Shown here: one piece after another, positions 1 through 64,000 of the stretch | Layout: every line of letters starts with the position of its first letter | How positions within the stretch are numbered: position 1 is the stretch's first letter | Notes under the pieces: generated by a model | What the model saw: only the letters and a program-made list of their open reading frames with translations | What the model was told of the DNA's origin: nothing | Database searches by the model: none | Translations under genes and position numbers: made by a program | Source of the DNA: Candidatus Accumulibacter phosphatis | Lineage (GTDB): Bacteria > Pseudomonadota > Gammaproteobacteria > Burkholderiales > Rhodocyclaceae | NCBI RefSeq assembly: GCF_012939955.1 | Contig: NZ_SPMY01000040.1 | Span: 19 to 64,018, forward strand | Direction: 5' to 3' | Length of the DNA: 64,000 bases

Positions 1-2
1 CC

Positions 3-95
3 CGCGAGGGGGGAGGGGAGTTCAGGCGACCGACGAGGTTTGATGGTGCTCGCGGGCACGATTTTGTGGATGCGCCGCTGGCGCGGTTTGAGTGA
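3..95 (+). CDS. 3' end of an unidentified upstream gene (partial)
   Basis: A reading frame open from the window edge ends at TGA 93-95 and overlaps the GTG start of nirF in a GTGA arrangement, which suggests translational coupling within the nir operon. The visible tail of about 30 residues ends DAPLARFE and matches no family I recognise. Another frame through the same stretch stays open to 279 and encodes a hydrophobic segment followed by basic and acidic residues, so even the frame is uncertain. A run of G near positions 8-18 could also hide an indel. Confidence 0.25.
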   Translation, partial: REGGGEFRRPTRFDGARGHDFVDAPLARFE

Positions 96-1274
96 AGATG
101 ATGACGATGATGAGAAAACTGTTCGCCCTGCTGTCGCTTGTTCTGCTCGCTGGCTGTGCGGCGCCGCCCTTGCGTGGCACCGGCGACCTCGGGCTGGTGA
201 TCGAGCGCGCCAGCGGTCACGTCAGCCTGGTCAATACCAGTGCCGGCAAACCCTACGCGCGCATCGGCGGGCTCGGTGACCTGTCGCACGCTTCGGTCGT
301 CTACTCGCGCGACGGTCGCTACGCCTACGTCTTTGGCCGCGATGGCGGACTGACGAAAGTCGATCTGCTTGAGGCGCGGATCGTCAAGCGCGTGCTGCAG
401 TCGGGCAATGCCATTGGCGGTTCGATCTCGCAGGATGGCCGCATCGTCGTCGCGCAGAACTACAAGCCGGGCGGCATCAAGGCTTTCGACGCGGAGACCC
501 TGGAACTGCTCTCCGAAGTGCCGGCGGAATACGCGCCGGGGAGTTTTTCCAAAGTGGTTGGCCTGGCCGACCTTTCCGGCAACCGCTTCGCCTATGCGCT
601 TTTCGACGGCGGCGAGATCTGGGTCAGCGACTTCTCCGATCCCCGCCATCCGACCACTCAACGCTACCCGGCTGGCCTGCAGCCTTATGACGGGCTGGTG
701 ACCCCCGACGGGCGTTATTACCTGGCCGGGCTCTTCGGTGAGGATGGCGTGGCGCTGCTCGATACCTGGCAGCCGGAGAAGGGCTCGCGGCGGATTCTGG
801 GCAACTACGGGCGCGGCGAAGAAAAAACTGCCGGTCTTCAAGATGCCGCACCTGCGCGGCTGGTCGATGGCGCAGGGCAAGGCCTATCTGCCGGCAATCG
901 GCCGGCACGAGGTGTTGGTGGTTTCCGGCAGCGATTGGCAGGAAGTTGGCCGCATTGCGGTCAAGGGACAGCCGGTGTTCGTCATGGCGCGGCCCGATGG
1001 CCGGCAGGTGTGGGTCAATTTCGCCTTCCCCGACAACGGCTGGGTGCAGGTCATCGACACCCTGAGCGGCAAGGTGGTGCAGACCCTCGAACCGGGCAAG
1101 GCGATTCTGCATATGGAGTTCACGCCACGTGGCGAGCAGGTCTGGCTGTCCGCCCGTGACGACAACAAGGTGGTGATTTACGATACCGCGACGCTGACCC
1201 AGGTCGGCGAGTTTGCGGCGCAAGCGCCGAGCGGCATCTTCTTTACCAGCCGCGCGCAGCGCACGGGATTCTGA
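92..1274 (+). CDS. nirF: NirF, heme d1 biosynthesis protein (one frameshift)
   Basis: NirF is a periplasmic or membrane-anchored protein of the beta-propeller type needed for a late step of heme d1 assembly for cytochrome cd1 nitrite reductase. The N-terminus is a short basic segment and hydrophobic stretch ending in the lipobox LLAGC, so it is probably a lipoprotein. The body has propeller-like repeats such as VVYSRDGRYAYVFGRDGG and VTPDGRYYLAGLFGEDG. The frame breaks at an A6 run (822-827): the upstream part reads to about NYGRGEEK and the rest continues in the next frame to SRAQRTGF. Removing one A gives about 393 residues, normal for NirF. GTG 92 overlaps the preceding stop; ATG codons at 98, 101, 107 and 110 are alternatives. 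nirDL follows after 7 bp. An indel error is more likely than a dead gene because both halves are well conserved. Confidence 0.85.
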
Positions 1275-1281
1275 GATCGCA

Positions 1282-2262
1282 ATGACCGACCAGGCGCTCG
1301 ACTTTCGTTTGCTGAACGACTTCCAGAGGGACTTCCCGCTTTGCCCGGCGCCCTTCGCTGAACTGGCGGAGCGCCTTGGTGTGGCTGAGAACGCCGTCCT
1401 GCGCCTGCTCGAGACGCTGCGCCGCGATGGCAAGATCTCCCGCGTCGGCGCCGTCTTTGCGCCCAAGCGCATTGGCGCCAGCACCCTGGCGGCGATGGCT
1501 GTAGCGCCGGAGAAACTGGCCGCCGTCGCCGAGGCGGTCAATCGCTTTCCGGAGGTCAACCACAACTACGAGCGCGAGCATCGCTACAACCTCTGGTTCG
1601 TGGTCACCGCCGGTTCCGAAGGCCGCCTGCAGGCAGCTTTGGGGGCCATCGAGCAGGCGGCTGGCCAGCCGCTGCTGCGCCTGCCCTTGCTGCAGGAATT
1701 TCACATCGACCTCGGTTTTTCGCTCGACGGCAAAGGCAAGGAAGGCCTGCCGGCGCCGGTGCGCAGGCAGGCCTTCGTGGCGCCACGGCCGCTCGACGAG
1801 TTCGAACGCCGCCTGGTGATGGCCTTGCAGGAAGGCTTGCCGCTGTTCATGCGGCCGTTTTCGGTGCTCGCCAGTCGTGTCGGTTGTGAGGAGAGCGAAG
1901 TCCTTGAACGTATCCGTCGCTGGTGCGCCGAGGGCATCATCAAGCGCTTCGGCGTCGTCGTCCGCCATCACGAACTCGGCTACACCGCCAACGCCATGCT
2001 GGTGCACGACATCCCCGACGCGGCAGTCGCCGAGATGGGCGAAATCCTGGCCGGCGAACCGGGAGTGACCCTCTGCTATCAGCGTCCGCGGGTCTTGCCG
2101 GACTGGCCCTACAACCTGTTCTGCATGATTCACGGGCAGGTTCGCGCCGAGGTCGAGGCGCGCATCGCCGAGTTGCGCGCCCGCCTGCACCTCGAGGATT
2201 GCGCGCATGCCGTCCTTTTCTCGTTGACCCGCTTCAAGCAGGGCGGCGCGCGCTATGTCTGA
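1282..2262 (+). CDS. nirDL: NirDL, fused siroheme decarboxylase subunits
   Basis: This Lrp/AsnC-like protein of 326 residues carries two tandem copies of the NirD/L/G/H fold: a D-type half (about 1-165) and an L-type half (about 175-326). Each begins with a helix-turn-helix-like segment followed by an AsnC-type ligand-binding domain. The Nir D/L/G/H proteins convert siroheme to 12,18-didecarboxysiroheme in heme d1 synthesis. Motifs seen are HNYEREHRYNLWFV in the first half and CYQRPRVLPDWPYNLF in the second, the pattern of D/G and L/H members. ATG 1282 is chosen because it lies 7 bp after the nirF stop with a GAGA sequence ahead of it; an upstream in-frame start at 1213 would lie inside nirF. 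It overlaps nirG by 8 bp. The protein keeps an HTH-like shape, but the family acts as an enzyme rather than a DNA-binding regulator. Confidence 0.93.
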   Translation: MTDQALDFRLLNDFQRDFPLCPAPFAELAERLGVAENAVLRLLETLRRDGKISRVGAVFAPKRIGASTLAAMAVAPEKLAAVAEAVNRFPEVNHNYEREHRYNLWFVVTAGSEGRLQAALGAIEQAAGQPLLRLPLLQEFHIDLGFSLDGKGKEGLPAPVRRQAFVAPRPLDEFERRLVMALQEGLPLFMRPFSVLASRVGCEESEVLERIRRWCAEGIIKRFGVVVRHHELGYTANAMLVHDIPDAAVAEMGEILAGEPGVTLCYQRPRVLPDWPYNLFCMIHGQVRAEVEARIAELRARLHLEDCAHAVLFSLTRFKQGGARYV

Positions 2263-2734
2263 GGCAGCCGGCATCGACACCATCGATCGGGCGATCATCG
2301 ATTCGCTCCAGGGCGGCTTCCCGCTCTGCGAGCGGCCTTATGCCGCAGTCGCCGAGGCGCTGGGCATCGGCGAGGAGCAACTGCTCGAACGCTTGCAGGC
2401 GATGCTCGCGGCGCGCGTACTGACCCGCTTCGGGCCGATGTTTCAGGTCGAGCGCATGGGAGGCGCTTTCGTTCTCGCCGCGATGCGCGTTCCCGAAGCC
2501 GATTGGCTGCGCGTGCTCGAGGTGGTCAATGCTTTCCCGCAGGTGGCGCATAACTACCGCCGCGAAAGCGACCGCCACTGCGACTTCAATATGTGGTTCG
2601 TGCTGGCCACCGAAACGGCCGACGGCATTGCGGCCGCGGTACGCAGCATCGAGGAAGCCAGCGGTTTGCCGGTCTTCCCCTTTCCCAAGCTGCAGGAGTA
2701 TTTCGTCGAGATGAAGCTGGCGGTGCGCACATGA
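2255..2734 (+). CDS. nirG: NirG, siroheme decarboxylase subunit
   Basis: A single-unit AsnC-like protein of 159 residues of the D/G class, expected to pair with an H/L-class subunit in siroheme decarboxylation for heme d1. An HTH-like segment at about 10-60 is followed by a ligand-binding domain with HNYRRESDRHCDFNMWFV, the counterpart of the D-class motif. Its ATG lies inside the end of nirDL (8-bp overlap) and its TGA overlaps the nirH start as ATGA, so the four genes are tightly coupled. G is chosen over D because the D function is already in the fused nirDL and nirH follows directly; sequence alone separates D from G poorly. Confidence 0.85.
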   Translation: MSEAAGIDTIDRAIIDSLQGGFPLCERPYAAVAEALGIGEEQLLERLQAMLAARVLTRFGPMFQVERMGGAFVLAAMRVPEADWLRVLEVVNAFPQVAHNYRRESDRHCDFNMWFVLATETADGIAAAVRSIEEASGLPVFPFPKLQEYFVEMKLAVRT

Positions 2735-3228
2735 GCGGCGCCCCGGCGCCCGCGGTCGACGCCATCGATCGCCGCCTGATCCTGGCCACGCAGAGCGGCC
2801 TGCCGCTCGTCGCCCGACCGTATCACCAGCTCGCTGAAGAAGTGGGCATTGCGCCGGAAGAGGTGATGGCGCGGCTGGCGAGCATGCTCGACAGTGGCGT
2901 CATTCGCCGCATCGGCGCCGTGCCCAACCACTACGCCATCGGCTACACCGCCAACGGCATGAGCGTCTGGGATGTCCCCGACGAGCGCATCGACGAACTC
3001 GGCGCGCGCATCGGTGCCCTCGATTTCGTCACCCACTGCTATCACCGTCCGCGCAAGTTGCCGGAATGGCCTTACAGCCTGTTTGCCATGGTGCATGGCA
3101 GTTCGCGTGCCGAAGTGCAGGCCAAGGTGGCCGAAATCGCCGCTCTTCTCGGTGCCGATTGCCGCGCTTACGACGTGCTTTTCTCGACCGCCATTCTCAA
3201 GAAGACCGGCCTCAGGATTGGCGGTTAA
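2731..3228 (+). CDS. nirH: NirH, siroheme decarboxylase subunit
   Basis: An AsnC-like protein of 165 residues of the L/H class, the partner of NirG in heme d1 synthesis. It carries CYHRPRKLPEWPYSLFAMVHG, the L/H-class signature also found in the second half of NirDL, and GYTANGMSVWDVPDE upstream of it. ATG 2731 is chosen because it forms an ATGA overlap with the nirG stop; an ORF start at 2593 would lie inside nirG. It is the last gene of the cluster here: the next gene is convergent. The radical-SAM gene nirJ, usual in complete nir clusters, is not downstream and must lie to the left of the window or elsewhere. Confidence 0.9.
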   Translation: MSGAPAPAVDAIDRRLILATQSGLPLVARPYHQLAEEVGIAPEEVMARLASMLDSGVIRRIGAVPNHYAIGYTANGMSVWDVPDERIDELGARIGALDFVTHCYHRPRKLPEWPYSLFAMVHGSSRAEVQAKVAEIAALLGADCRAYDVLFSTAILKKTGLRIGG

Positions 3229-3264
3229 AGGGGGGGGGCCGGCCGCCGTCCGCCGTCCGCGACC

Positions 3265-5601
3265 TTACTTCTTCTTGCCCCCAAAGAGTCTGTCGAAAAA
3301 GCGTTCCGCTTCGTCGACCAGCGCGGCGCCGATGTCGTCGCTGTGACGCCTGAGGACATCGGCAGCGACATCGCTCAGGCTGATCGAGTAGCGCAGCTCA
3401 TCCGCAGGCCCGCTGATGTGCACCGGTATCGGTAGGCCCTCCAGCGCGCGCAGCAACTTCGAGCTTTCGTCAGGATTGGCGGCCATCATCACGCGCAGCG
3501 TGTAATCGAGCTCGCTCGAGAGCAGGTCAAACTGACCATAACCGCCGAGCGCGAGCTTTGCCGCGGCGCCATCCAGATCATCATTGCGTGCCACGCCCGC
3601 AGCCAGTTTGACGGTGCCGCTGAGGTGCGACAGCCGGGTCACTCTGGACGTGTCGATCCGGCCCGACTGGCTGCCGCCGGCGTTGAGAATGTCTTTCACC
3701 TGGCCGAGGACGTCCGCCAGGTCGATGCCGACCAGCGCCACCTCGCGCAGTGCGAAGCCTGCCGTCCCCTGCGCCGCACGGGTCAGCTCGGCGCGCGACT
3801 GGCCACTGCTCGACAAGGCCAGGTCCACATTGCCGCGGCCTGCGAGATCGCTGCGACCGAGTGCGGCGCGTGCCAGGGCACCGAAGTCGACATCGTTCAG
3901 CGCCAGCTTCATGCTTAGCTGTGGGCCCTGACCCTGGCCCTGGCCCTGACCCGTTGCGCCATGGGTGTTCTGTGCGGCGAGGGTCAACTCGCCGTCCGCC
4001 TGACCACCGTAGAGGCGTGCGCTCAGCGGGGCGAGTGTGGCGCGACCGTCGGCGCTGTGCACACGGGCGTGCACAGCCGTCGCCTCGATGCCGCCTGCCT
4101 GTAGCTGCGCGATCTGCAGCTGGCCGTCGAGGCGCAGCGTGTGTAAGCCGGCCAGGTCGAAGGCGGGTTCGGCCGCAGCCGAGGCCGGGGCCGAGGCCGG
4201 GGCCGGCCTGGGTGTTGGCGCCGCCGCGGCAGTCCGCAGGATGGGCAGCGCCGCGCGGCCGGGCCGGGCCTGTCCGGGCTCGCTGCCTGCGGCGGGCGCG
4301 GCGGCTGCCGGTTTCGCTCCGGCGGCCGCCTTTCCTGCGACCGGCTGGGCGAGCGGCAGGTAAGCGTCCAGATTGAGTCGATCGGCCTGCAGGTCGAAGC
4401 CGACTTCCGGCTGTGCAAAGTTCGTCAGCTCGATGCTGGCCTCGAAACGGGCATCGCTGCCCTGCGCGGCCAGCTGCAGGCTGGCGCGTTCGTGCCTGGT
4501 ATCGAGCGTCAGGGCGCCGGACAGGGGCAGGCGTGCCTGCCCTCCGGGCAAGCGCGGGTCTTCGCGGGCGATCTCGGCGTCGAAGCGCGGCAGGCTCAGC
4601 AATTGCCCGTCGAAGGCGATCTCTTCCGCACTGGCCGCGAAGGTCCAGGCGTCGGTGGCGGGTTCGCCGTCGGTCTGGACACTGACTTCGACTTGCGCGG
4701 CGCTGAAGGTTTCGCCCTGGTGCGACAAATGTCTGGCGCTGAGCGCTGCCCGCCAGGGCTGTCTATCGTGCCCATCGCGCCTGCCGGTGAAGCCGAGCTT
4801 GAAGTCGCTGGCGGCCAGCGCCGGCCGCGCAGCGCTCATGTCAATGTCTACGCGGGCCGTGACTTCGATCTCGCCGAGCACTTCGGGCTGGCTCATCAGC
4901 GCGACCTGTGCCTTCAGCCCCAGCGGCAGTTGCGTCTTCGCCGCCAGGCGGCCGGTTTCGAGATGGATCGCCGAGAGCACGATCGTCTTGCCGTTGACGG
5001 CATTGTGCACGGTGAGGGCAGCATCGCTGAGCAGCAACTGTTCGATTTCCCAGCGGGTCTCGCGGTTGGCCGCCGCGGTGGTGGCGGGGACGGCGGCGTC
5101 CGCGCTGGCCACGCTGCTCCCGCTGCTTCCGCTGGCCCCGCTGCTCACCTCGTCCATCTCGGCGGCGCTACTGTGCTTGTCCGGCAGCGTCATCGTCGCC
5201 CGCGCTTCGCGCAGCTGCAGCGACTCGATGACGACTTCCTGCCACAGCAAGGGGAGCAGGGCGACTTCCATGCGCGCCGACGAAAAGCTGAGGAACTCGG
5301 CTTCGTTGTCGCGGGCCGACAAACTGCTCGCCGGCAGGTCGACGGCCAGCCTGGGGAAGAACGACAGCGCCAGATCGCCGTTCAGGTGCAGCGTACGACC
5401 ACTGTGCGTCCTCACCGCTGCTTCGATTTCCGGCTTGTAGCGATTGATATCGAAGAGCGCGATGGCGAGGGCCATGGCCAGCGCCAGGAGCGCCGCCGCC
5501 GCGGCAGCGCCGACCAGCAGGCGCCGCCGCCCGGCAGCTAGCGGCGGCTGCGCCTGCGCTGCGGGTGCGCCAGTACTGCCTGGATCTGCGCTCACCGCCA
5601 A
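3265..5601 (-). CDS. AsmA family protein
   Basis: A 776-778 residue AsmA-type protein, a family anchored in the inner membrane and linked to outer-membrane biogenesis and lipid transport. A single transmembrane segment at about 28-48 is followed by FDINRYKPEIEAAV, the usual AsmA N-terminal pattern, then a long beta-rich periplasmic domain and a conserved C-terminal AsmA region. Low-complexity inserts break the middle: a Ser/Gly/Ala patch near residue 150, a Pro/Ala-rich linker (PAPASAPASAAA) near 470 and a GQGQGQGQG run near 560 made by a CCCTGG-type hexamer repeat. Start is TTG 5601 or GTG 5595, both within 16 bp of the fabI stop, so the gene is probably cotranscribed with fabI. The C-terminus is rich in Lys (FGGKKK). 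Confidence 0.85.
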   Translation of the reverse strand: MAVSADPGSTGAPAAQAQPPLAAGRRRLLVGAAAAAALLALAMALAIALFDINRYKPEIEAAVRTHSGRTLHLNGDLALSFFPRLAVDLPASSLSARDNEAEFLSFSSARMEVALLPLLWQEVVIESLQLREARATMTLPDKHSSAAEMDEVSSGASGSSGSSVASADAAVPATTAAANRETRWEIEQLLLSDAALTVHNAVNGKTIVLSAIHLETGRLAAKTQLPLGLKAQVALMSQPEVLGEIEVTARVDIDMSAARPALAASDFKLGFTGRRDGHDRQPWRAALSARHLSHQGETFSAAQVEVSVQTDGEPATDAWTFAASAEEIAFDGQLLSLPRFDAEIAREDPRLPGGQARLPLSGALTLDTRHERASLQLAAQGSDARFEASIELTNFAQPEVGFDLQADRLNLDAYLPLAQPVAGKAAAGAKPAAAAPAAGSEPGQARPGRAALPILRTAAAAPTPRPAPASAPASAAAEPAFDLAGLHTLRLDGQLQIAQLQAGGIEATAVHARVHSADGRATLAPLSARLYGGQADGELTLAAQNTHGATGQGQGQGQGPQLSMKLALNDVDFGALARAALGRSDLAGRGNVDLALSSSGQSRAELTRAAQGTAGFALREVALVGIDLADVLGQVKDILNAGGSQSGRIDTSRVTRLSHLSGTVKLAAGVARNDDLDGAAAKLALGGYGQFDLLSSELDYTLRVMMAANPDESSKLLRALEGLPIPVHISGPADELRYSISLSDVAADVLRRHSDDIGAALVDEAERFFDRLFGGKKK

Positions 5602-5610
5602 TCCGGGTGC

Positions 5611-6444
5611 TCAGCCAAGTACATGGTAGCCGCCGTCGACATAGGTGGTGTCGCCGGTGATCAGCTTCGCATAGTCGGTGGCCAGGAAGGCGGTCGCCAT
5701 GCCCACGTCCTCGATGCTCACCAGCACGCGCGACGGTGCGCGTGCAGCGGCTTTCTCCATCAATTCGTCGAAACGGCCGATACCCGACGCTGCGCGGGTG
5801 GCGATCGGGCCGGGCGAGATCGGGTTGACGCGAATGCCCTTGGGACCCAGCTCTGCCGCCAGGTAGCGCGAGGTCGCCTCGAGGGCGGCTTTCACCGGCC
5901 CCATCACGTTGTAGTTCTCGACGACTTTCTCGGCGCCGAAGTAGCTCATGGTAAACAGCGTGCCGCCGTTCTTCATCAGCGGTTCGGCGAGCCGCGCCAT
6001 GTGGATGAAGGAATGGCAGGAGACATCCATGGCCATCAGGAAGCCTTCGCGCGAGCAGTCGGTGACGCGGCCATGCAGGTCTTCGCGCGGCGCAAAGGCA
6101 ATCGAATGCAGCGCGAAGTCAAGCTCGCCCCACTCTTTTCCGATGGCCGCGAAGACGGCTTCCAGTTGGCCTTCCTCGCGCACGTCGCAAGGCAGATAGA
6201 GAGCCGGCGGAACATCGAGTGCCTGCGCCAGTGGTTCGGTGAACTTGCGCGACTTCTCATTCAGATAAGTGATGCACAGCTCGGCGCCGAGCCCGCGAAA
6301 GGCCTGCGCGCAGCCCCAGGCGATCGACTGGTCGTTGGCGATGCCGAGGACGATCCCTTTCTTTCCGGCCAATGGTTGCTCCCCCAGGTCGCGCTGATGG
6401 CGCAGCTTTTCGAGCAGTCGGGTGTTGGTTGCTTGATCGGTCAT
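5611..6444 (-). CDS. fabI: Enoyl-[acyl-carrier-protein] reductase (NADH), FabI
   Basis: A 277-residue short-chain dehydrogenase-like enzyme that reduces trans-2-enoyl-ACP in the last step of each fatty-acid elongation cycle. The FabI nucleotide-binding signature GIVLGIANDQSIAWG is near residue 33. The catalytic pair is YNVMGPVK (Tyr-x6-Lys). PISPGPIATRAASGI and TGDTTYVDGGYHVLG are typical FabI C-terminal motifs. ATG 6444 is chosen because AAGGAGT lies about 8 bp ahead of it; the longer ORF adds only eight residues. AsmA follows within about 16 bp. It has roughly 12 more N-terminal residues than E. coli FabI. Confidence 0.93.
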   Translation of the reverse strand: MTDQATNTRLLEKLRHQRDLGEQPLAGKKGIVLGIANDQSIAWGCAQAFRGLGAELCITYLNEKSRKFTEPLAQALDVPPALYLPCDVREEGQLEAVFAAIGKEWGELDFALHSIAFAPREDLHGRVTDCSREGFLMAMDVSCHSFIHMARLAEPLMKNGGTLFTMSYFGAEKVVENYNVMGPVKAALEATSRYLAAELGPKGIRVNPISPGPIATRAASGIGRFDELMEKAAARAPSRVLVSIEDVGMATAFLATDYAKLITGDTTYVDGGYHVLG

Positions 6445-6537
6445 TGCTGACTCCTTTTCTGAAAGCACGTCGTCGGCATGACGACAGGCATGCCTAGTTG
6501 CAGGGCATCAGCCATGATCCTACCACCGCCGGCCTCC

Positions 6538-6686
6538 GTCATTGCGAGGAGGCGCAGCCGACGCGGCAATCCAGAGGTTTGGCTTTTCATGTGTTCAGTG
6601 TTCACGATGTCAATGGGGCGATGCGGCGGGAAATAGTAAGAGGATGGAACTGGATTGCCGCGTCGGCTGCGCCTCCTCGCAATGAC
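6538..6686. repeat. Pair of perfect 37-bp inverted repeats (REP/MITE-like)
   Basis: Positions 6538-6574 (GTCATTGCGAGGAGG... GGCAATCCAG) and 6650-6686 are exact reverse complements over 37 bp and flank 75 bp of non-coding sequence. A related single copy lies at 26431-26466. The right-hand copy and the 26.4-kb copy also share flanking sequence (GTGGGGG, GGTGTGGCGCCGC), so they derive from one longer element. No transposase gene is nearby. Confidence 0.85.
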
Positions 6687-7185
6687 GTGGGGGGCTGGTG
6701 TGGCGCCGCGTTCACCTCTGATCACTCACCACTCACCATTCGCCATTCGCGACAGGCCGGGTTTGCCATCAATGCAAAACTCGCGCCAGCGACTCACGAA
6801 ACTCCCTTCTCCCTCGCGGGAGAAGGGTCGGGGAAGGAGGGGGGTACGGTCATCGCACTCATCGCCCGGGGCGCCTCGATTGTCATCACCGTGAATATCC
6901 GACTGTCGACAACGCTCGCTGTCGGCGACGACGCTGCTTTTTTCACCAAGGAAAGCAAGCGCTGGTCGAGGACGACCGATGGAGCGACAACCGTGAGCGT
7001 CCATTTTTTCGTGATCCGCCCCAGTATTCCTCCACCTCAGCGGCCGTCCTGTGCAATCGGCTGGCAGCGCTGCGCCATCACCGGGCCAAGGATCCTGCGC
7101 TATCGCCCGTGCTTGTCGTCCGCAACGAAGAAGCAGATGAGCCAGGCAGCGGCTGGTCACGAATCTCCCTTCTCGCCCGGGCGCG
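6687..7185. other. Non-coding stretch with a dispersed palindrome
   Basis: No reading frame here resembles a protein I know. The stretch holds one copy of a dispersed hairpin element at about 6791-6864 (core CCCTTCTCCCTCGCGGGAGAAGGG broken over two arms) and a partial second copy at 7157-7190 that runs directly into the 42-bp tandem array. Short runs read as low-quality ORFs on both strands. Confidence 0.5.
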
Positions 7186-7510
7186 AAAGGCAGCGACTGC
7201 AGTTCATCACGCAGCGCCTCAAACGTAAATCTTCGTGACTCGACTTCATGACGCAGAGAGTCAGCAGTGAATCTCCACGACTCAACTTTATGATGCAGAG
7301 AAATCAGCAGTGAGTCGCAAAGACCAAACTTTATGACTGAGAGAGTGAGCGGGAAGTCGCAAAGATCCAGCACCATGATTCAGAGAGTCGGCTGGAAATC
7401 GCAAAGAATCAACTGCATGACGCAAAGAATCAGCGGTGAATCGCAAAGACGCAAGCTCATGACGCAGAAAATCAGCAGTGCGCCGCAAAGATGCAAAGTC
7501 ATTCCTCCCG
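7186..7510. repeat. Degenerate 42-bp tandem repeat array
   Basis: About seven to eight units of 41-43 bp follow each other, first unit boundaries near 7186, 7228, 7270, 7313, 7354, 7396, 7439 and 7481. A typical unit reads AATCGCAAAGACxCAACTTC then ATGACGCAGAGAATCAGCxGTG. Because 42 is a multiple of three, the array reads as a 14-residue repeat: MTQRISGESQRxxx on the plus strand and ADSLRHxxxSLRFT on the minus strand. Units of 41 and 43 bp break both frames, so no intact gene spans the array. It is not a CRISPR: the whole unit repeats with no unique spacers. Confidence 0.8.
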
Positions 7511-7940
7511 GAGTCGGCACGGCTCGTCGAAGGCTTGCCGTAAAGCTTCCGAGGCGTACGCGCCGGCTGGCGCCGATCGGATCCCGCCTTGCCGCGGCCA
7601 GCCTGAAACCGGCCATTGAACAGGCTCAGCGAACCGAAAGCAGCCATTGGTCAGCGCGCGTCAAAGCGCAAGAAGCGTAGCTTGAGATGACGACGTCCAT
7701 GTCACCATGCTGGGGCCCTCATTACGATGACATCCGAGTGCCGAAGCGCTGCTCTGCAAGGCAGTGAACTTTTTACCACCGCCTTCGTTCCCACATGCAA
7801 CCCTTGACCGGACGAGGCGTGATACGGTCTACTTCAGCCCCAGCAACCCGTCGCTTGCCGCTCGCCCCGGCAGCTTAAGCCCCGGCAGGAACATCACGCA
7901 AGAAAGCCAGAAATCCGTCCAACAACACAGGGTTACTTCC
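7511..7940. other. Intergenic region upstream of the DUF1254 gene
   Basis: No gene is supported in this stretch. Frames continuing from the tandem array die out in low-complexity sequence. The 5' region of the DUF1254 gene contains no clear sigma-70 promoter that I would defend. Confidence 0.4.
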
Positions 7941-9449
7941 ATGAAAGCAAACACTATCGTTCTCGCACTTACCGCCGCGCTCACGATTGCGAGTACCAAT
8001 GCACAGGCAGACAGTTCCAGGGAAGCCATGAAAACGAAGGCGGCATCGATACCGGACAAAGTCCAGACAGTAGCCGGTGAGCTGACATTCTTCGACGGCG
8101 TACCGACAGGCAAGACCAACGATCTGGTCTATGACTATCTGGACCGCTCGCGTGCACTCGGGGTCTATCTCGACAATGTCGGCGCCGTATCGATCTACAG
8201 CGTACTCTTGGGGATGGCGCAGCAAGGCGCAGACGCACCCAACAAGATCGCGATTTGGGAACAGCTGATGGATTCCCGGACGCCGGTCATTACGTCCAAC
8301 ACGTCAACGATGTATGCCTACGCCCCCACGGACCTGGCCAACGATGGCCCGACGGTCATCGAAATCCCGCCCGGCATGCTGGGCTTTCTCGATGATGCCT
8401 GGCAGCGCTTTGTCGGCAACATGGGTGTCACCGGGCCGGACAAGGGCAAGGGCGGCAAATACCTCGTCCTGCCTCCAGGCTACAAGGGCAAGGTGCCAGA
8501 TGGGTATTTCCTGCTGAAGCCTTCAACCAACAAGAACTTCCTCTTTCTGCGGGGTTCGATCAAGGATGGCCTGACGGCAGCGGTCGATAATTTCAAATCC
8601 GGGCTGCGGATTTATCCGCTGAAGGATGCCGCCAATCCGGCGCCGACTCAGTTCATCAACATGTCCGGCAGATCGTTCAGCACCATCTTTCCGAGCACTT
8701 TGGAATATTTCGAGATCTTGAACACCATCGTTCAGGAAGAGCCGATTGATGCAGTCGGGCCGGAGGTTCGCGGTTCCATGAGTGCCATTGGTATCGTCAA
8801 AGGCAAGCCATTCAATCCCGATGACAGGATGAAGAAGTTGCTTGCCGAGGCAGCAACGCTTGGCAATGCTGCTGGGCGCGCCATCACTTATGACCCACGC
8901 ATTGGGGGGGTGTACATCTATCCCGATACGAAGAGCAACTGGGTTACAGCCTATGCGAACAAGAACACTTCGTTCGAAGCGGACGGCACGATGAACCTCG
9001 ATGCGCGAGTGCTGTTCTACTACAACGCCGGTGGTGTGACGCCGGCCATGGCGACGACCCATGTCGGTGAGGGTTCTGATTACGCCTTGGCCTTTCTGGA
9101 CGGCGACGACAAGCCTTTCGATGGTTCGAAGGCTTACAAGCTGCACTTGCCTCCCGACGTGCCGGTCAACAACTTTTGGGCGGTCACGATGTACGACACC
9201 CAGACGCGCACACAACTACAGACCAGCCAATTGTTTCCAACGGTTGGCAGCCTGACCAAGGGGATGAAGAAGAATGCCGACGGTTCCTACGACGTCTATT
9301 TCGCGCCGGAAGCGCCTAAGGGCATGGAAGGCAACTGGCTGCAGTCGGTACCGGGCAAGAGTTGGTTCGTCATCTTGCGCATGTATGGTCCGCTTGAGCC
9401 CTGGATCAACAAGACCTGGAGACCAGGCAACATCGAATTGGCCAATTAA
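7941..9449 (+). CDS. Secreted DUF1254/DUF1214 domain protein
   Basis: A 502-residue exported protein. A Sec signal peptide (MKANTIVLALTAALTIASTNAQA) covers about residues 1-23, followed by a DUF1254 domain (about 70-215) and a C-terminal DUF1214 domain (about 370-490). The latter holds NNFWAVTMYDTQTR, NADGSYDVYFAPEAP, GNWLQSVPGKSWFVILRMYGP and WINKTWRPGNIE. The biochemical role of the family is unknown to me. ATG 7941 is chosen because it begins a good signal peptide; the open frame runs further upstream to 7764 without one. The gene stands alone between repeat-rich decayed regions and is the only clearly intact gene there. Confidence 0.85.
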   Translation: MKANTIVLALTAALTIASTNAQADSSREAMKTKAASIPDKVQTVAGELTFFDGVPTGKTNDLVYDYLDRSRALGVYLDNVGAVSIYSVLLGMAQQGADAPNKIAIWEQLMDSRTPVITSNTSTMYAYAPTDLANDGPTVIEIPPGMLGFLDDAWQRFVGNMGVTGPDKGKGGKYLVLPPGYKGKVPDGYFLLKPSTNKNFLFLRGSIKDGLTAAVDNFKSGLRIYPLKDAANPAPTQFINMSGRSFSTIFPSTLEYFEILNTIVQEEPIDAVGPEVRGSMSAIGIVKGKPFNPDDRMKKLLAEAATLGNAAGRAITYDPRIGGVYIYPDTKSNWVTAYANKNTSFEADGTMNLDARVLFYYNAGGVTPAMATTHVGEGSDYALAFLDGDDKPFDGSKAYKLHLPPDVPVNNFWAVTMYDTQTRTQLQTSQLFPTVGSLTKGMKKNADGSYDVYFAPEAPKGMEGNWLQSVPGKSWFVILRMYGPLEPWINKTWRPGNIELAN

Positions 9450-10349
9450 ACCGTTCGCGTGTTCTGTCCTGCCGATTCGCTCCTTGAAAAGCTTCGTCGA
9501 CCTTGTTTACGTAGAGCGGGACACAACGCCAGCCATCGAGGCCACTTAATGACCGCCTTTGGCATGTCGGTCTTTTTTGCGAGCGGCCGCTCTGACGCCG
9601 CTCGGCCGGCTGCAAAGGGTCGAAAGGGTGAGTAGCGCTCTTCGCCAAGCGGTCGCCCGTAGTCGTCGGCGCAGACTGACTCTTCCCGCGACCCCGGTCG
9701 AACGTTGGCAATGCGCAGTACAGACGACGCTCAAGGTACATGCTCCCATATCCCGCAGTGGCCGACGCGGAGTCTTGGCGCGGACCACGCACCTGTCTCC
9801 TTTAAGCCGTGGCGCGGGCTTTCACGTCATCCTTGAGGTCGCAGCCTTTCGACCCGTTCTCGCCGACCAACGGCAACAATCGGCTGTACAGACTCGGCTG
9901 CCGCGCTTTTCCTCTGGGCCGTCGCCGGGTTGTCGTGGCGTTGCCGTGGCCAGAGGCGTTCGCCTGAGTGATGGGTAGGCCACGACTACGGGTCGTTGGC
10001 AACGGCCGCTCAGCCTGCACGATGTCGGCTGGCGGCATGCGCCGCGACGACGACTCGCGTTTGGGCAGGCGACGCTCGACATCGCCCGATGAATCGGGTG
10101 CCTACGAGCGCTTTGGCGTGTCTTCTGAATCGCGCGCGGGGGTGCCGTGGCCGCCGTTCTTCCCGGCACGATGATCCCTCCGACTACCGTCGTCATGCCG
10201 GTGGGAAACGCTGTGGCTTGACGATGCGCTGACCATTCATGGCAACTCTGCTGTTACAGAGCCGTTGAAAGTTCACGCGAGCTTCGTCGGCGCCAGCCGC
10301 ATGACATCGTTCGCCGCATGACATCTTTCCTTCGCCGCCGCCATCTCTC
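9450..10349. other. 900-bp region without a recognisable gene
   Basis: Several frames are open on both strands but all are short, overlap each other and are Arg/Pro/Ser-rich with no family resemblance. No tRNA cloverleaf, terminator or transposase remnant is visible. It is best read as decayed intergenic DNA leading into the ChaA fragment. Confidence 0.45.
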
Positions 10350-10748
10350 GTGAGCGAGCTATTTGTCGAGGGACGGGGGGGGCACCGCCCGGCACGGTCG
10401 CTGCCGCGCTCGCTGCCGCTGGGGGCCTTCCTGGTGGCGATCCTGGTGCTGTCACCGGAAGGCATGGCGGCGGTCAAGTCGGCGTTGGACAACCAGCTGC
10501 AGCGCACGATGAATATTGCCCTGGGTTCGGCGCTGTCCACCATCGGCCTGACCATTCCCGCGATCCTCGCCATCAGCCTGTTCACTGGCAAGACGGTGGA
10601 ACTGGGGCTGGAAAATGCCGAGGCCTGCCTGTTGCTGATCACCTTGCCGGTGTCGGTGGTCAACATTCAGAGCGGGCGTACCAACATGCTGCAAGGGGTC
10701 GTTCACCTGGTCCTCTTCCTCACCTATGTCGTGCTGATTTTCGACTGA
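10350..10748 (+). pseudogene. chaA: ChaA-type calcium/proton antiporter, C-terminal fragment
   Basis: From about position 10416 the frame encodes only the last ~110 residues of a ChaA-like cation/proton antiporter: GAFLVAILVLSPEGMAAV, then NQLQRTMNIALGSALSTIGL, SGRTNMLQG and a final membrane helix. The family is about 360 residues, so roughly two thirds is missing. The sequence before 10416 is Arg/Pro-rich and contains a G8 run, with no antiporter helices on any frame. A truncated pseudogene is the best reading. A dispersed hairpin element begins directly after its stop. Confidence 0.75.
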
Positions 10749-10835
10749 CGGTCATGAACGTCATGAGTGCGCCCCTCTTTTCCGACCCTTCTCCCGCAAG
10801 CGGAGCAGGGAGACTCGTGAGTCGCTGATGCGCTT
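10747..10835. repeat. Dispersed hairpin repeat (copy between chaA and RES remnants)
   Basis: This copy shares the palindromic core CCCTTCTCCCGC...GGGAG with others at about 6791-6864, 22014-22135 and 46050-46150, together with flanking GGTCATGA / TCATG and GTGAGTCGC. It separates the ChaA fragment from the truncated RES toxin reading frame. Confidence 0.65.
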
Positions 10836-10841
10836 TTTGGG

Positions 10842-10936
10842 CATGCCTTTGCGATTCCAGCGCCCGCCAAAACGTTCGGCGGCCTCTCGGGAAAGGGCCA
10901 ATGCCGCGAAGCGGGCGTGGTCAGTAGCCGCCACAC
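10842..10936 (-). pseudogene. RES-domain toxin, N-terminal remnant
   Basis: Downstream of the Xre/ParS antitoxin on the same strand, a possible GTG start at 10936 (9 bp after the antitoxin stop) begins VWRLLT. After one frame change it continues HARFAALALSREAAERFGGRWNRKGMP, the N-terminal signature of RES toxins (an R-rich start followed by YGGRWN-like). The homology stops at the dispersed repeat, so the remaining two thirds of a ~150-residue toxin is missing. A frame change plus truncation means no active toxin is made. Known RES toxins of RES/Xre pairs degrade NAD+. Confidence 0.6.
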
Positions 10937-10944
10937 CGTGAGGA

Positions 10945-11379
10945 TCAGGCGAAGATGCCGTGCTCGATTCGGCCCGGGGTGTCGAGGACGCTTTCCGTGC
11001 CAATGTCGGTGTCGAGTAGAGAAAGTGGCGTGGCGCCTGAGCATGCGGCATTAGGCGACTTCAGCCAGTCCAGAGCACGCTCGATGGCGCCAAACACCTC
11101 GTCCGCACGCTTGACCACCCGGGCGAGCTGCAGCAGCTTGGCGGATTCCTCGCTGTTCAGTGTTCCCTCCTTCTTGCGCCGCGTCAGGGTGCGGTCCGGG
11201 ATAGCCAGTGCCGTCGCCAGCTCGGATTGAGAGATCGCCAGGGTCGTCGCCAGGGAATCTACGGCAGCCGAGGGAATTCCCTGCCGGATGAGTGACACCC
11301 ATTGCAGGGGGGGACGTGGTTTGGCAGGCAAAGCTTCCTTGTCGCCGAGCAGATCTTCGAGCGAAAGAGCGAGGGTCAT
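10945..11379 (-). CDS. Type II antitoxin, Xre/MbcA/ParS family
   Basis: A 144-residue protein with a central Xre-like HTH region (about 45-90, ISQSELATALAIPDRTLTRRKKEGTLN) and a C-terminal antitoxin ParS/MbcA (DUF2384) domain (about 95-144, RADEVFGAIERALDWLKSP ... DTDIGTESVLDTPGRIEHGIFA). Members pair with a RES toxin encoded directly downstream; here only a broken RES start follows. The antitoxin ORF is complete, with ATG at 11379. Without its toxin it is an orphan that could still bind its own promoter or neutralise related toxins elsewhere. It lies between fragments of other genes. Confidence 0.8.
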   Translation of the reverse strand: MTLALSLEDLLGDKEALPAKPRPPLQWVSLIRQGIPSAAVDSLATTLAISQSELATALAIPDRTLTRRKKEGTLNSEESAKLLQLARVVKRADEVFGAIERALDWLKSPNAACSGATPLSLLDTDIGTESVLDTPGRIEHGIFA

Positions 11380-11419
11380 GTCGTCACTCCGAGTGCTGCC
11401 ATATGGCGGTAAGTATATT

Positions 11420-11620
11420 CAATTCTGGCGCTTTCCCGCTGGCGACCAGCTGCTGGCCGAGCTCGGCTTGACCAGCGCGCGCTGGCAGGTGCTCGGCGCC
11501 GTCGCCTTGTCAGGGGCGCCACAACCGGTAGCCAGCATAGCGCGCAACATGGGCCTGACGCGTCAGGCGGTACAGCGGGTGGTCGCTAGACGCAAAGGCA
11601 AGCAAGGCTTGAATGTGCTC
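11420..11620 (+). pseudogene. MarR-family regulator fragment
   Basis: One frame encodes AGDQLLAELGLTSARWQVLG, then GAPQPVASIARNMGLTRQAVQRVV, which is the wHTH core (helices 2-4) of a MarR-type transcriptional regulator. The N-terminal dimerisation helix is missing. After the recognition helix the frame runs into unrelated sequence (RRKGKQGLNVLP) and stops, so the wing and C-terminal helices are absent. It is a remnant without a start codon of its own. Confidence 0.6.
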
Positions 11621-11665
11621 CCGATGCCACCATCTAGCAGCCATTGATCCTGGAGCGCTGCCGCC

Positions 11666-12100
11666 ATGAACGCATCGAAAATAGTTGTCTGCCCGCATTG
11701 CCACCGGCCGAACCGGCTGCCTGAAGCGCGCCTCGGCGAGCAGGGCCGCTGTGGTCACTGTCAGTCACCACTTTTTGACGGTACGCCGACGACGCTCACC
11801 GCGGCCAGTTTCGACCGCCATATTGAACGCTCTGAATTGCCGATCCTGGTCGACTTCTGGGCCCCCTGGTGCGCTCCGTGCCGAGCCATGGCGCCAGCGT
11901 TCGCGGCGGCTGCGCAGCAACTGGAACCTGCCGCTCGCCTGGCCAAGGTCAACACCGAGGAAGAGCAGGCGCTTGCTGCTCGCTTCGCCATCCGCTCGAT
12001 TCCAACGCTGGTGGTGTTCAGGAAGGGCAGGGAGGTCGCTCGTCAGGCCGGGGCGATGGATGCAGCGAGCATTGTTCGCTGGCTGCGCTCGCTGCGCTGA
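11666..12100 (+). CDS. trxC: Thioredoxin 2 (zinc-containing)
   Basis: A 144-residue cytoplasmic thioredoxin. The N-terminal zinc ribbon has CPHC (residues 9-12) and CGHC (29-32). The thioredoxin fold follows, with active site WCAPC near residue 69, the cis-Pro segment IRSIPTLVVF and a C-terminal helix. Thioredoxin 2 reduces disulfides and in E. coli belongs to the oxidative-stress response. ATG 11666 fits the family length. It stands alone, downstream of the MarR remnant and convergent with the EAL-protein operon. Confidence 0.92.
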   Translation: MNASKIVVCPHCHRPNRLPEARLGEQGRCGHCQSPLFDGTPTTLTAASFDRHIERSELPILVDFWAPWCAPCRAMAPAFAAAAQQLEPAARLAKVNTEEEQALAARFAIRSIPTLVVFRKGREVARQAGAMDAASIVRWLRSLR

Positions 12101-12284
12101 GGCGGCTGTCAGCGGCTGTCAGCGGCTATCCGCCGCTATTCGCCGCCATACGCTGGCGCTGCCTGATGTCGGGCCAGTAGTCGTGCAGGGTCGATCTGGT
12201 GATGGCGAAGCCGGGACGGGAAGGCTGCCGGGCTGCGTCGGTCGCTGTCTTGCGGAGCGCTGCCCGCACGCCTCCGCCGGTCAA

Positions 12285-15200
12285 TCAATCTTCGCTGCGG
12301 GTGCTGCGCGGTTTGACGAGCGCTTCGTAGTAGGCGAAGGCCTCGCGGATGTGCTCGCGCAATTGATTATCCTCCCAGGGCTTGGTCAGGAACTTGTAGA
12401 TCGCTCCCTGATTGACGGCATCGATCACCGAGTCAAGCTGGGTGTAGCCGGAAATGACCAGGCGCACGGTGTCCGGATGGAGAAGTTTTACCCGGGCCAG
12501 GAACTCCGTGCCACTCATCTGCGGCATGCGCTGGTCGGAGAGGATCACCTGCACAGCGTTGCTGGCCAATAACACCAGGCCATCTTCTGCGCGCTCTGCA
12601 GTCAGGACGCGGTAGCCTTGTCCGCGCAGCACCCTGCGCATCGCCGACAGGATGTTCGCTTCGTCGTCCACCACCAGCAAAGTACGCTGGTCAGTTGGCG
12701 CATTGGCGATCGCCAGCGATCGACCCTCAGTGATCAGACGAGCGAAATCGTCCGCGGCAACGGGTTTGCTGAACAGATAGCCCTGCATCTGGTCGCAACG
12801 GTGCTGTCGCAGATAACCCAGTTGCGCGTCGGTTTCGACGCCTTCGGCAACCACCTTCAATTGCATGCGATGCGCCAGAGCGATCACCGAGGTGGCGATA
12901 TTGGCCGCCTTGGGGTCGGTGACGATGTCGTTGACGAAAGCGCGATCGATCTTGAGTTCGTGGACCGGGAAGCGAGTGAGGTAGCTGAGACTGGAATAGC
13001 CGGTACCGAAATCATCCAGCGACAAGCCCACTCCCAGCGCTCTGAGGCTGTGCAGTCGCTCGATGGCCTGCTCCGGTGCCGCCATCAGCATGCTCTCGGT
13101 CAGTTCGAGCGCGAGCATTTGCGGATCGACGCCGTGGCGGCGCAAGGCTGCGGTGAGTGTCGATTCCAGGTCGCCGCTGGCGAACTGTCGGGCCGAGACG
13201 TTGACCGCCACTTTCACGGCCGGCAAGCCGGCGTCGGCCCAGGCGCGGATCTGACGACAGGTCTCGTCGATCACCCAGGCGCCGATCGGGACGATCAGGC
13301 CGCTGCGCTCGGCCAAGGGAATGAAGCTGGCCGGCGGCACCAGGCCAACGCCGGGTCGCTGCCAGCGCAGCAGCGCTTCGGCGCCAACGACCAGCCCCGT
13401 CGCCAGGTCCACCTTCGGCTGGTAGTGAAGGCGCAATTCGTCCTGGCTCAACACGCGTCGCAGCGCATTTTCCATTTCCAGGCGTTCGAGCGCACCCTGC
13501 CCAAGCTCACCGGTGTACAGGGCGCATTGATTGCCGCCGCGATCCTTGGCGCGCTGCGTCGCTGCGCTTGCGCTGCGCAGCATGTCGTTGGCCGTCGCCC
13601 CGTCCTGCGGAAACACACTGATGCCGATGCTGGCACGCACATAGGCTTCGTGCCCGTCGCTCAGCGCGAAGGACGCGGTGAGCGTGGCGAGCAGGTCGCG
13701 GGCGGTGTTTTCTGCATTTTCGGCAGCCTTTGTGCCTTCCAGGACCGCAGCGAACTCGTCGGCTGCCAAGCGTCCAAAGCTGTCCTCATCGCGCAGGCGC
13801 CCCTTCAGGCGAGCGGAAACAGCCAGCAACAATTCATCGCCGAGGGTGTGGCCCAGGCTTTCGTTGACTCGCTTGAACTGATCCAGGTTGATGAGCAACA
13901 CGGCCACCATGCTGTTCTCTCTCTCGGCGTGGTTAAGCCCGTGCTGCAACAGCGAGCGCAACAGCAGGCGATTCGGCAGGGCGGTCAAGGGATCGAAATG
14001 GGCCAGGCGCTCGATCATTTCTTCACTGCGCTTGAGCTGGGTGAGGTCGGTGAAAACGGCTACGTAGTGGGACGGGCAGCCCGCTTCATCCTTGACGACG
14101 TTCAGCGTCGCCCACTGCGGATAGATTTCGCCGCTCGCGCGGCGGTTCCACATTTCTCCCTGCCAATGTCCGCTCTGCAGCAGGCCGGTCCACAGTGCCT
14201 GGTAGAAGGCGCGATCATGTCGTCCCGATTGCAGCAGACGCGGGTTCCGGCCGATCACCTCCGGTGCAGCGTAGCCGGTGATCGCGCAGAACGCCGCGTT
14301 GACGCTGATGATGGCGCCCGTCAGGTCGGTGATGATGACGCCGTCGCGGGTGCTTTCCAGGGCGGCGGCATGCAGCCGTTGGCGTTCGGTAAACTCGCGC
14401 TCGACGGTCAGGTCGCTCCAGCTGCCCATCACTTCAATCGCTTGGCCGCGGCTATCCTTGATCACCCGCAGGTCGTCGCGCAGCCAGCGGACCGCGCCCT
14501 TGGCATCGTGGAAACGGTACTCGTGCGTCAGCGAGCCGCGGCGCAGCAGATCGGTCTGTACCGCGAGCACGCGCGCACGGTCGTCGGCATGCAGGTGCGC
14601 GAGCCACCAGTCCGGCGCCAGGCAGTCGGCGGGCGTATAGCCCATGACGCGGTTGATATTGTCGCTGACCCACGTTGGCGACAGTTCTTCGCCGTCCACC
14701 CGCAGTGCGTAGAGGATCGTCGGACTGGCCGCCAGCAGATACGTGAAACGGGTCGTGCTCTGGCGCAGGCGCGACTGTTCACGCCGCAGTTGGACCAGCG
14801 TGTGCGCGTTCTCCAGGATCGTCGGCAGTCTCTCGATGTAGCCGCCCTTCTTGACGACGTAATCTTCGAGGCCAAGGCGCAAGGCGGCGGCGACGACGTC
14901 TTCATCTCCGTGGCCGGTCACCAGCACGATCGGCAGGTCGAGCCCGCGCTGATTGCGGAGCGTCTTGGCCACTTCCAGCGCGTTCAGGACCGGCAGCCGG
15001 TAATCGAGCATCAACAGGTCATAGTCCGGGGCTTCGCCGCCGTGCTGCGGCAGGCGCTTGAGCACCTCCTCGCCGTCGGGCACGACATCGATCCGGAACT
15101 GCGGCGCGTGCTCGGCGAAATGGCGCAGCGTGAGATCGATGTCGAAGCGGCTGCGTTCGGCGTAGAGCACGCGAAGAGGCCGTTGCTTGCGTGCCCAGAC

Positions 15201-15593
15201 GCTACGGAAACGTTCGAGGGCGCCCGACAAGACGCGCGCCAGGCGATCGGCGTAGTCGCCATGCTTGCCCAGGTAGTCGTCCGCTCCGGCCTTCAGCGCG
15301 GCCAGGGCAGAAGCCTCATCGCCGAAGCTGGTGAGGACGACGAAGGCATACGGCAAGCCTTGTGTACGCACATGCGCCAGCAGGTCGAGGCCACTCCCGT
15401 CCGGCAGTTGGAGGTCGGCGAGAATCACGTCGATGCTCGGCGCAGCAGCCCGCAGGCGCTCAATGGCGGCGCCGACGGTGGCCACGATCTCAAGCACCGT
15501 GTCGGGCGCGCTGCGGGCAAGTGCGCGGCGACCCAGATCGGCGTCGACCGCGCTATCCTCCAGATACAGTACACGGCCAGGCGCTGTATTCAT
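12285..15593 (-). CDS. REC-REC-PAS-PAS-GGDEF-EAL-REC signalling protein
   Basis: A 1102-residue cytoplasmic protein, probably a c-di-GMP phosphodiesterase. Domains in order: receiver 1 (about 5-125, ILADLQLPDGSG, with the Asp retained), receiver 2 (about 133-260, LMLDYRLPVLNALE), two PAS/PAC domains (about 290-400 and 410-530), GGDEF (about 540-700), EAL (about 705-950, GAEALLRW) and receiver 3 (about 975-1090, VILSDQRMPQMSGTEF). The diguanylate cyclase motif reads LAADEF instead of GGDEF, so cyclase activity is probably lost; the EAL domain keeps AEALLRW, ELTESMLM, DDFGTGYSS and KIDRAFV. ATG 15593 is chosen because GGAG lies about 8 bp ahead; in-frame ATG 15605 is the alternative. It follows the CheY-like gene by about 20 bp and the PAS kinase further upstream, which suggests one phosphorelay controls c-di-GMP turnover. 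Confidence 0.88.
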   Translation of the reverse strand: MNTAPGRVLYLEDSAVDADLGRRALARSAPDTVLEIVATVGAAIERLRAAAPSIDVILADLQLPDGSGLDLLAHVRTQGLPYAFVVLTSFGDEASALAALKAGADDYLGKHGDYADRLARVLSGALERFRSVWARKQRPLRVLYAERSRFDIDLTLRHFAEHAPQFRIDVVPDGEEVLKRLPQHGGEAPDYDLLMLDYRLPVLNALEVAKTLRNQRGLDLPIVLVTGHGDEDVVAAALRLGLEDYVVKKGGYIERLPTILENAHTLVQLRREQSRLRQSTTRFTYLLAASPTILYALRVDGEELSPTWVSDNINRVMGYTPADCLAPDWWLAHLHADDRARVLAVQTDLLRRGSLTHEYRFHDAKGAVRWLRDDLRVIKDSRGQAIEVMGSWSDLTVEREFTERQRLHAAALESTRDGVIITDLTGAIISVNAAFCAITGYAAPEVIGRNPRLLQSGRHDRAFYQALWTGLLQSGHWQGEMWNRRASGEIYPQWATLNVVKDEAGCPSHYVAVFTDLTQLKRSEEMIERLAHFDPLTALPNRLLLRSLLQHGLNHAERENSMVAVLLINLDQFKRVNESLGHTLGDELLLAVSARLKGRLRDEDSFGRLAADEFAAVLEGTKAAENAENTARDLLATLTASFALSDGHEAYVRASIGISVFPQDGATANDMLRSASAATQRAKDRGGNQCALYTGELGQGALERLEMENALRRVLSQDELRLHYQPKVDLATGLVVGAEALLRWQRPGVGLVPPASFIPLAERSGLIVPIGAWVIDETCRQIRAWADAGLPAVKVAVNVSARQFASGDLESTLTAALRRHGVDPQMLALELTESMLMAAPEQAIERLHSLRALGVGLSLDDFGTGYSSLSYLTRFPVHELKIDRAFVNDIVTDPKAANIATSVIALAHRMQLKVVAEGVETDAQLGYLRQHRCDQMQGYLFSKPVAADDFARLITEGRSLAIANAPTDQRTLLVVDDEANILSAMRRVLRGQGYRVLTAERAEDGLVLLASNAVQVILSDQRMPQMSGTEFLARVKLLHPDTVRLVISGYTQLDSVIDAVNQGAIYKFLTKPWEDNQLREHIREAFAYYEALVKPRSTRSED

Positions 15594-15613
15594 TGATGGC
15601 TCCATTGCCCGCT

Positions 15614-16045
15614 TCAGCGCGGCGCCGTGTTCAACATGCACCAGTACATCTCGACCTGCGCCGCGACATCGATGAATTTGCCGAAGTCGACCGGTTTGAC
15701 GATGTACGAATTGGCCCCCAGGCTGTAAGCCGCCGCGATGTCCATTTCTTCTTCCGAAGTGGTCAGAACGACCACCGGGGTTTTCCGGCTGACCGCATGC
15801 GACTTCAATCGAGCCAGCACCTCCAGGCCGTCGATTCGCGGCAGCTTGAGGTCAAGCAGAATCAACAGCGGCAGCGTTTCTCCGGCCTCCCAGCGGGGAA
15901 TCCAGGCGACCGCCTCCTCGCCATCGCGCGCTACGTGCACCGGATTGGCCAGGCGCCGCTTGGCAAAGGCGCGCAGCGTCAAATCGACGTCGGCCGGATT
16001 ATCCTCGACGAGGAGGATCGGTCGGTTGAAGTCCACAGCATTCAT
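15614..16045 (-). CDS. Single-domain CheY-like response regulator
   Basis: A 143-residue stand-alone receiver. The acidic pocket is in ILLVEDNPADVDL (near residue 14), the phospho-acceptor in LLILLDLKLPRIDGLE (about residue 63), the conserved Thr in VVVLTTSEEE and the Lys in SYIVKPVDF. There is no output domain. Such Rcp1-like regulators commonly take phosphate from PAS or GAF sensor kinases encoded next door. ATG 16045 is preceded by GGAGG at good spacing. It lies between the kinase and the REC/EAL protein on the same strand, consistent with a phosphate carrier between them. Confidence 0.9.
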   Translation of the reverse strand: MNAVDFNRPILLVEDNPADVDLTLRAFAKRRLANPVHVARDGEEAVAWIPRWEAGETLPLLILLDLKLPRIDGLEVLARLKSHAVSRKTPVVVLTTSEEEMDIAAAYSLGANSYIVKPVDFGKFIDVAAQVEMYWCMLNTAPR

Positions 16046-16320
16046 ACGGAAACCTCCAGATGCAACGTCGTCGCCAAGGTCGGCGTGCGCTTTGCCCAGC
16101 CTCTGATTCTTGTGTCTTACGTCGCCTCGCGGAACATGGCCAGTCCGACGCCGGGGCAAACCTGCCGCTCGTTTCGGTCAGGCCCGCTTCCACCCGTTTC
16201 CACCTGCTTCCACCCCTTCACCACTTTACGATAAAGGATTGACGAAGGGAACCGGCATTTTGTCCGGCTCTACCCTTTCCGGGCCAGACCACGGCAAGCC
16301 GGCGATGGCGGCCGCTGGCA

Positions 16321-19300
16321 TCAGCGCGGCAATTCGAGATAGAAAGTAGCGCCCTGACCGGGAGCACTCTCGGCCCAGATCCGCCCGCCCATCCGTTGCG
16401 CGGCCTTGGCGACGATGGCCAGTCCGACACCGGTTCCGGCATAGTCTTCGGCGCGCTGCAAACGCTGGAAAATCTCGAAAATGCGATCGTGAAACTGCAT
16501 GTCGAAGCCGATACCGTTGTCCTTGAAGGCGAGGAGGACCGCGTGCTCGCTCTGGCGAGCACTGATCGTCAGGGTGGGTGGCTGACGGTTGGCGGCGAAT
16601 TTGAGCGCGTTGTCCACCAGATTGCGCAAAATCATGGTCAGGCCCTCCGCGTCGCCGTGCGCCGTCAGCCCGTGCAATGCCACGTCGACAACCGCGCCGC
16701 TCGCCTCGATGTCGGCGCGACGGGCCTCCAGGACGAGGGCCAACTGGCTCGACAAGTCGAGTGTCTGTCGATGCAGGCTCTGCCGCTCCATGCGCGAATA
16801 GGCCAGGAGATCCTCGATCAGACGGGTCATCTGCGCGACCCCCTGGCGCACATTGCCGAGAAACACTCGCCCTTCTTCGTCGAGCAGGCGGTCATGGTTT
16901 TCGAGCAGCAGTTGGCTGTAACCGTCGATACCGCGCAACGGGGCTTTCAGATCGTGCGACACGGAATAGGTAAAGGTCTGCAGGGCCTTGTTCGCCGAGG
17001 CCAGTTCAGCCGTACGCTGGCGTACGCGCTCTTCCAGTTCGCTGTTGAGTTGGCGGATTTTGTCCACCATGTCCTTGTGTTCCGTGACGTCACGGGACAC
17101 CAGCACTACCCGCTCGACGCGGCCATCGGCTGCTCGAATCACACCATACTGCGATTCGATGTCACGGCTACTGCCGTCCGCCAGCACGACGCGGAAGCTG
17201 CCGCGCCGACCGGCGCCGGTTTCTATGGTCTGCCGAAAGCCCTGGCGCACGCGCTCCCGGTCATCCGGATGAATGTTGGCGAAGGCGTCGCTTCCCTTCA
17301 GATCTGCCGACTCACCAAACAGCGTACGGTAGGCCGGGCTGTTGTAGAGGTGGCGTCCTTCGAGATCGAGCACGCTCACCATGTCGCCGATGTTCTCGGC
17401 AATCAGGCGGAAGAACTGCTCCTGTTCGCGCAAGCTGGCCTCGGCCTGCTTGAGCGCGGTGATGTCGCGGATCATGGCGAGCGGACTACCGTTGGGCATC
17501 GTCGTGGCGATCACGTCGGCCACGAAAGTCGAACCGTCCTGGCGCTGGAACTGCCACTCCCGGTGGTAGTCAGCTTTCGCCCTGATGGCGTCCAATGCAG
17601 GAGCGATATGGGAGTGCTCGGCGGCCACGACAAGGGCGGAGGCGTGCAGACCATTCAGTGCCTCGCGCGTGTACCCGAGCATCCGACAGAGGGCCGGATT
17701 GGCGTCGCGGTAGTAGCCTCCTGGTCGGTGATAACGATGCCGTCCGGCGCATATTCGAACAGCGTGCGGTAGCGTGCCTCGCTGATCGCCAGCAACAAAC
17801 GGTCCTGGTGTTCGCGGGTGATATCGCGAACGACGGCGATGAACGGGCCGTCATTGGGTAAACGGGCGAGCCGGGCCTCGAAGTGGTGCACGGCGTCGCC
17901 GATCGCTAAGTCGTAGTCGTAGGTAGCCAAGCCGCCCCGTTCGCGGATCTCTGCCATCTTGCGCTCGGCCATGGTGCCAATTTCAGCGGGCAAGATGTCC
18001 TGCATGCGCTTGCCGAGGAAGGCCTCGGGCGGCAGGTAGAGGTCGGCGCTTCGCCGGGCGCGGTAGTCGCTGATGGTGCCGTCCGTGTCGATCAGGAAGA
18101 ACAGGTCGGGCAGGGCCTGGAAAACGGAATCGAGCAGGAGTTCACCCTGTCGCGCCGAGGCCTCGGCAAGCTTGCGTGCGGTGATGTCCTCGGAGAAAAC
18201 GATGATGCCGCCGACCGTGCCGTCGGCGGCGTGCCAGGGGCGCACCTCCCAGCGCAGCCATTGAGCGCTGCCATCGTAGCGCTCGAAACGATCTTCGTCG
18301 GCACGCACCACCTCGCCAGCCATGGCCCTGCGATGGACGTCCTTCCACACCTCCGTTATCTCGGGAAAAATCTCGTAATGCGATCGGCCGACAATGGCGC
18401 AGTCTGCCAGTCCATAGTCCTCCAACCAGCGGCGGCTGACCGACAGATAGCGCATCTGGCGGTCGAACATGGCCAACGCGGCCGGCGCATGGTTGATGAA
18501 CATGCGTAGTTTCTCGTCACTTTCGCGAAGCGCTGCTTCGGCCAGCTTGCGATCGGTGATGTCCTCGATCACCGCGATAAAGTACTTCGGTGCTTCGTCG
18601 CTGGCGCGCAGCAGGGCGACGGTCAACCTGATCCAGACCACCGCCGCGGACTTGTGCAGGTAACGCTTCTCAAGGGTGTAGGTTTTCCTGGTTGCCGCCA
18701 GCACTTCCCCGACCAGTTGCAGATCGCTCGCCAGGTCGTCGGGATGGGTGATATCTTGAAAACTGAGTTGCAGCAGTTCCTCGCGGCTGTAGCCTACGAT
18801 GTCGCAAAGCCGCTGGTTGACCTCAAGCCAGCTGCCGTCCGGGGGCGACCTGCGCGATGCCGACGGCGGCTTGCGCGAAGGTTGCCCGGAACGATTCTTC
18901 GCTTTCGTGCAGTGCCGCGGTGCGTATCCGGACCTGACGGCGAAGCAGAAACACGAAAAAAAATTGCCAGAGCCAGCGTGCCTGCGGTCCCCATCAAGGC
19001 CCAAGCGACCCACGTCGGCAAGGTCGCCACCTGGCCGATGCCCAGCCAGCGATCGAGCGACTCGAAATAGACCGTGTCGCTCCGATCGAGCAGCGCTTCG
19101 AGGTGGCGGTCGAGTGCCCTGATGATCACGGGATTGGCTTCCAGCGGTGCGGCATAGCGGACCGAGATCGGGTTGAAGACGATGCCGGTGGACTCGACTT
19201 GGTAGGCGGCCGAATGCAGCGTGCCGAAAACGCGGCTGACGACGCCAGCGTCAGCGTCCCCGGCAGCAACCATGGCCAGGACCTGTTCATAGTTGTCGGC

Positions 19301-19858
19301 AGGAACCGGGACGATAGGCACGCCCAAGTTGGCGACCAGCTTGCTCAGCTCGTCGCTATGCGTCGCCCCAGGGATGAGCGCGACACGCTTGTCCTTCAGC
19401 GCCAGAAGCGACTGGATCTTGCTGCCTGGCGTGGCGTAGACGACGCCCCAGTTGCTGAGCAAGGTCTGCCGGCTAAATTGAAATCGCTCGGCGCGTTCAG
19501 CGGTATAGGCGATGCCGGTCAGCAGGTCGATCTCGCCGCGCTCGAGCATGCCGTAGATCGCCTGCCAGTCGTCGTGCACGAACTCCAGCCGCCAGCCCTC
19601 TTGTTCGGCAGCGTATTTCAAAACGTCGATGGCGATGCCGTTCATTTCGCCGCTCGAATCGCGGAAGGCGATCGGTGGATTGCTGCCGACGCCGACACGC
19701 AGGGTCCTTGGTTCGGCGTGCGCCGGCGCGGCGAAAACGGCCAGCAGCAGTGCCGCGACGAGCAACGCTGCCGCCTTGCTCCTGAGTCGCGCACCGAGCG
19801 GCGTCAGCGGGTGCAGCAGGCCTTGGAAGAACTCGAAGAGACGATCGTGAAAGCGCAT
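16321..19858 (-). CDS. Periplasmic-binding-domain PAS sensor histidine kinase (three frameshifts)
   Basis: Three adjacent frames join into one kinase of about 1178 residues. From the N-terminus: signal peptide ([18 protein letters not shown]), a family-3 periplasmic solute-binding domain ([14 protein letters not shown] ... [17 protein letters not shown]), one transmembrane helix ([16 protein letters not shown]), several PAS/PAC domains, a HisKA domain with [12 protein letters not shown] and a HATPase with [16 protein letters not shown] and GTGVGLAIV. Breaks lie at 18956-18963 (A8, one base extra), 18841-18845 (G5, one extra) and 17717-17718 (CC, one base short). Correcting them restores [27 protein letters not shown] and [16 protein letters not shown]. 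The start is uncertain: ATG 19858 works but lies in a stretch derived from a second kinase. The binding domain suggests sensing of an amino-acid-like ligand, and an amino acid ABC transporter is divergent to it. Confidence 0.8.
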
Positions 19859-20290
19859 GTCAAAGCCGATCCCGTTGTCCACCAGATTACGCAGCACCAT
19901 GCTCAGTCGTCGCGTCGGCGTAAGCCTCAGTCCGCTCAAGTTCCTCTCGACGATCACCCCTCGCGCCTGCAGCTTACGCCTTTACAGTCGGGAATAGGCG
20001 GGCAGGTCTTCAATCAGAGGGGCACTATGCGCGGCAGCGTTGCGCAACTTGGCGAGGAGCAGGCAGCCCTCTTCACCCAAGTCGGCGTAGTGACTGTCCA
20101 GTGGCGGCGGCTGTCGCCGTCGATGCCGTGCCGCGGCGACTCGAGAGCGTGCGCGACGGGATAGGTGGAGGTCTGCAATTCCTCGTTGGCAGTTCCCGGT
20201 TCGGCTATGCGCCTCTGCGCGAGCTCTGCCGGCGCCGGAGCGCTGCGTTTGGCAACAGTCGTCGCGATTTCTCGGCACGCATCCTGCGGC
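19812..20290 (-). pseudogene. Histidine kinase remnant (HisKA plus deleted HATPase)
   Basis: Upstream of the kinase, scattered frames encode pieces closely like that kinase's own transmitter: TANEELQTSTYPVAHALESP and GIDG (HisKA), then DSHYADLGEEGCLLLAKLRNA and LIEDLPAYSRL. After a stop come MVLRNLVDN joined directly to [19 protein letters not shown]. In the intact kinase about 30 residues separate NLVDN from GIGFD, so the HATPase has an internal deletion. Several frame changes, a stop and the deletion make this a true pseudogene, probably from a tandem duplication. Its 3' end now supplies the region in which the intact kinase starts. Confidence 0.7.
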
Positions 20291-20433
20291 TGGCAAGCGC
20301 TTCGCATTTCTTCGTTTGTCGCAATCTTCATTGCTGCAGCTCTGCAGCGTTGTAATATGCGCAACGAAAACCGTTGCTCAAGACGGGCTTTCTTGCCACC
20401 ATTTGCTGGTCTCAACTCTGGAGGAGTAAAAGA

Positions 20434-21226
20434 ATGAAAAAAAGCCCTGCTGCTGTCAGCGCTCCTGGCGCTCTCGTCTGTTGGTGTTTCGGCCAAGGAG
20501 TGGAAGGAAATTCGCATGGCCTCCGAAGGCGCCTACCCGCCGTTCAATGAAGTGTCTGCCGATGGCGCCTTGAAGGGTTTCGACATTGACATCGGCAACG
20601 CCGTGTGCGCGGAGATGAAGGCCAAATGCACCTGGGTGAAGCAGGAATGGGACGGCATGATCCCCGCCCTGATGGCGCGCAAGTTCGACGCCATTGTTGC
20701 CTCGATGTCGATCACTGCGGAAAGAAAAGCCAAGGTCGACTTCACCCACAAGTACTACGCCTCGCCGGTTGTCCTGATTGCCAAGGATGGCTCACCGCTG
20801 CGACCGGAGCTGGCCTCCCTGAAGGGCAAGAAGATTGCTGTTCAGCGCGGCACTGTTTCCGACAACTTCGCCACCAAATACTGGGATGGCAAGGGTGTGG
20901 AAGTGGTTCGCTACGGCAAGCAGGATGAAGCCTACCTGGACCTCAAATCGGGCCGCGTCGATGCCAGCTTTGTCGACTACTGGGAAGCCTATGGTGGTTT
21001 CCTGACCCAGCCTGAGGGTTCTGGCTACGCGGTTGCTGGTGATCAGTATTTCGGCAAGAACGCCGAAGAGCGCGCGGTCATCGGTGAAGGGATCGGCATC
21101 GCGATCCGCAAGAAGGACAAGGAACTCAAGGAGCAGCTCAACAAGGCACTGGATGCGGTACGTGCCAATGGCAGCTATGACGAGATCCGCAAGAAGTACT
21201 TCCCGATGGATATCTACGGCCAGTGA
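20434..21226 (+). CDS. Amino acid ABC transporter, periplasmic binding protein (one frameshift)
   Basis: A family-3 solute-binding protein of the Lys/Arg/Orn/His type that delivers amino acid to the permease encoded next. The ATG at 20434 follows GGAGGAG, but an A7 run (20437-20443) throws the reading off. With one A removed the N-terminus reads MKKALLLSALLALSSVGVSA, a good signal peptide, and joins the long frame at EIRMASEGAYPPFNEV to give 263 residues. Binding-protein motifs are GFDIDIGNAVC, WDGMIPALMARKFDAIVASMS and GRVDASFVDYWEAYGG. Specificity for Arg, Lys, Orn or His cannot be fixed by eye. Two permeases and an ATPase follow in the same direction. Confidence 0.88.
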
Positions 21227-21237
21227 TGTCTCGCTGT

Positions 21238-21269
21238 GAAGCGCCGGCCGCCAACGCGGCGGGCGCTTC
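21238..21269 (+). promoter_or_regulatory. Intercistronic hairpin after the binding-protein gene
   Basis: GAAGCGCCGGCCGC and GCGGCGGGCGCTTC form a 14-bp stem with one mismatch and a 4-base loop, 11 bp after the binding-protein stop and before the permease start. There is no T tract, so it is unlikely to be a full terminator. Such hairpins often stabilise the binding-protein mRNA or cause partial attenuation, which would explain high binding-protein and low permease expression. Function is inferred from position. Confidence 0.5.
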
Positions 21270-21320
21270 CTGTTGCTGCCCCGGCCCTCGCAGCCGCGCA
21301 ACCTGAGGAAGCTGCCGCCC

Positions 21321-22013
21321 ATGGATGCCCTGATCGAATACTCACCGAGCTTGCTGGCCGGCGCCTGGGTCACTCTCCAGGTGGCTGTCCTGTCGCTGTT
21401 GCTGGCGGTCAGCACAGGCTTGTTTGGCGCCGCCTGCAAGCTGTCGAAGATCGCGCCACTGCGCTGGTGGACGGCGTTGTATACCACGATCCTCCGCGGC
21501 GTCCCCGATCTGGTGATGATGCTCCTGGTTTTTTACGGCGGTCAGGTATTGCTCAATCAGATCAGTGACTATTTGGAATGGGACATGATCGAGCTGAATG
21601 CTTTTGCCGCCGGCGTGTTGACCATCGGGTTGATTTTTGGGGCCTATTTCACCGAGACTTTTCGCGGCGCCTTTCAAGCCGTCCCGGTGGGCCAGATGGA
21701 AGCCGGCCGGGCCTACGGGATGAGCGGCTGGCAGGTTTTCCGGCGCATCCTCTTTCCGCAAATGTTGCGTTACGCGCTGCCGGGCATGGGTAATAACTGG
21801 CTGGTCCTGCTCAAGAGCACCGCCATCGTCTCCATGATCGGCCTGTCCGACATGACCTGGCTGGCCGATCAGGCCGGCCGCACGACGCACCAGCCTTTCG
21901 CCTTCTATCTTGCCGTCTGCGTGCTGTACCTGACGATGACCAGCGTCTCGAACGCGGTGCTGCAACGGCTGGAGCGTCGCTACAACGTCGGCGTCCGGGA
22001 AGCCAACGTTTAG
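21321..22013 (+). CDS. Amino acid ABC transporter permease (HisQ-like)
   Basis: A 230-residue inner-membrane permease of the polar amino acid class with about five transmembrane segments. The first, LLAGAWVTLQVAVLSLLLAV, has the usual pattern for this class, and the EAA loop reads EAGRAYGMSGWQVFRRILFPQMLRYALPG. ATG 21321 starts MDALIEYSPSLLAG as in HisQ/ArtQ; the longer ORF adds an unlikely Arg/Pro tail. It follows the binding protein and precedes a second permease, the HisJQMP order. Confidence 0.88.
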   Translation: MDALIEYSPSLLAGAWVTLQVAVLSLLLAVSTGLFGAACKLSKIAPLRWWTALYTTILRGVPDLVMMLLVFYGGQVLLNQISDYLEWDMIELNAFAAGVLTIGLIFGAYFTETFRGAFQAVPVGQMEAGRAYGMSGWQVFRRILFPQMLRYALPGMGNNWLVLLKSTAIVSMIGLSDMTWLADQAGRTTHQPFAFYLAVCVLYLTMTSVSNAVLQRLERRYNVGVREANV

Positions 22014-22135
22014 CGGTCATGACATGTCGAGACACCCCTGATCATGAAAATCATGACCGCACCCCCTCTTCCCCCCGGCCCTTCTCCCGCAGGGGGAGAA
22101 GGGAGGTTCGTGAGTCGCATGCGCGACTTTCACAT
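22014..22135. repeat. Dispersed hairpin repeat between the two permease genes
   Basis: The 135-bp gap between the permeases is filled by one copy of the dispersed element. It has an outer inverted pair (GCGGTCATGA with TCATGACCGC, around 22012-22059), then the core hairpin CCCTTCTCCCGC...GGGAGAAGGG and the trailing GTGAGTCGC. It breaks up what is usually a tightly packed operon and would form a strong RNA structure in the transcript. Confidence 0.65.
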
Positions 22136-22148
22136 CAAGGAGCGACGC

Positions 22149-22883
22149 ATGGAATGGTTTGATCTGACCGTCGTTACCGGCAGCTTGCCCGAATTCTGGC
22201 GCGGGCTGTGGATGACTCTGCATCTGACGGCCATCGCCCTCGTCGTCGGTTTCGGCTTTGCCGTGCCGCTGTCGATCGCTCGCCTGTCGAAGAACCCCTG
22301 GGTGAGTGCTCCGGTGCGCGCCTACACCTACTTCTTCCGCGGCACGCCGATGCTCGTCCAGTTGCTGCTGATCTACTACGGCGTTGGGCAGAGCGAATGG
22401 ATGCAAGGAATGTGGGAGGCCGGCAACCCGTTCTGGCTGCTGTTTCGCGACGCCTATTTCTGCGCCCTGTTGGCTTTCACCCTGAATACCTGCGCTTACC
22501 AGCTCGAAATGTTTGCCGGCGCGATCCGCAACACGCCGCACGGCGAAGTCGAGGCGGCCACGGCAATGGGCATGACGCGCAGCACGGCACTGCGCCGAAT
22601 CATTCTGCCATCGGCCTTGCGTCGGGCGCTTCCGCCGCTTAGCAACGAAGTGATTCTGATGTTGCAAGGCTCCGCGATAGCCAGCGCGGTGACGCTGGTC
22701 GACTTGACCGGTGCGGCACGCAACGTCTATTCACGCCATTACGCACCTTTTGAAGCCTTCATTTTTGCCGGACTGCTCTACCTTGCCGTGACCTTCGTCC
22801 TGGTTGGGCTGTTCCGAGTCGCTGAAAACCGGTGGCTGGCCCATCTGCAGCCGCGCCGCAGCGCCAGTGCTCAAAAAGACTGA
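22149..22883 (+). CDS. Amino acid ABC transporter permease (HisM-like)
   Basis: A 244-residue inner-membrane permease, partner of the HisQ-like subunit. The first helix region has FWRGLWMTLHLTAIALVVGF, followed by YTYFFRGTPMLVQLLLIYYG (a signature of HisM/ArtM-type subunits) and the EAA loop EAATAMGMTRSTALRRIILPSALRRALP. ATG 22149 is preceded by AAGGAG and starts MEWFD; the longer frame reads through the dispersed repeat. The ATPase gene starts 14 bp after its stop. Confidence 0.9.
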   Translation: MEWFDLTVVTGSLPEFWRGLWMTLHLTAIALVVGFGFAVPLSIARLSKNPWVSAPVRAYTYFFRGTPMLVQLLLIYYGVGQSEWMQGMWEAGNPFWLLFRDAYFCALLAFTLNTCAYQLEMFAGAIRNTPHGEVEAATAMGMTRSTALRRIILPSALRRALPPLSNEVILMLQGSAIASAVTLVDLTGAARNVYSRHYAPFEAFIFAGLLYLAVTFVLVGLFRVAENRWLAHLQPRRSASAQKD

Positions 22884-22897
22884 TCGGAAAGACTGTC

Positions 22898-23680
22898 ATG
22901 ACCCACAAGGCGAGCAAAGAACTCCTCCGTGTCGAGAACCTGCACAAGCAGTACGGCGACAACGAAGTCCTCAAAGGCGTGTCGCTCACCGCCAATGCCG
23001 GTGACGTGATCAGCATCATCGGTTCGTCGGGTTCCGGCAAGAGCACCTGGCTACGCTGCATCAATTTCCTTGAGCAGCCGACTTCCGGACGGATCATTGT
23101 CGCCGGTGAGGAGGTAAAGTTGCTTCCTGGCAAGAAAGATGAACTCAAGGTTGCCGACCCTAAGCAACTGCAGAGAATCCGCACCCGTCTGTCGATGGTC
23201 TTCCAGCACTTCAATCTATGGGCTCACATGACGGTGCTGGAAAACATCATCGAAGCCCCGATCCATGTGCTTGGCCTGCCAAAAAGAGAGGCCATGGAAC
23301 GTGCCGAACGTTACCTCGAACGCGTCGGCGTCTGGAAATTTCGCGACACTTATCCGGCGCACATGTCCGGCGGCCAGCAACAGCGGGTGGCGATTGCGCG
23401 TGCCCTGGCGATGGAACCCGAGGCGCTATTGTTTGACGAACCCACCTCTGCACTTGATCCGGAACTGGTTGGTGACGTCCTCAAGGTGATGCGCTCGATT
23501 GCCGAAGAAGGACGCACGATGCTGGTCGTCACCCACGAAATGGGCTTCGCGCGCGAAGTCGCGAACCACGTGATCTTTGTCCATCAGGGGCGGGTTGAGG
23601 AAGAAGGCAACCCCGGGGAAGTGTTGAGCAAGCCAAACAGCGAACGTCTGCAGCAATTCCTGTCGGGCAACCTCAAGTAA
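22898..23680 (+). CDS. Amino acid ABC transporter ATP-binding protein (HisP-like)
   Basis: A 260-residue ATPase that powers the transporter. Walker A is GSSGSGKST, the Q-loop is in SMVFQHFNLWAHMTVLENI, the signature is MSGGQQQR, Walker B is ALLFDEPTSALDPE and the switch His is in VVTHEMGFA. The insert LLPGKKDELKVADPKQLQRIR is typical of HisP-type rather than GlnQ-type ATPases and favours Lys/Arg/Orn/His transport. ATG 22898 starts MTHKASKELL; the longer frame overlaps the permease. It ends the operon. Confidence 0.93.
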   Translation: MTHKASKELLRVENLHKQYGDNEVLKGVSLTANAGDVISIIGSSGSGKSTWLRCINFLEQPTSGRIIVAGEEVKLLPGKKDELKVADPKQLQRIRTRLSMVFQHFNLWAHMTVLENIIEAPIHVLGLPKREAMERAERYLERVGVWKFRDTYPAHMSGGQQQRVAIARALAMEPEALLFDEPTSALDPELVGDVLKVMRSIAEEGRTMLVVTHEMGFAREVANHVIFVHQGRVEEEGNPGEVLSKPNSERLQQFLSGNLK

Positions 23681-23956
23681 GGCGATGTCTCTCAAAGGCC
23701 TGCGCTCACCTTGCCCTGCTGCTGTAAAGCCTCCTGAAAGCCTCGTCGAGAACGCCGAGCACTTACTGCACCAGTCGCCTGTCCTGGGGTGCTTCAAGCT
23801 TAGGTTTCGGGGCTTGTACAGACCCGTCCGAGCGGCCAGCAATGGCCCTCTTGCGGCTTCTTGCGAAGCGCGGCATTATGCTGCCGGCGCGACGCTTCTG
23901 CTATCCGTTGACGCCTCGAAGCATCGCCGATAGCGTGGTTTCTTGGGGCTACTGGA

Positions 23957-24523
23957 ATGATCGACAACTCAAAACGCCTCCTTTCCCTACTCGTCTCTGC
24001 TCTGCTCGTCGCGGGATTGGGCGCGTGTTCGACGGTGACGAAGTACCTCCCGGATATGGGCGCGGGTGCTCCCGAGAGAAGCGGCTCGGGGGCCAGGGAA
24101 GAGGGCGGCGTCTATTACACCGGTGCGTCCAATCTGCCACTGCACAAGAGCATCGGCGGTGCCATCATTACGCAGCTGCCACCGTACACGAAGCTCTACC
24201 GCGACCAACTCGATAGAGGCTTTGCGCACGTGCGTGTCGAGGCGACAGGCGAAACTGGTTGGGTAGAAAACGCGAAGCTTCTCTGGCGTCTGCCGACGCA
24301 AAACTCGCCGCAAGCGGCCCACGAAGCGGCGAGCAAGCCGGCGGTGCAGCCAAGTTCGCCGCCAGCGCTCGAAGCAGCCGCGCCGCCGTCGCCGGAAGCG
24401 GTCGATCCGCCAGCGTCGCCATCACCGCAAGCAGTCGAAGCGCCGCCGTCACCAGCGGCCGTGGCGCCATCGAGCACACCTTCGACGGGTACTCTCGCGC
24501 CGTCGATTTTCAATCCCTACTAA
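23957..24523 (+). CDS. SH3-like lipoprotein with Pro-rich tail
   Basis: A 188-residue predicted lipoprotein with signal peptide and lipobox GLGAC at residues 21-25. It has one bacterial SH3-like domain (about 50-112, GVYYTGASNLPLHKSIGGAI ... GWVENAKLLWRL) and then a 75-residue disordered tail of Pro/Ala/Ser with loose repeats of PPSPEAV, SPQAVEAPPSP. SH3-like domains of this type often bind cell-wall or protein ligands, which fits an envelope protein. ATG 23957 is the only good signal-peptide start. The 276 bp before it hold no gene I can see. The DUF389 gene follows after 19 bp and may be cotranscribed. Confidence 0.7.
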   Translation: MIDNSKRLLSLLVSALLVAGLGACSTVTKYLPDMGAGAPERSGSGAREEGGVYYTGASNLPLHKSIGGAIITQLPPYTKLYRDQLDRGFAHVRVEATGETGWVENAKLLWRLPTQNSPQAAHEAASKPAVQPSSPPALEAAAPPSPEAVDPPASPSPQAVEAPPSPAAVAPSSTPSTGTLAPSIFNPY

Positions 24524-24542
24524 GTTACCGACACCCTTCGTC

Positions 24543-26303
24543 ATGAATAGCCATGGCGCTGCAGGAGATCCCGTCAGTCCCGATTTGAGTGCGGAGCGGA
24601 GCAATCTCGATTTGCCGCTGATTGCCTTGTGGTCCGTATCGCCGGAACGCAAGACGCAGGTGATCGACGATACGACGAGCGGCTCCATACCGCGGCCGCT
24701 TTACTATGTGCTGCTGCTGGCGTCGGGGGGCATCGCGGCCTTCGGCCTGTTGGCCAACAGCGCGGCCGTGGTCATCGGCGCCATGCTCGTCTCGCCACTG
24801 ATGGCGCCGATTTTCGGCATCGCCCTGGCGCTGTCCCGCGGTGATTTGCATTTGTTGCGAAATGCGCTGGTCGCCGAGTTCGGCGGTGTACTGCTGATCG
24901 TCGCCTTTGCCTTGCTCCTGGGTCTGTTGCCGTTTGCCCTGGAAGTGACGCCGGAAATGCTGGCGCGCACCAGGCCATCACTGCTCGATGTCTTCGTGGC
25001 GGCCCTGGCGGGTCTCGCCGGTGGCCTGGCGATGGTCGATGAGCGCACCAGTCCGGCGCTGCCAGGAGTGGCGATTGCCACCTCGCTGACGCCGCCGCTC
25101 GCCACCTCCGGTCTGTCTTTGGCCTTCGGAGCTTTCGATGGCGCCTGGGGAGCCTTCCTGCTGTTCTTTGCCAACTTCCTGACGATACTGGCTGTTTCGG
25201 CGGCCATTTTCATTCTGGCTGGATTCGTCACCCGCGCCGAGATTGGCACGCGAACCGACTTCCTGAAGCGCTTTTCCGCTGCCGGCATCGGCCTGCTCGC
25301 CGTTGCCACCATCCTCACCCGTCAACTCATTGTCACTATCGACGACTGGCGCCTCAACCAGGCCATCGTCACCACCATCGAGCACGCCATTGCGGATAAT
25401 CCTGGCGCCCGGCTGGCGAGAGTCATCTATGATCAGGACGCGAACGGCTCGGTCAATGTGCTGGCGACGGTCAATACGCCGCGATCATTCACCCCGCAGA
25501 AGGTCGACGCCATACAGCATGCCATTGCCGATAGCGTCAATCGGCCGATCAGCCTGTTCGTCAGGTGTGCCATCACTCATGACGTGGCGGCAGCGGGTTC
25601 GGCGAATCTCCTGCCGACGGTCAACCTCAATGGCGACTTCATTGCCGCCAGCGTGACGCCCAATGTCCGGCTGACGGAAGCTGCCGAGCAGACGCTCCGG
25701 GAATTGGTGAGCCGCCGGCAAAACTTCGACTTGCTGGATGTGCAACTTGTCCATTTGCCGACCGGTCCGGTGATCGTTGCGACCGTTTCCGGTGCGCGTC
25801 CGCCGGTTCCCTCGCAGGTCAAGCTTGCCCAGGAACGAATTCGCCAGCGGGCCGGCGATGAGACCGCCACTTTGCTGGTGCGTGCTACAACCACCAGCGA
25901 TGTCACCGCCAAGGGGCGTGTGCTGCTCGGTGACGCACAGTTCTCGCCGATGACTGCAGCCGACCGGGCGCTCCAGGAAAAAGTTGAAACCCGTGGGAAG
26001 ACTGTGCTGGAGCATGTCCAGAATACTTTTGTCGACAGTATTGATGCGGCGAAGCATGGCGACAAATGGGAGGTGCGAGCGGAAGTGGTCAGCGCCAGGG
26101 TCCTCCAGCCGGCCGAGGTGGGCAGGGTGGCGAAGGAGCTTACCGCGCTTGCCGGTGCTACCGTCACGCTTTCCGTGCTTACGTCGAACGGGCTGATTGT
26201 CGAAGCCAAGGGTTTCACCACGGTACAACGCTCGGTCGAGGAGGCGCTCGCCCGCGAGCTTGCCGCCCGGGATCTGAGCGAACGAGTCGATCAGTCGAAG
26301 TAG
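24543..26303 (+). CDS. DUF389 family membrane protein
   Basis: A 586-residue protein. The N-terminal half (about 50-275) carries the DUF389 membrane domain of about six helices with the signature NSAAVVIGAMLVSPLMAPI and GVAIATSLTPPLATSGLSLAFG. The C-terminal half (about 280-586) is soluble, with three or four similar units that each pair a VxxxVxxP-type strand with helix segments (for example VNVLATVNTPRSFTPQKV, VIVATVSGARPPVPSQV and AEVVSARVLQPAEVGRV). The three V-x3-P patterns resemble a repeated small alpha/beta domain. The transport role of the family is not known to me. ATG 24543 fits. Confidence 0.8.
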   Translation: MNSHGAAGDPVSPDLSAERSNLDLPLIALWSVSPERKTQVIDDTTSGSIPRPLYYVLLLASGGIAAFGLLANSAAVVIGAMLVSPLMAPIFGIALALSRGDLHLLRNALVAEFGGVLLIVAFALLLGLLPFALEVTPEMLARTRPSLLDVFVAALAGLAGGLAMVDERTSPALPGVAIATSLTPPLATSGLSLAFGAFDGAWGAFLLFFANFLTILAVSAAIFILAGFVTRAEIGTRTDFLKRFSAAGIGLLAVATILTRQLIVTIDDWRLNQAIVTTIEHAIADNPGARLARVIYDQDANGSVNVLATVNTPRSFTPQKVDAIQHAIADSVNRPISLFVRCAITHDVAAAGSANLLPTVNLNGDFIAASVTPNVRLTEAAEQTLRELVSRRQNFDLLDVQLVHLPTGPVIVATVSGARPPVPSQVKLAQERIRQRAGDETATLLVRATTTSDVTAKGRVLLGDAQFSPMTAADRALQEKVETRGKTVLEHVQNTFVDSIDAAKHGDKWEVRAEVVSARVLQPAEVGRVAKELTALAGATVTLSVLTSNGLIVEAKGFTTVQRSVEEALARELAARDLSERVDQSK

Positions 26304-26430
26304 CCCCGCAAGCTAGCCAGACCTCTCTGCTTGACGCTTGGGGAACCAAGTGTGGATCTGACACCCTCATAGCAGTCTAGTGTGGCGTTGCGTTCTTGAT
26401 GAGACTTTTGACAAGCATCTCCCACCCACC

Positions 26431-26500
26431 GTCATTGCGAGGAGGCGCCGCCGACGTGGCAATGACGTGGGGGCGGGTGTGGCGCCGCATTCACCATTTC
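26431..26500. repeat. REP-like palindrome, single copy
   Basis: GTCATTGCGAGGAGGCGCC with its reverse half ending GGCAATGAC at 26466 is the same element as the inverted pair at 6538-6686. The homology extends to about 26500 (GTGGGGGCGGGTGTGGCGCC). It occupies most of the 300-bp gap between the DUF389 gene and msrB; no other feature is visible in that gap. Confidence 0.7.
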
Positions 26501-26604
26501 CGACGCAGCCTTCAGCAAGCATGCCAGTGGCGCGAAACCCACGCGCTAGCCGGAATTTATAGGTTCCATACTGCGTGCAACACTACACTTGCGAGGAGAA
26601 TCGA

Positions 26605-27051
26605 GTGAAATCTTACAAAAAGTCCGATGCCGCCATTGCCGCCCTGACTCCGGAACAGTTTCGTGTCACTCAGCAGAGCGGCACCGAGAAACCGGGAACA
26701 GGTGAGTATCTTCACAATACCGAGCCTGGTATTTACGTGGATATCGTGTCGGGCGAACCACTGTTCGCGTCGTCAGAGATGTTTGAGTCAGGTTGTGGCT
26801 GGCCCAGCTTTGCCCGACCCATCGAGCCCGCGCATATCAATGAGCTGAGGGATGCCGGCCATGGCATGCTGCGCACCGAAGTCCGCTCCGTTCATGGCGA
26901 CAGCCACCTGGGGCACGTGTTTACGGACGGCCCCAGGGATCGTGGTGGTCTGCGCTACTGCATAAACTCGGCTTCGCTGCGCTTCATTCATCGCCATGAC
27001 ATGGAAGCTGCGGGCTATGGCGAGTACCTTGATCAAGTGGAGGACAAGTAA
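26605..27051 (+). CDS. msrB: Peptide-methionine (R)-S-oxide reductase, MsrB
   Basis: A 148-residue cytoplasmic enzyme that reduces methionine-R-sulfoxide in proteins. The MsrB fold shows [20 protein letters not shown] and [11 protein letters not shown], where the Cys is catalytic. The structural-zinc CxxC pairs of many MsrBs are absent, so this is the zinc-free form. GTG 26605 is chosen because GAGGAG lies 6 bp before it; an ATG at 26575 would add ten unrelated residues. Its TAA overlaps the msrA ATG as TAATG, so both stereospecific reductases are made together. Confidence 0.92.
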
Positions 27052-27552
27052 TGGCCAAGGAACGCGCTGTTCTGGCGGGCGGCTGTTTTTGGGGTATGCA
27101 AGACCTGATTCGTAAGCTGCCGGGGGTTGCGGCCACCCGGGTGGGTTATACCGGCGGCGATGTTCCCAACGCCACTTATCGCAACCACGGCACGCATGCG
27201 GAAGGCATCGAGATCCTGTTCGATCCGGAACGGATTTCGTATCGCCGCATTCTGGAAGTTTTTTTTCCAGATCCACGATCCGACAACCAGAAACCGCCAA
27301 GGTAATGACCGAGGTTCATCTTACCGCTCGGCAATCTATTATGTTGACGAGGCGCAGAAGCAAGTCGCCCTTGACACCATCGCCGACGTAAACGCCTCGG
27401 GCCTATGGCCGGGCAAGGTGGTCACGGAACTCGAAGCGGTCGGCGATTTCTGGGAGGCGGAGCCCGATCATCAGGATTATCTGGAGCACGTGCCAAACGG
27501 CTACACCTGCCACTACCCGCGTGCGAACTGGGTGTTGCCAGCGCGCACCTGA
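27051..27552 (+). CDS. msrA: Peptide-methionine (S)-S-oxide reductase, MsrA (one frameshift)
   Basis: MsrA reduces methionine-S-sulfoxide. The catalytic Cys lies in GGCFWGMQ (residue 12), followed by [19 protein letters not shown] and [21 protein letters not shown]. The frame then breaks at a T8 run (27260-27267). With one T removed the sequence continues [27 protein letters not shown] and [14 protein letters not shown] to the stop at 27552, giving a normal 166-residue MsrA. The preserved second half argues for a sequence error. It is translationally coupled to msrB. Confidence 0.88.
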
Positions 27553-27898
27553 GTGAGCGGTGCCAGGGCTTCGCGATTGACGCCGCTTGACAGGTGCTCA
27601 TATACTGCCCTTGCTGGCGCTGAGTTTCCTATCTTTCATGCGCGATAAATGCTCCGCAACATCCCCGGACCCGCCTCCGGATCTGGCAGGTGCAGGCGCG
27701 CCATTCGGCTTGGCGCCACGCAGCAGGGCGACGACAATCGCCTGTTCGCGCCTATTCACGCCAATTCGGCTTGTCTTGATCGTGAGATCATTCGACAAGC
27801 CTTGCCACCCCTTCCGTCGCCAGGTGCTTCTTGCTGCTGCGCGCCGGGTCCGCGTCCGACTGCCACGCTAGTCACCACAACACAGGAGGTTTTACTGC
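27553..27898. other. 346-bp intergenic region with a possible promoter
   Basis: No gene is convincing here. TTGACG (27577-27582) and TATACT (27601-27606) are separated by 18 bp and could be a sigma-70 promoter pointing right, about 290 bp ahead of the SH3 protein gene. If used, the transcript would have a long leader. The rest shows no stem-loop or coding signal that I can support. Confidence 0.35.
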
Positions 27899-28354
27899 AT
27901 GGTTTTGAAGCACGCTGCAATACGTTTCTTCTCAATAGCCTGCTGCATGGCACTTGTTCAGTCCCCCGCGCTGGCTCGCGACATGGTCAGCATTAAGGGC
28001 TCGATCGTGAACATGCGTTCGGCGCCCAGCACTCGATCCGAAGTCATGTGGGAACTCCAGCGTGGATACCCGTTGCAGGTGCTCAAGCGCAAGGGCAGTT
28101 GGCTGCAGGTACGGGACTTCGAAAACGACAAGGGATGGGTGGCAAAGGCACTCACCAACCGCGAGCCACACTATATCGTCAAGGCGTCGGTGGCCAATAT
28201 GCGCAGCGGCCCGGGCACCCGTTATCGCATCGTCGGCAAGTCCGAACGTTACGATCTGCTGCGCACCCGTGCCGCCAAGAGCGATTGGGTGCAGGTCGAA
28301 CGCTCCGACGGCGTCAAGGGCTGGGTGGCGAAACGCCTTTTGTGGGGTTGGTAA
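27899..28354 (+). CDS. Secreted protein with two SH3-like domains
   Basis: A 151-residue exported protein. The signal peptide spans about 1-26 (FFSIACCMALVQSPALA). Two SH3_3-type domains follow (about 30-85, IVNMRSAPSTRSEVMWELQR, and 92-150, VANMRSGPGTRYRIVGKSE), each ending in GWVAKxL. Tandem bacterial SH3 domains usually bind peptidoglycan or modulate cell-wall enzymes; no catalytic domain is attached. ATG 27899 has a strong AGGAGG about 8 bp upstream. It stands alone, convergent with argP. Confidence 0.8.
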   Translation: MVLKHAAIRFFSIACCMALVQSPALARDMVSIKGSIVNMRSAPSTRSEVMWELQRGYPLQVLKRKGSWLQVRDFENDKGWVAKALTNREPHYIVKASVANMRSGPGTRYRIVGKSERYDLLRTRAAKSDWVQVERSDGVKGWVAKRLLWGW

Positions 28355-28410
28355 GTAAGTCGCCAGCCCACTGCGCAGGTTGTCCGTGCGACCACCGCCG
28401 GCTGGGCCTC

Positions 28411-28440
28411 ACGCTACGCTACGCTACGCTACGCTACGCT
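28411..28440. repeat. ACGCT pentanucleotide repeat, six copies
   Basis: ACGCT is repeated six times without interruption at 28411-28440, between the convergent SH3-protein gene and argP. The last copy overlaps the argP stop codon (TAG, read from 28441-28439), so a change in repeat number would alter the argP tail only if it shifted that stop. Being a 5-bp unit, it is a candidate slippage site. Confidence 0.9.
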
Positions 28441-29353
28441 AGCTGGCTTGTGCTTGGCGTAGCGCCTTTCCTGCCGCCTTATGCACCAGTCGGCTTAGCG
28501 ACTCTAGCGCCGACGAAGTAATCCGCCAGCGATGCCAGAACAGTGGAACGTCCAGGCAACGCGGCGCAGCGAGTTCGATCAGTTGCCCCGCTTGCAGCTG
28601 CGCCTCGGCCAGTTGTTCCGGGATCATTCCCCAGGCCATGCCGCGCAACACCGCTTCGCCAAAAGATCGGGTGGTCGGTAGGTAGTGCGTCGGCGGCTTG
28701 ATGACGGCATCGGTCAGCTGCGCCAGAAAAGCCTGTTGCAGGGCATCCTTCTTGTTGAACATCAACATCGGTGCAGCGTTCAGCGACTCGGCATTGACTC
28801 CCGCGGAGAAGTGCTGCTCGACATATGACGGTGAGGCCAGAGCCAGATAGCGCATCACGCCGAGCGCTTCGACCCGGCAACCCTGAATCGGTTTGGGGCT
28901 GGCGCTGACACCCGCCATCACCGTGCCTTCGCGCAGCAAGAGCAGCGAGTGATCCTGATCTTCGACGCGGAGATCAAGCGTAATGGCCGTGCTGGTGGCC
29001 AGATCATCGAACACCTCCAGGAACCAGCTATCGAGAGAATCGGCGTTGATCACCATCGGGATGCGCACGCTGGATGGGGCCCCAGCGCCGGCATCGACCA
29101 CGCCCAGTGCCGAGAGCGCCTCGGATTCCAGCAGGGCAAGTTCTTCCGCGTAGCGTAGCAGGGGGCGTCCGGCGGCTGTCGCCTGGCAGGGCGTGGAGCG
29201 CTGGATCAGGACCTGCCCCATGCGCTCCTCCAGCAACTTGATCCGCTGACTGATTGCCGATGGGGTCACGTTCAATTTCCGCGCAGCCAAGTCGAAACTA
29301 CCTTCGCGGAGGGTTTCGGCGAAGGCAGCCAATTGCGCGTTGTCGATCTTCAT
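28439..29353 (-). CDS. argP: LysR-family regulator ArgP
   Basis: A 304-residue LysR-type regulator of the ArgP (IciA) group. The N-terminal winged HTH (about 1-60) has QLAAFAETLREGSFDLAARKLNVTPSAISQRIKLLEERMG. The ligand-binding domain (about 90-300) carries VINADSLDSWFLEVFDDLA and EDQDHSLLLLREGTVMAGV. ArgP activates the exporter gene argO when it binds Arg and, in the Lys-bound form, traps RNA polymerase. Here it is divergent from argO across 95 bp. ATG 29353 fits family length. Confidence 0.9.
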   Translation of the reverse strand: MKIDNAQLAAFAETLREGSFDLAARKLNVTPSAISQRIKLLEERMGQVLIQRSTPCQATAAGRPLLRYAEELALLESEALSALGVVDAGAGAPSSVRIPMVINADSLDSWFLEVFDDLATSTAITLDLRVEDQDHSLLLLREGTVMAGVSASPKPIQGCRVEALGVMRYLALASPSYVEQHFSAGVNAESLNAAPMLMFNKKDALQQAFLAQLTDAVIKPPTHYLPTTRSFGEAVLRGMAWGMIPEQLAEAQLQAGQLIELAAPRCLDVPLFWHRWRITSSALESLSRLVHKAAGKALRQAQAS

Positions 29354-29448
29354 AAGTTAACAAATCTAATGAATGGTTAATAAGTTTAACTGTATTTGCT
29401 TCGTGACGAACCATAAGCTGATGCCTTGACCAACTTCACTGACAAATC
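29354..29448. promoter_or_regulatory. argP/argO divergent regulatory region
   Basis: This 95-bp gap is AT-rich compared with its surroundings and carries GTTAA (29356-29360) and TTTAAC (29385-29390) as an interrupted inverted pair, with TTAATAAG between. Such a site near the ArgP start fits a LysR-type operator for both genes. The exact T-N11-A motif was not resolved by eye. Confidence 0.45.
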
Positions 29449-30048
29449 ATGCCCTCTGACCTGATTGCCGGATTCCTGTCCGGTGCTGTCCTCATCGTCG
29501 CCATTGGTGCTCAGAACTCCTACCTGCTTCGCCAGGGTCTCCGACGCGAACACGTCCTGCCACTGGTGCTTTTCTGCGCCAGCGCCGACGCCCTGCTGAT
29601 CGTGGCCGGCATTGCTGGATTGGGGGTGGCGATCGAAAGCCAGCCAGCGTTCCTCAGCATCGCTCGCTACGGCGGGGCGGCATTCTTGCTCGTTTACGGA
29701 CTGCTGTCGGCGCGGCGTGCCTGCAAACCAGAACAACTGATCCTCGACGCCGGGACCCGCTTACCGCTTGGTGTTGCCATGGCCACCTGTCTCGGCTTTA
29801 CCTTTCTGAATCCGCATGTCTATCTGGATACGGTGATTCTTCTCGGCTCGCTGGCCAGCCAGAGAGAAGAAGGACGCTGGAGTTTTGGCGCGGGAGCTGT
29901 TGGTGCGAGCTTTGTTTGGTTCTTTGCGCTCGGTTACGGGGCGCGTTTTATGGCCCCGCTGTTCGCCAAACCCCTCTCCTGGCGCATCCTCGACTCAATG
30001 ATCAGCATGACGATGCTTGGCCTCGGTAGTCTGTTGATTCTGGAGTAG
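29449..30048 (+). CDS. argO: LysE/ArgO-type amino acid exporter
   Basis: A 199-residue LysE-superfamily membrane protein with six predicted helices that exports basic amino acids. The family signature is present: GAVLIVAIGAQNSYLLRQGLRREHVLP near the N-terminus, then CLGFTFLNPHVYLDTVILLGS. It is divergent from argP, the usual arrangement for argP-argO or lysG-lysE pairs, so Arg or Lys excess should induce it through ArgP. Confidence 0.9.
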   Translation: MPSDLIAGFLSGAVLIVAIGAQNSYLLRQGLRREHVLPLVLFCASADALLIVAGIAGLGVAIESQPAFLSIARYGGAAFLLVYGLLSARRACKPEQLILDAGTRLPLGVAMATCLGFTFLNPHVYLDTVILLGSLASQREEGRWSFGAGAVGASFVWFFALGYGARFMAPLFAKPLSWRILDSMISMTMLGLGSLLILE

Positions 30049-30173
30049 CCAACCTGCTAGTACTGCTTGATGGATCATTGCTGCACGGGGCTTCTGCGTG
30101 CGCCAGAGCCCGGGCAAGTGCTCGGCAAAAATTTTCCTTGCCGGGTTTTTGGGGCTTGCCTTTTTGCTGAAAG

Positions 30174-30189
30174 CTGTATAAAACTACAG
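30174..30189 (+). promoter_or_regulatory. LexA (SOS) box
   Basis: CTGTATAAAACTACAG matches the CTGT-N8-ACAG SOS operator used in beta- and gammaproteobacteria. It lies 19 bp before the lexA ATG, so LexA would repress itself and the downstream imuA-imuB genes. Confidence 0.85.
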
Positions 30190-30207
30190 TCTTGACGACA
30201 GGAGCTC

Positions 30208-30825
30208 ATGACCATGACCAGAGGTGCATCGCTTACCCCGCGACAACAGGAAATTCTCGACTTCATCCGTAACACGCTGGAGATTCTTGGTGCGCCCCCG
30301 ACCCGGGCCGAAATCGCCAACGCCTTCGGATTCGCCTCGCACAATGCCGCTGAGGAGCACCTCAAGGCGCTGGCCAAGAAAGGCATCATCATTCTCGAAC
30401 CAGGTTCGGCGCGCGGCATTCGCCTGGTCGAACAGCTCGGTTTGCCGCTGATCGGCAGCGTTGCTGCCGGTAGTCCGATTCTGGCGGTGGAAAACGTACA
30501 GCGCCGTTATACGGTCGATCCCAGTCTGTTCAAGCCGCGTGCCGACTTTCTCTTGCGCGTGCGCGGCCTGTCGATGATCAACGCCGGCATTCTGGACGGG
30601 GATCTGCTCGCCGTGCACCGCAGCAGCGAAGCGCGCAACGGCCAGATTGTCGTTGCTCGGCTCGATGACGAGGTGACGGTCAAGCGTTTTCGCCAGCAGG
30701 GAGGGACGGTCGAGCTGATCGCCGAAAACCCCGATTTCGAACCGATCGTCGTCGATTCTGAAGCGCAAACACTGGCTATCGAAGGCATCGCTGTCGGCGT
30801 GATCCGCGGCAGCGAAACGATGTGA
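30208..30825 (+). CDS. lexA: SOS repressor LexA
   Basis: A 205-residue repressor. N-terminal winged HTH (about 1-70): [17 protein letters not shown] and [27 protein letters not shown]. Cleavage site AAG (in IGSVAAGSP). Catalytic Ser in [12 protein letters not shown] and Lys in EVTVKRF of the S24 peptidase domain. It represses DNA-damage genes until RecA filaments trigger self-cleavage. ATG 30208 has AGGAG ahead and the SOS box directly upstream; another ATG two codons later is possible. It heads the lexA-imuA-imuB cassette. Confidence 0.96.
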
Positions 30826-30870
30826 GAGCCCGTTGGCCTCTCCCAGTCTTTCATACCTTCGAGCCCCGCC

Positions 30871-31578
30871 ATGCCTTCATCGCTGACGCTTGCGCATGTT
30901 CTTGATCGCCCGGATGTCTGGCGCGGCGATACGCTGGCCAGAACACCCTTACCCGGTGTGCCGACGGGCTTTGCCGAACTTGACCGCGAGCTGCCCGGCG
31001 GCGGCTGGCCGCGTGGCGGCTTGACCGAAATTCTGCCCTTGCGTCGGGGCATTGGCGAACTGAGTTTGCTACTGCCAGCGCTGGCGCGACTGTCGAGCGA
31101 CGAACTTGCCTGGCTCGTTTGTGTCGCCTCGCCGCATCCGCTGCATGCGCCAGCACTGCATGAATCCGGTATTGATTTGTCGCGTCTGCTGGTGGCCAGC
31201 GCGCCCGGTCGGGACACTGCCTGGGTCTGCGAACGCTCACTCGCTACCGATGGTGTTGGCGCAGTGGTCGCCTGGCTACCGGAAGTTCAGAGCAGCACAC
31301 TGCGTCGGCTGCAGCTTGCTGCCGAGAGTAGTCGCACACTTCTGTTCGTTTTTCGTCCGGCAGCCTGTGCCAGCCAATCCTCGCCGGCGCCGCTGCGGCT
31401 GGCGCTCGAAGGCGAGGGGGATAAGCTGATCGTTCGTCTTCTCAAACGCCGTGGCGGTGCGCTGTCAGCGTCCCTGCCGATTAGCATTCAACGCCCGCTG
31501 TGCCGGCATCATGCTCTGGCTTGCCCTGTACCTGTCACGCCTGCCGCTCGAAGTCTTTCCCAGCCTGCCGTCGCCTAA
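30871..31578 (+). CDS. imuA: ImuA, translesion-synthesis accessory protein
   Basis: A 235-residue RecA/SulA-like protein of the imuA-imuB(-dnaE2) mutagenesis cassette. It shows the ImuA N-terminal pattern VPTGFAELDRELPGGGWPRGGLTEIL, FCAx-type central strands (ELAWLVCVASPHPLHAPAL) and VVAWLPEVQSSTLRRLQLAAESS, and a basic C-terminus. The exact function is unknown; it works with ImuB and DnaE2 in damage-induced mutagenesis. It lies 45 bp after lexA and overlaps imuB by 68 bp. Confidence 0.85.
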   Translation: MPSSLTLAHVLDRPDVWRGDTLARTPLPGVPTGFAELDRELPGGGWPRGGLTEILPLRRGIGELSLLLPALARLSSDELAWLVCVASPHPLHAPALHESGIDLSRLLVASAPGRDTAWVCERSLATDGVGAVVAWLPEVQSSTLRRLQLAAESSRTLLFVFRPAACASQSSPAPLRLALEGEGDKLIVRLLKRRGGALSASLPISIQRPLCRHHALACPVPVTPAARSLSQPAVA

Positions 31579-32996
31579 AGCCATCGTCGGCCGTGAACGT
31601 ATTGTCGTCGCCGACCAGGCGGCGACTTTGGCTGGCGTACTGCCTGGGTTGCGCTTGGCCGAGGCGTGGGCTTTTGTGCCCACGCTGGCTGTGCAGCAGC
31701 GTGACTTCGCGCGTGAGCAGCAAGCCTTGACCCGGCTCGCCTGCTGGGCAGGCGGCTTCACCTCGGAAATCTGCTGCCTTCCCCCCCCAGACACTGCTGC
31801 TGGAAGTGGCAGGATCCTTGCGTCTTTTCGGCGGCGCCACGGCGCTCTTCGAAGGCGTTGTCAGTGGCTGCGCCGAGCAGGGCTTTGCTCCGCAAGCGGC
31901 ACTGGCGCCGACGCCGCTCGCTGCGCAGTGGCTGGCGCTTGCCGGTGACCATGAGCCCTGTCTCGACATCGGCGAATTGCCGCTGCGCCTTGGCAGACTG
32001 CCGCTGGCGGCTCTCGACTTCTCGCCGCAAAACCAGGCTCGCCTCGGCAGTTTTGGTGCGCGCCTGCTCGCTGATGTGCTGGCTCTGCCGCGCGCAGGCC
32101 TGGCACGCCGACTCGGTGCCGGTTTTGTCGCTGATCTGGCGCGTGCGCTCGGCGATTTGCCGGATCCGCGGGCGCGCTTTGTTTTTCCGGAGCGTTTTGC
32201 CGAGCGACTGGAACTGCCGACGCGGACAGACAATGCGCTTGCTCTCGGTTTTGCCGGGGGTCGCTTGATCGCCAGTTTATGTGGTTGGCTTGCGGCACGT
32301 GCTGAGGGGGTCAGTGAATGCCATTTCGAGTTTGCGCACGAGCACTCTGCGAGGCGGCGATCGAGCACTGTTCTGAGCCTCGGCTTGAGCACTTCCACGC
32401 GCGACCGCGAACGCATCTCCCGGCTACTTATCGAGCGCCTGCAACGACTCCAACTGCCCGCCGCTGTCGAGTCGATCAGCTTGCGAGCCGAGGCGCCGGA
32501 GGCACTACCCGGACGTACGAACAGCCTGTTCGGCGAGCGCGGCGAGGGCGCTGGCGGTGAGTCGTTGGCCGCCTTGGTCGAGCGCCTGCAGGCGCGTCTT
32601 GGCAGCGCTAGCGTGCATGCGCTTGCGGCGGTGGACGAGCACCGCCCGGAAAACGCCTCGCGACCAGTCAAGCCTGCTCTGCCGGCCGGAGAGAAAACGG
32701 CAGCGAAGTTGTCTGCTGCTCCAGATCTATCGGAGAAAGCGTCTGGCCCCCGTCCCTTGTGGCTTCTGGCCAGACCCCTGGCCTTGCGCGAAATGGCCGG
32801 TCGGCCGCAGTGTGGAGGCTCCTTGCGCCTGCTTGCCGGGCCGGAGCGTATCGAAAGTGGCTGGTGGGATGCCAGCGAGCCTGCTGCGCTTGGCGATGTG
32901 CGTCGCGACTACTTTGTTGCCATTTCGATGCGAAACGAGTGGCTATGGATTTTTCGTTGCCGGGCAGGGTGGTTTCTGCACGGCGTGTTTGCCTGA
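31511..32996 (+). CDS. imuB: ImuB, Y-family polymerase-like protein (one frameshift)
   Basis: ImuB resembles Y-family polymerases but lacks catalytic residues in known members and acts as the clamp-binding hub of the mutasome. The ATG at 31511 begins MLWLALYLSRLPLEVFPSL. A C8 run (31781-31788) breaks the frame at EICCLPP. With one C removed it continues QTLLLEVAGSLRLFGG to the stop at 32996, giving 494 residues. The second part has RLGSFGARLLADVLALPRAGLARRLG and HEHSARRRSSTVLSLG, both ImuB-like. DnaE2, usually next, is not there: the next gene is a hemerythrin. Confidence 0.85.
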
Positions 32997-33084
32997 AAAC
33001 GCGCGATTTAACTGGTGCTTTTCGATCACCCTTTTTATACTGTGATTATTCTTGCAATCGACCGTCCACTCGCGGAGCCTGAGC

Positions 33085-33486
33085 ATGGAGTACCCCCTTA
33101 CTGGCTTGTTACCGACGGCTCTTCTGATCGATCTGCCCGAAATCGATGTCCAGCACGAGGAGATCTTTCGCCGTATCGAGACCCTCAAGAACTCATCCTT
33201 TGGCAGCGGACCCGTATCCCTCGACGAGTTTCACAGCCTGCTCGACTATCTGGAGTGGCACTTCGCCAGCGAGGAGCGCCTTGCGCGCCAACTCGGCGTC
33301 GACTTTGCCGATCATACCAGCGCCCATGACGAGAACCTGCGTATGCTACGCAAGGGACTCGCCGCCGTGCATGACGGTTTGCAGGATGTTCACTCCTTCC
33401 TGCGTTATGCGGAATACTGGTTCGAGCGTCATATCACCGACGAAGACAAGCCTTTCGCCGCCAGACTACGGGAGCGTATTGCCTGA
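33085..33486 (+). CDS. Bacteriohemerythrin
   Basis: A 133-residue single-domain hemerythrin that binds O2 at a di-iron site. Ligands seen: His in EIDVQHEEIF, HFASEE (HxxxE), HTSAHDENL (HxxxH) and HITDEDKPF (HxxxxD), the full set of the family. ATG 33085 is preceded by a weak ribosome site. TATACT at 33036-33041 could be a -10 element, though no clear -35 is found. It stands alone between imuB and pgi. It may carry O2 or act in oxygen sensing in a microaerobic organism. Confidence 0.9.
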   Translation: MEYPLTGLLPTALLIDLPEIDVQHEEIFRRIETLKNSSFGSGPVSLDEFHSLLDYLEWHFASEERLARQLGVDFADHTSAHDENLRMLRKGLAAVHDGLQDVHSFLRYAEYWFERHITDEDKPFAARLRERIA

Positions 33487-33762
33487 GGCCTTGAGCTGCT
33501 CGCGGCTTGTCGTCGCCAGCCTGCGGAATGACGCTCCACTACGATCGAATATGCCTTGCGAGACTTCCCGGAAACGCTCCTGTGGAGTGCCCCTGGAAGT
33601 CGCTTTCGAGGCGCTCGCCGCGCATTCTTTTTTTGCGTTCTTTCGAGCATTCTGGCAAGCTGATAAGCGGAACAGCATATGTTGTCATATTTGATTGCAG
33701 GCCCCTTTTAATCGGCCATTTGTAGATGGCCTGACCACTTTTTTGATGAGCCCGTACCGACC

Positions 33763-35397
33763 ATGAACATTACCTCTTCAGCTGCCTGGAAGGCCCTTGA
33801 AGCGCACCGGCAATCGCTCTCGCCGGTGCATCTCAGACAACTCTTCGCCAGCAACCCGGATCGCGTCGCTGCACTCTCGCTAAGCTTTGCTGACATCCTT
33901 TATGATTTCTCGAAGCAGCGCATGGATTCGGCGACGCTCCCCCTGCTGCTCGAGCTGACCAAGGAAGTTGGACTTGCCGAGGCAACGGCACGAATGTTCA
34001 GCGGCGAGAAGATCAATGTCAGCGAAGATCGCTCGGTGCTGCACGTCGCCTTGCGGCGATCGGACGCGCCGTTTCCCAGTGCCGACTTCGACGTCATGGC
34101 CGAGGTCTTGCCGACGCGCCAGCGCATGGCCGCCTTCGCCGAGCGTATTCGTGCTGGCCAGGCGCTTGGCTTTACCGGCATGCCGATTCGTACGGTCGTC
34201 AATATCGGCATCGGGGGCTCTGACCTCGGACCGAAAATGCTCGCTTACGCCCTGCGTTCAATTTCGCATCCGGCACTTGCGGTGCATTATGTCTCCAACC
34301 TCGATAGCGCCCAGCTGGCGCCGCTCCTGCAAACGCTTGACCCGCGCACGACGCTTTTCCTGCTTGCCAGCAAGACCTTCACCACTCAGGAAACGATGCT
34401 CAATGCGCAAACCGCGCGCAGCTGGCTGGTCGCCAACCTCGGTGATGCCGCCGCCGTTGCCCTGCATTTTGCGGCCTTGACGGCCAAACCCGAGCGGGCG
34501 GTCGACTTCGGGATCAACGAGGACTCGGTCTTTCCTCTCTGGGACTGGGTCGGTGGCCGTTTTTCGCTGTGGTCGGCAGTTGGCCTGGCCTTGATGATCG
34601 CCATCGGTCCGCAGGCCTATGACGAGCTGCTGGCCGGCGCCGAGCGCATGGACGAGCATTTCCGCAGCACGCCCTGCGAGCGCAACCTGCCTGTGGTGAT
34701 GGCCTTGATCGGGATCTGGAACACCAACTTCCTGGGCGCGACGACCAACGCCGTGTTGCCCTACAACGAGTCACTGCGCTACTTCCCGTCCTTCCTGCAG
34801 CAACTCGAAATGGAGAGCAACGGCAAGTCCGTCGGGATTGATGGCCAGCCGCTCGCGCATGCTTCGAATCCCATCGTCTGGGGGGAGCTCGGCAACAACG
34901 GCCAGCACGCGTTCTTCCAGCTTCTCCACCAGGGTGGACGATTGGTACCCTGCGATTTCATCGCCGCCGTGCGCTCGGACTACCCCTTGCCAGGACATCA
35001 GGAGGCGCTGCTCGCCAACTGCTTCGCACAGAGCGCGGCCCTGGCGTTCGGCAAGACCGAGGATGAGGCACGCAGTGAGCTGAGTGGCACCCTGTCGCCC
35101 GAGAAACTCGCGGAACTCCTGCCGCACAAGGTCTTTGCCGGCAATCAGCCGTCGTCCACGCTGCTTATGTCGCGGCTTGACCCGCAAACGCTCGGTGCCC
35201 TGGTGGCACTTTACGAACACAAGGTATTCGTGCAGGGCGCTATCTGGGGACTCAATTCCTTCGACCAGTGGGGTGTCGAGCTTGGCAAGGCGGTGGCCAA
35301 CAGCATTCTGCCTGCGCTGAGCGATGAACAGCTGGCGAAAAAACTCGATGCATCGACGCAAGGGCTGCTGGCCTTCACCCGGCAGCATATTGCCTGA
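33763..35397 (+). CDS. pgi: Glucose-6-phosphate isomerase
   Basis: A 544-residue cytoplasmic isomerase interconverting glucose-6-P and fructose-6-P. PGI signatures are visible: SKTFTTQETMLNA, the first motif VGGRFSLWSAVGL, QQLEMESNGKSV with the catalytic Glu, and the second motif AIWGLNSFDQWGVELGK. Length matches the family. ATG 33763 fits. It begins a pgi-pgm-glgC-glgA run that takes fructose-6-P to ADP-glucose and glycogen. Confidence 0.95.
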   Translation: MNITSSAAWKALEAHRQSLSPVHLRQLFASNPDRVAALSLSFADILYDFSKQRMDSATLPLLLELTKEVGLAEATARMFSGEKINVSEDRSVLHVALRRSDAPFPSADFDVMAEVLPTRQRMAAFAERIRAGQALGFTGMPIRTVVNIGIGGSDLGPKMLAYALRSISHPALAVHYVSNLDSAQLAPLLQTLDPRTTLFLLASKTFTTQETMLNAQTARSWLVANLGDAAAVALHFAALTAKPERAVDFGINEDSVFPLWDWVGGRFSLWSAVGLALMIAIGPQAYDELLAGAERMDEHFRSTPCERNLPVVMALIGIWNTNFLGATTNAVLPYNESLRYFPSFLQQLEMESNGKSVGIDGQPLAHASNPIVWGELGNNGQHAFFQLLHQGGRLVPCDFIAAVRSDYPLPGHQEALLANCFAQSAALAFGKTEDEARSELSGTLSPEKLAELLPHKVFAGNQPSSTLLMSRLDPQTLGALVALYEHKVFVQGAIWGLNSFDQWGVELGKAVANSILPALSDEQLAKKLDASTQGLLAFTRQHIA

Positions 35398-37095
<1,698 letters not shown>

Positions 37096-37156
37096 AAAGG
37101 GTGATGGCTGTTGGCCACCAAATGCAGTGAATGCAGTATGAAAAGGGGTAGAGAAA

Positions 37157-38425
37157 ATGGTTGAAAGGAGAACATTCCAGTTGTCGCGCAAGGCGATCGC
37201 CTTGGTGCTCGCTGGCGGGCGCGGCAGTCGCTTGCACGAACTCACTGATCGCCGCGCCAAACCGGCGGTGCACTTTGGCGGCAAGTTCCGGATCATCGAT
37301 TTCGCCTTGTCGAACTGCGTCAATTCGCAGTTTCGACGCGTTGGCGTGGTGACCCAGTACAAATCACACAGCCTTTTGCGTCACCTGCAGCGCGGCTGGA
37401 GTTTCCTGCACGGCGAAGTCAACGAGTTCGTCGACCTGTTGCCGGCGCAGCAGCGGATTGACGAGGAGTCCTGGTATCGTGGCACGGCCGACGCCGTTTA
37501 CCAGAACATCGACATCCTCGAAACCTATAATCCGGCGCCCGAGTACGTCGTGATCCTGGCCGGCGACCATGTCTACAAGATGAACTACGGCATTATGCTT
37601 GTCGATCACGTCGAGAGCGGAGCCGAATGCACCGTCGCCTGCATCGAGGTGCCGCGCAAGGAAGCCAGTGGTTTCGGTATCGTCGACGTCGATGAGAACG
37701 GCATGATTACCGACTTCATCGAGAAGCCGGCCGATCCACCGGCGATGCCGGGAAATCCGGAGATGTCCTTGTGCAGCATGGGCGTCTACGTCTTCAATGC
37801 CAAGTACCTGTATGCCGAACTGGCCCGTGATATTGCCGACGAGACCTCCAATCACGACTTCGGCAAGGACATCATTCCACGCGCCGTGGCCAACCGCTGC
37901 GCGGTCGCACACTCGTTTTCGCGCAGCTGTGTCATGGCTCCCGATGAACCCTTCAGGGAGCACTACTGGCGTGACGCGGGGACGATTGATGCCTACTGGG
38001 ACGCCAACATCGATCTGACTGGCACGGTCCCGGCGCTGAATCTCTATGACAGCAACTGGCCGGTGTGGACCTATCAAGAGCAGTTGCCACCGGCCAAATT
38101 CGTCCATAACCATCTCGACCGGCGCGGCACGGCCATCGAGTCCACGGTTTCCGGCGGCTGTATCGTTTCTGGCGAAATCAATCGTTCGCTGTTGTTTTCC
38201 AGTTCTCGCGTCCATTCCTACGCCAGGGTGAACCTGTCGGTCCTGCTTCCCGGTACGGTCATCGGGTCGCGAGCTCGTCTGAGTCGCTGCGTCGTGGACA
38301 GTGGCTGTCAGATTCCGCCGGGCATGGTCGTTGGCGAAGACCCGGAAGACGATGCGCGTCGTTTCCGGCATACCGAGAACGGCGTTACGCTGATTACGCA
38401 GAAAATGATCGAGCGACTCACCTGA
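37157..38425 (+). CDS. glgC: Glucose-1-phosphate adenylyltransferase
   Basis: A 422-residue ADP-glucose pyrophosphorylase, the committed and allosterically regulated step of glycogen synthesis. Substrate and ATP motifs: [52 protein letters not shown], and FIEKP. The left-handed beta-helix C-terminus carries the usual hexapeptide pattern. ATG 37157 fits family length. It lies 61 bp after pgm and 20 bp before glgA. Confidence 0.95.
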
Positions 38426-38445
38426 CGCGGCAGGCTCGATAGTCC

Positions 38446-39889
38446 GTGCGCATTCTGCACGTTGCCGCGGAGATCTACCCGCTGGTCAAGACCGGCGGCC
38501 TCGCTGACGTCGTGGCCGCCTTGCCGGCTGCCCTGGCCGCGCGCGGACTCGACGTTCGCATCCTGTTGCCAGGGATGCCGGCGATGCTCAAGGGCGTGAC
38601 CGATCTCGAGCGAGTGATCCACATCGGTCCGGCCTTTGGCGCTGCGCTCATTACCCTGCGCCTTGGCCGCCTGCCCGACAGCGGCTTGCTGGCTTACATC
38701 ATCGACGCGCCTTTTCTTTACCGGCGCGACGGTAATCCTTACCTTGGCCCGGACGCTTGCGACTGGCGCGACAACCATCGCCGCTTTGCGCTCCTCGGCT
38801 GGGTTGCGGCACACCTCGCTGCCGGAGAGCTTGATCAATACTGGCAGCCCGAAGTCGTGCACGCGCACGATTGGCACGCTGGACTGGCGCCCGCCTACAT
38901 CGCGCAGAATCCGGCCCTGTCCACAGCCACCGTGTTCACCATCCACAATCTCTCCTTCCGCGGCCTTTTCCCTCTCGACTACCACCACGACCTGGGTTTG
39001 CAGATTTCTGGTGCCAATCAGAGTGGCATCGAGTTTCACGGACAGTTGTCGTTCATGAAGGCTGCGCTGGTGCATGCGAAACGGGTCAACGCCGTCAGCC
39101 CGACCTATGCGCGGGAAATCTGCACGCAGGAATTCGGCTGGGGGGCTGGACGGCGTACTGCGTGGTCGGGGCGACGATCTTTCTGGCATCCTCAATGGTG
39201 TTGACTATTCCGTCTGGGACGCCAGCAGCAACCCCGCCCTGAGCATGAACTACCGTCCCGAACGCCTGCGCGGCAAGCTGGTCTGCAAGCTCAGGCTGCA
39301 AAAAGATCTCAATTTCGTTCCCCGTGCCAAGGCGCCGCTGTTCGCGATCATCAGTCGATTGACCTCGCAAAAGGGCATGGATCTGGTCCTTGGTGCCTTG
39401 CCGACGCTGTTGGCCGAGGGGGCGCAGCTGGTGGTCATTGGCAGCGGCGAGGCCGACATCGAAGCCGCTTTCAGGGCCGCGGCGACGGCTCATCCCGCCG
39501 CTGTGTCGGTCCATCTCGGCTACGACGAGCCCTTGTCACACCGTATCATGGCCGCCGCCGACATCTTGCTCGTTCCTTCGCGTTTCGAGCCCTGCGGCCT
39601 GACGCAGCTCTACGCCCTGCGCTATGGCACCGTGCCACTGGTGCGGCGAGTCGGCGGCCTGGCCGATACGGTGATCGATGCGACGGTGGAAAACCTCAAA
39701 GCAGGTACGGCCAACGGTTTCTCGTTTGACGATGCCAGCAGCCGTCAGCTGGCCGCAAGGATAAGCAAGGCCTGCGTGCTCTACCGCGACGCCGCGACCT
39801 GGCACCGCCTGCAGCAGCACGGCATGGCGCAGGATTTTTCCTGGGATGACTCGGCAAGGCGCTACGAGGCCCTGTACCGAAGCATCTGA
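38446..39889 (+). CDS. glgA: Glycogen synthase, GlgA (one frameshift)
   Basis: Glycogen synthase (GT5) adds ADP-glucose to glycogen. GTG 38446 starts [26 protein letters not shown], the family KTGGLADV signature. The frame breaks at a G6 run (39140-39145) within EFGWG. Removing one G restores [25 protein letters not shown] and the C-terminal GT-B half with [10 protein letters not shown] and [19 protein letters not shown], ending at 39889 with 480 residues. It completes the pgi-pgm-glgC-glgA run; no branching enzyme is present in the window. Confidence 0.9.
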
Positions 39890-39988
39890 AGGGTCGAAGA
39901 GTCGTCCCACGCGTTGTTCCCTGGCGAGCCTATGGTTAATCCCTACGTACGCAGCGCTGGCTGTGCCAGGCAGTATCAAGTGCGGCTC

Positions 39989-40018
39989 CTGTCAGCGCAG
40001 CCGAGTGAGCACTATAAT
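39989..40018 (+). promoter_or_regulatory. Possible sigma-70 promoter upstream of DUF1015
   Basis: TATAAT (40013-40018) is a perfect -10 hexamer, with CTGTCA (39989-39994) 18 bp upstream as a -35 (four of six). The pair would start transcription about 80 bp ahead of the DUF1015 start. Confidence 0.4.
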
Positions 40019-40103
40019 CGCGGCTGCAGTGGCAACATCGCCGTCGCAAGGGTGAGAATTTGCGACCGTAATTTCCAGAATCAAACTCCCACAGGAGAGC
40101 TCA

Positions 40104-41348
40104 TTGTCTTTTGATCATTGCCTTATTCGGCCGTTTGCCGGTCTCCGTCCGCGTCGCCAGGATGCCGCGGCAGTTGCCGCGCCGCCTTATGATGTCCTCT
40201 CCAGCGATGAGGCTCGCGCGGCGGCGAGCGGCAAGCCCTTGTCTTTCCTGCATGTGTCCAAGGCCGAGATCGACCTGCCGCCGGAGATCGATCACTTCGC
40301 GCCCGAGGTCTATGCTCAGTCGGCGGAAAATTTTCAGCGTCTGATCGACGACGGCGTGCTCTGCCGCGACCCGCATGCGTGCTATTACGCCTATCGACTG
40401 GTGATGGGCGAACATGTCCAGACAGGACTGGTGGCCGCTGCTTCGATAGCCGCCTACGACAGCAACCGTATCCGCAAGCATGAGTTCACCCGCCCGGACA
40501 AGGAAGACGACCGTGTTCGGCAGATTGAAGCACTGAATGCACAAACCGGTCCCGTGCTGCTGGTCAATGGCGACGACGAGACCCTTGAGCGCCTGCTCCG
40601 GGAGGCCGCCGAAAGTGTGCCCGTCGCTGATGTGACGGGCGACAACGGCATCCGGCATACCCTGTGGATGATCGACGACGAGGAGAGTGTTGCGCCTATC
40701 AGTGCGCTCGTCGAAGCCATGCCTGCGCTGTATATCGCCGACGGTCATCATCGCTCGGCAGCGGCCTCGCGAGTAGCCGCGGCGCGGCGTGGCCAGGCGG
40801 GTGCAGCGGCTAGCGCGGAGTTTTTCCTGGCGGTGATCTTCCCCGCTTCACAGATGCGCATCCTCGACTACAACCGTGTCGCTCGCGACCTCAATGGCTT
40901 GAGCGAGGAAGCTTTCCTGGCGGCGGTTGGCGAGCGCTATCACGTTCTGCCGTCGACCAGCCCGGTGAAGCCGGAGCGTAGCGGCGTCTGCGGCATGTAT
41001 CTTGGCGCTCGCTGGTATCGCCTGGAACTGCGGCCTGGTTTGCTTCCGGCGGCCGATCCGGTACGGCGCGTCGACGTTTCCGTGCTCGCCGAGCAGATCC
41101 TTGCTCCGGTGCTGGGAATCACCGACCTGCGCCGCGATACGCGCATCGATTTTGTTGGCGGCATGCGCGGCCTGGGCGAACTCGAACGACGGGTGAATAG
41201 TGGCGAGATGGCGGTTGCCTTTGCGCTCTATCCGACGCAGATGGCCGACCTGATGGCGGTTGCCGATGCCGGCGAGGTGATGCCGCCCAAGTCGACGTGG
41301 TTCGAACCCAAACTCGCCGACGGCCTGGTGTCGCACGTCCTGGATTGA
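40104..41348 (+). CDS. DUF1015 family protein
   Basis: A 414-residue soluble protein. It shows the family start FAGLRPRRQDAAAVAAPPYDVLSSDEA, the central RKHEFTRPDKEDDR and a His-rich motif YIADGHHRSAAASRVA, which resembles a catalytic or metal-binding motif. The enzyme activity of the family is unknown to me. A TTG start at 40104 is chosen because AGGAGAG lies about 8 bp upstream and the family starts with similar residues. It stands alone after glgA and is convergent with selD. Confidence 0.85.
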   Translation: MSFDHCLIRPFAGLRPRRQDAAAVAAPPYDVLSSDEARAAASGKPLSFLHVSKAEIDLPPEIDHFAPEVYAQSAENFQRLIDDGVLCRDPHACYYAYRLVMGEHVQTGLVAAASIAAYDSNRIRKHEFTRPDKEDDRVRQIEALNAQTGPVLLVNGDDETLERLLREAAESVPVADVTGDNGIRHTLWMIDDEESVAPISALVEAMPALYIADGHHRSAAASRVAAARRGQAGAAASAEFFLAVIFPASQMRILDYNRVARDLNGLSEEAFLAAVGERYHVLPSTSPVKPERSGVCGMYLGARWYRLELRPGLLPAADPVRRVDVSVLAEQILAPVLGITDLRRDTRIDFVGGMRGLGELERRVNSGEMAVAFALYPTQMADLMAVADAGEVMPPKSTWFEPKLADGLVSHVLD

Positions 41349-41413
41349 GCTTCGCAACCGGGTGAGCCGACGAAGCAAGCAGGGGGTCGGTAGCTGGCGT
41401 CCGTGCGTCGGCT

Positions 41414-42536
41414 TCAGCCCGTCCCGGTCTCGCTCTTGACGACGGAAACCTGCGTTTTCCCGGCGCTCAACTCACCGATCACCGTCGCCTGATCGAAGCC
41501 TTCCTGCAGGAAAACCGACAGGACTTCGGTGACCACTTCCGGCGCACAGGCGATCAACAAGCCGCCGCTGGTCTGCGGATCGGTCAGCAGGGCCTGTTCA
41601 AGCCCAGTCAGGTGCTTCGTCGTCGCTTCGGCCACGTAGTCTCCGTAGCTCGTCCAGTTGCGATCCGAGGCACCGGTAATGCAGCCTTTTTCGGCATAAT
41701 CGAGGGCGTCGGCCAATAGCGGCAAGGCCGCGTAATCGATGACCGCCGAGACTCGCGATGCCTTGCAGATTTCCACCAGATGACCGAGCAGGCCGAAGCC
41801 TGTGACGTCAGTCATCGCATGTACGCCGGCCAGGCAGGCGAGCGCCCGTCCGGGCGTGTTGAGCTGCGTCGTCGAAGCGATCATTGCTGTGTAGTGGCTG
41901 GTCGAAAGCAGTCCCTTCTTGAGCGCTGCGCTGTAAAAGCCAACGCCCAATCCCTTGCCGAGAATCAGCTTGTCGCCGGGGCGGGCGCCGGAGTTGCGCT
42001 TGAGGTTGTCGGGATGCACCAGACCAATGGCGACGAGACCGTAAATCGGTTCGAGGGAGTCGATGGTGTGGCCACCGGCAATTGGAATACCCGCCTTCGC
42101 ACAGATCGACTCGCCCCCTTCGAGAATGCGTTTGATCGTCGCGAGCGGCAGTTTGTTGACCGGCATGCCGACGATGGCCAGCGCCAGCAGCGGTACGCCA
42201 CCCATGGCATAGACGTCGGACAGGGCGTTGGTCGCTGCGATGCAGCCGAAATCGAAGGGGTCATCGACAATTGGCATGAAGAAATCGGTGGTCGCTACCA
42301 GCGCCTGATCGGTGTTGAGCTGGTAGACGGCTGCGTCATCACTGGTCTCGATGCCGACCAGCAATTGCTTGGGGACGATGGCGGGAACGGTCTTGGCGAG
42401 GATCTGTTCGAGTACATTCGGAGCGATCTTGCATCCGCAGCCGCCGCCGTGTGCAAACTGGGTCAGTTTGAGCGGCTCGCTGTGGACGTTTTCCGGAGTT
42501 GCGGGCGCGTTGGTCCGGGATTTTTTTTTTGGTCAT
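41414..42536 (-). CDS. selD: Selenide, water dikinase SelD (one frameshift)
   Basis: SelD makes monoselenophosphate from selenide and ATP for selenoprotein and selenouridine synthesis. Correct N-terminal sequence appears only if a run of ten T's (42521-42530) loses one base: MTKKKSRTNAPATPENVHSEP then LTQFAHGGGCGCKIAPNVLE, where the first Cys of GCGCK replaces Sec. The rest reads ETSDDAAVY, ATTDFFMPIVDDPFDFG and GHTIDSLEPIYG. Length is 373 residues. The frame is otherwise intact from TTG 42364. It is convergent with the DUF1015 gene. Confidence 0.9.
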
Positions 42537-42605
42537 GATAAGTCCGCTAGGGGGGCTGGGGCGTCAAGGTGGTGGTGTGGCCGGGGTCTCTACCGGCGAG
42601 GCTTT

Positions 42606-42812
42606 TCAGCTGCTTTCGAAGCCCGCCTCATCGATCGCCGCCGTGAAGTCGGCGATGCTCGCCAACTTCGGGTCGTAGCTGATTCTGGCCTGGCCGGCGT
42701 CCAGCGACACCTCGACTCGGGCAACTCCGGGCAAGCTCTCGAGGAGCATGCTGACGCTTTTTACACAGGACTGGCAGTGCATTCCGACAACGCCAATGGC
42801 GATGGTCTCCAT
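42606..42812 (-). CDS. copZ: Copper chaperone, heavy-metal-associated domain
   Basis: A 68-residue HMA-domain protein with the metal-binding motif GMHCQSC near residues 10-16 and a beta-alpha-beta-beta-alpha-beta-like pattern (VKSVSMLLESLPGVARVEVSL). It should carry Cu(I) to CopA, whose gene lies 86 bp upstream in the same direction. The symbol is assigned by context. Confidence 0.85.
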   Translation of the reverse strand: METIAIGVVGMHCQSCVKSVSMLLESLPGVARVEVSLDAGQARISYDPKLASIADFTAAIDEAGFESS

Positions 42813-42898
42813 TTCGCTTCCCTTTCATGTTGTCGGCGCCCTTGCTCGCCGGCGCGCGCCGCAGTCAGTCCCGTTTCCATTGCCGGCACCGCCGGCCA

Positions 42899-45338
42899 TC
42901 AGCTGCGGCCCGCATGCCAGCGCTTGAGGAGCAGCGAGTTGGTGACCACCGAAACCGAGCTCATCGCCATCGCCGCGCCGGCAATGACCGGATTGAGCAT
43001 GCCGAGTGCGGCCAGCGGTATGCCGAGAACATTGTAGATGAAGGCAGAGAAGAGATTCTGCCTGATTTTCCGTAGCGTCGCACGCGAAAGAAGGATGGCG
43101 TCGGCAATTCCATTCAGGTCCCCACGCACCAGCGTCACGTCGGCGGCCTCGATGGCTGCGTCCGATCCGGCGCCGATGGCGAAGCTGACATCAGCCGCCG
43201 CCAGCGCCGGGGCGTCGTTGATTCCGTCGCCGACCATGGCGACGACAGTGCCGCCCGACTTCAGCGTATTGACTGCCGCGGCTTTGTCGCCGGGGAGTAT
43301 GCCGGCCCGGAACTCTTCGATTCCCGCTTCGTTGGCGATCGCTGCTGCTGTCGCAGCGTGGTCGCCGGTCAGCATCACCACCCGGATACCCATGCCTTTG
43401 AGCCGGGTCACGGCGGCGCGAGAGGTGCTGCGCAAGGGGTCGGCGATGGCCAGCAGCGCCAGGGCCCGCTCGCTGTCTGCCTGATTGCTTTCGGCGTTAC
43501 TGCCGCCCGGGCCTCGTTCAGCGAGGATCACCACGGTCTTGCCCGTGCGCTGCAGCTTGGCAATCTGGTCGCGCGGCAAACTCATGGCGACAAACTCGCT
43601 GGGGGCAGCGAGGCGCAGCAGACGTTCGCCAACCCGACCCTCCACCCCGCGACCGGGAAGGGCGCGGAACTGGGTCAGCGCCGGTAGCGTCAGCTGGCTG
43701 GCTTGCGCATGCTGCAGGATGGCCTTGGCCAGGGGATGTTCGGAACCCTGTTCGAGAGCGGCTGCCAGGGTCAGTGCTTCGTCCGCCGACACAGCGAGCG
43801 GCAGCAGATCGGTGAGCACCGGCTCGCCACGGGTCAGTGTGCCGGTCTTGTCGACGGCCAGCACGCTGATTTTCTCGGCACGTTCCAGCGCTTCGGCATT
43901 TTTGATCAGGATACCCGCCGTGGCACCCTGTCCGGTGGCGACCATGATCGCCGTCGGCGTTGCCAGCCCGAGGGCGCAAGGACAGGCAATCACCAGCACC
44001 GCCACGGCATTGATCAGGGCGACGCTGAAGTCGCCGCCAAACGCCCACCAGCCAAGCAGGGTGCACAGGGCAATGGCACAGACGATGGGTACGAAAATTG
44101 CCGAGATGCGGTCGGCGAGGCGCTGCACGGGCGCTTTTGAGCCCTGTGCTTCGGCGACCATGCGGATGATTCCGGCGAGCAGGGTGTGTTCCCCGACGCC
44201 GCTGGCTCGACAGCGCAGCATTCCCTCGCCGTTGGCCGTGGCCGCGAAGACGCGTGCTCCCGGCTCCTTGGCCACCGGCATGCTCTCGCCGGTGAGCATC
44301 GCTTCATTGACCGTCGACGCACCATCAATGACTTCGCCATCGACCGGCAGGTTTTCGCCCGCGCGGACGACAAAGATATCGCCGGGGATGAGCAGCGCGG
44401 CGTCGAGTTCTATCAGCCTGCCGTCACGCTCGACGCGTGCTGTTTTCGGCTGCAGGCGGACGAGTGCTTCGATCGCGTCGGTGGTTCTGGCCTTGGCCCG
44501 TGCTTCGAGCAATTTGCCCAACAGGACCAGGGTGATCACGGCCGCCGAGGCTTCGAAATAGACATGCAGATGGGCAGCGCCGGAGACGGTGACGAAGAGG
44601 CTGAAGCCATAAGCCATGCTGGTTCCCAGGGCGACCAGCAGGTCCATGTTCGCCCCGCCACCACGCAAGGCCTTCCACGCACCAGCGTAGAAACGCCAGC
44701 CGAGCCAGAACTGCACCGGCGTCGCCAGTGCGAGTTGCAGCCAGCGCGGCAGCAGGTCCGGGTGAGCTTGCCCGCCGCCCACATCGAACATGGTCAGCAT
44801 CTGCGCGGCCAAAGGCAGAGTTAGCGCGGCCGCCATCCAGAAGCGGCGCAGTTCAGCCTGTTCGGCGGCTATTTTTTTGGCCTTCTCCTCGTTGCGGCAG
44901 CGATTATCGGCGAGGCGCCCAACAAAGCCGGCACGTTCGACGGTGGCGAGCAGCAGCGCTGGATCGACCATGCCCGGCGTATGGCGGAGCGTCGCCCGCT
45001 CGGTCGCCAGGTTGACGACCGCCTCGACCCCTGGTAGCCGGTTGAGGAGCTTTTCAAGGCGCGTCGAGCAGGCGGCGCAAGTCATTCCTTCGATGGCCAG
45101 TTCTGTGGTCTGTTGCGGGACGCTGAAACCCGCTTTCGCGATCGCCGCGACGACCTCTTGCGGCGAGCTGGTGCCCGGCGAAAGGGCGACCTGGGCGCGT
45201 TCGCTGGCCAGGTTGACGCTAGCCATGACGCCGGGCAAGCGGTTGAGGACTTTCTCGATGCGCGTTGCGCAGGCCGCGCAAGTCATGCCCGCGATCGGCA
45301 GGTCGAGGCGTGGCGAGTTTTTTTTTCTGTTCGCTCAT
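42899..45338 (-). CDS. copA: Copper-exporting P-type ATPase, CopA (one frameshift)
   Basis: An 812-residue P1B-type ATPase that pumps Cu(I) out of the cytoplasm. Two N-terminal HMA domains each carry GMTCAAC. The membrane part has the CPC motif (CPCALGLATP), followed by the phosphorylation site DKTGTLTRG, GDGINDAPALA and the P-type HP motif in GSEHPLAKAIL. A T9 run (45318-45326) breaks the frame close to the start; with one base removed the N-terminus is MSEQKKNSPRLDLPIAGMTC from ATG 45338. Without the correction, translation would have to begin at the GMTC Met. The gene lies 21 bp after the SafE-like gene and before copZ. Confidence 0.92.
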
Positions 45339-45358
45339 CGTTTGAGAAGTCGCCTTAA

Positions 45359-46051
45359 TCATGGGGTGTATGCTGACGTCACGATAAGCATGCGCGCCAG
45401 CCCGATCATGCCCCAGACGCCAAAGCCGAGAATCAGCAATCCGGATGCCAGGCGTAGCCTTGAATTGCGTGCATAGGCCTGCAAGCGTGACGCAAGCAGG
45501 CCGGCGAGCAGCAGATTCGGCAGGGTGCCAGCGCCGAAGGCGAGCATCAGTCCGGCGCCGTGCACGGCGGAACCACTGGTCAATGCTGTGGCGAGCGCAC
45601 TGTAGACCAGTCCACAGGGCAACCAGCCCCAGAGCAGGCCGAGTGGAAAAGCCTGCGCCATGCTGCGTGCGGGCAGGAAATGCCGGGTCAGTGGTTGCAG
45701 ATGCCGCCACAGCTTCTGGCCGAAGCGCTCGGTGAACGCCAGCGCCCTGGTCAGGCCCATGAGATACAGGCCGAGGGCGATAAGCATCAGGTTGGCAAGC
45801 AGGAAGAGGGCGCTGCGTAGTGGCAACTGCCCGGACAAGGCGAGGCTTGCTTCGCCGAGCGCACCGGCGACGGCGCCGGCTGCCGCGTAGCTGAGGATTC
45901 GTCCGGCGTTGTAAGCGAGGAGCAGCGAGGCGCGCGCGGGACCGCCCATCGACAGCGCGCTGACGATTCCGCCGCACATGACGACGCAGTGCGTCCCCCC
46001 GAGCAGACCGATCAACAGCAGGGCGAGATAAGACGATTCTGGCATGACCAT
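45359..46051 (-). CDS. Sulfite exporter TauE/SafE-type membrane protein
   Basis: A 228-230 residue protein with six predicted transmembrane segments of the DsbD-like/SafE group. A conserved metal-type motif GGTHCVVMCGG lies near residue 20, and a second short motif WGWLPCGLVYSAL near 140. Related proteins are found beside cytochrome cbb3 oxidase (cco) genes and copper genes, and a role in copper supply has been proposed. Here it precedes copA by 21 bp. Start is ATG 46051 or 46045. Substrate is not determined. Confidence 0.7.
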   Translation of the reverse strand: MVMPESSYLALLLIGLLGGTHCVVMCGGIVSALSMGGPARASLLLAYNAGRILSYAAAGAVAGALGEASLALSGQLPLRSALFLLANLMLIALGLYLMGLTRALAFTERFGQKLWRHLQPLTRHFLPARSMAQAFPLGLLWGWLPCGLVYSALATALTSGSAVHGAGLMLAFGAGTLPNLLLAGLLASRLQAYARNSRLRLASGLLILGFGVWGMIGLARMLIVTSAYTP

Positions 46052-46150
46052 GAAAGTCGCGTCTGCGCCTGACGAATCTCCCTTCTCCCTGCGCGGGAGA
46101 AGGGTTGGGAAAGAGGGGGGCGGTCATGCTCTTCATGTCGGGGAGAACCT
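46050..46150. repeat. Dispersed hairpin repeat upstream of the SafE-like gene
   Basis: A copy of the element seen at about 6791, 10747 and 22014. The core hairpin CCCTTCTCCCTG with GCGGGAGAAGGG is perfect, flanked by GACGAATCT and GGTCATGC/TCATGTC. It lies between the SafE-like gene and the hemN 3' end, where it could serve as an RNA structure in transcripts. Confidence 0.65.
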
Positions 46151-46243
46151 ATATGACATGACTCTTGGGGATGAGTGCGAACGCCGAGCTGAATGAGCCG
46201 GGATTTTACTCCTTCCTCCTCGGCGCCCGGCTGCGCCTTGGTT

Positions 46244-47641
46244 TCAGATCACCTTCGAGTAGCGGGTACGCTGTCGGTCGGCGCGCAGGTAGCGGTCGAA
46301 AACCATCGAAATTGCGCGTACCAGCATCCGTCCTTTCGGGAGAATGGTGATCCAGCGGTCGTCGATGCGCACCAGTCCGGCATCGACCAACTCGTGCAGA
46401 TCTTCGAGCTCGGTGGCGAAATGCCTCTTGAAGTCGATCAGGTGAGCAATTTCAATCGACTCGATGGACAACTCGAAGTGACACATCAGTGACTGAATGA
46501 TCGACCGCCGCAGCAGGTCGTCGGCGTTCAGTTCGATCCCGCGATAGACGGGTAGGGTGCCGCTGTCAAGCAGGTCATAGTACTCGTCGAGGGTCTTCAC
46601 GTTCTGACTGTAGGTCGGTCCGACCTTGCCGATCGACGAGATGCCGAAGGCCAGCAGGTCACAGTCCGAATGCGTCGAATAGCCCTGGAAGTTGCGATGC
46701 AGGCGCCCCTGCCGCTGAGCCGTTGCCAGTTCATCGTCGGGCTTGGCGAAATGGTCCATGCCGATATAGACATAGCCGGCTTCCGTCATCTTGCGGATGG
46801 CCAGTGAAAGAATCTGCAGGCGTGCATCGGCGCTCGGCATATCCACGTCGAGGATGCGCCGTTGCGGCTTGAACAGGCTCGGCAAATGCGCGTAGTTGTA
46901 GATCGATACGCGGTCCGGGCTGGCGGCAATGACTCGGTCCAGCGTGCGGCTGAAGCCGATCACCGTCTGTTTGGGAAGACCGTAGATCAGGTCGACACTG
47001 ATCGACTTGAAGCCGCTGGCGCGCGCTGCGTCCATTACCGCCAGCGTTTCTTCCTCGCTCTGAACACGATTTACGGCCTGCTGGACTGCCGGGTCGAAAT
47101 CCTGGACGCCGACACTCATGCGGTTGAAGCCCAATTCTGCCAGTAGTTCGACGGTTGCGCGATCGACCTTGCGGGGGTCGACTTCGATCGAGTATTCGCC
47201 GTCTTCGATCAACTTGAAGTGCTGGCGTGTGGCCGCCATCAGTTGGCGCATTTCATCGTGCGCGAGGAAGGTCGGCGTACCGCCACCCCAGTGCAGTTGC
47301 GCCACTTCCTGATCGCCCCCTTCGAGATGGCTGCTCTGCAGCGCTAGTTCGCGGGCCAGATACTTCAGGTACTTGGCTGAACGACCATGGTCTTTGGTAA
47401 TGATCTTGTTGCAGGCGCAGTAGTAACAGATGGTGTTGCAGAAGGGAATGTGGAAGTACAATGACAACTGCCGGCTGACGGCACCAATGTTGCGCTTGCC
47501 GAGCCATAGTTGGTATGCATCCGGGCCAAAGGCCTCAACGAAGCGATCCGCTGTCGGGTAGGACGTGTAGCGGGGGCCGTTGATGTCGAAGCGGCGGATG
47601 ATCTGCGGATCAAACACGAGGTTTTCAGCGCCAGCGTTCAT
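46244..47641 (-). CDS. hemN: Oxygen-independent coproporphyrinogen III oxidase, HemN
   Basis: A 465-residue radical SAM enzyme that makes protoporphyrinogen IX without oxygen. The 4Fe-4S motif CNTICYYCAC (CxxxCxxC plus an extra Cys, typical of true HemN) is near residue 63. It also shows YTSYPTADRF, HWGGGTPTFL, SVGVQDFDPAVQQAVNR and GYSTHSDCDLLAFGISSIG. ATG 47641 fits. A Fnr-type box upstream suggests induction under low oxygen. It supplies heme and the siroheme-independent branch; heme d1 is made from uroporphyrinogen by nir genes elsewhere in the window. Confidence 0.94.
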   Translation of the reverse strand: MNAGAENLVFDPQIIRRFDINGPRYTSYPTADRFVEAFGPDAYQLWLGKRNIGAVSRQLSLYFHIPFCNTICYYCACNKIITKDHGRSAKYLKYLARELALQSSHLEGGDQEVAQLHWGGGTPTFLAHDEMRQLMAATRQHFKLIEDGEYSIEVDPRKVDRATVELLAELGFNRMSVGVQDFDPAVQQAVNRVQSEEETLAVMDAARASGFKSISVDLIYGLPKQTVIGFSRTLDRVIAASPDRVSIYNYAHLPSLFKPQRRILDVDMPSADARLQILSLAIRKMTEAGYVYIGMDHFAKPDDELATAQRQGRLHRNFQGYSTHSDCDLLAFGISSIGKVGPTYSQNVKTLDEYYDLLDSGTLPVYRGIELNADDLLRRSIIQSLMCHFELSIESIEIAHLIDFKRHFATELEDLHELVDAGLVRIDDRWITILPKGRMLVRAISMVFDRYLRADRQRTRYSKVI

Positions 47642-47661
47642 GTTTCCACTTCATTGTTGGT

Positions 47662-47710
47662 TGCGTGCATTATCGGATTGCCCTGAAGTAAGCGGGTTGA
47701 CGTGGATCAA
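47662..47710 (-). promoter_or_regulatory. hemN promoter with Fnr-type box
   Basis: TTGACGTGGATCAA (47697-47710) is one mismatch from TTGAT-N4-ATCAA. A -10 hexamer GATAAT reads on the minus strand at 47674-47669. With transcription from about 47662 the box is centred 41.5 bp upstream, the position for class II activation, and the leader is about 21 nt. The same box lies close to the fnr start and could also repress fnr. Confidence 0.7.
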
Positions 47711-47737
47711 ACGCAGAGTTTAGTGAAAAGGATGTCG

Positions 47738-48481
47738 ATGTCGACCAGAGATGCGACCGCGAGACTCGCGTTTGAGGTGGTGAAGACCGCCTGTTCGAAC
47801 TGTAACCTGCGCGAGCTCTGTCTGCCTATCGGCCTCGAGGCGGACGAACTGAAGAAACTCGACGAGTTGGTTTCGACGCGCAGGCGCCTCAAGCGTGGCG
47901 ATTACCTGTACCGTGCGGGTCAAGGCTTCGAGTCGATCTACGCGGTGCGCAGCGGTTTCTTCAAGACCGACGTGCTGATCGAGGACGGTCGCGATCAGGT
48001 CACCGGCTTCCAGATGACCGGCGAGTTGCTCGGCCTGGACGGGATCAGCAGCGAAATGCATACCTGTAACGCCATCGCTCTCGAAGATAGCGAAGTCTGC
48101 GCCATTCCCTTTTCGCATCTCGAAGGTTTGTCGCGGCAAATCCATACCCTGCAGCACCACTTTCACCAGGTGATGAGCCGCGAGATCGTTCGTGATCACG
48201 GGGTGATGATGTTGCTCGGCACCATGCGCGCCGAGGAACGCCTGGCGGCCTTCCTGCTCAACCTTTCGCAGCGCTTCAAGGCGCGTGGCTACTCGCCGGC
48301 CGAATTCAACCTGCGCATGTCGCGTGACGAAATCGGCAGCTATCTCGGCCTCAAACTGGAAACCGTCAGCCGCGCGTTCTCGCGCTTTCAGGACGAAGGC
48401 CTGTTGTCCGTTCACCAGAGAAAGATCCGTATTCTCAACACGTCACGCTTGAAGCAACTGATGTCTCACCAGCGCCTTTGA
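47738..48481 (+). CDS. fnr: Fnr-type transcriptional regulator
   Basis: A 247-residue Crp/Fnr regulator with oxygen-sensing ligands. Cysteines for a 4Fe-4S cluster: ACSNCNLRELC (three) and EMHTCNA (fourth). The cNMP-like domain is about 30-150 and the C-terminal HTH (about 170-230) has MSRDEIGSYLGLKLETVSRAFSRFQDEGL, where ETVSR is the Fnr recognition helix motif. A GTG at 47702 begins inside the Fnr-type box at 47697-47710, so a later start is chosen: ATG 47738 gives MSTRDATARLAFEVVKTAC, with the first Cys at 19 as in E. coli Fnr. ATG 47732 is also possible. It is divergent from hemN. Confidence 0.92.
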   Translation: MSTRDATARLAFEVVKTACSNCNLRELCLPIGLEADELKKLDELVSTRRRLKRGDYLYRAGQGFESIYAVRSGFFKTDVLIEDGRDQVTGFQMTGELLGLDGISSEMHTCNAIALEDSEVCAIPFSHLEGLSRQIHTLQHHFHQVMSREIVRDHGVMMLLGTMRAEERLAAFLLNLSQRFKARGYSPAEFNLRMSRDEIGSYLGLKLETVSRAFSRFQDEGLLSVHQRKIRILNTSRLKQLMSHQRL

Positions 48482-48516
48482 TGCTGCGCAAGAAGGCGCT
48501 TGTGTTGCTTGCTGTT

Positions 48517-48909
48517 TCAAGCGATCCACGCCAGCGGGCCGAGCGCGCTGCGGCTGACGGCGACGGTGACGATGTAGGCAAAGGCCAGTAGCGCGGCGAC
48601 GAAGAAAAACGCCCGCTGCCCTTGGCTGCGCCCGCGCTTCAAGGCCATCGTCCCGCAGCCGATGTAGATCAGCAGGCCGATCAGTTTCGCGGTCAGCCAG
48701 CCGACGGCGAAGGGGTATTGAGCGCTGATCACGGCCATGGCCACGGCACTGGCCAGCAGGACGGTATCGACGATGTGGGGCAGGACTCGTGCCAGCGGTT
48801 GCTGCAGCCGCGGCGACTTGCCGAGCATCCAGAGTCCACGCACGAAGAAGCCGCTACCGCTCAGCACGACGCAGCCGACATGCAGGTATTTCAGCGTCAG
48901 ATAGGTCAT
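48517..48909 (-). CDS. SirB2-family membrane protein
   Basis: A 130-residue protein with four predicted membrane helices of the SirB2/DUF group: KYLHVGCVVLSGSGFFVRGLWML near the start and PFAVGWLTAKLIGLLIYIGCGTMALKRG later. Its ATG at 48909 overlaps the stop of the NnrS-like gene by one base (TAATG), so it is the last gene of that operon. Function is unknown to me; such genes are common in nitrogen-oxide regulons. Confidence 0.8.
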   Translation of the reverse strand: MTYLTLKYLHVGCVVLSGSGFFVRGLWMLGKSPRLQQPLARVLPHIVDTVLLASAVAMAVISAQYPFAVGWLTAKLIGLLIYIGCGTMALKRGRSQGQRAFFFVAALLAFAYIVTVAVSRSALGPLAWIA

Positions 48910-50232
48910 TACCGGGTCTCCGCAGGCGCAGCTGAAACGAGCGTCAGGGTTTCTTCGATAGTCAGTCGCTGTTGGCGGTAGAAGGCGACGGCGGCCAGCA
49001 GGTTGCGCAGCAGCCAGGCATTGGCCACCAACAGCGCCAGTCCAGCCGGATAAGTGAACCACTCAGGCCAGAGCACGGCTGCCAGCAGTAGCGCCAGGGC
49101 GACGAAGTGCGCGTGCATCTGCCGGTTGAGCTGTTGCCCGGCGATGACCTTGTTCATGTTCGGAGGAAGCACTCGCCCGCGGCCGAGATTCTGCAAGTGT
49201 GACCAGACCAGAAAAGGCACGATCTTGTAGAGCATGCCGATCATTACCGACATGAAGCCGCCGAACAGCGCCAGGATGCCGCACAGCAGGGGCCACTCGC
49301 TGCGCTCGCCCAGGGTTGGCCAGCTGCTTGCCGCAAGCCATAGCGCGCAAGCGGCGAGAGTGCTCAGCATCGCCAGGCGCCAAAAGTGTTGCGTGGCATC
49401 GAAACGGGTTCGCTTGCTGCGGCTTTGCAGCTGCAGCGTCAGCGCTGCAAAAGCGGCGACCGCGAGCACCGCCGTTGCCGCGAGCCAGGGCGACAGCCAT
49501 TGCCAGCCAGCGCTATCGGCGACACTCCACAAGATCAGCAGCGCGAGCAGCGTCCACGAAAAACGGCCTGCGAACCACTCCGGGTAGGCTGGCGTCATCT
49601 GGAACATCGGGACGACCACGAAAGCGACGGCAGCCAGCAGGACAACGCTCCAGCCGACGAAGCCCCAACCGAGATGGATCGATGTCAGCTGCAGCAGCGG
49701 CAGTGCCAGCGATCCGTCGATGGCCACGGCCAGGAGCACGCCGAGGCAGACCGTCACCGTCAAGCCGAGCAAGGACAGCTTCAGGCCGCGAATGGTCGCG
49801 TTCGTCGAAGGCACGCCATACAAGGCGTGCCCAGCGCCAGCAATGAACAGCGCGACACCGCCGCCGATCAACACGGCGGCCAGTTCGAACAGCAGCGGCT
49901 GGTAGCTCAGGAAGCCGCTCGCCAAGAGCAGCGCGCCAGTGGCGACTGCCGCGTTAACCAGGGTGGCTAGCAGCTGTGGTCGCGAGATGTTCGCTCCGGC
50001 GACCACCGGAAGAATCTGGAGCATCGCCCCGAGCATCACCTGCAGCATGAAGCCAACGGTGATCAGGTGCGTCAGTGCCAGGGCTGCGCCGGTCCAGCGT
50101 GAGGCGAACAGATCCGGACCACTCCACAGCAGGAGCAGGGCGGCGAGGATGGCAAACAGCGGTGCAGTCAGAAAAAAAACGAAGCGGTGCGGCAAGCGGG
50201 GGAGCCTGGTCGAACGACAGCAGCGCCTGCAT
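48909..50232 (-). CDS. NnrS-like multi-pass membrane protein (one frameshift)
   Basis: A protein of about 440 residues with roughly twelve transmembrane helices. Conserved His segments such as ALALTHLITVGFMLQVMLGAMLQILPV, SIHLGWGFVGW and KIVPFLVWSHLQN place it near NnrS or heme-copper-oxidase subunit I-like proteins of nitric-oxide and denitrification gene sets. Which family it belongs to needs a profile search. The frame is intact from TTG 50195, but an A8 run (50172-50179) hides the real N-terminus. With one base removed it begins MQALLSFDQAPPLAAPLRFFLTAP at ATG 50232, which overlaps the DUF2249 stop as ATGA. It lies between DUF2249 and SirB2 genes. Confidence 0.7.
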
Positions 50233-50459
50233 CAGGGCTCTTGATGTTGGATCAGGACTTCCACCGTGCCGTCGGCTTGGCGCTTGGTCTGCCAGGTGAA
50301 CCCGTTGAGTTCGAGCGCCCTGTACAGCGGGTAAGGCTCTCGCGGCAGGAGTACCAACAGTTTCTCCGACATCGCGAGCTTGTCGAGCGCTTCCATGGTG
50401 CGCACCATCGGTTCCGGTGGCTCCAGGTCGCGGGCATCAAGAACGATAGAGGGTTTCAT
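50232..50459 (-). CDS. DUF2249 domain protein
   Basis: A 75-residue protein of the DUF2249 (TusA-like SirA fold) type: SIVLDARDLEPPEPMVRTMEAL, then LLVLLPREPYPLYRALELNGF and TWQTKRQADGTVEV. These small proteins are often found with denitrification or hemerythrin genes; function is unknown. It lies 21 bp after the hemerythrin gene and overlaps the next gene by four bases, part of one operon. Confidence 0.8.
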   Translation of the reverse strand: MKPSIVLDARDLEPPEPMVRTMEALDKLAMSEKLLVLLPREPYPLYRALELNGFTWQTKRQADGTVEVLIQHQEP

Positions 50460-50480
50460 GGGCGATCGGCTTTATCGGTA

Positions 50481-50942
50481 TCAGGCTGGCGCTTGCACGT
50501 CGCCAGCAAGTTGCTGTTGCAGTTCCGGCAGCAGAGCATCGACTTGGTCAGCCAATTGCTGGTCACACATCGGATACAGGATGTTCTCTTCCTTGACATT
50601 GTGCTGTTGCATCATGATCAACAGGGTCTCGGCGTTGCCGTTGTAGTCGTCGGCATCGCGCTCGGCCAGGGCGGCTTCGGCCGCGGCCAACAGCTGCCGC
50701 ATCTGCACATGCTCGCCGCGCATGACCTGCGTTGGCCCCTGGTACATGCCGGTGCGCTTTTCAAAGAGCGGAAAGAGAATGCTTTCTTCGGCCTCGAAAT
50801 GATTCAGTAGAGCGCCTCGCAAGCGCGGAAATGCGCTTTGCGCCAGTTGCCAGTTCTGGTCGGTCACGGCCTTCTCGACGACCGCCAGAAAATCGTCGCA
50901 AGAGCGATGATCTTTGGTCATCAATTCGCTGATCTCGTGCAT
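50481..50942 (-). CDS. Hemerythrin-domain protein
   Basis: A 153-residue hemerythrin HHE protein with di-iron ligands in TKDHRSCDDF, LLNHFEAEESILFPLFE, RGEHVQMRQL and QQHNVKEENILYPMCDQ. Family members act in repair of iron centres damaged by NO or ROS. ATG 50942 (MHEISELMTKDH) is chosen over the upstream ATG 51008 because that codon lies inside the perfect Fnr-type box at 50998-51011; GAGG lies 8 bp before 50942. It begins an operon with DUF2249, NnrS-like and SirB2 genes. Confidence 0.85.
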   Translation of the reverse strand: MHEISELMTKDHRSCDDFLAVVEKAVTDQNWQLAQSAFPRLRGALLNHFEAEESILFPLFEKRTGMYQGPTQVMRGEHVQMRQLLAAAEAALAERDADDYNGNAETLLIMMQQHNVKEENILYPMCDQQLADQVDALLPELQQQLAGDVQAPA

Positions 50943-50962
50943 GAGGCGCCTCGTAGAGTTAA

Positions 50963-51011
50963 GCTTGCCATTGTCGGCGGCGGCGGCATCGCTAGCGTTG
51001 ATCGACATCAA
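50963..51011 (-). promoter_or_regulatory. Promoter of the hemerythrin operon with a perfect Fnr/Dnr box
   Basis: TTGATCGACATCAA (50998-51011) matches the Fnr/Dnr consensus TTGAT-N4-ATCAA exactly. On the minus strand GACAAT (50975-50970) is a four-of-six -10. Transcription from 50963 would place the box centre at 41.5 bp, class II geometry, with a 21-nt leader to ATG 50942. Confidence 0.75.
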
Positions 51012-51256
51012 ACAATAGTTTTGCAATAGTTTTGAACTGGTCGTGCATTGGCACACGAGCTGATTTTCCCGGGGGCCGGCAACGACGGGTGTCGGCTCGC
51101 AGCAGCAGATTTCCTGGCCGGCGCTTTGACGGCGATAGGGCGGAAAAGTTCTCGGTTTCCCTTGCTCTTGGCTGACTGTATCGCCGAAAGTCTGTTTCGA
51201 TGCCAGGATGTTGACCGTGTCCGGGCATCGATCTGGGCGGAAAGCCGGCCCATCGT

Positions 51257-51305
51257 TTGACTTCCGTCAAAATTGGTGTGACCTTTGTTACCTATAGTCA
51301 ATTGC
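51257..51305 (+). promoter_or_regulatory. uspA promoter with Fnr-type box
   Basis: TTGACTTCCGTCAA (51257-51270) is a symmetric Fnr-like site. TATAGT (51293-51298) is a five-of-six -10. With a start near 51305 the box centre is 41.5 bp upstream, the third occurrence of this spacing in the window. uspA would then be activated by an Fnr/Dnr-type protein. Confidence 0.7.
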
Positions 51306-51313
51306 CAATTGAC
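51297..51313. promoter_or_regulatory. 17-bp perfect palindrome at the uspA start site
   Basis: GTCAATTGCCAATTGAC is a perfect inverted repeat with a one-base centre (51297-51313), overlapping the predicted uspA transcription start. It looks like an operator for a dimeric repressor or could block initiation when bound. Confidence 0.55.
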
Positions 51314-51333
51314 GTCACTGTGGAGGAAGCGCC

Positions 51334-51777
51334 ATGTTCAAGCACATCCTTGTTCCTGCGGATGGATCCGATCTTTCAAAGGCAACGGCCCGGCGCGCGG
51401 TTTCGTTCGCCAAGGAAGCAGGCGCGCGCATTACGGCATTTTTTGCCAAGCCGGAGTACCCTGTCAGCTACTACGGCGAAGGGGCTCTGATCGATCCGAC
51501 GACACCAGAGAAATTCGATGAATTTGCCGAGCAGCAAGCACAACAGGTTCTCGACTTCGTCGTTGATTTGGGCAAGGAGGCTGGCGTCCCGGTTGAAAAG
51601 TTGTCGCTGACCAGTGACATTCCGTACGAGGCGATCATCGATGCGGCGACGCAAGCAGGCTGCGACCTGATCTTCATGGCGTCGCATGGCCGCCGCGGAA
51701 TCAGCGCCTTGTTGCTCGGCAGCGAGACGCACAAGGTGCTCACGCACTCGACCATTCCCGTTCTCGTCTATCGCTGA
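51334..51777 (+). CDS. Universal stress protein, UspA family
   Basis: A 147-residue cytoplasmic Usp with the start MFKHILVPADGSDLSKATARRAVSFA and the ATP-binding signature GRRGISALLLGSETHKVL, so it should belong to the nucleotide-binding subclass. ATG 51334 is preceded by GAGGAAG. The upstream Fnr-type box suggests expression at low oxygen or under NO, as for Usps of other denitrifiers. Confidence 0.9.
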   Translation: MFKHILVPADGSDLSKATARRAVSFAKEAGARITAFFAKPEYPVSYYGEGALIDPTTPEKFDEFAEQQAQQVLDFVVDLGKEAGVPVEKLSLTSDIPYEAIIDAATQAGCDLIFMASHGRRGISALLLGSETHKVLTHSTIPVLVYR

Positions 51778-51933
51778 TCGCCGGGGGGCTTCCTGGCGTT
51801 GGGAGGGAGGCTCGCAGGCACGCCTGGCAGTGCTGCCCTGGTCCACGGCGAGCGCCGCTGGCGAAGTGTGGAAAAATGCCTTGGACGCTTGGGCGTCCGC
51901 TGGCTAAATATGGCTGGCGATGGAAAAGGTGTA

Positions 51934-52608
51934 ATGCGCATGCAACGCTTCACGAAAGTTGTTGGCTGGCGTTGCCGGGAGACGCTTCTGGCGTTCGGCC
52001 TGGCCGCCAGTTGTACTGCTGTCGAGGCGGTTGATGTCGGCTTGGCCGGCGTATTTCCGGGCAAGGCACTACTGACCATCGGCGGCGGCGCCCCAAGAAC
52101 GGTGGCTGTCGGCACGGAAACCAGCGAGGGCATTCGGGTACTGGCCGTTGACCGTGAAACGGCAACCATCGAGAGTGACGGAAAGAAGCGTATCCTGCGC
52201 GTTGGGCAGAACGTGGTGTCCAGCTCTTCGTCGCAGGGCGGTGACAGGGCGGTATTGACGGCTGACGGCAACGGCCATTTCCTGACCACGGGGAACATCA
52301 ACGGAACGAGCGTTCGTTTTCTGGTCGATACCGGGGCCACGATGGTCTCGCTCGGTGCCAGTGACGCGCGGCGGATCGGCATTGACGCCAGCAAGGGCCA
52401 GTCGGCGATGGTGAGTACGGCCAATGGCGAAGCCCGAGTTTCTCGTGTTCAGCTGGATAGTGTACGTGTTGGCGAGATCGTCCTGCACGGTATCGACGCA
52501 CTGGTACATCAACAGGACATGCCGTTCGTGTTGCTCGGCATGACTTTCTTGAACCGTATGGAAATGCAGCGTGACGGTCAGACGATGACCCTCAGAAAGC
52601 GCTATTAA
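51934..52608 (+). CDS. Retroviral-type (clan AA) aspartic protease
   Basis: A 224-residue exported protein with an N-terminal signal or membrane anchor (about 15-35, TLLAFGLAASCTAVEA) and a C-terminal retropepsin-like domain (about 115-220). It holds the single active-site motif LVDTGATMVSLG and the strand VLLGMTFLNRMEM, which corresponds to the TIGR02281 group of bacterial aspartic proteases. Such single-domain enzymes act as homodimers. ATG 51934 (MRMQRF) follows AAGGTG; ATG 51910 is possible. A small-protein gene follows after 9 bp. Confidence 0.8.
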   Translation: MRMQRFTKVVGWRCRETLLAFGLAASCTAVEAVDVGLAGVFPGKALLTIGGGAPRTVAVGTETSEGIRVLAVDRETATIESDGKKRILRVGQNVVSSSSSQGGDRAVLTADGNGHFLTTGNINGTSVRFLVDTGATMVSLGASDARRIGIDASKGQSAMVSTANGEARVSRVQLDSVRVGEIVLHGIDALVHQQDMPFVLLGMTFLNRMEMQRDGQTMTLRKRY

Positions 52609-52617
52609 GAGGAGTCG

Positions 52618-52911
52618 ATGATGGGTCAGCACGAGGACGAAGCAAGCATGTTGAGCGGTGAGCTCGATATTCTGATGGGCGAGCGGCAAACGCTGCTGGA
52701 AGTCGTCGGTGCCGCCGCAGCGCTGATCGCTTCGCTCGACAGCCGGGCGCTGCCGCCGACTGCCGTCAAGTCGGCAGATCTGGTGGCAAGGACAATAAAC
52801 GCTTTGTCGGAAGAGACTTTGCGCGACGCCCTTGCCGCCGTGCGCGCAGAAATCGAGGAAGAGAACGATGCGGGCGGTGCACGAGAAGGCGAGCGTGTCG
52901 GCAGCCATTGA
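52618..52911 (+). CDS. Small hypothetical protein
   Basis: A 97-residue acidic protein with predicted helices ([28 protein letters not shown] and [21 protein letters not shown]) and no membrane segment. No family is recognised. It has a good ribosome site (GAGGAG) 5 bp before ATG 52618 (a second ATG follows immediately) and lies 9 bp after the aspartic protease. It overlaps the Nudix gene start by 44 bp. Confidence 0.55.
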
Positions 52912-53540
52912 GGTCTTGCCGGGTTCTACGACAGAGGCCAACGGCAACGCCGTCGACCTGGATCAATTGCGGCAGGTCTTGTCTGTCGAGCCTGCGAGCT
53001 CTCCCTGTGTTCTTGAAGACGGCGTTGGCGACGAAGAACTGCTGCCGGCAGCCGTACTGTTTCCGATTGTTCGACGTAATGGCGAGCCGACGGTTTTGCT
53101 GACTCAGCGCACGGCCCATTTGCGCGATCATCCGGGGCAGGTCAGCTTTCCGGGGGGGGCGTTGCGAAGCGAGCGATCCATCGCCGGCCGATACCGCGCT
53201 GCGCGAGACCAGCGAGGAAATTGGTTTGTCGTCGGCCCATGTCGAAATCATTGGCTATCTACCCGAGTACCGCACTGCGACGGGTTTCCGTGTCACGCCG
53301 GTGGTGGCGATGGTGACGCCACCTTTCGATTTGCAGCTCGATGCCTTCGAGGTGGCGGAAGCCTTCGAAGTGCCTTTGTCATTCCTGATGGATCCCGCCA
53401 ATCACCAGCGGCATTCGCTTCACTACTGGGGCAAGCTGCGCCACTACTACGCGATGCCCTTTGGCGATTACTTCATTTGGGGCGCTACGGCAGGGATCAT
53501 CATGTCCCTCTACCGGGCCCTTGAGGTCGCTGGACGCTAA
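52868..53540 (+). CDS. Nudix hydrolase, CoA pyrophosphatase-like (one frameshift)
   Basis: Nudix family of the NudL/CoA-diphosphatase type, which hydrolyses CoA derivatives. The N-terminal part has [22 protein letters not shown]. The frame breaks at a G8 run (53152-53159); with one G removed it continues [25 protein letters not shown], a complete Nudix box (REx2EExG), then [13 protein letters not shown] to the stop at 53540, giving 223 residues. The FPGG before the box marks the CoA type. Start ATG 52868 overlaps the preceding ORF; a downstream start is not excluded. Confidence 0.82.
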
Positions 53541-54001
53541 TCCAGAACCAGGGCGACTTTCTCGAGGAATTGCTCCACCTTCCGCCGGTCAGGGACCATG
53601 CCGAGCGCCAGATGGAGTTGACCGAAGTGGCGCCGCAGTTCGTCCAGGGTTTCCGTTTTCTCGATTTCTGCTGCCAGAACGAGCGCATCCTTACCCAGCA
53701 ATTCGTGCAAGGTGCGAATGACGTAGCTCTTGGCGAGGCTGATGTCCTCGTCGGGCAGTGCCGCCGAAAGGGGGGCGCCGGTGGTCGCTGACAGTTGCTG
53801 CACGAAGCCACCGTTCAGCAATTGTGCGAGGTGCCGCTGGCCCTCCGCGGATGAGGTGCACAGGGCCAGCAACTGCTGTCCCGTACGTTGCCCGTCGATC
53901 ATGATCAGCATTGCTCGTACTCGTGACGGCAAGCGATGAGCGCGGGTGGATATCTCATCCTGGCCCTTCGCTGTCTTGCTGAATACAGACGATAGTTCCA
54001 T
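53537..54001 (-). CDS. Conserved hypothetical protein (154 residues)
   Basis: A soluble protein with STRAHRLPSRVRAMLIMIDGQRTGQQLLALC and later DISLAKSYVIRTLHELLGKDALVLAAEIEKTETLDELRRHF; mostly helical with a winged-helix-like N-terminal part. No family is recognised and no catalytic motif is seen. ATG 54001 is chosen because it begins the conserved-looking part; the open frame runs upstream to 54070. It is convergent with the Nudix gene and overlaps its stop by three bases. Confidence 0.6.
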   Translation of the reverse strand: MELSSVFSKTAKGQDEISTRAHRLPSRVRAMLIMIDGQRTGQQLLALCTSSAEGQRHLAQLLNGGFVQQLSATTGAPLSAALPDEDISLAKSYVIRTLHELLGKDALVLAAEIEKTETLDELRRHFGQLHLALGMVPDRRKVEQFLEKVALVLD

Positions 54002-54163
54002 CCTGAAAAGCCTTTTGGAAGCGCTGGAGCGATTTTGCGAGAAGGGCCGCGCTTCTGCAAGCCCTCCCATACCTGTGGTAGTGTCCTCGTTTGACTACTC
54101 CGTCGTCGCCAGCTGGCTGGCGTACGTGATGCCGCTCACGCAATCTATCGGCACGAGCCTCCC

Positions 54164-54856
54164 GGGCTGAGCCTCGTGCGCAATGTGACGATGGGATTTT
54201 GGCAGTCCGCGCACTATTATACGGGCATTCGGCAGGCGCTTGGCATGGGTAAGCTGGTGCTGGCGCGCACGCGGCTTGTCGAGTGGCGCGACGCCCAGCG
54301 CTCGCTTGTTGGCCACCGAGATCGCCCGGCAGGCCAGCGAAGAGGCAAGAAGATGCGATTTGCGCGCTACAGCGGTCGTTTTTTCGCTTGCTTCGTTCTT
54401 TCCCGCCGCTCAGCGCTCCCTGGAGGGCGATCCGCGAGCGGGCGAGCGCTTTCTTTTCCGTTGCCGCGGCGAGGAGCCGTGATCGAGAAATCGGCGACTT
54501 AGAAAGCTTCGCACGGCGAAGCTTTGGTATTATTGACTGGCTAGGCTTTGCGGGGCACTGCTGTTGCTTTCGCCATTGTCGGCAATTTCGAGCCTGCGTT
54601 ATCCTGTTGGCGAGCGCAGGCCAAGCAGAAAGCCGATGCTGATTTGGTGGGGTTCCTGATGGCCAGCGCTGCGGGTGTACTCAGGCTGCGTCTTGGCCTG
54701 CCGCTCGGCGAATGCGGCGATGCTGCCGGCCAGGCCGACAGCGGCGTCGGTGACGAAGCAGAGGTGGATTTCATGGAGAGTGGCGTCGGTCTGATTTGGC
54801 GTGCACTGCCACTGTGGCTGTTGTTGTTTGGGCTTGCCAATCCGGTAGGCGGTTGA
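54164..54856 (+). pseudogene. CobD/CbiB-like membrane protein, multiply frameshifted
   Basis: Pieces in three plus frames follow the pattern of the CobD/CbiB-like family of membrane proteins: MGFWQSAHYYTGIRQALGMGKLVLARTRLVEWR (frame 2), SARLLATEIARQASEEARR (frame 3), FARRSFGIIDWLGF (frame 1) and TAVAFAIVGNFEPALSCWRAQA to GLIWRALPLWLLLFGLA (last frame, to 54856). The N-terminal ~150 residues are absent and the middle is poorly conserved, with at least three frame changes. Unlike the homopolymer breaks elsewhere, this looks like real decay. The genuine role of this family in cobalamin synthesis or as a related membrane protein is open. Confidence 0.55.
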
Positions 54857-54880
54857 TCGATTATTTACAGGAGTTTCTTC

Positions 54881-56062
54881 ATGAGCAGAGAAGTCGTTGT
54901 ACTAAGCGCGGTCCGTTCGGCCATTGGCACTTTCGGCGGTTCCCTGGCCAACATGGAGCCGCATGAGCTGGCTGGCACGGTAATGAAAGAGTCAATCGTC
55001 CGTTCGGGTGTTGATCCGCAGCAGATCAACTACGTGGCGGTTGGCAACGTCATTCCGACCGATGCGCGCTTCGCCTATGTTGCTCGGGTGGCGGCGATTC
55101 AGGCCGGACTGCCGATGGATTCAGTGGCCATGGCGGTTAACCGTCTGTGCGCATCGGGTCTGCAGGGCATCGTGAGCAGCGCGCAGAACATCTTGCTCGG
55201 TGACTCCGATTATGGCGTCGGCGGTGGTGTCGAGGTCATGTCGCGTGGTTCCTATATGCTGCCGGCGATGCGCTCGGGCGCACGCATGGGTGACGTCAAG
55301 GCGATCGACATGATGGTGGCAACCCTCAACGATCCCTTCGGTGTCGGTCACATGGGGGTCACTGCCGAGAATCTCGCCAAGAAGTGGGATATCAGCCGTG
55401 ACGAGCAGGATGCGCTTGCTGTCGAGTCGCATCGCCGCGCCGCGGCGGCCGTCGCCGAGGGGCGTTTCAAGTCGCAAATCGTGCCGATCGTGATGAAGAC
55501 CCGCAAGGGCGACGTGATTTTCGATACCGACGAGCACATCAAGCCGGCGACCAGCATGGAGTCGCTGGCCAAGATGAAGCCCGCTTTCATCAAGGACGGC
55601 ACGGTGACTGCCGGCAACGCATCGGGTATCAACGATGGCGCCGCATTCATGGTGCTCGCCGCTGCCGATGTCGCCGCTGCCGCCGGGCAGAAGCCGATTG
55701 CACGTCTGGTTGCCTACGCCGTTGCCGGTGTGCCGAACGAGATCATGGGTGAAGGCCCGATCCCGGCGAGCAAGCTGGTCCTCAAGAAGGCGGGCCTGAC
55801 GCTCGATCAGATGGACGTCGTCGAGTCCAACGAAGCCTTTGCGGCACAGGCCATCGCGGTCAACAAGGGGCTTGGCCTTGACCCGGTCAAGACCAACCCG
55901 AATGGTGGCGCCATTGCCCTCGGCCACCCGGTCGGCTGCTCGGGCGCTTTCATCGCCACCAAGGCGATCTACGAGTTGCAGCGCACCGGTGGCAAGTACG
56001 CGCTGGTCACCATGTGTATCGGTGGCGGCCAGGGCATCGCGGTTATTTTCGAGCGTGCCTGA
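54881..56062 (+). CDS. phaA: Acetyl-CoA C-acetyltransferase (thiolase)
   Basis: A 393-residue biosynthetic-type thiolase. The acyl-Cys is in NRLCASGLQGI (about residue 90), the catalytic His in ALGHPVGCSGA and the second Cys in CIGGGQGIAVIFE. It condenses two acetyl-CoA to acetoacetyl-CoA, the entry to polyhydroxybutyrate, but closely related thiolases also serve fatty-acid degradation. No PHB reductase or synthase is in the window, so the symbol is tentative. AGGAG lies about 8 bp before ATG 54881. A strong terminator follows at 56096-56128. Confidence 0.88.
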   Translation: MSREVVVLSAVRSAIGTFGGSLANMEPHELAGTVMKESIVRSGVDPQQINYVAVGNVIPTDARFAYVARVAAIQAGLPMDSVAMAVNRLCASGLQGIVSSAQNILLGDSDYGVGGGVEVMSRGSYMLPAMRSGARMGDVKAIDMMVATLNDPFGVGHMGVTAENLAKKWDISRDEQDALAVESHRRAAAAVAEGRFKSQIVPIVMKTRKGDVIFDTDEHIKPATSMESLAKMKPAFIKDGTVTAGNASGINDGAAFMVLAAADVAAAAGQKPIARLVAYAVAGVPNEIMGEGPIPASKLVLKKAGLTLDQMDVVESNEAFAAQAIAVNKGLGLDPVKTNPNGGAIALGHPVGCSGAFIATKAIYELQRTGGKYALVTMCIGGGQGIAVIFERA

Positions 56063-56095
56063 TGGTTGTGTGATGTAGCGCTTCCGAAAACAGAA

Positions 56096-56128
56096 AAGCC
56101 CGACCGTTTTGCGGTCGGGCTTTTTTTT
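56096..56128 (+). terminator. Rho-independent terminator after the thiolase gene
   Basis: AAGCCCGACCG ... CGGTCGGGCTT forms an 11-bp stem (with TTTTG loop) followed by T8. It ends the thiolase transcript and, being nearly symmetric, could also serve transcripts from the opposite strand after bioD. Confidence 0.9.
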
Positions 56129-56154
56129 CTTGCATTCGGGGCGATTCTCGCCCC

Positions 56155-56841
56155 TTACTCCGAGTGACCGGGCAGCCGCAGCCCCAGGGCCGCCTTTTCC
56201 GGTGTCGTGCCGTGTTCGACGACGCCGAGCAGGGGCGCTGCGATTCGCTCTTGCAGGGCCGCCAGATTTTCGCTGAAGCGCGACATGGCCGGGTCGATGC
56301 GGTTCGCTACCCAGCCGGCGAGAGTCAGACCACGGGCGGCGATCGCCTGTTGGGTGAGCAGCGCGTGATTGATGCAGCCAAGGCGCATGCCGACGACCAG
56401 GATCACAGGTAGCTGCAGTGCGGCCGCCAGATCGGCGGCGTCACATGTGCGCCCCAGCGGAACGCAGAAACCACCGACACCCTCGACCAGCACCGCGTCG
56501 GCGAGCGCCTGCAGTTGCGCAAAAGTGGCCATGATGTGCGGCAATTCGATGCGCCGGCCTTCCTCCTCGGCGGCAATGTGCGGTGCGATTGCCGCCTTGA
56601 AACCGTAAGGATTGACCAGTTCCAGCGGCGGCTGCAGCGACGATGCAGCGAGCAGGCGGTCGACGTCGTCGTTGCGTCCCTTATCGTCGAAACCGGCAGC
56701 AACCGGTTTCATTGCTACCGCGCTCAAGCCGGCACGGCGCAGTGCATGCAACAGGGCGCAGGAGACGAAGGTCTTGCCAATTTCCGTGTCGGTACCGGTG
56801 ATGAACCAGGCGGGCTTGTGCTGCGTGGAATCAGCTTGCAT
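56155..56841 (-). CDS. bioD: Dethiobiotin synthase
   Basis: A 228-residue ATP-dependent enzyme that closes the ureido ring in biotin synthesis. P-loop: WFITGTDTEIGKTFVS. Next are KPVAAGF, EGVGGFCVPLG (substrate motif) and VVGMRLGCINHALLT. ATG 56841 is preferred over GTG 56853 because AGGAAG lies nine bases ahead of it. Its start overlaps the bioC stop within a coupled operon; it is the last gene of bioA-F-H-C-D. Confidence 0.93.
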   Translation of the reverse strand: MQADSTQHKPAWFITGTDTEIGKTFVSCALLHALRRAGLSAVAMKPVAAGFDDKGRNDDVDRLLAASSLQPPLELVNPYGFKAAIAPHIAAEEEGRRIELPHIMATFAQLQALADAVLVEGVGGFCVPLGRTCDAADLAAALQLPVILVVGMRLGCINHALLTQQAIAARGLTLAGWVANRIDPAMSRFSENLAALQERIAAPLLGVVEHGTTPEKAALGLRLPGHSE

Positions 56842-56849
56842 GTTCTCTC

Positions 56850-57623
56850 TCACTTCCTGGCGTAGGCAAGAATGACGTCGTAACGCGCCGGCAGGCCGGC
56901 GGCTGTGCGGTATTGCTCGTAGGCGGCTTGTACCCTCTGCCAGGCACTACGGCCGAGCAAGCCGCTGCGCGCGCCTTCACCGACCGAGTTGGCACCGATT
57001 TCCTTGACCGCGCGCAGCAGGGTTTTCAGATCCGGGTAGTGCATGTTGATTGTCTGGCGTTGCAGTCTGACTTCGGCGAAGCCGGCAAGCGTCAGCGCCG
57101 CAGCAATGGCGTCTGGTTCGCTGAAGCTCAGGGTGTGGCGGTGGCGGTCGATGCCGATGAAGGCCGCGCGCAGTTCGGCAAAGGTCTGTGGTCCGAGCGT
57201 GCTCAGCGCCAGTTGTCCGCCGGGACGCAGAACGCGCCGCGCTTCAGCAAACACCTTGCCGCTATCGCACCATTGCACGGTCAGGTTGGACCACCAGGTC
57301 GAATAGCGCTCGTCGCTACAGGGCAGCGCTTCGATGTCTGCGGCCAGGCAGTGATCGGCAGCGCTGCGCGCGACGGCGAGCATGCTTGTCGCGAAGTCGA
57401 CCGCCGTGATGTGCGCGCTCGGCCAGCGTGCGCGTAGCAGGCGGCAACCATGGCCCGTGCCACAGCCGGCATCGATGATCGTGCCTGGTTCTGGAAGCGG
57501 TGAAAAATCGGCCAGCAGGCGCTCACCGACCTGGCGCTGCAAGACTGCGGCGTCGTCGTAGGAGGCGGCGGCACGCGCGAAGGATTCACGAACGCGCGGC
57601 TTAGCGGGTAGTAACAGGGGCAT
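56850..57623 (-). CDS. bioC: Malonyl-ACP O-methyltransferase
   Basis: A 257-residue SAM-dependent methyltransferase that methylates malonyl-ACP to begin pimeloyl-ACP synthesis. SAM motif I: DAGCGTGHGCRLL; RESFARAAASYDDAAVLQRQVGERLL is the family N-terminus; VQWCDSGKVFAEARRVLRPGGQLALSTLGPQTFAELR is the C-terminal signature. ATG 57623 (MPLLLPAKPRVRESF) is chosen because the longer frame lies inside bioH. It overlaps bioH by 23 bp. Confidence 0.9.
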   Translation of the reverse strand: MPLLLPAKPRVRESFARAAASYDDAAVLQRQVGERLLADFSPLPEPGTIIDAGCGTGHGCRLLRARWPSAHITAVDFATSMLAVARSAADHCLAADIEALPCSDERYSTWWSNLTVQWCDSGKVFAEARRVLRPGGQLALSTLGPQTFAELRAAFIGIDRHRHTLSFSEPDAIAAALTLAGFAEVRLQRQTINMHYPDLKTLLRAVKEIGANSVGEGARSGLLGRSAWQRVQAAYEQYRTAAGLPARYDVILAYARK

Positions 57624-58386
57624 GACAGAAGTCGTCCAGCAGTCGCGCGAAGCGATCCGGGTTGGCCAGGAAGGGGGCATGCCCGGTATTGTCGAAAATA
57701 TCCAGTTGCGCGTTCGCCAGCTGTCCCGCCAGGTAGGTTGCCGCCGCGGCCGGGTTGAGCGGGTCCTCGCGGCCATGGATTATCAGGCTGCGCGTGGCAA
57801 TGCCTGGCAGTAAGGGCCGCAGATCAAGCTCGCGTAGCCACTCCAGGCCACCGCGCAGCGTGCTGCTGTCGGGCTGGGGCGCTGCGCGCAGACCGGCGAG
57901 GAGCATACGGGTGATTGCTCGCGCCTTGGCGTCGCCCTGGCTGAGGACGGTGACGAAACGCTGCAGGGTCTGCTGTGGCTGCACCTCGACGCCGGCCGAA
58001 AAGTGGTCGACCAGTGCCGGCGTTTGTGCTGTCGGCCAGTCGGCGCGCTGCAGGAAACTGGGCGTGCTGCCGACCAGTACCAGCCCGGAGACTCGTTCGG
58101 GTGCCAGCAGCGCGGCGCGCATGGCGAGCAGGCCGCCGAGTGACCAGCCACACAGGGTGACCCGCTCCGGCAGCGCGTCGAGCAGCGCCTGCGCCGTCGC
58201 CGAAAAATCAGGGAAATTGGTGTGCGCATCGCCGTCAGCGGCGCTTTGGCCGTAGCCGGGCAAGTCGATCAGGTGTATGCGGCAGTTGCGCGACAAGCGA
58301 TCGAGCACTGGCTGCCAGACCCAGCTGCCCAGCCCCCAGCCGTGGATCAGGGCCAGATCCGGGCCGCTGCCGCTGGCAGTGTTCAT
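57601..58386 (-). CDS. bioH: Pimeloyl-ACP methyl ester carboxylesterase
   Basis: A 261-residue alpha/beta hydrolase that removes the methyl ester from pimeloyl-ACP methyl ester, ending chain elongation. Motifs: LALIHGWGLGSWVW (oxyanion loop), the nucleophile elbow LCGWSLGGLLAMR (Ser), HGREDPLNP (Asp) and NTGHAPFLANP (His). It is placed between bioF and bioC, as in other betaproteobacterial bio clusters. Its start overlaps the bioF stop region by four bases (58383-58386). Confidence 0.9.
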   Translation of the reverse strand: MNTASGSGPDLALIHGWGLGSWVWQPVLDRLSRNCRIHLIDLPGYGQSAADGDAHTNFPDFSATAQALLDALPERVTLCGWSLGGLLAMRAALLAPERVSGLVLVGSTPSFLQRADWPTAQTPALVDHFSAGVEVQPQQTLQRFVTVLSQGDAKARAITRMLLAGLRAAPQPDSSTLRGGLEWLRELDLRPLLPGIATRSLIIHGREDPLNPAAAATYLAGQLANAQLDIFDNTGHAPFLANPDRFARLLDDFCHAPVTTR

Positions 58387-59537
58387 GCCAGCTCACGCAG
58401 CGCGTCGACCAGTTGCGCGAGCTGTTCCTCAGTGTGGCTTGCGGTCAGTGATACGCGCAGGCGTGCCGTTCCCTTGGCCACCGTCGGCGGCCGGATCGCC
58501 GGCACCCACAGGCCGCGGTCGTAGAGCGCGCTGGCGATGCGCAGGGTCTCGTGGTTGTCGCCGATGATCACCGGCTGGATGGCTGTCGGCGAGGGCAACA
58601 GGTGCCAGCGCGTGCCGGCCAGCCCGTCGCGCAACTGCGCAATGAGCTGCCATAGCCGGCTGCGCCGGGCGTCACCGTCGGCGATCAAATCCAGACTGGC
58701 GATTAGCGCACAGGCGGTGGCCGGGCTGCCGGCCGTGGTGAAGAGGTAGGTGCGCGCGCGCTGCTCCAGCCAGTCGATGACCGTCCTGTCGCCAGCCACG
58801 AAAGCGCCGGCCGCCCCCGCTGCCTTGCCGAGGGTACCCATGTACAGCAGGCGTTTGGCGGCGGGTAGCTGGAAATGCGCGAGACTGCCGCGGCCTTGCG
58901 CGCCGAGGACGCCGAAACCATGCGCGTCGTCGATCACCAGCCAGGCGTCGAAGCGTTCGGCGAGTTCCAGCAGCCCCGGCAAGGGTGCCAGATCACCGTC
59001 CATGCTGAATACCGCATCGCTGAGGATCAGCTTGCGGGGTGCCGGGCTGGCGGCGAGCAGGCGCTCGAGTGCCGCCAGATCAGCGTGCGGGTAGCGCTGG
59101 CTTTCGGCACGTGAGAGCTGCACAGCGTCGATCAGCGAAGCGTGGTTGAGGCGGTCGGCGAAGACCGCGTCCTTGCGCCCGACCAGCGCCGGAATGATTC
59201 CCAGATTGGCCATGTAGCCGGTGGAGAAGAGCAGGGCGCGGGCAAAGCCCGTGAAATCGGCCAACTTCTGTTCGAGGGTGGCGTGCGGCGTCAGGTGGCC
59301 GCTGACCAGGTGCGAGGCGCCGCTGCCGACGCCCCAGCTCCTGGCACCGAGGCAGGCCGCCTCGATCAGCACCGGGTCCTTGGCCAGGCCCAGGTAATCG
59401 TTGCTGCAGAAGCTGATCAGCGAGCGCCCATCGACGCGCGCCTGCGGACCGCAGGGAAGGTCCAGGGTGCGACGCGTGCGTCTGAGCCCGGCTGCCTGCA
59501 GGGCGTCGAGTTCGCTGTGCAGTTCTTCCCAGATCAT
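58383..59537 (-). CDS. bioF: 8-amino-7-oxononanoate synthase
   Basis: A 384-residue PLP enzyme that joins pimeloyl-ACP with Ala. The start ISFCSNDYLGLAKDPVLIEA, GSGASHLVSGHLTPHATLEQKLADF, VIDDAHGFGVLGAQGRGS and the PLP-Lys region LLYMGTLGKAAGAAGAF are typical. ATG 59537 (MIWEELHSELDAL) is chosen since it overlaps the bioA stop as ATGA; a longer frame runs into bioA. Confidence 0.93.
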   Translation of the reverse strand: MIWEELHSELDALQAAGLRRTRRTLDLPCGPQARVDGRSLISFCSNDYLGLAKDPVLIEAACLGARSWGVGSGASHLVSGHLTPHATLEQKLADFTGFARALLFSTGYMANLGIIPALVGRKDAVFADRLNHASLIDAVQLSRAESQRYPHADLAALERLLAASPAPRKLILSDAVFSMDGDLAPLPGLLELAERFDAWLVIDDAHGFGVLGAQGRGSLAHFQLPAAKRLLYMGTLGKAAGAAGAFVAGDRTVIDWLEQRARTYLFTTAGSPATACALIASLDLIADGDARRSRLWQLIAQLRDGLAGTRWHLLPSPTAIQPVIIGDNHETLRIASALYDRGLWVPAIRPPTVAKGTARLRVSLTASHTEEQLAQLVDALRELA

Positions 59538-60865
59538 GAGTGCAGCGCGGCGTCCAGTGCGGCGATGGCGCGCGCGACGAGAAAGTCGCACTCCTCCTGG
59601 CTGATCACATACGGCGGCATGAAATAAATCGTGTTGCCGATCGGTCGCAGCAGGATTTCCCTGGCCAGCGCCTGGCGGTAGAAGCGCTCGGAGAACTGCG
59701 TGTCGTCGCTGCGCACGTCGAACGCAGCGATCATGCCGCACTGGCGGAGATGACGCACGTGCGGGTGATCGGCTAGCGGCTTCAGGCAGTTGCCGAGATG
59801 CGCGCTGAGTGCTCGATTGGTGTCGATGACCCGGTCTTCGGCAAAGATGTCGAGCGTCGCCAGAGCGGCTCGGCAGGCCAGAGCGTTGCCGGTGTAGGAG
59901 TGCGAATGCAGAAAGCCACGGCTGACGCGGTCGTCGTAGAAGGCGGCATAGACGGTGTCAGTGGTGAGCACCATCGACAGCGGCAGGTAGCCGCCGGAAA
60001 TGCCTTTCGACAAACACAGGAAGTCCGGCCGGATGCCGGCCTGCTCGTGGGCGAAGAAAGTGCCGCTGCGGCCACAGCCGACGGCAATCTCGTCACAGAT
60101 CAGGTGCACCTGATAGCGGTCACAGAGGGCGCGGGCCAGGCGTAGGTATTCGGGGTCGTACATGGCCATGCCGCTGGCGCACTGGATGAGCGGCTCGACG
60201 ATCAGGGCTGCGATGCGCGAGTGATGCTCGTCAAGATGGCGCTCGAGCGCCGCGGCGGCACGGCGGGCGACATCAAGCGCCGACTCTCCCTCTTGCGCCA
60301 GGCGTGCGTCAGGTGTCGGCACGGTGCTCGCCGGACGAATCAGCGGTGCGTAGGCGTCTTTGAACAAGGCGACGTCGGTCACCGCCAGCGCGCCGACGGT
60401 TTCACCGTGGTAACTGCCGCGCAGGCAAAGGAATTCCTGTTTGCCGCCCTGGCCGCGGTTACGCCACGAATGAAATGACATCTTGAGCGCGATTTCAGTC
60501 GCCGAAGCGCCGTCGGAAGCGTAGAAGCAATGGCCGAGCGCGCCGCCGGTAAGTGCTGACAGGCGCTCGGAAAGCTCGACCACCGGCTGGTGCGTGCAGC
60601 CGGCCAGAAGCACGTGTTCGAGTTGCTCGAGCTGCGCGTGCAGCGCGGCGTTGATGCGCGGATTACAGTGGCCGAAGAGATTGACCCACCACGAGCTGAT
60701 CCCGTCCAGGTAGCGTCGGCCATCGAAATCGTGCAGCCAGACGCCCTTGCCGCTGGCGATGGGAATCATCGGCAGGGCGCTATCGCCTTCCGCATGCTGT
60801 TTCATCTGGGTGCACGGGTGCCAGACGGCCGCCAGGCTGCGCTGCAGCAGATCGCTATTGGTCAT
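59534..60865 (-). CDS. bioA: Adenosylmethionine-8-amino-7-oxononanoate aminotransferase
   Basis: A 443-residue class III aminotransferase making DAPA with SAM as donor. It has VWHPCTQMKQH, the specific start, GISSWWVNLFGHCNPRINAALHAQL, the PLP contact ICDEIAVGCGRSGTFFAHEQAG and the PLP-Lys in LCLSKGISGGYLPLS. It is the first gene of the bio operon on this strand. The gap of 20 bp from the DUF2863 gene could mean readthrough from it. Confidence 0.95.
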   Translation of the reverse strand: MTNSDLLQRSLAAVWHPCTQMKQHAEGDSALPMIPIASGKGVWLHDFDGRRYLDGISSWWVNLFGHCNPRINAALHAQLEQLEHVLLAGCTHQPVVELSERLSALTGGALGHCFYASDGASATEIALKMSFHSWRNRGQGGKQEFLCLRGSYHGETVGALAVTDVALFKDAYAPLIRPASTVPTPDARLAQEGESALDVARRAAAALERHLDEHHSRIAALIVEPLIQCASGMAMYDPEYLRLARALCDRYQVHLICDEIAVGCGRSGTFFAHEQAGIRPDFLCLSKGISGGYLPLSMVLTTDTVYAAFYDDRVSRGFLHSHSYTGNALACRAALATLDIFAEDRVIDTNRALSAHLGNCLKPLADHPHVRHLRQCGMIAAFDVRSDDTQFSERFYRQALAREILLRPIGNTIYFMPPYVISQEECDFLVARAIAALDAALHS

Positions 60866-60885
60866 CAGAGTTTGCCCGCCGCCGC

Positions 60886-62061
60886 TCAGTGCAGCGTCTG
60901 CGAGGGCGAGTCGTCCTGCTCGGGCATTTCGGCATGGACCGTCTCACCCTCGATATTGGGATACAGCGGTGCGCCGCAGTCGTCGCAGAACTCATAGGGG
61001 AACTGCTGGTCAAGGACGGTGACTTCCTTGAGACCGGTCTTGCGCAGCACGCCCTCGATTTCTCCAGCCACGTCGGTCGTTTCGTCTTCAATGCCCAGCA
61101 AAGGCCAGACCACGCCGTGGTAAATGACATCGTCGTCGCATGGGCCAAAGCCGATGCGGTATTCTTCCAGCCGCTTGTCGTGAAAGCCGCCGACGATGGC
61201 GCGCAGATTGTCGGCTGACTCACCAAGTGTCGCCTGCAGGAAGGCCACCGAGGCGTTCAGCGAGTAGGGGCGCGAGGCGCTGTCGGCGGCGCGACAGGCG
61301 GCATGGTAGGCGTCGGCGAGCAGCGGTTGATAGGCACAGCCGGTCAGCAGCGGTTCGAAGCAGGGGGCGCCCTGGCGCAGCCACTCCTTGAGCGCCGTCT
61401 CACGGGTGCTCTTGTCTTCCTCGTTCCAGCGGAAAAGGGGCAGGCCACGCGGCACCGCCAGCGCCCCGATCACGTAGCGGGTGTCGGAGAGGAAGCGGTT
61501 TGTTTCCGGCATGCTGGCGGCGTCTACGCTGAGATCACAGCCGGCGAGCGCCGCTGCACCGAGTTTCTGCAGCAGTTGCCAGGTGTCGACAAAACTGTGC
61601 GGGAGCTGGTCCGGGCTATAGAGGTAATCGGCCAGCGCGACGCGGGCACCGGCGGCAAACACGTGCGCCCCAAGCTGGACCTTCAAGGTCTGCAGGAGGC
61701 CCTGCGGAATCGCCGTCGCGGGAATCGAGAAGCGCGACCAGCCGAGTACCGGAACCGCAATCAGCAGGACGTCGAAATCCTGGCCGCGATCGAGCATGAT
61801 GCACGATTCGGCCTGTGACTCGACGATGTCGGCGAGATCGTCATGGGCCATCGCGTGCGTGTCGAAGAGGCGGTCCAGCGAGGCGTTCAAGTCCTCCTCG
61901 GCGCCATCGTGCAGCAGTTGGTCGACGAGTTCGGCCAGACGTTTCTGCCAGAACAAATCCTCGAGCTTGCTGCCCGACTCGGCCAAGCCGATGGCCAGAC
62001 GGCCGAGTTCGGTGGCGTCAGCAGAAATACGCTTGCGGGAGGAGAAGCGGTTGCGTTTCAT
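60886..62061 (-). CDS. DUF2863 family protein
   Basis: A 391-residue soluble protein conserved in betaproteobacteria (DUF2863). N-terminal basic start MKRNRFSSRKRISADATELGRLA, then LFWQKRLAELVDQLL and VLLIAVPVLGWSRFSIP. The C-terminus has a short zinc-type pair FCDDCGAPLYPNIEGE. Function is unknown. It lies 20 bp before bioA on the same strand, so it may share the bio transcript. No signal peptide. Confidence 0.85.
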   Translation of the reverse strand: MKRNRFSSRKRISADATELGRLAIGLAESGSKLEDLFWQKRLAELVDQLLHDGAEEDLNASLDRLFDTHAMAHDDLADIVESQAESCIMLDRGQDFDVLLIAVPVLGWSRFSIPATAIPQGLLQTLKVQLGAHVFAAGARVALADYLYSPDQLPHSFVDTWQLLQKLGAAALAGCDLSVDAASMPETNRFLSDTRYVIGALAVPRGLPLFRWNEEDKSTRETALKEWLRQGAPCFEPLLTGCAYQPLLADAYHAACRAADSASRPYSLNASVAFLQATLGESADNLRAIVGGFHDKRLEEYRIGFGPCDDDVIYHGVVWPLLGIEDETTDVAGEIEGVLRKTGLKEVTVLDQQFPYEFCDDCGAPLYPNIEGETVHAEMPEQDDSPSQTLH

Positions 62062-62216
62062 CGTCGGGAGCCTGCAGCAGAGTCAATCCGCCATTGTAGC
62101 AAGCTGGCGCGCCCGGCGTCCGCGCGCGTGCATCTTCGTGTGTTTTCGTGCCTGTTCGTACATCTGCCTGGCGGGCATGGCGACGGTCGCCAGCCGGCGC
62201 GCGAGAACGCGGCCCC

Positions 62217-62690
62217 TCAGGCGATGCGCAGCTGTGCCAGCGATGCGAACGCCGCCTGCTCGCCGATGTCGGGGGTAATGATCAGTTCGAGGATGTTGAC
62301 CGCAGCCAGCTCGACGCGATGGTCTTCGCTCTGGCTGGTGGCCCCGTCCGGGCTGAAGTTCCATTGCTGCCTGACGATGTCCCGGAACGATTGTCCGCCA
62401 TCGGCAGAGCAGCGCAGAACGTACTCCTGGGTACGCTGCACCGAGGTTTCGACGAAGGACAGCCAGATCCTGCGCAACGTCTGCGGCTGTGCAAAGAGCA
62501 GGCGGATGGTCTGCTTGCCCGAAACAGCGGCACGCCAGCCGCTGCCGCCGCCTGGCACCAGGGCAGACTCGATGGGGTGAGCCGCGTCTTCCGAACTGAT
62601 TTCTACCTCAGCCAGGTCTTCGAGATTGAGCCAGTCCCCGTGCGGCGAAGCGCCGGCCTGCTGGACATCGGAGATTACTCGCTTGCGCAT
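62217..62690 (-). CDS. Discoidin-like (F5/8 type C) domain protein
   Basis: A 157-residue protein with a beta-rich domain resembling the discoidin/carbohydrate-binding fold (WRAAVSGKQTIRLLFAQPQTLRRIWLSFVE ... CSADGGQSFRDIVRQQWNFSPDGAT). No signal peptide is present and no function can be given. ATG 62690 is the natural start. It lies 155 bp before the DUF2863 start on the same strand and 78 bp after the DUF2934 gene. Confidence 0.6.
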   Translation of the reverse strand: MRKRVISDVQQAGASPHGDWLNLEDLAEVEISSEDAAHPIESALVPGGGSGWRAAVSGKQTIRLLFAQPQTLRRIWLSFVETSVQRTQEYVLRCSADGGQSFRDIVRQQWNFSPDGATSQSEDHRVELAAVNILELIITPDIGEQAAFASLAQLRIA

Positions 62691-62768
62691 GGCTACAAAC
62701 CCCTCATCAGTAAGCGGCGCTCCGCGACGCGGAGGCCGTAAAGCGAGATCTTTGCCGCTACGCGGGTC

Positions 62769-63173
62769 TTACATTTCCCCGAGTCGTGCGGCCACATCAC
62801 GTTCGGCCTCAATCCAGTATTGCGTCGAAGAGCCTTGAAAACCGTCATTTTCAGCAATGAAGTAGGCCGCCGACTGGACCATGGAATAGCGTTCTTCAGC
62901 GCTCGGCTTTTCTGCGCCTGGCGTGGCAGCGGGGGTCGGCGCAGCGGCCACGGGCTGTGGGCTGCTCGCTGCAGGGATGGTGGTGGCCGCAGGCGCTGCG
63001 GGCTTCTTCACCGCCGGCTTCTTCACCGCAGCGGGAGCGGCTTTCGTCGCCACCGGTGGCTTGGCTGCGGACGGCTTGGTGGCTGCCGCAGCGGCTAATG
63101 TCGTTGGTTTGGTCGCCGACTTGCTGGCGGCTGGTTTCTTCTTGGTCGTGCTGGTCGTGGTTTCTTCAGCCAT
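62769..63173 (-). CDS. DUF2934 protein with a Lys/Ala/Pro-rich tail
   Basis: A 134-residue protein with a histone H1-like N-terminal part of about 85 residues made of repeated AAxKPAVKKPAA-type segments (low complexity, highly basic), followed by a DUF2934 domain of about 40 residues (EERYSMVQSAAYFIAENDGF ... YWIEAERDV). DUF2934 proteins are common in betaproteobacteria and of unknown role; the tail suggests nucleic acid or surface binding. ATG 63173 fits. Confidence 0.8.
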   Translation of the reverse strand: MAEETTTSTTKKKPAASKSATKPTTLAAAAATKPSAAKPPVATKAAPAAVKKPAVKKPAAPAATTIPAASSPQPVAAAPTPAATPGAEKPSAEERYSMVQSAAYFIAENDGFQGSSTQYWIEAERDVAARLGEM

Positions 63174-63325
63174 GATCTATCCCTTTTTTCTTTCGATGTC
63201 AGTATGGTTGGTGCACAGAGCGGGCACGTGGGCGGCTGCGCCGCCCCGCGCGTACCTCGGCAGGATAGAAAAATCGGCGCTTCCGGTCAAGGCAAATAGC
63301 TATTTTCCGGGAGTGGTCACCGCCT

Positions 63326-63390
63326 GCGTCGCGAATCAGCCCGCGCCGCGAATTTGGTCCAGGCGTCGCGAATCAGCCCGCGCCGCGAAT
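63326..63390. repeat. 28-bp direct repeat at the helicase 3' end
   Basis: GCGTCGCGAATCAGCCCGCG with CCGCGAAT appears at 63326-63353 and again at 63363-63390, 37 bp apart. The second copy contains the stop codon of the helicase gene (63373-63375). It looks like a local duplication at the end of that gene. Confidence 0.75.
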
Positions 63391-63999
63391 CAGCGCCACC
63401 AGATCCTCGGTAGAGGGCAGGGCGCTGGCTTCGCCTTCTTCCAGGATGCTTTCGGCCAGCGCGCGTTTCTCGTGGTGCAATTCGACGATGCGTTCCTCGA
63501 CGCTGCCCTTGGTCACCAGGCGATAGACGGTCACCGGCCGCAGTTGGCCGATGCGATGCGCACGACCCATGGCCTGGTCTTCAGTGGCCGGGTTCCACCA
63601 TGGATCGGTGATGACCACGTAATCAGCGGCGGTCAGGTTGAGCCCGAAGCCACCGGCTTTGAGGCTGATCAGGAAGAGATCGCCTTCACCGGCCTGGAAA
63701 GCGGCGACGCGCCGCGTACGCTCGGCGGCGGGAGTGCTGCCATCGAGGTACTGATAAGCGATTCCGGCCGCATCCATCTGTTCGCGTAACATTGAAAGAA
63801 AATCCACGAACTGACTGAAAACAAGCGCTTTGTGTCCGTTCGCAACGAGTTCGGCGGCGAGTTCGGCGAAAGCCTGCACCTTGGCGCCGACGATACCGAG
63901 TTCGGGGCTGCAAAGGCGTGGGTCACAGGCGGCGCGACGCAGGCGCGTCAGCTGGGCGAGGATGTTGAAGCGCGCTTGTGCCTGCGGCGCAGTGTCGAG
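63373..63999 (-). CDS. SNF2-type DEAD/DEAH helicase, C-terminal part
   Basis: The 3' part of a Snf2/SWI2-family ATPase, reading through the window edge. Helicase motifs seen: HKALVFSQFVDFL (motif IV), YLDGSTPAAERTRRVAAFQ (IVa/V region), LISLKAGGFGLNLTAADYVV (V) and ATEDQAMGRAHRIGQ (VI). The N-terminal ATPase half lies beyond the window, so its full length is unknown. Upstream residues LDTAPQAQARFNILAQLTRLRRAACDPRL are also typical of this family. Codon use matches its neighbours. Confidence 0.88.
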   Translation of the reverse strand, partial: LDTAPQAQARFNILAQLTRLRRAACDPRLCSPELGIVGAKVQAFAELAAELVANGHKALVFSQFVDFLSMLREQMDAAGIAYQYLDGSTPAAERTRRVAAFQAGEGDLFLISLKAGGFGLNLTAADYVVITDPWWNPATEDQAMGRAHRIGQLRPVTVYRLVTKGSVEERIVELHHEKRALAESILEEGEASALPSTEDLVALIRGAG

Positions 64000-64000
64000 G

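Follow-up and report, generated by a model that had tools for sequence, protein, structure and literature searches.

Three promoters close to the fnr gene of Candidatus Accumulibacter phosphatis, those of hemN, a probable hemerythrin operon and uspA, are predicted to be sigma-70 promoters activated by Fnr from the class II position, and to be members of a genome-wide Fnr regulon rather than a separate unit. From the arrangement of the sequence and its conservation we put the probability of this reading at roughly 0.9. All three lie in the stretch of 64,000 nucleotides that was analysed, referred to here as the window.

Boxes, promoters and genes in the window

The features discussed below are as follows, with family matches and their scores where a family was found.

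46244..47641, minus strand, hemN, oxygen-independent coproporphyrinogen III oxidase (TIGR00538, 581.4 bits, cut-off 324.95)
47669..47674, minus strand, hemN -10 hexamer GATAAT, placed by geometry; implied +1 at 47662
47697..47710, minus strand, Fnr box TTGATCCACGTCAA of hemN, exact match; centre 47703.5
47738..48481, plus strand, fnr (NF008365, Fnr subfamily, 246.5 bits, cut-off 228)
48517..48909, minus strand, SirB family gene, probable operon (PF04247, 1.7e-43)
48909..50195, minus strand, membrane-protein-like gene, probable operon; by frame comparison its 5' part is in another frame in this assembly
50232..50459, minus strand, DUF2249/TusA-like small protein, probable operon (PF10006, 9.3e-19); ends set by eye
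50481..50942, minus strand, hemerythrin-domain protein of 153 aa, first in the probable operon (PF01814, 3.8e-23)
50970..50975, minus strand, hemerythrin operon -10 hexamer GACAAT, placed by geometry; implied +1 at 50963
50998..51011, minus strand, Fnr box TTGATGTCGATCAA of the hemerythrin operon, exact match; centre 51004.5
51257..51270, plus strand, Fnr box TTGACTTCCGTCAA of uspA, exact match; centre 51263.5
51293..51298, plus strand, uspA -10 hexamer TATAGT, placed by geometry; implied +1 at 51305
51334..51777, plus strand, universal stress protein gene uspA (PF00582, 1.4e-30)

The hemerythrin, DUF2249, membrane protein and SirB genes probably form one operon; for the membrane-protein-like gene no family was found in Pfam or NCBIfam. 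Exact matches to TTGAY-N4-RTCAA occur in the window at these three sites and nowhere else, against 0.10 expected, and none of 100 shuffled sequences contained three or more. With one mismatch allowed the window holds seven boxes where 3.3 are expected, a number reached by 7 of 100 shuffles.

In each promoter the distance from the box centre to the start of the -10 hexamer is 29.5 bp. Assuming six bases between the -10 hexamer and +1, the box is centred at -41.5 of predicted starts at 47662, 50963 and 51305, which leaves leaders of 21 bases for hemN, 21 for the hemerythrin operon and 29 for uspA. An earlier note on this DNA had claimed three boxes at -41.5, and the exact boxes and identical offsets bear this out. 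Its assignment of that position to class II activation by Fnr is well supported by the exact spacing, by conservation across species and by the recurrence of this geometry at other boxes of the genome. The nearness to fnr that it described also holds, since the three boxes fall within 3.6 kb beside an fnr gene that encodes the cluster cysteines Cys19, 22, 28 and 121.

The regulator: Fnr or Dnr

The start of fnr is probably the ATG at 47738, with AAAAGG directly upstream, and not the ATG at 47732; this choice was made by eye. Numbered from ATG 47738, Cys19, Cys22, Cys28 and Cys121 are present in 81 of 81 aligned proteins (the window and the best 80 of 183 named loci), as is Cys110. Cys121, which we take to be the fourth cluster ligand, aligns with the cysteine of VCEIP in the solved FNR. 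The recognition helix reads ETVSR at residues 208-212, in agreement with the pattern E-xx-SR, and its glutamate column is invariant in the same 81 proteins. FNR-type regulators rank best among the solved relatives, and the best named matches are from Candidatus Accumulibacter, at up to 96% identity, which points to that genus for the window. When the genome was searched with the window protein, one further match was obtained, a weak one with 25% identity. The neighbouring cluster-type Fnr is the likeliest activator of the three promoters. At low oxygen an Fnr dimer carrying a [4Fe-4S] cluster would bind each box, the cluster, the binding and the oxygen response all being deduced here. From -41.5 it would take the place of a -35 element and activate RNA polymerase at a sigma-70 promoter. 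The genes switched on would be hemN for anaerobic heme synthesis, the probable hemerythrin-DUF2249-membrane protein-SirB operon, and uspA.

The box is common to Dnr and to Fnr/Anr, so a Dnr-type protein of the Crp/Fnr family that responds to NO might be chiefly responsible for activating the hemerythrin operon and perhaps hemN, at least in relatives that share these promoters. In Pseudomonas aeruginosa hemN is likewise under Fnr-type regulators, reportedly both Anr and Dnr; that organism has two working regulators, whereas in the organism of the window the Dnr-like gene is in pieces. DNR-like proteins were matched in 23 of the 24 same-genus genomes searched, one of which (G006) gave a short piece only. 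The copy in another (G022) has 230 aa in one open frame, and DNR is its best solved relative (3dkw, 7.4e-32). Passages of a comparative study describe a strong DNR site upstream of hemN in Burkholderia (PMC1274295), and the hemerythrin protein of the window matches the iron-sulfur repair family YtfE/RIC/DnrN weakly, far below its cut-off.

Seven proteins of the genome match PF13545, six of them over the cut-off. Among these, four (L140 to L143) score as neither Fnr nor Dnr types: CRP is nearest for L140, below the CRP cut-off, and L141 to L143 are weakly like other types. A frame of 145 aa (L144) aligns with P. aeruginosa DNR over the C-terminal part of the latter (3dkw, 5.2e-9). Absence of any Dnr-like gene from the genome was rejected: such a gene is present in two pieces, each adjoining a repeat copy and each with a frame break. 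On contig C27 residues 1 to about 76 are in frame near the contig start and a frame change follows, while contig C54 carries residues 123 to 207 and then a further frame change. The repeated stretch that adjoins both pieces is also found at the ends of other contigs. Because both pieces adjoin this repeat, the gene has probably been split by a mobile element, unless the assembly is faulty at that place. A working copy in this organism is doubtful given the pieces and frame breaks, and this makes Fnr with oxygen more likely here than Dnr with NO. Dnr as the main activator is unlikely, though it may act in relatives whose promoters are of the same kind.

The geometry across the genome and in relatives

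Whether the class II spacing belongs to Fnr boxes of this genome at large was examined in the whole assembly (5.04 Mb in 149 contigs), which holds 33 exact boxes and five matches to a reversed control pattern. Hexamers were scored at offsets of 7.5 to 92.5 bp around all 33 boxes in both orientations (66 oriented boxes), and those with at least four of six matches to TATAAT were called -10-like, the counts using plain consensus matches. At 29.5 bp a -10-like hexamer is found for 12 of the 66 oriented boxes, and the other offsets average 0.79 and reach 4 at most. When the three window promoters are removed, nine remain at 29.5 bp, compared with an average of 0.69 and no more than 4 at the other offsets. 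The peak marks class II spacing as a feature of the Fnr boxes of this genome, and a scan for the same box and spacing, which the earlier note had proposed, is in this form (exact boxes, consensus hexamers) positive. The spacing is absent from 54 of the 66 oriented boxes.

Seven of the nine boxes with this geometry outside the window precede genes of anaerobic or microaerobic respiration, heme or cytochromes. Four of the genes, ccoN, nirJ, uroporphyrinogen-III methyltransferase and ccmA, score over their NCBIfam cut-offs, and Pfam recognised two more, one a cytochrome c and the other a cytochrome b with ferredoxin domains. The seventh, a napA-like frame, is below its cut-off because the end of the stretch cuts it; it starts 302 bases downstream of its box, and the link between them is therefore weak. 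The other two boxes (L013 and L024) are copies of a repeat without a convincing gene. The geometry thus suggests a filter for Fnr boxes: 12 of 66 pass, and the genes behind them fit low-oxygen respiration, the two repeat copies excepted.

The same scan bears on the earlier note's idea of a local low-oxygen/NO regulon, here read as three promoters that nearness to fnr separates from the rest of the genome. Three of 33 boxes within 3.6 kb is more clustering than uniform placement would readily give (P = 0.007). However, nine of the 12 oriented boxes with the geometry are outside the window, and it recurs before ccoN, nirJ, ccmA and others on other contigs. Among the named loci L082 to L138, 57 in number and some on short contigs, 20 have the DUF2249 gene of the hemerythrin operon near fnr, which means that this neighbourhood is not a general one either. 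A local regulon is very improbable on these grounds and was rejected, the geometry being genome-wide.

Conservation was followed in 80 named loci around fnr, the best 80 of 183, and the counts for hemN and its box refer to this set. The DNA of 79 of the 80 contains hemN, the exception being L114, and the hemN box is present in all 79. A -10-like hexamer lies at the same offset in 78 of the 79 and one base nearer in L081. In the alignment of the 79 loci the box and -10 columns are nearly invariant and the spacer is mostly variable. The next best offset, 41.5 bp, gives a match in 19 of 79, presumably from base composition.

Of 39 loci with a match to the hemerythrin gene, 37 were used, those in which the match lies near the N-terminus; the partial matches L062 and L123 were left out. 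A box within 160 bp is found in 33 of the 37 relatives, and four are without one. The -10 hexamer is at the exact offset in 26 of 37 and within 1 bp in 32 of 37, the best hexamer being off by 1 bp in six; in L079 no -10 hexamer lies within 1 bp of that offset from the nearest box.

The uspA set comprises 24 sequences including the window, after five of 28 named matching loci were dropped because the match falls short of the N-terminus. One sequence kept in the set, L062, has only 52% identity and could be a paralogue. A box within 150 bp is present in 17 of the 24 (in L063 with one core base changed). The exact -10 offset is kept in 16 of these 17, or 16 of the 24 sequences, and L075 has the hexamer one base nearer. 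In the remaining seven no box was found within 150 bp: these are L072 and all six sequences from outside the Accumulibacter group (L110, L117, L118, L119, L137 and L138). Since the box is missing from all six, Fnr control of uspA looks specific to the Accumulibacter group in this small sample of 24 sequences. L075 and L079 were placed in that group, their record titles giving only Pseudomonadota bacterium.

In fnr neighbourhoods from 20 genomes outside the genus, a box is present in 17 of the 20 stretches and a hemN match in 16. Judged by eye, fewer of these keep the -10 hexamer.

Chance boxes with chance -10 hexamers, which a loose consensus could supply (in these intergenic regions about 2% of positions reach four or more of the six matches), are extremely unlikely in view of the 0.10 boxes expected in the window and the genome-wide peak at a single offset, and were rejected on conservation over 79 hemN, 37 hemerythrin and 24 uspA sequences.

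The hemN-fnr box and the known FNR regulon

The hemN box is centred 34 bp upstream of the probable fnr start codon as well, and may be a switch shared by the two genes. A box on the fnr side is present in 79 of the named loci (best 80 of 183). With the fnr start codons of relatives extrapolated from the window protein, the centre of this box is closer than 42 bp to the start codon in 69 of them and 42 to 78 bp away in the other ten. In L110 no box lies wholly within the scanned fnr-side stretch. A distance below 42 bp excludes, by space, a class II site for fnr in most loci, and the likeliest effect of the box on fnr is occlusion or a road-block. An alternative in which the TTGAC of the box is the -35 of an fnr promoter, followed by 16 bp and TTTAGT as -10, was set aside, because TTTAGT is without the A at position 2 and, judged by eye, varies among relatives. 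It is conceivable, though we hold it at somewhat less than even odds, that in most relatives a single box activates hemN from -41.5 and represses fnr.

The centre of this box is CCA in 79 of 79 named loci (from the best 80 of 183), compared with four of the 33 boxes of the window's genome and four of the 17 distant fnr neighbourhoods with a box. Because CCA is invariant although Fnr is unlikely to read the centre, a second constraint besides Fnr may act on the hemN-fnr box. In the heat map of a 2019 study of Ca. Accumulibacter (PMC6446978), fnr is alone in its cluster, and the legend groups this cluster with those up at high oxygen. As far as that figure goes, this fits repression of fnr and falls short of proof.

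According to the text of that study, 165 genes or operons across the Accumulibacter genomes have a predicted FNR motif upstream, and hemN, uspA, hemerythrin and fnr are named in the regulon, fnr being said to regulate itself; the transcript clusters with increasing levels in the anaerobic phase include hemN, uspA and hemerythrin (PMC6446978). The present promoters share with it the genus, the FNR motif and members of the regulon, uspA and hemerythrin being matched by name. In its main text '41.5' and 'class II' do not occur, and no promoter geometry is given there under these words. Passages of a study of Sphingopyxis granuli TFA describe Fnr boxes at -41.5 for uspA and ccoN and at -42.5 for hemN2 from transcription starts (PMC7713065). 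The likeness to the window lies in the uspA and hemN2 positions; the difference is that this strain belongs to another bacterial group and has two fnr genes.

The three promoters are ordinary members of the Fnr network already described in Candidatus Accumulibacter. What is added here is the exact geometry, its conservation and the possible switch shared by hemN and fnr. For an important wastewater organism whose FNR regulon is known from motif searches and transcript patterns, this would supply promoter geometry at the level of single bases.

Conservation of the hemN/fnr and uspA boxes

At the hemN/fnr box (window 47697-47710) the CCA centre is kept in all 79 of the named relatives. The same centre is rare among the boxes of the own genome, being found in 4 of 33, and it occurs in 4 of 17 fnr neighbourhoods from more distant genomes. 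The uspA box (window 51257-51270) is missing in each of the six relatives that carry uspA nearby and do not belong to the Accumulibacter group, a pattern that could reflect either gain within one group or loss in the others.

Interrupted reading frames

Within the probable hemerythrin operon, frame comparison placed the conserved N-terminal part of the membrane-protein-like gene (48909-50195, after DUF2249) in a different frame from the remainder. The frame changes at eight consecutive A of the plus strand (window 50172-50179), and all 18 relatives listed maintain a single open frame across this region. Assembly error or real slippage may account for the break.

The gene for a Dnr-like regulator is split over two contigs of the own assembly, with a copy of a repeated element adjoining each piece:

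C54:130325-130759, Dnr-like gene piece (locus L144)
C27, first 700 bases, Dnr-like gene piece (locus L176)

Frame breaks are present in these pieces, while the same-genus genome G022 carries the gene as an intact open frame. Separately, two adjacent Crp-like regulators on contig C91 (L141 and L142) have in common a C-terminal stretch with Cys (CCECY and SCGCY).

Fnr-like boxes in a possible repeated or mobile element

Several contigs carry exact Fnr-like boxes followed by GTCCGACAGGCTGCTAG, as in three fetched loci:

L013 417-447, exact Fnr-like box, then GTCCGACAGGCTGCTAG
L024 386-416, exact Fnr-like box, then GTCCGACAGGCTGCTAG
L026 1273-1303, exact Fnr-like box, then GTCCGACAGGCTGCTAG

These combinations resemble the terminus of a repeat or mobile element.
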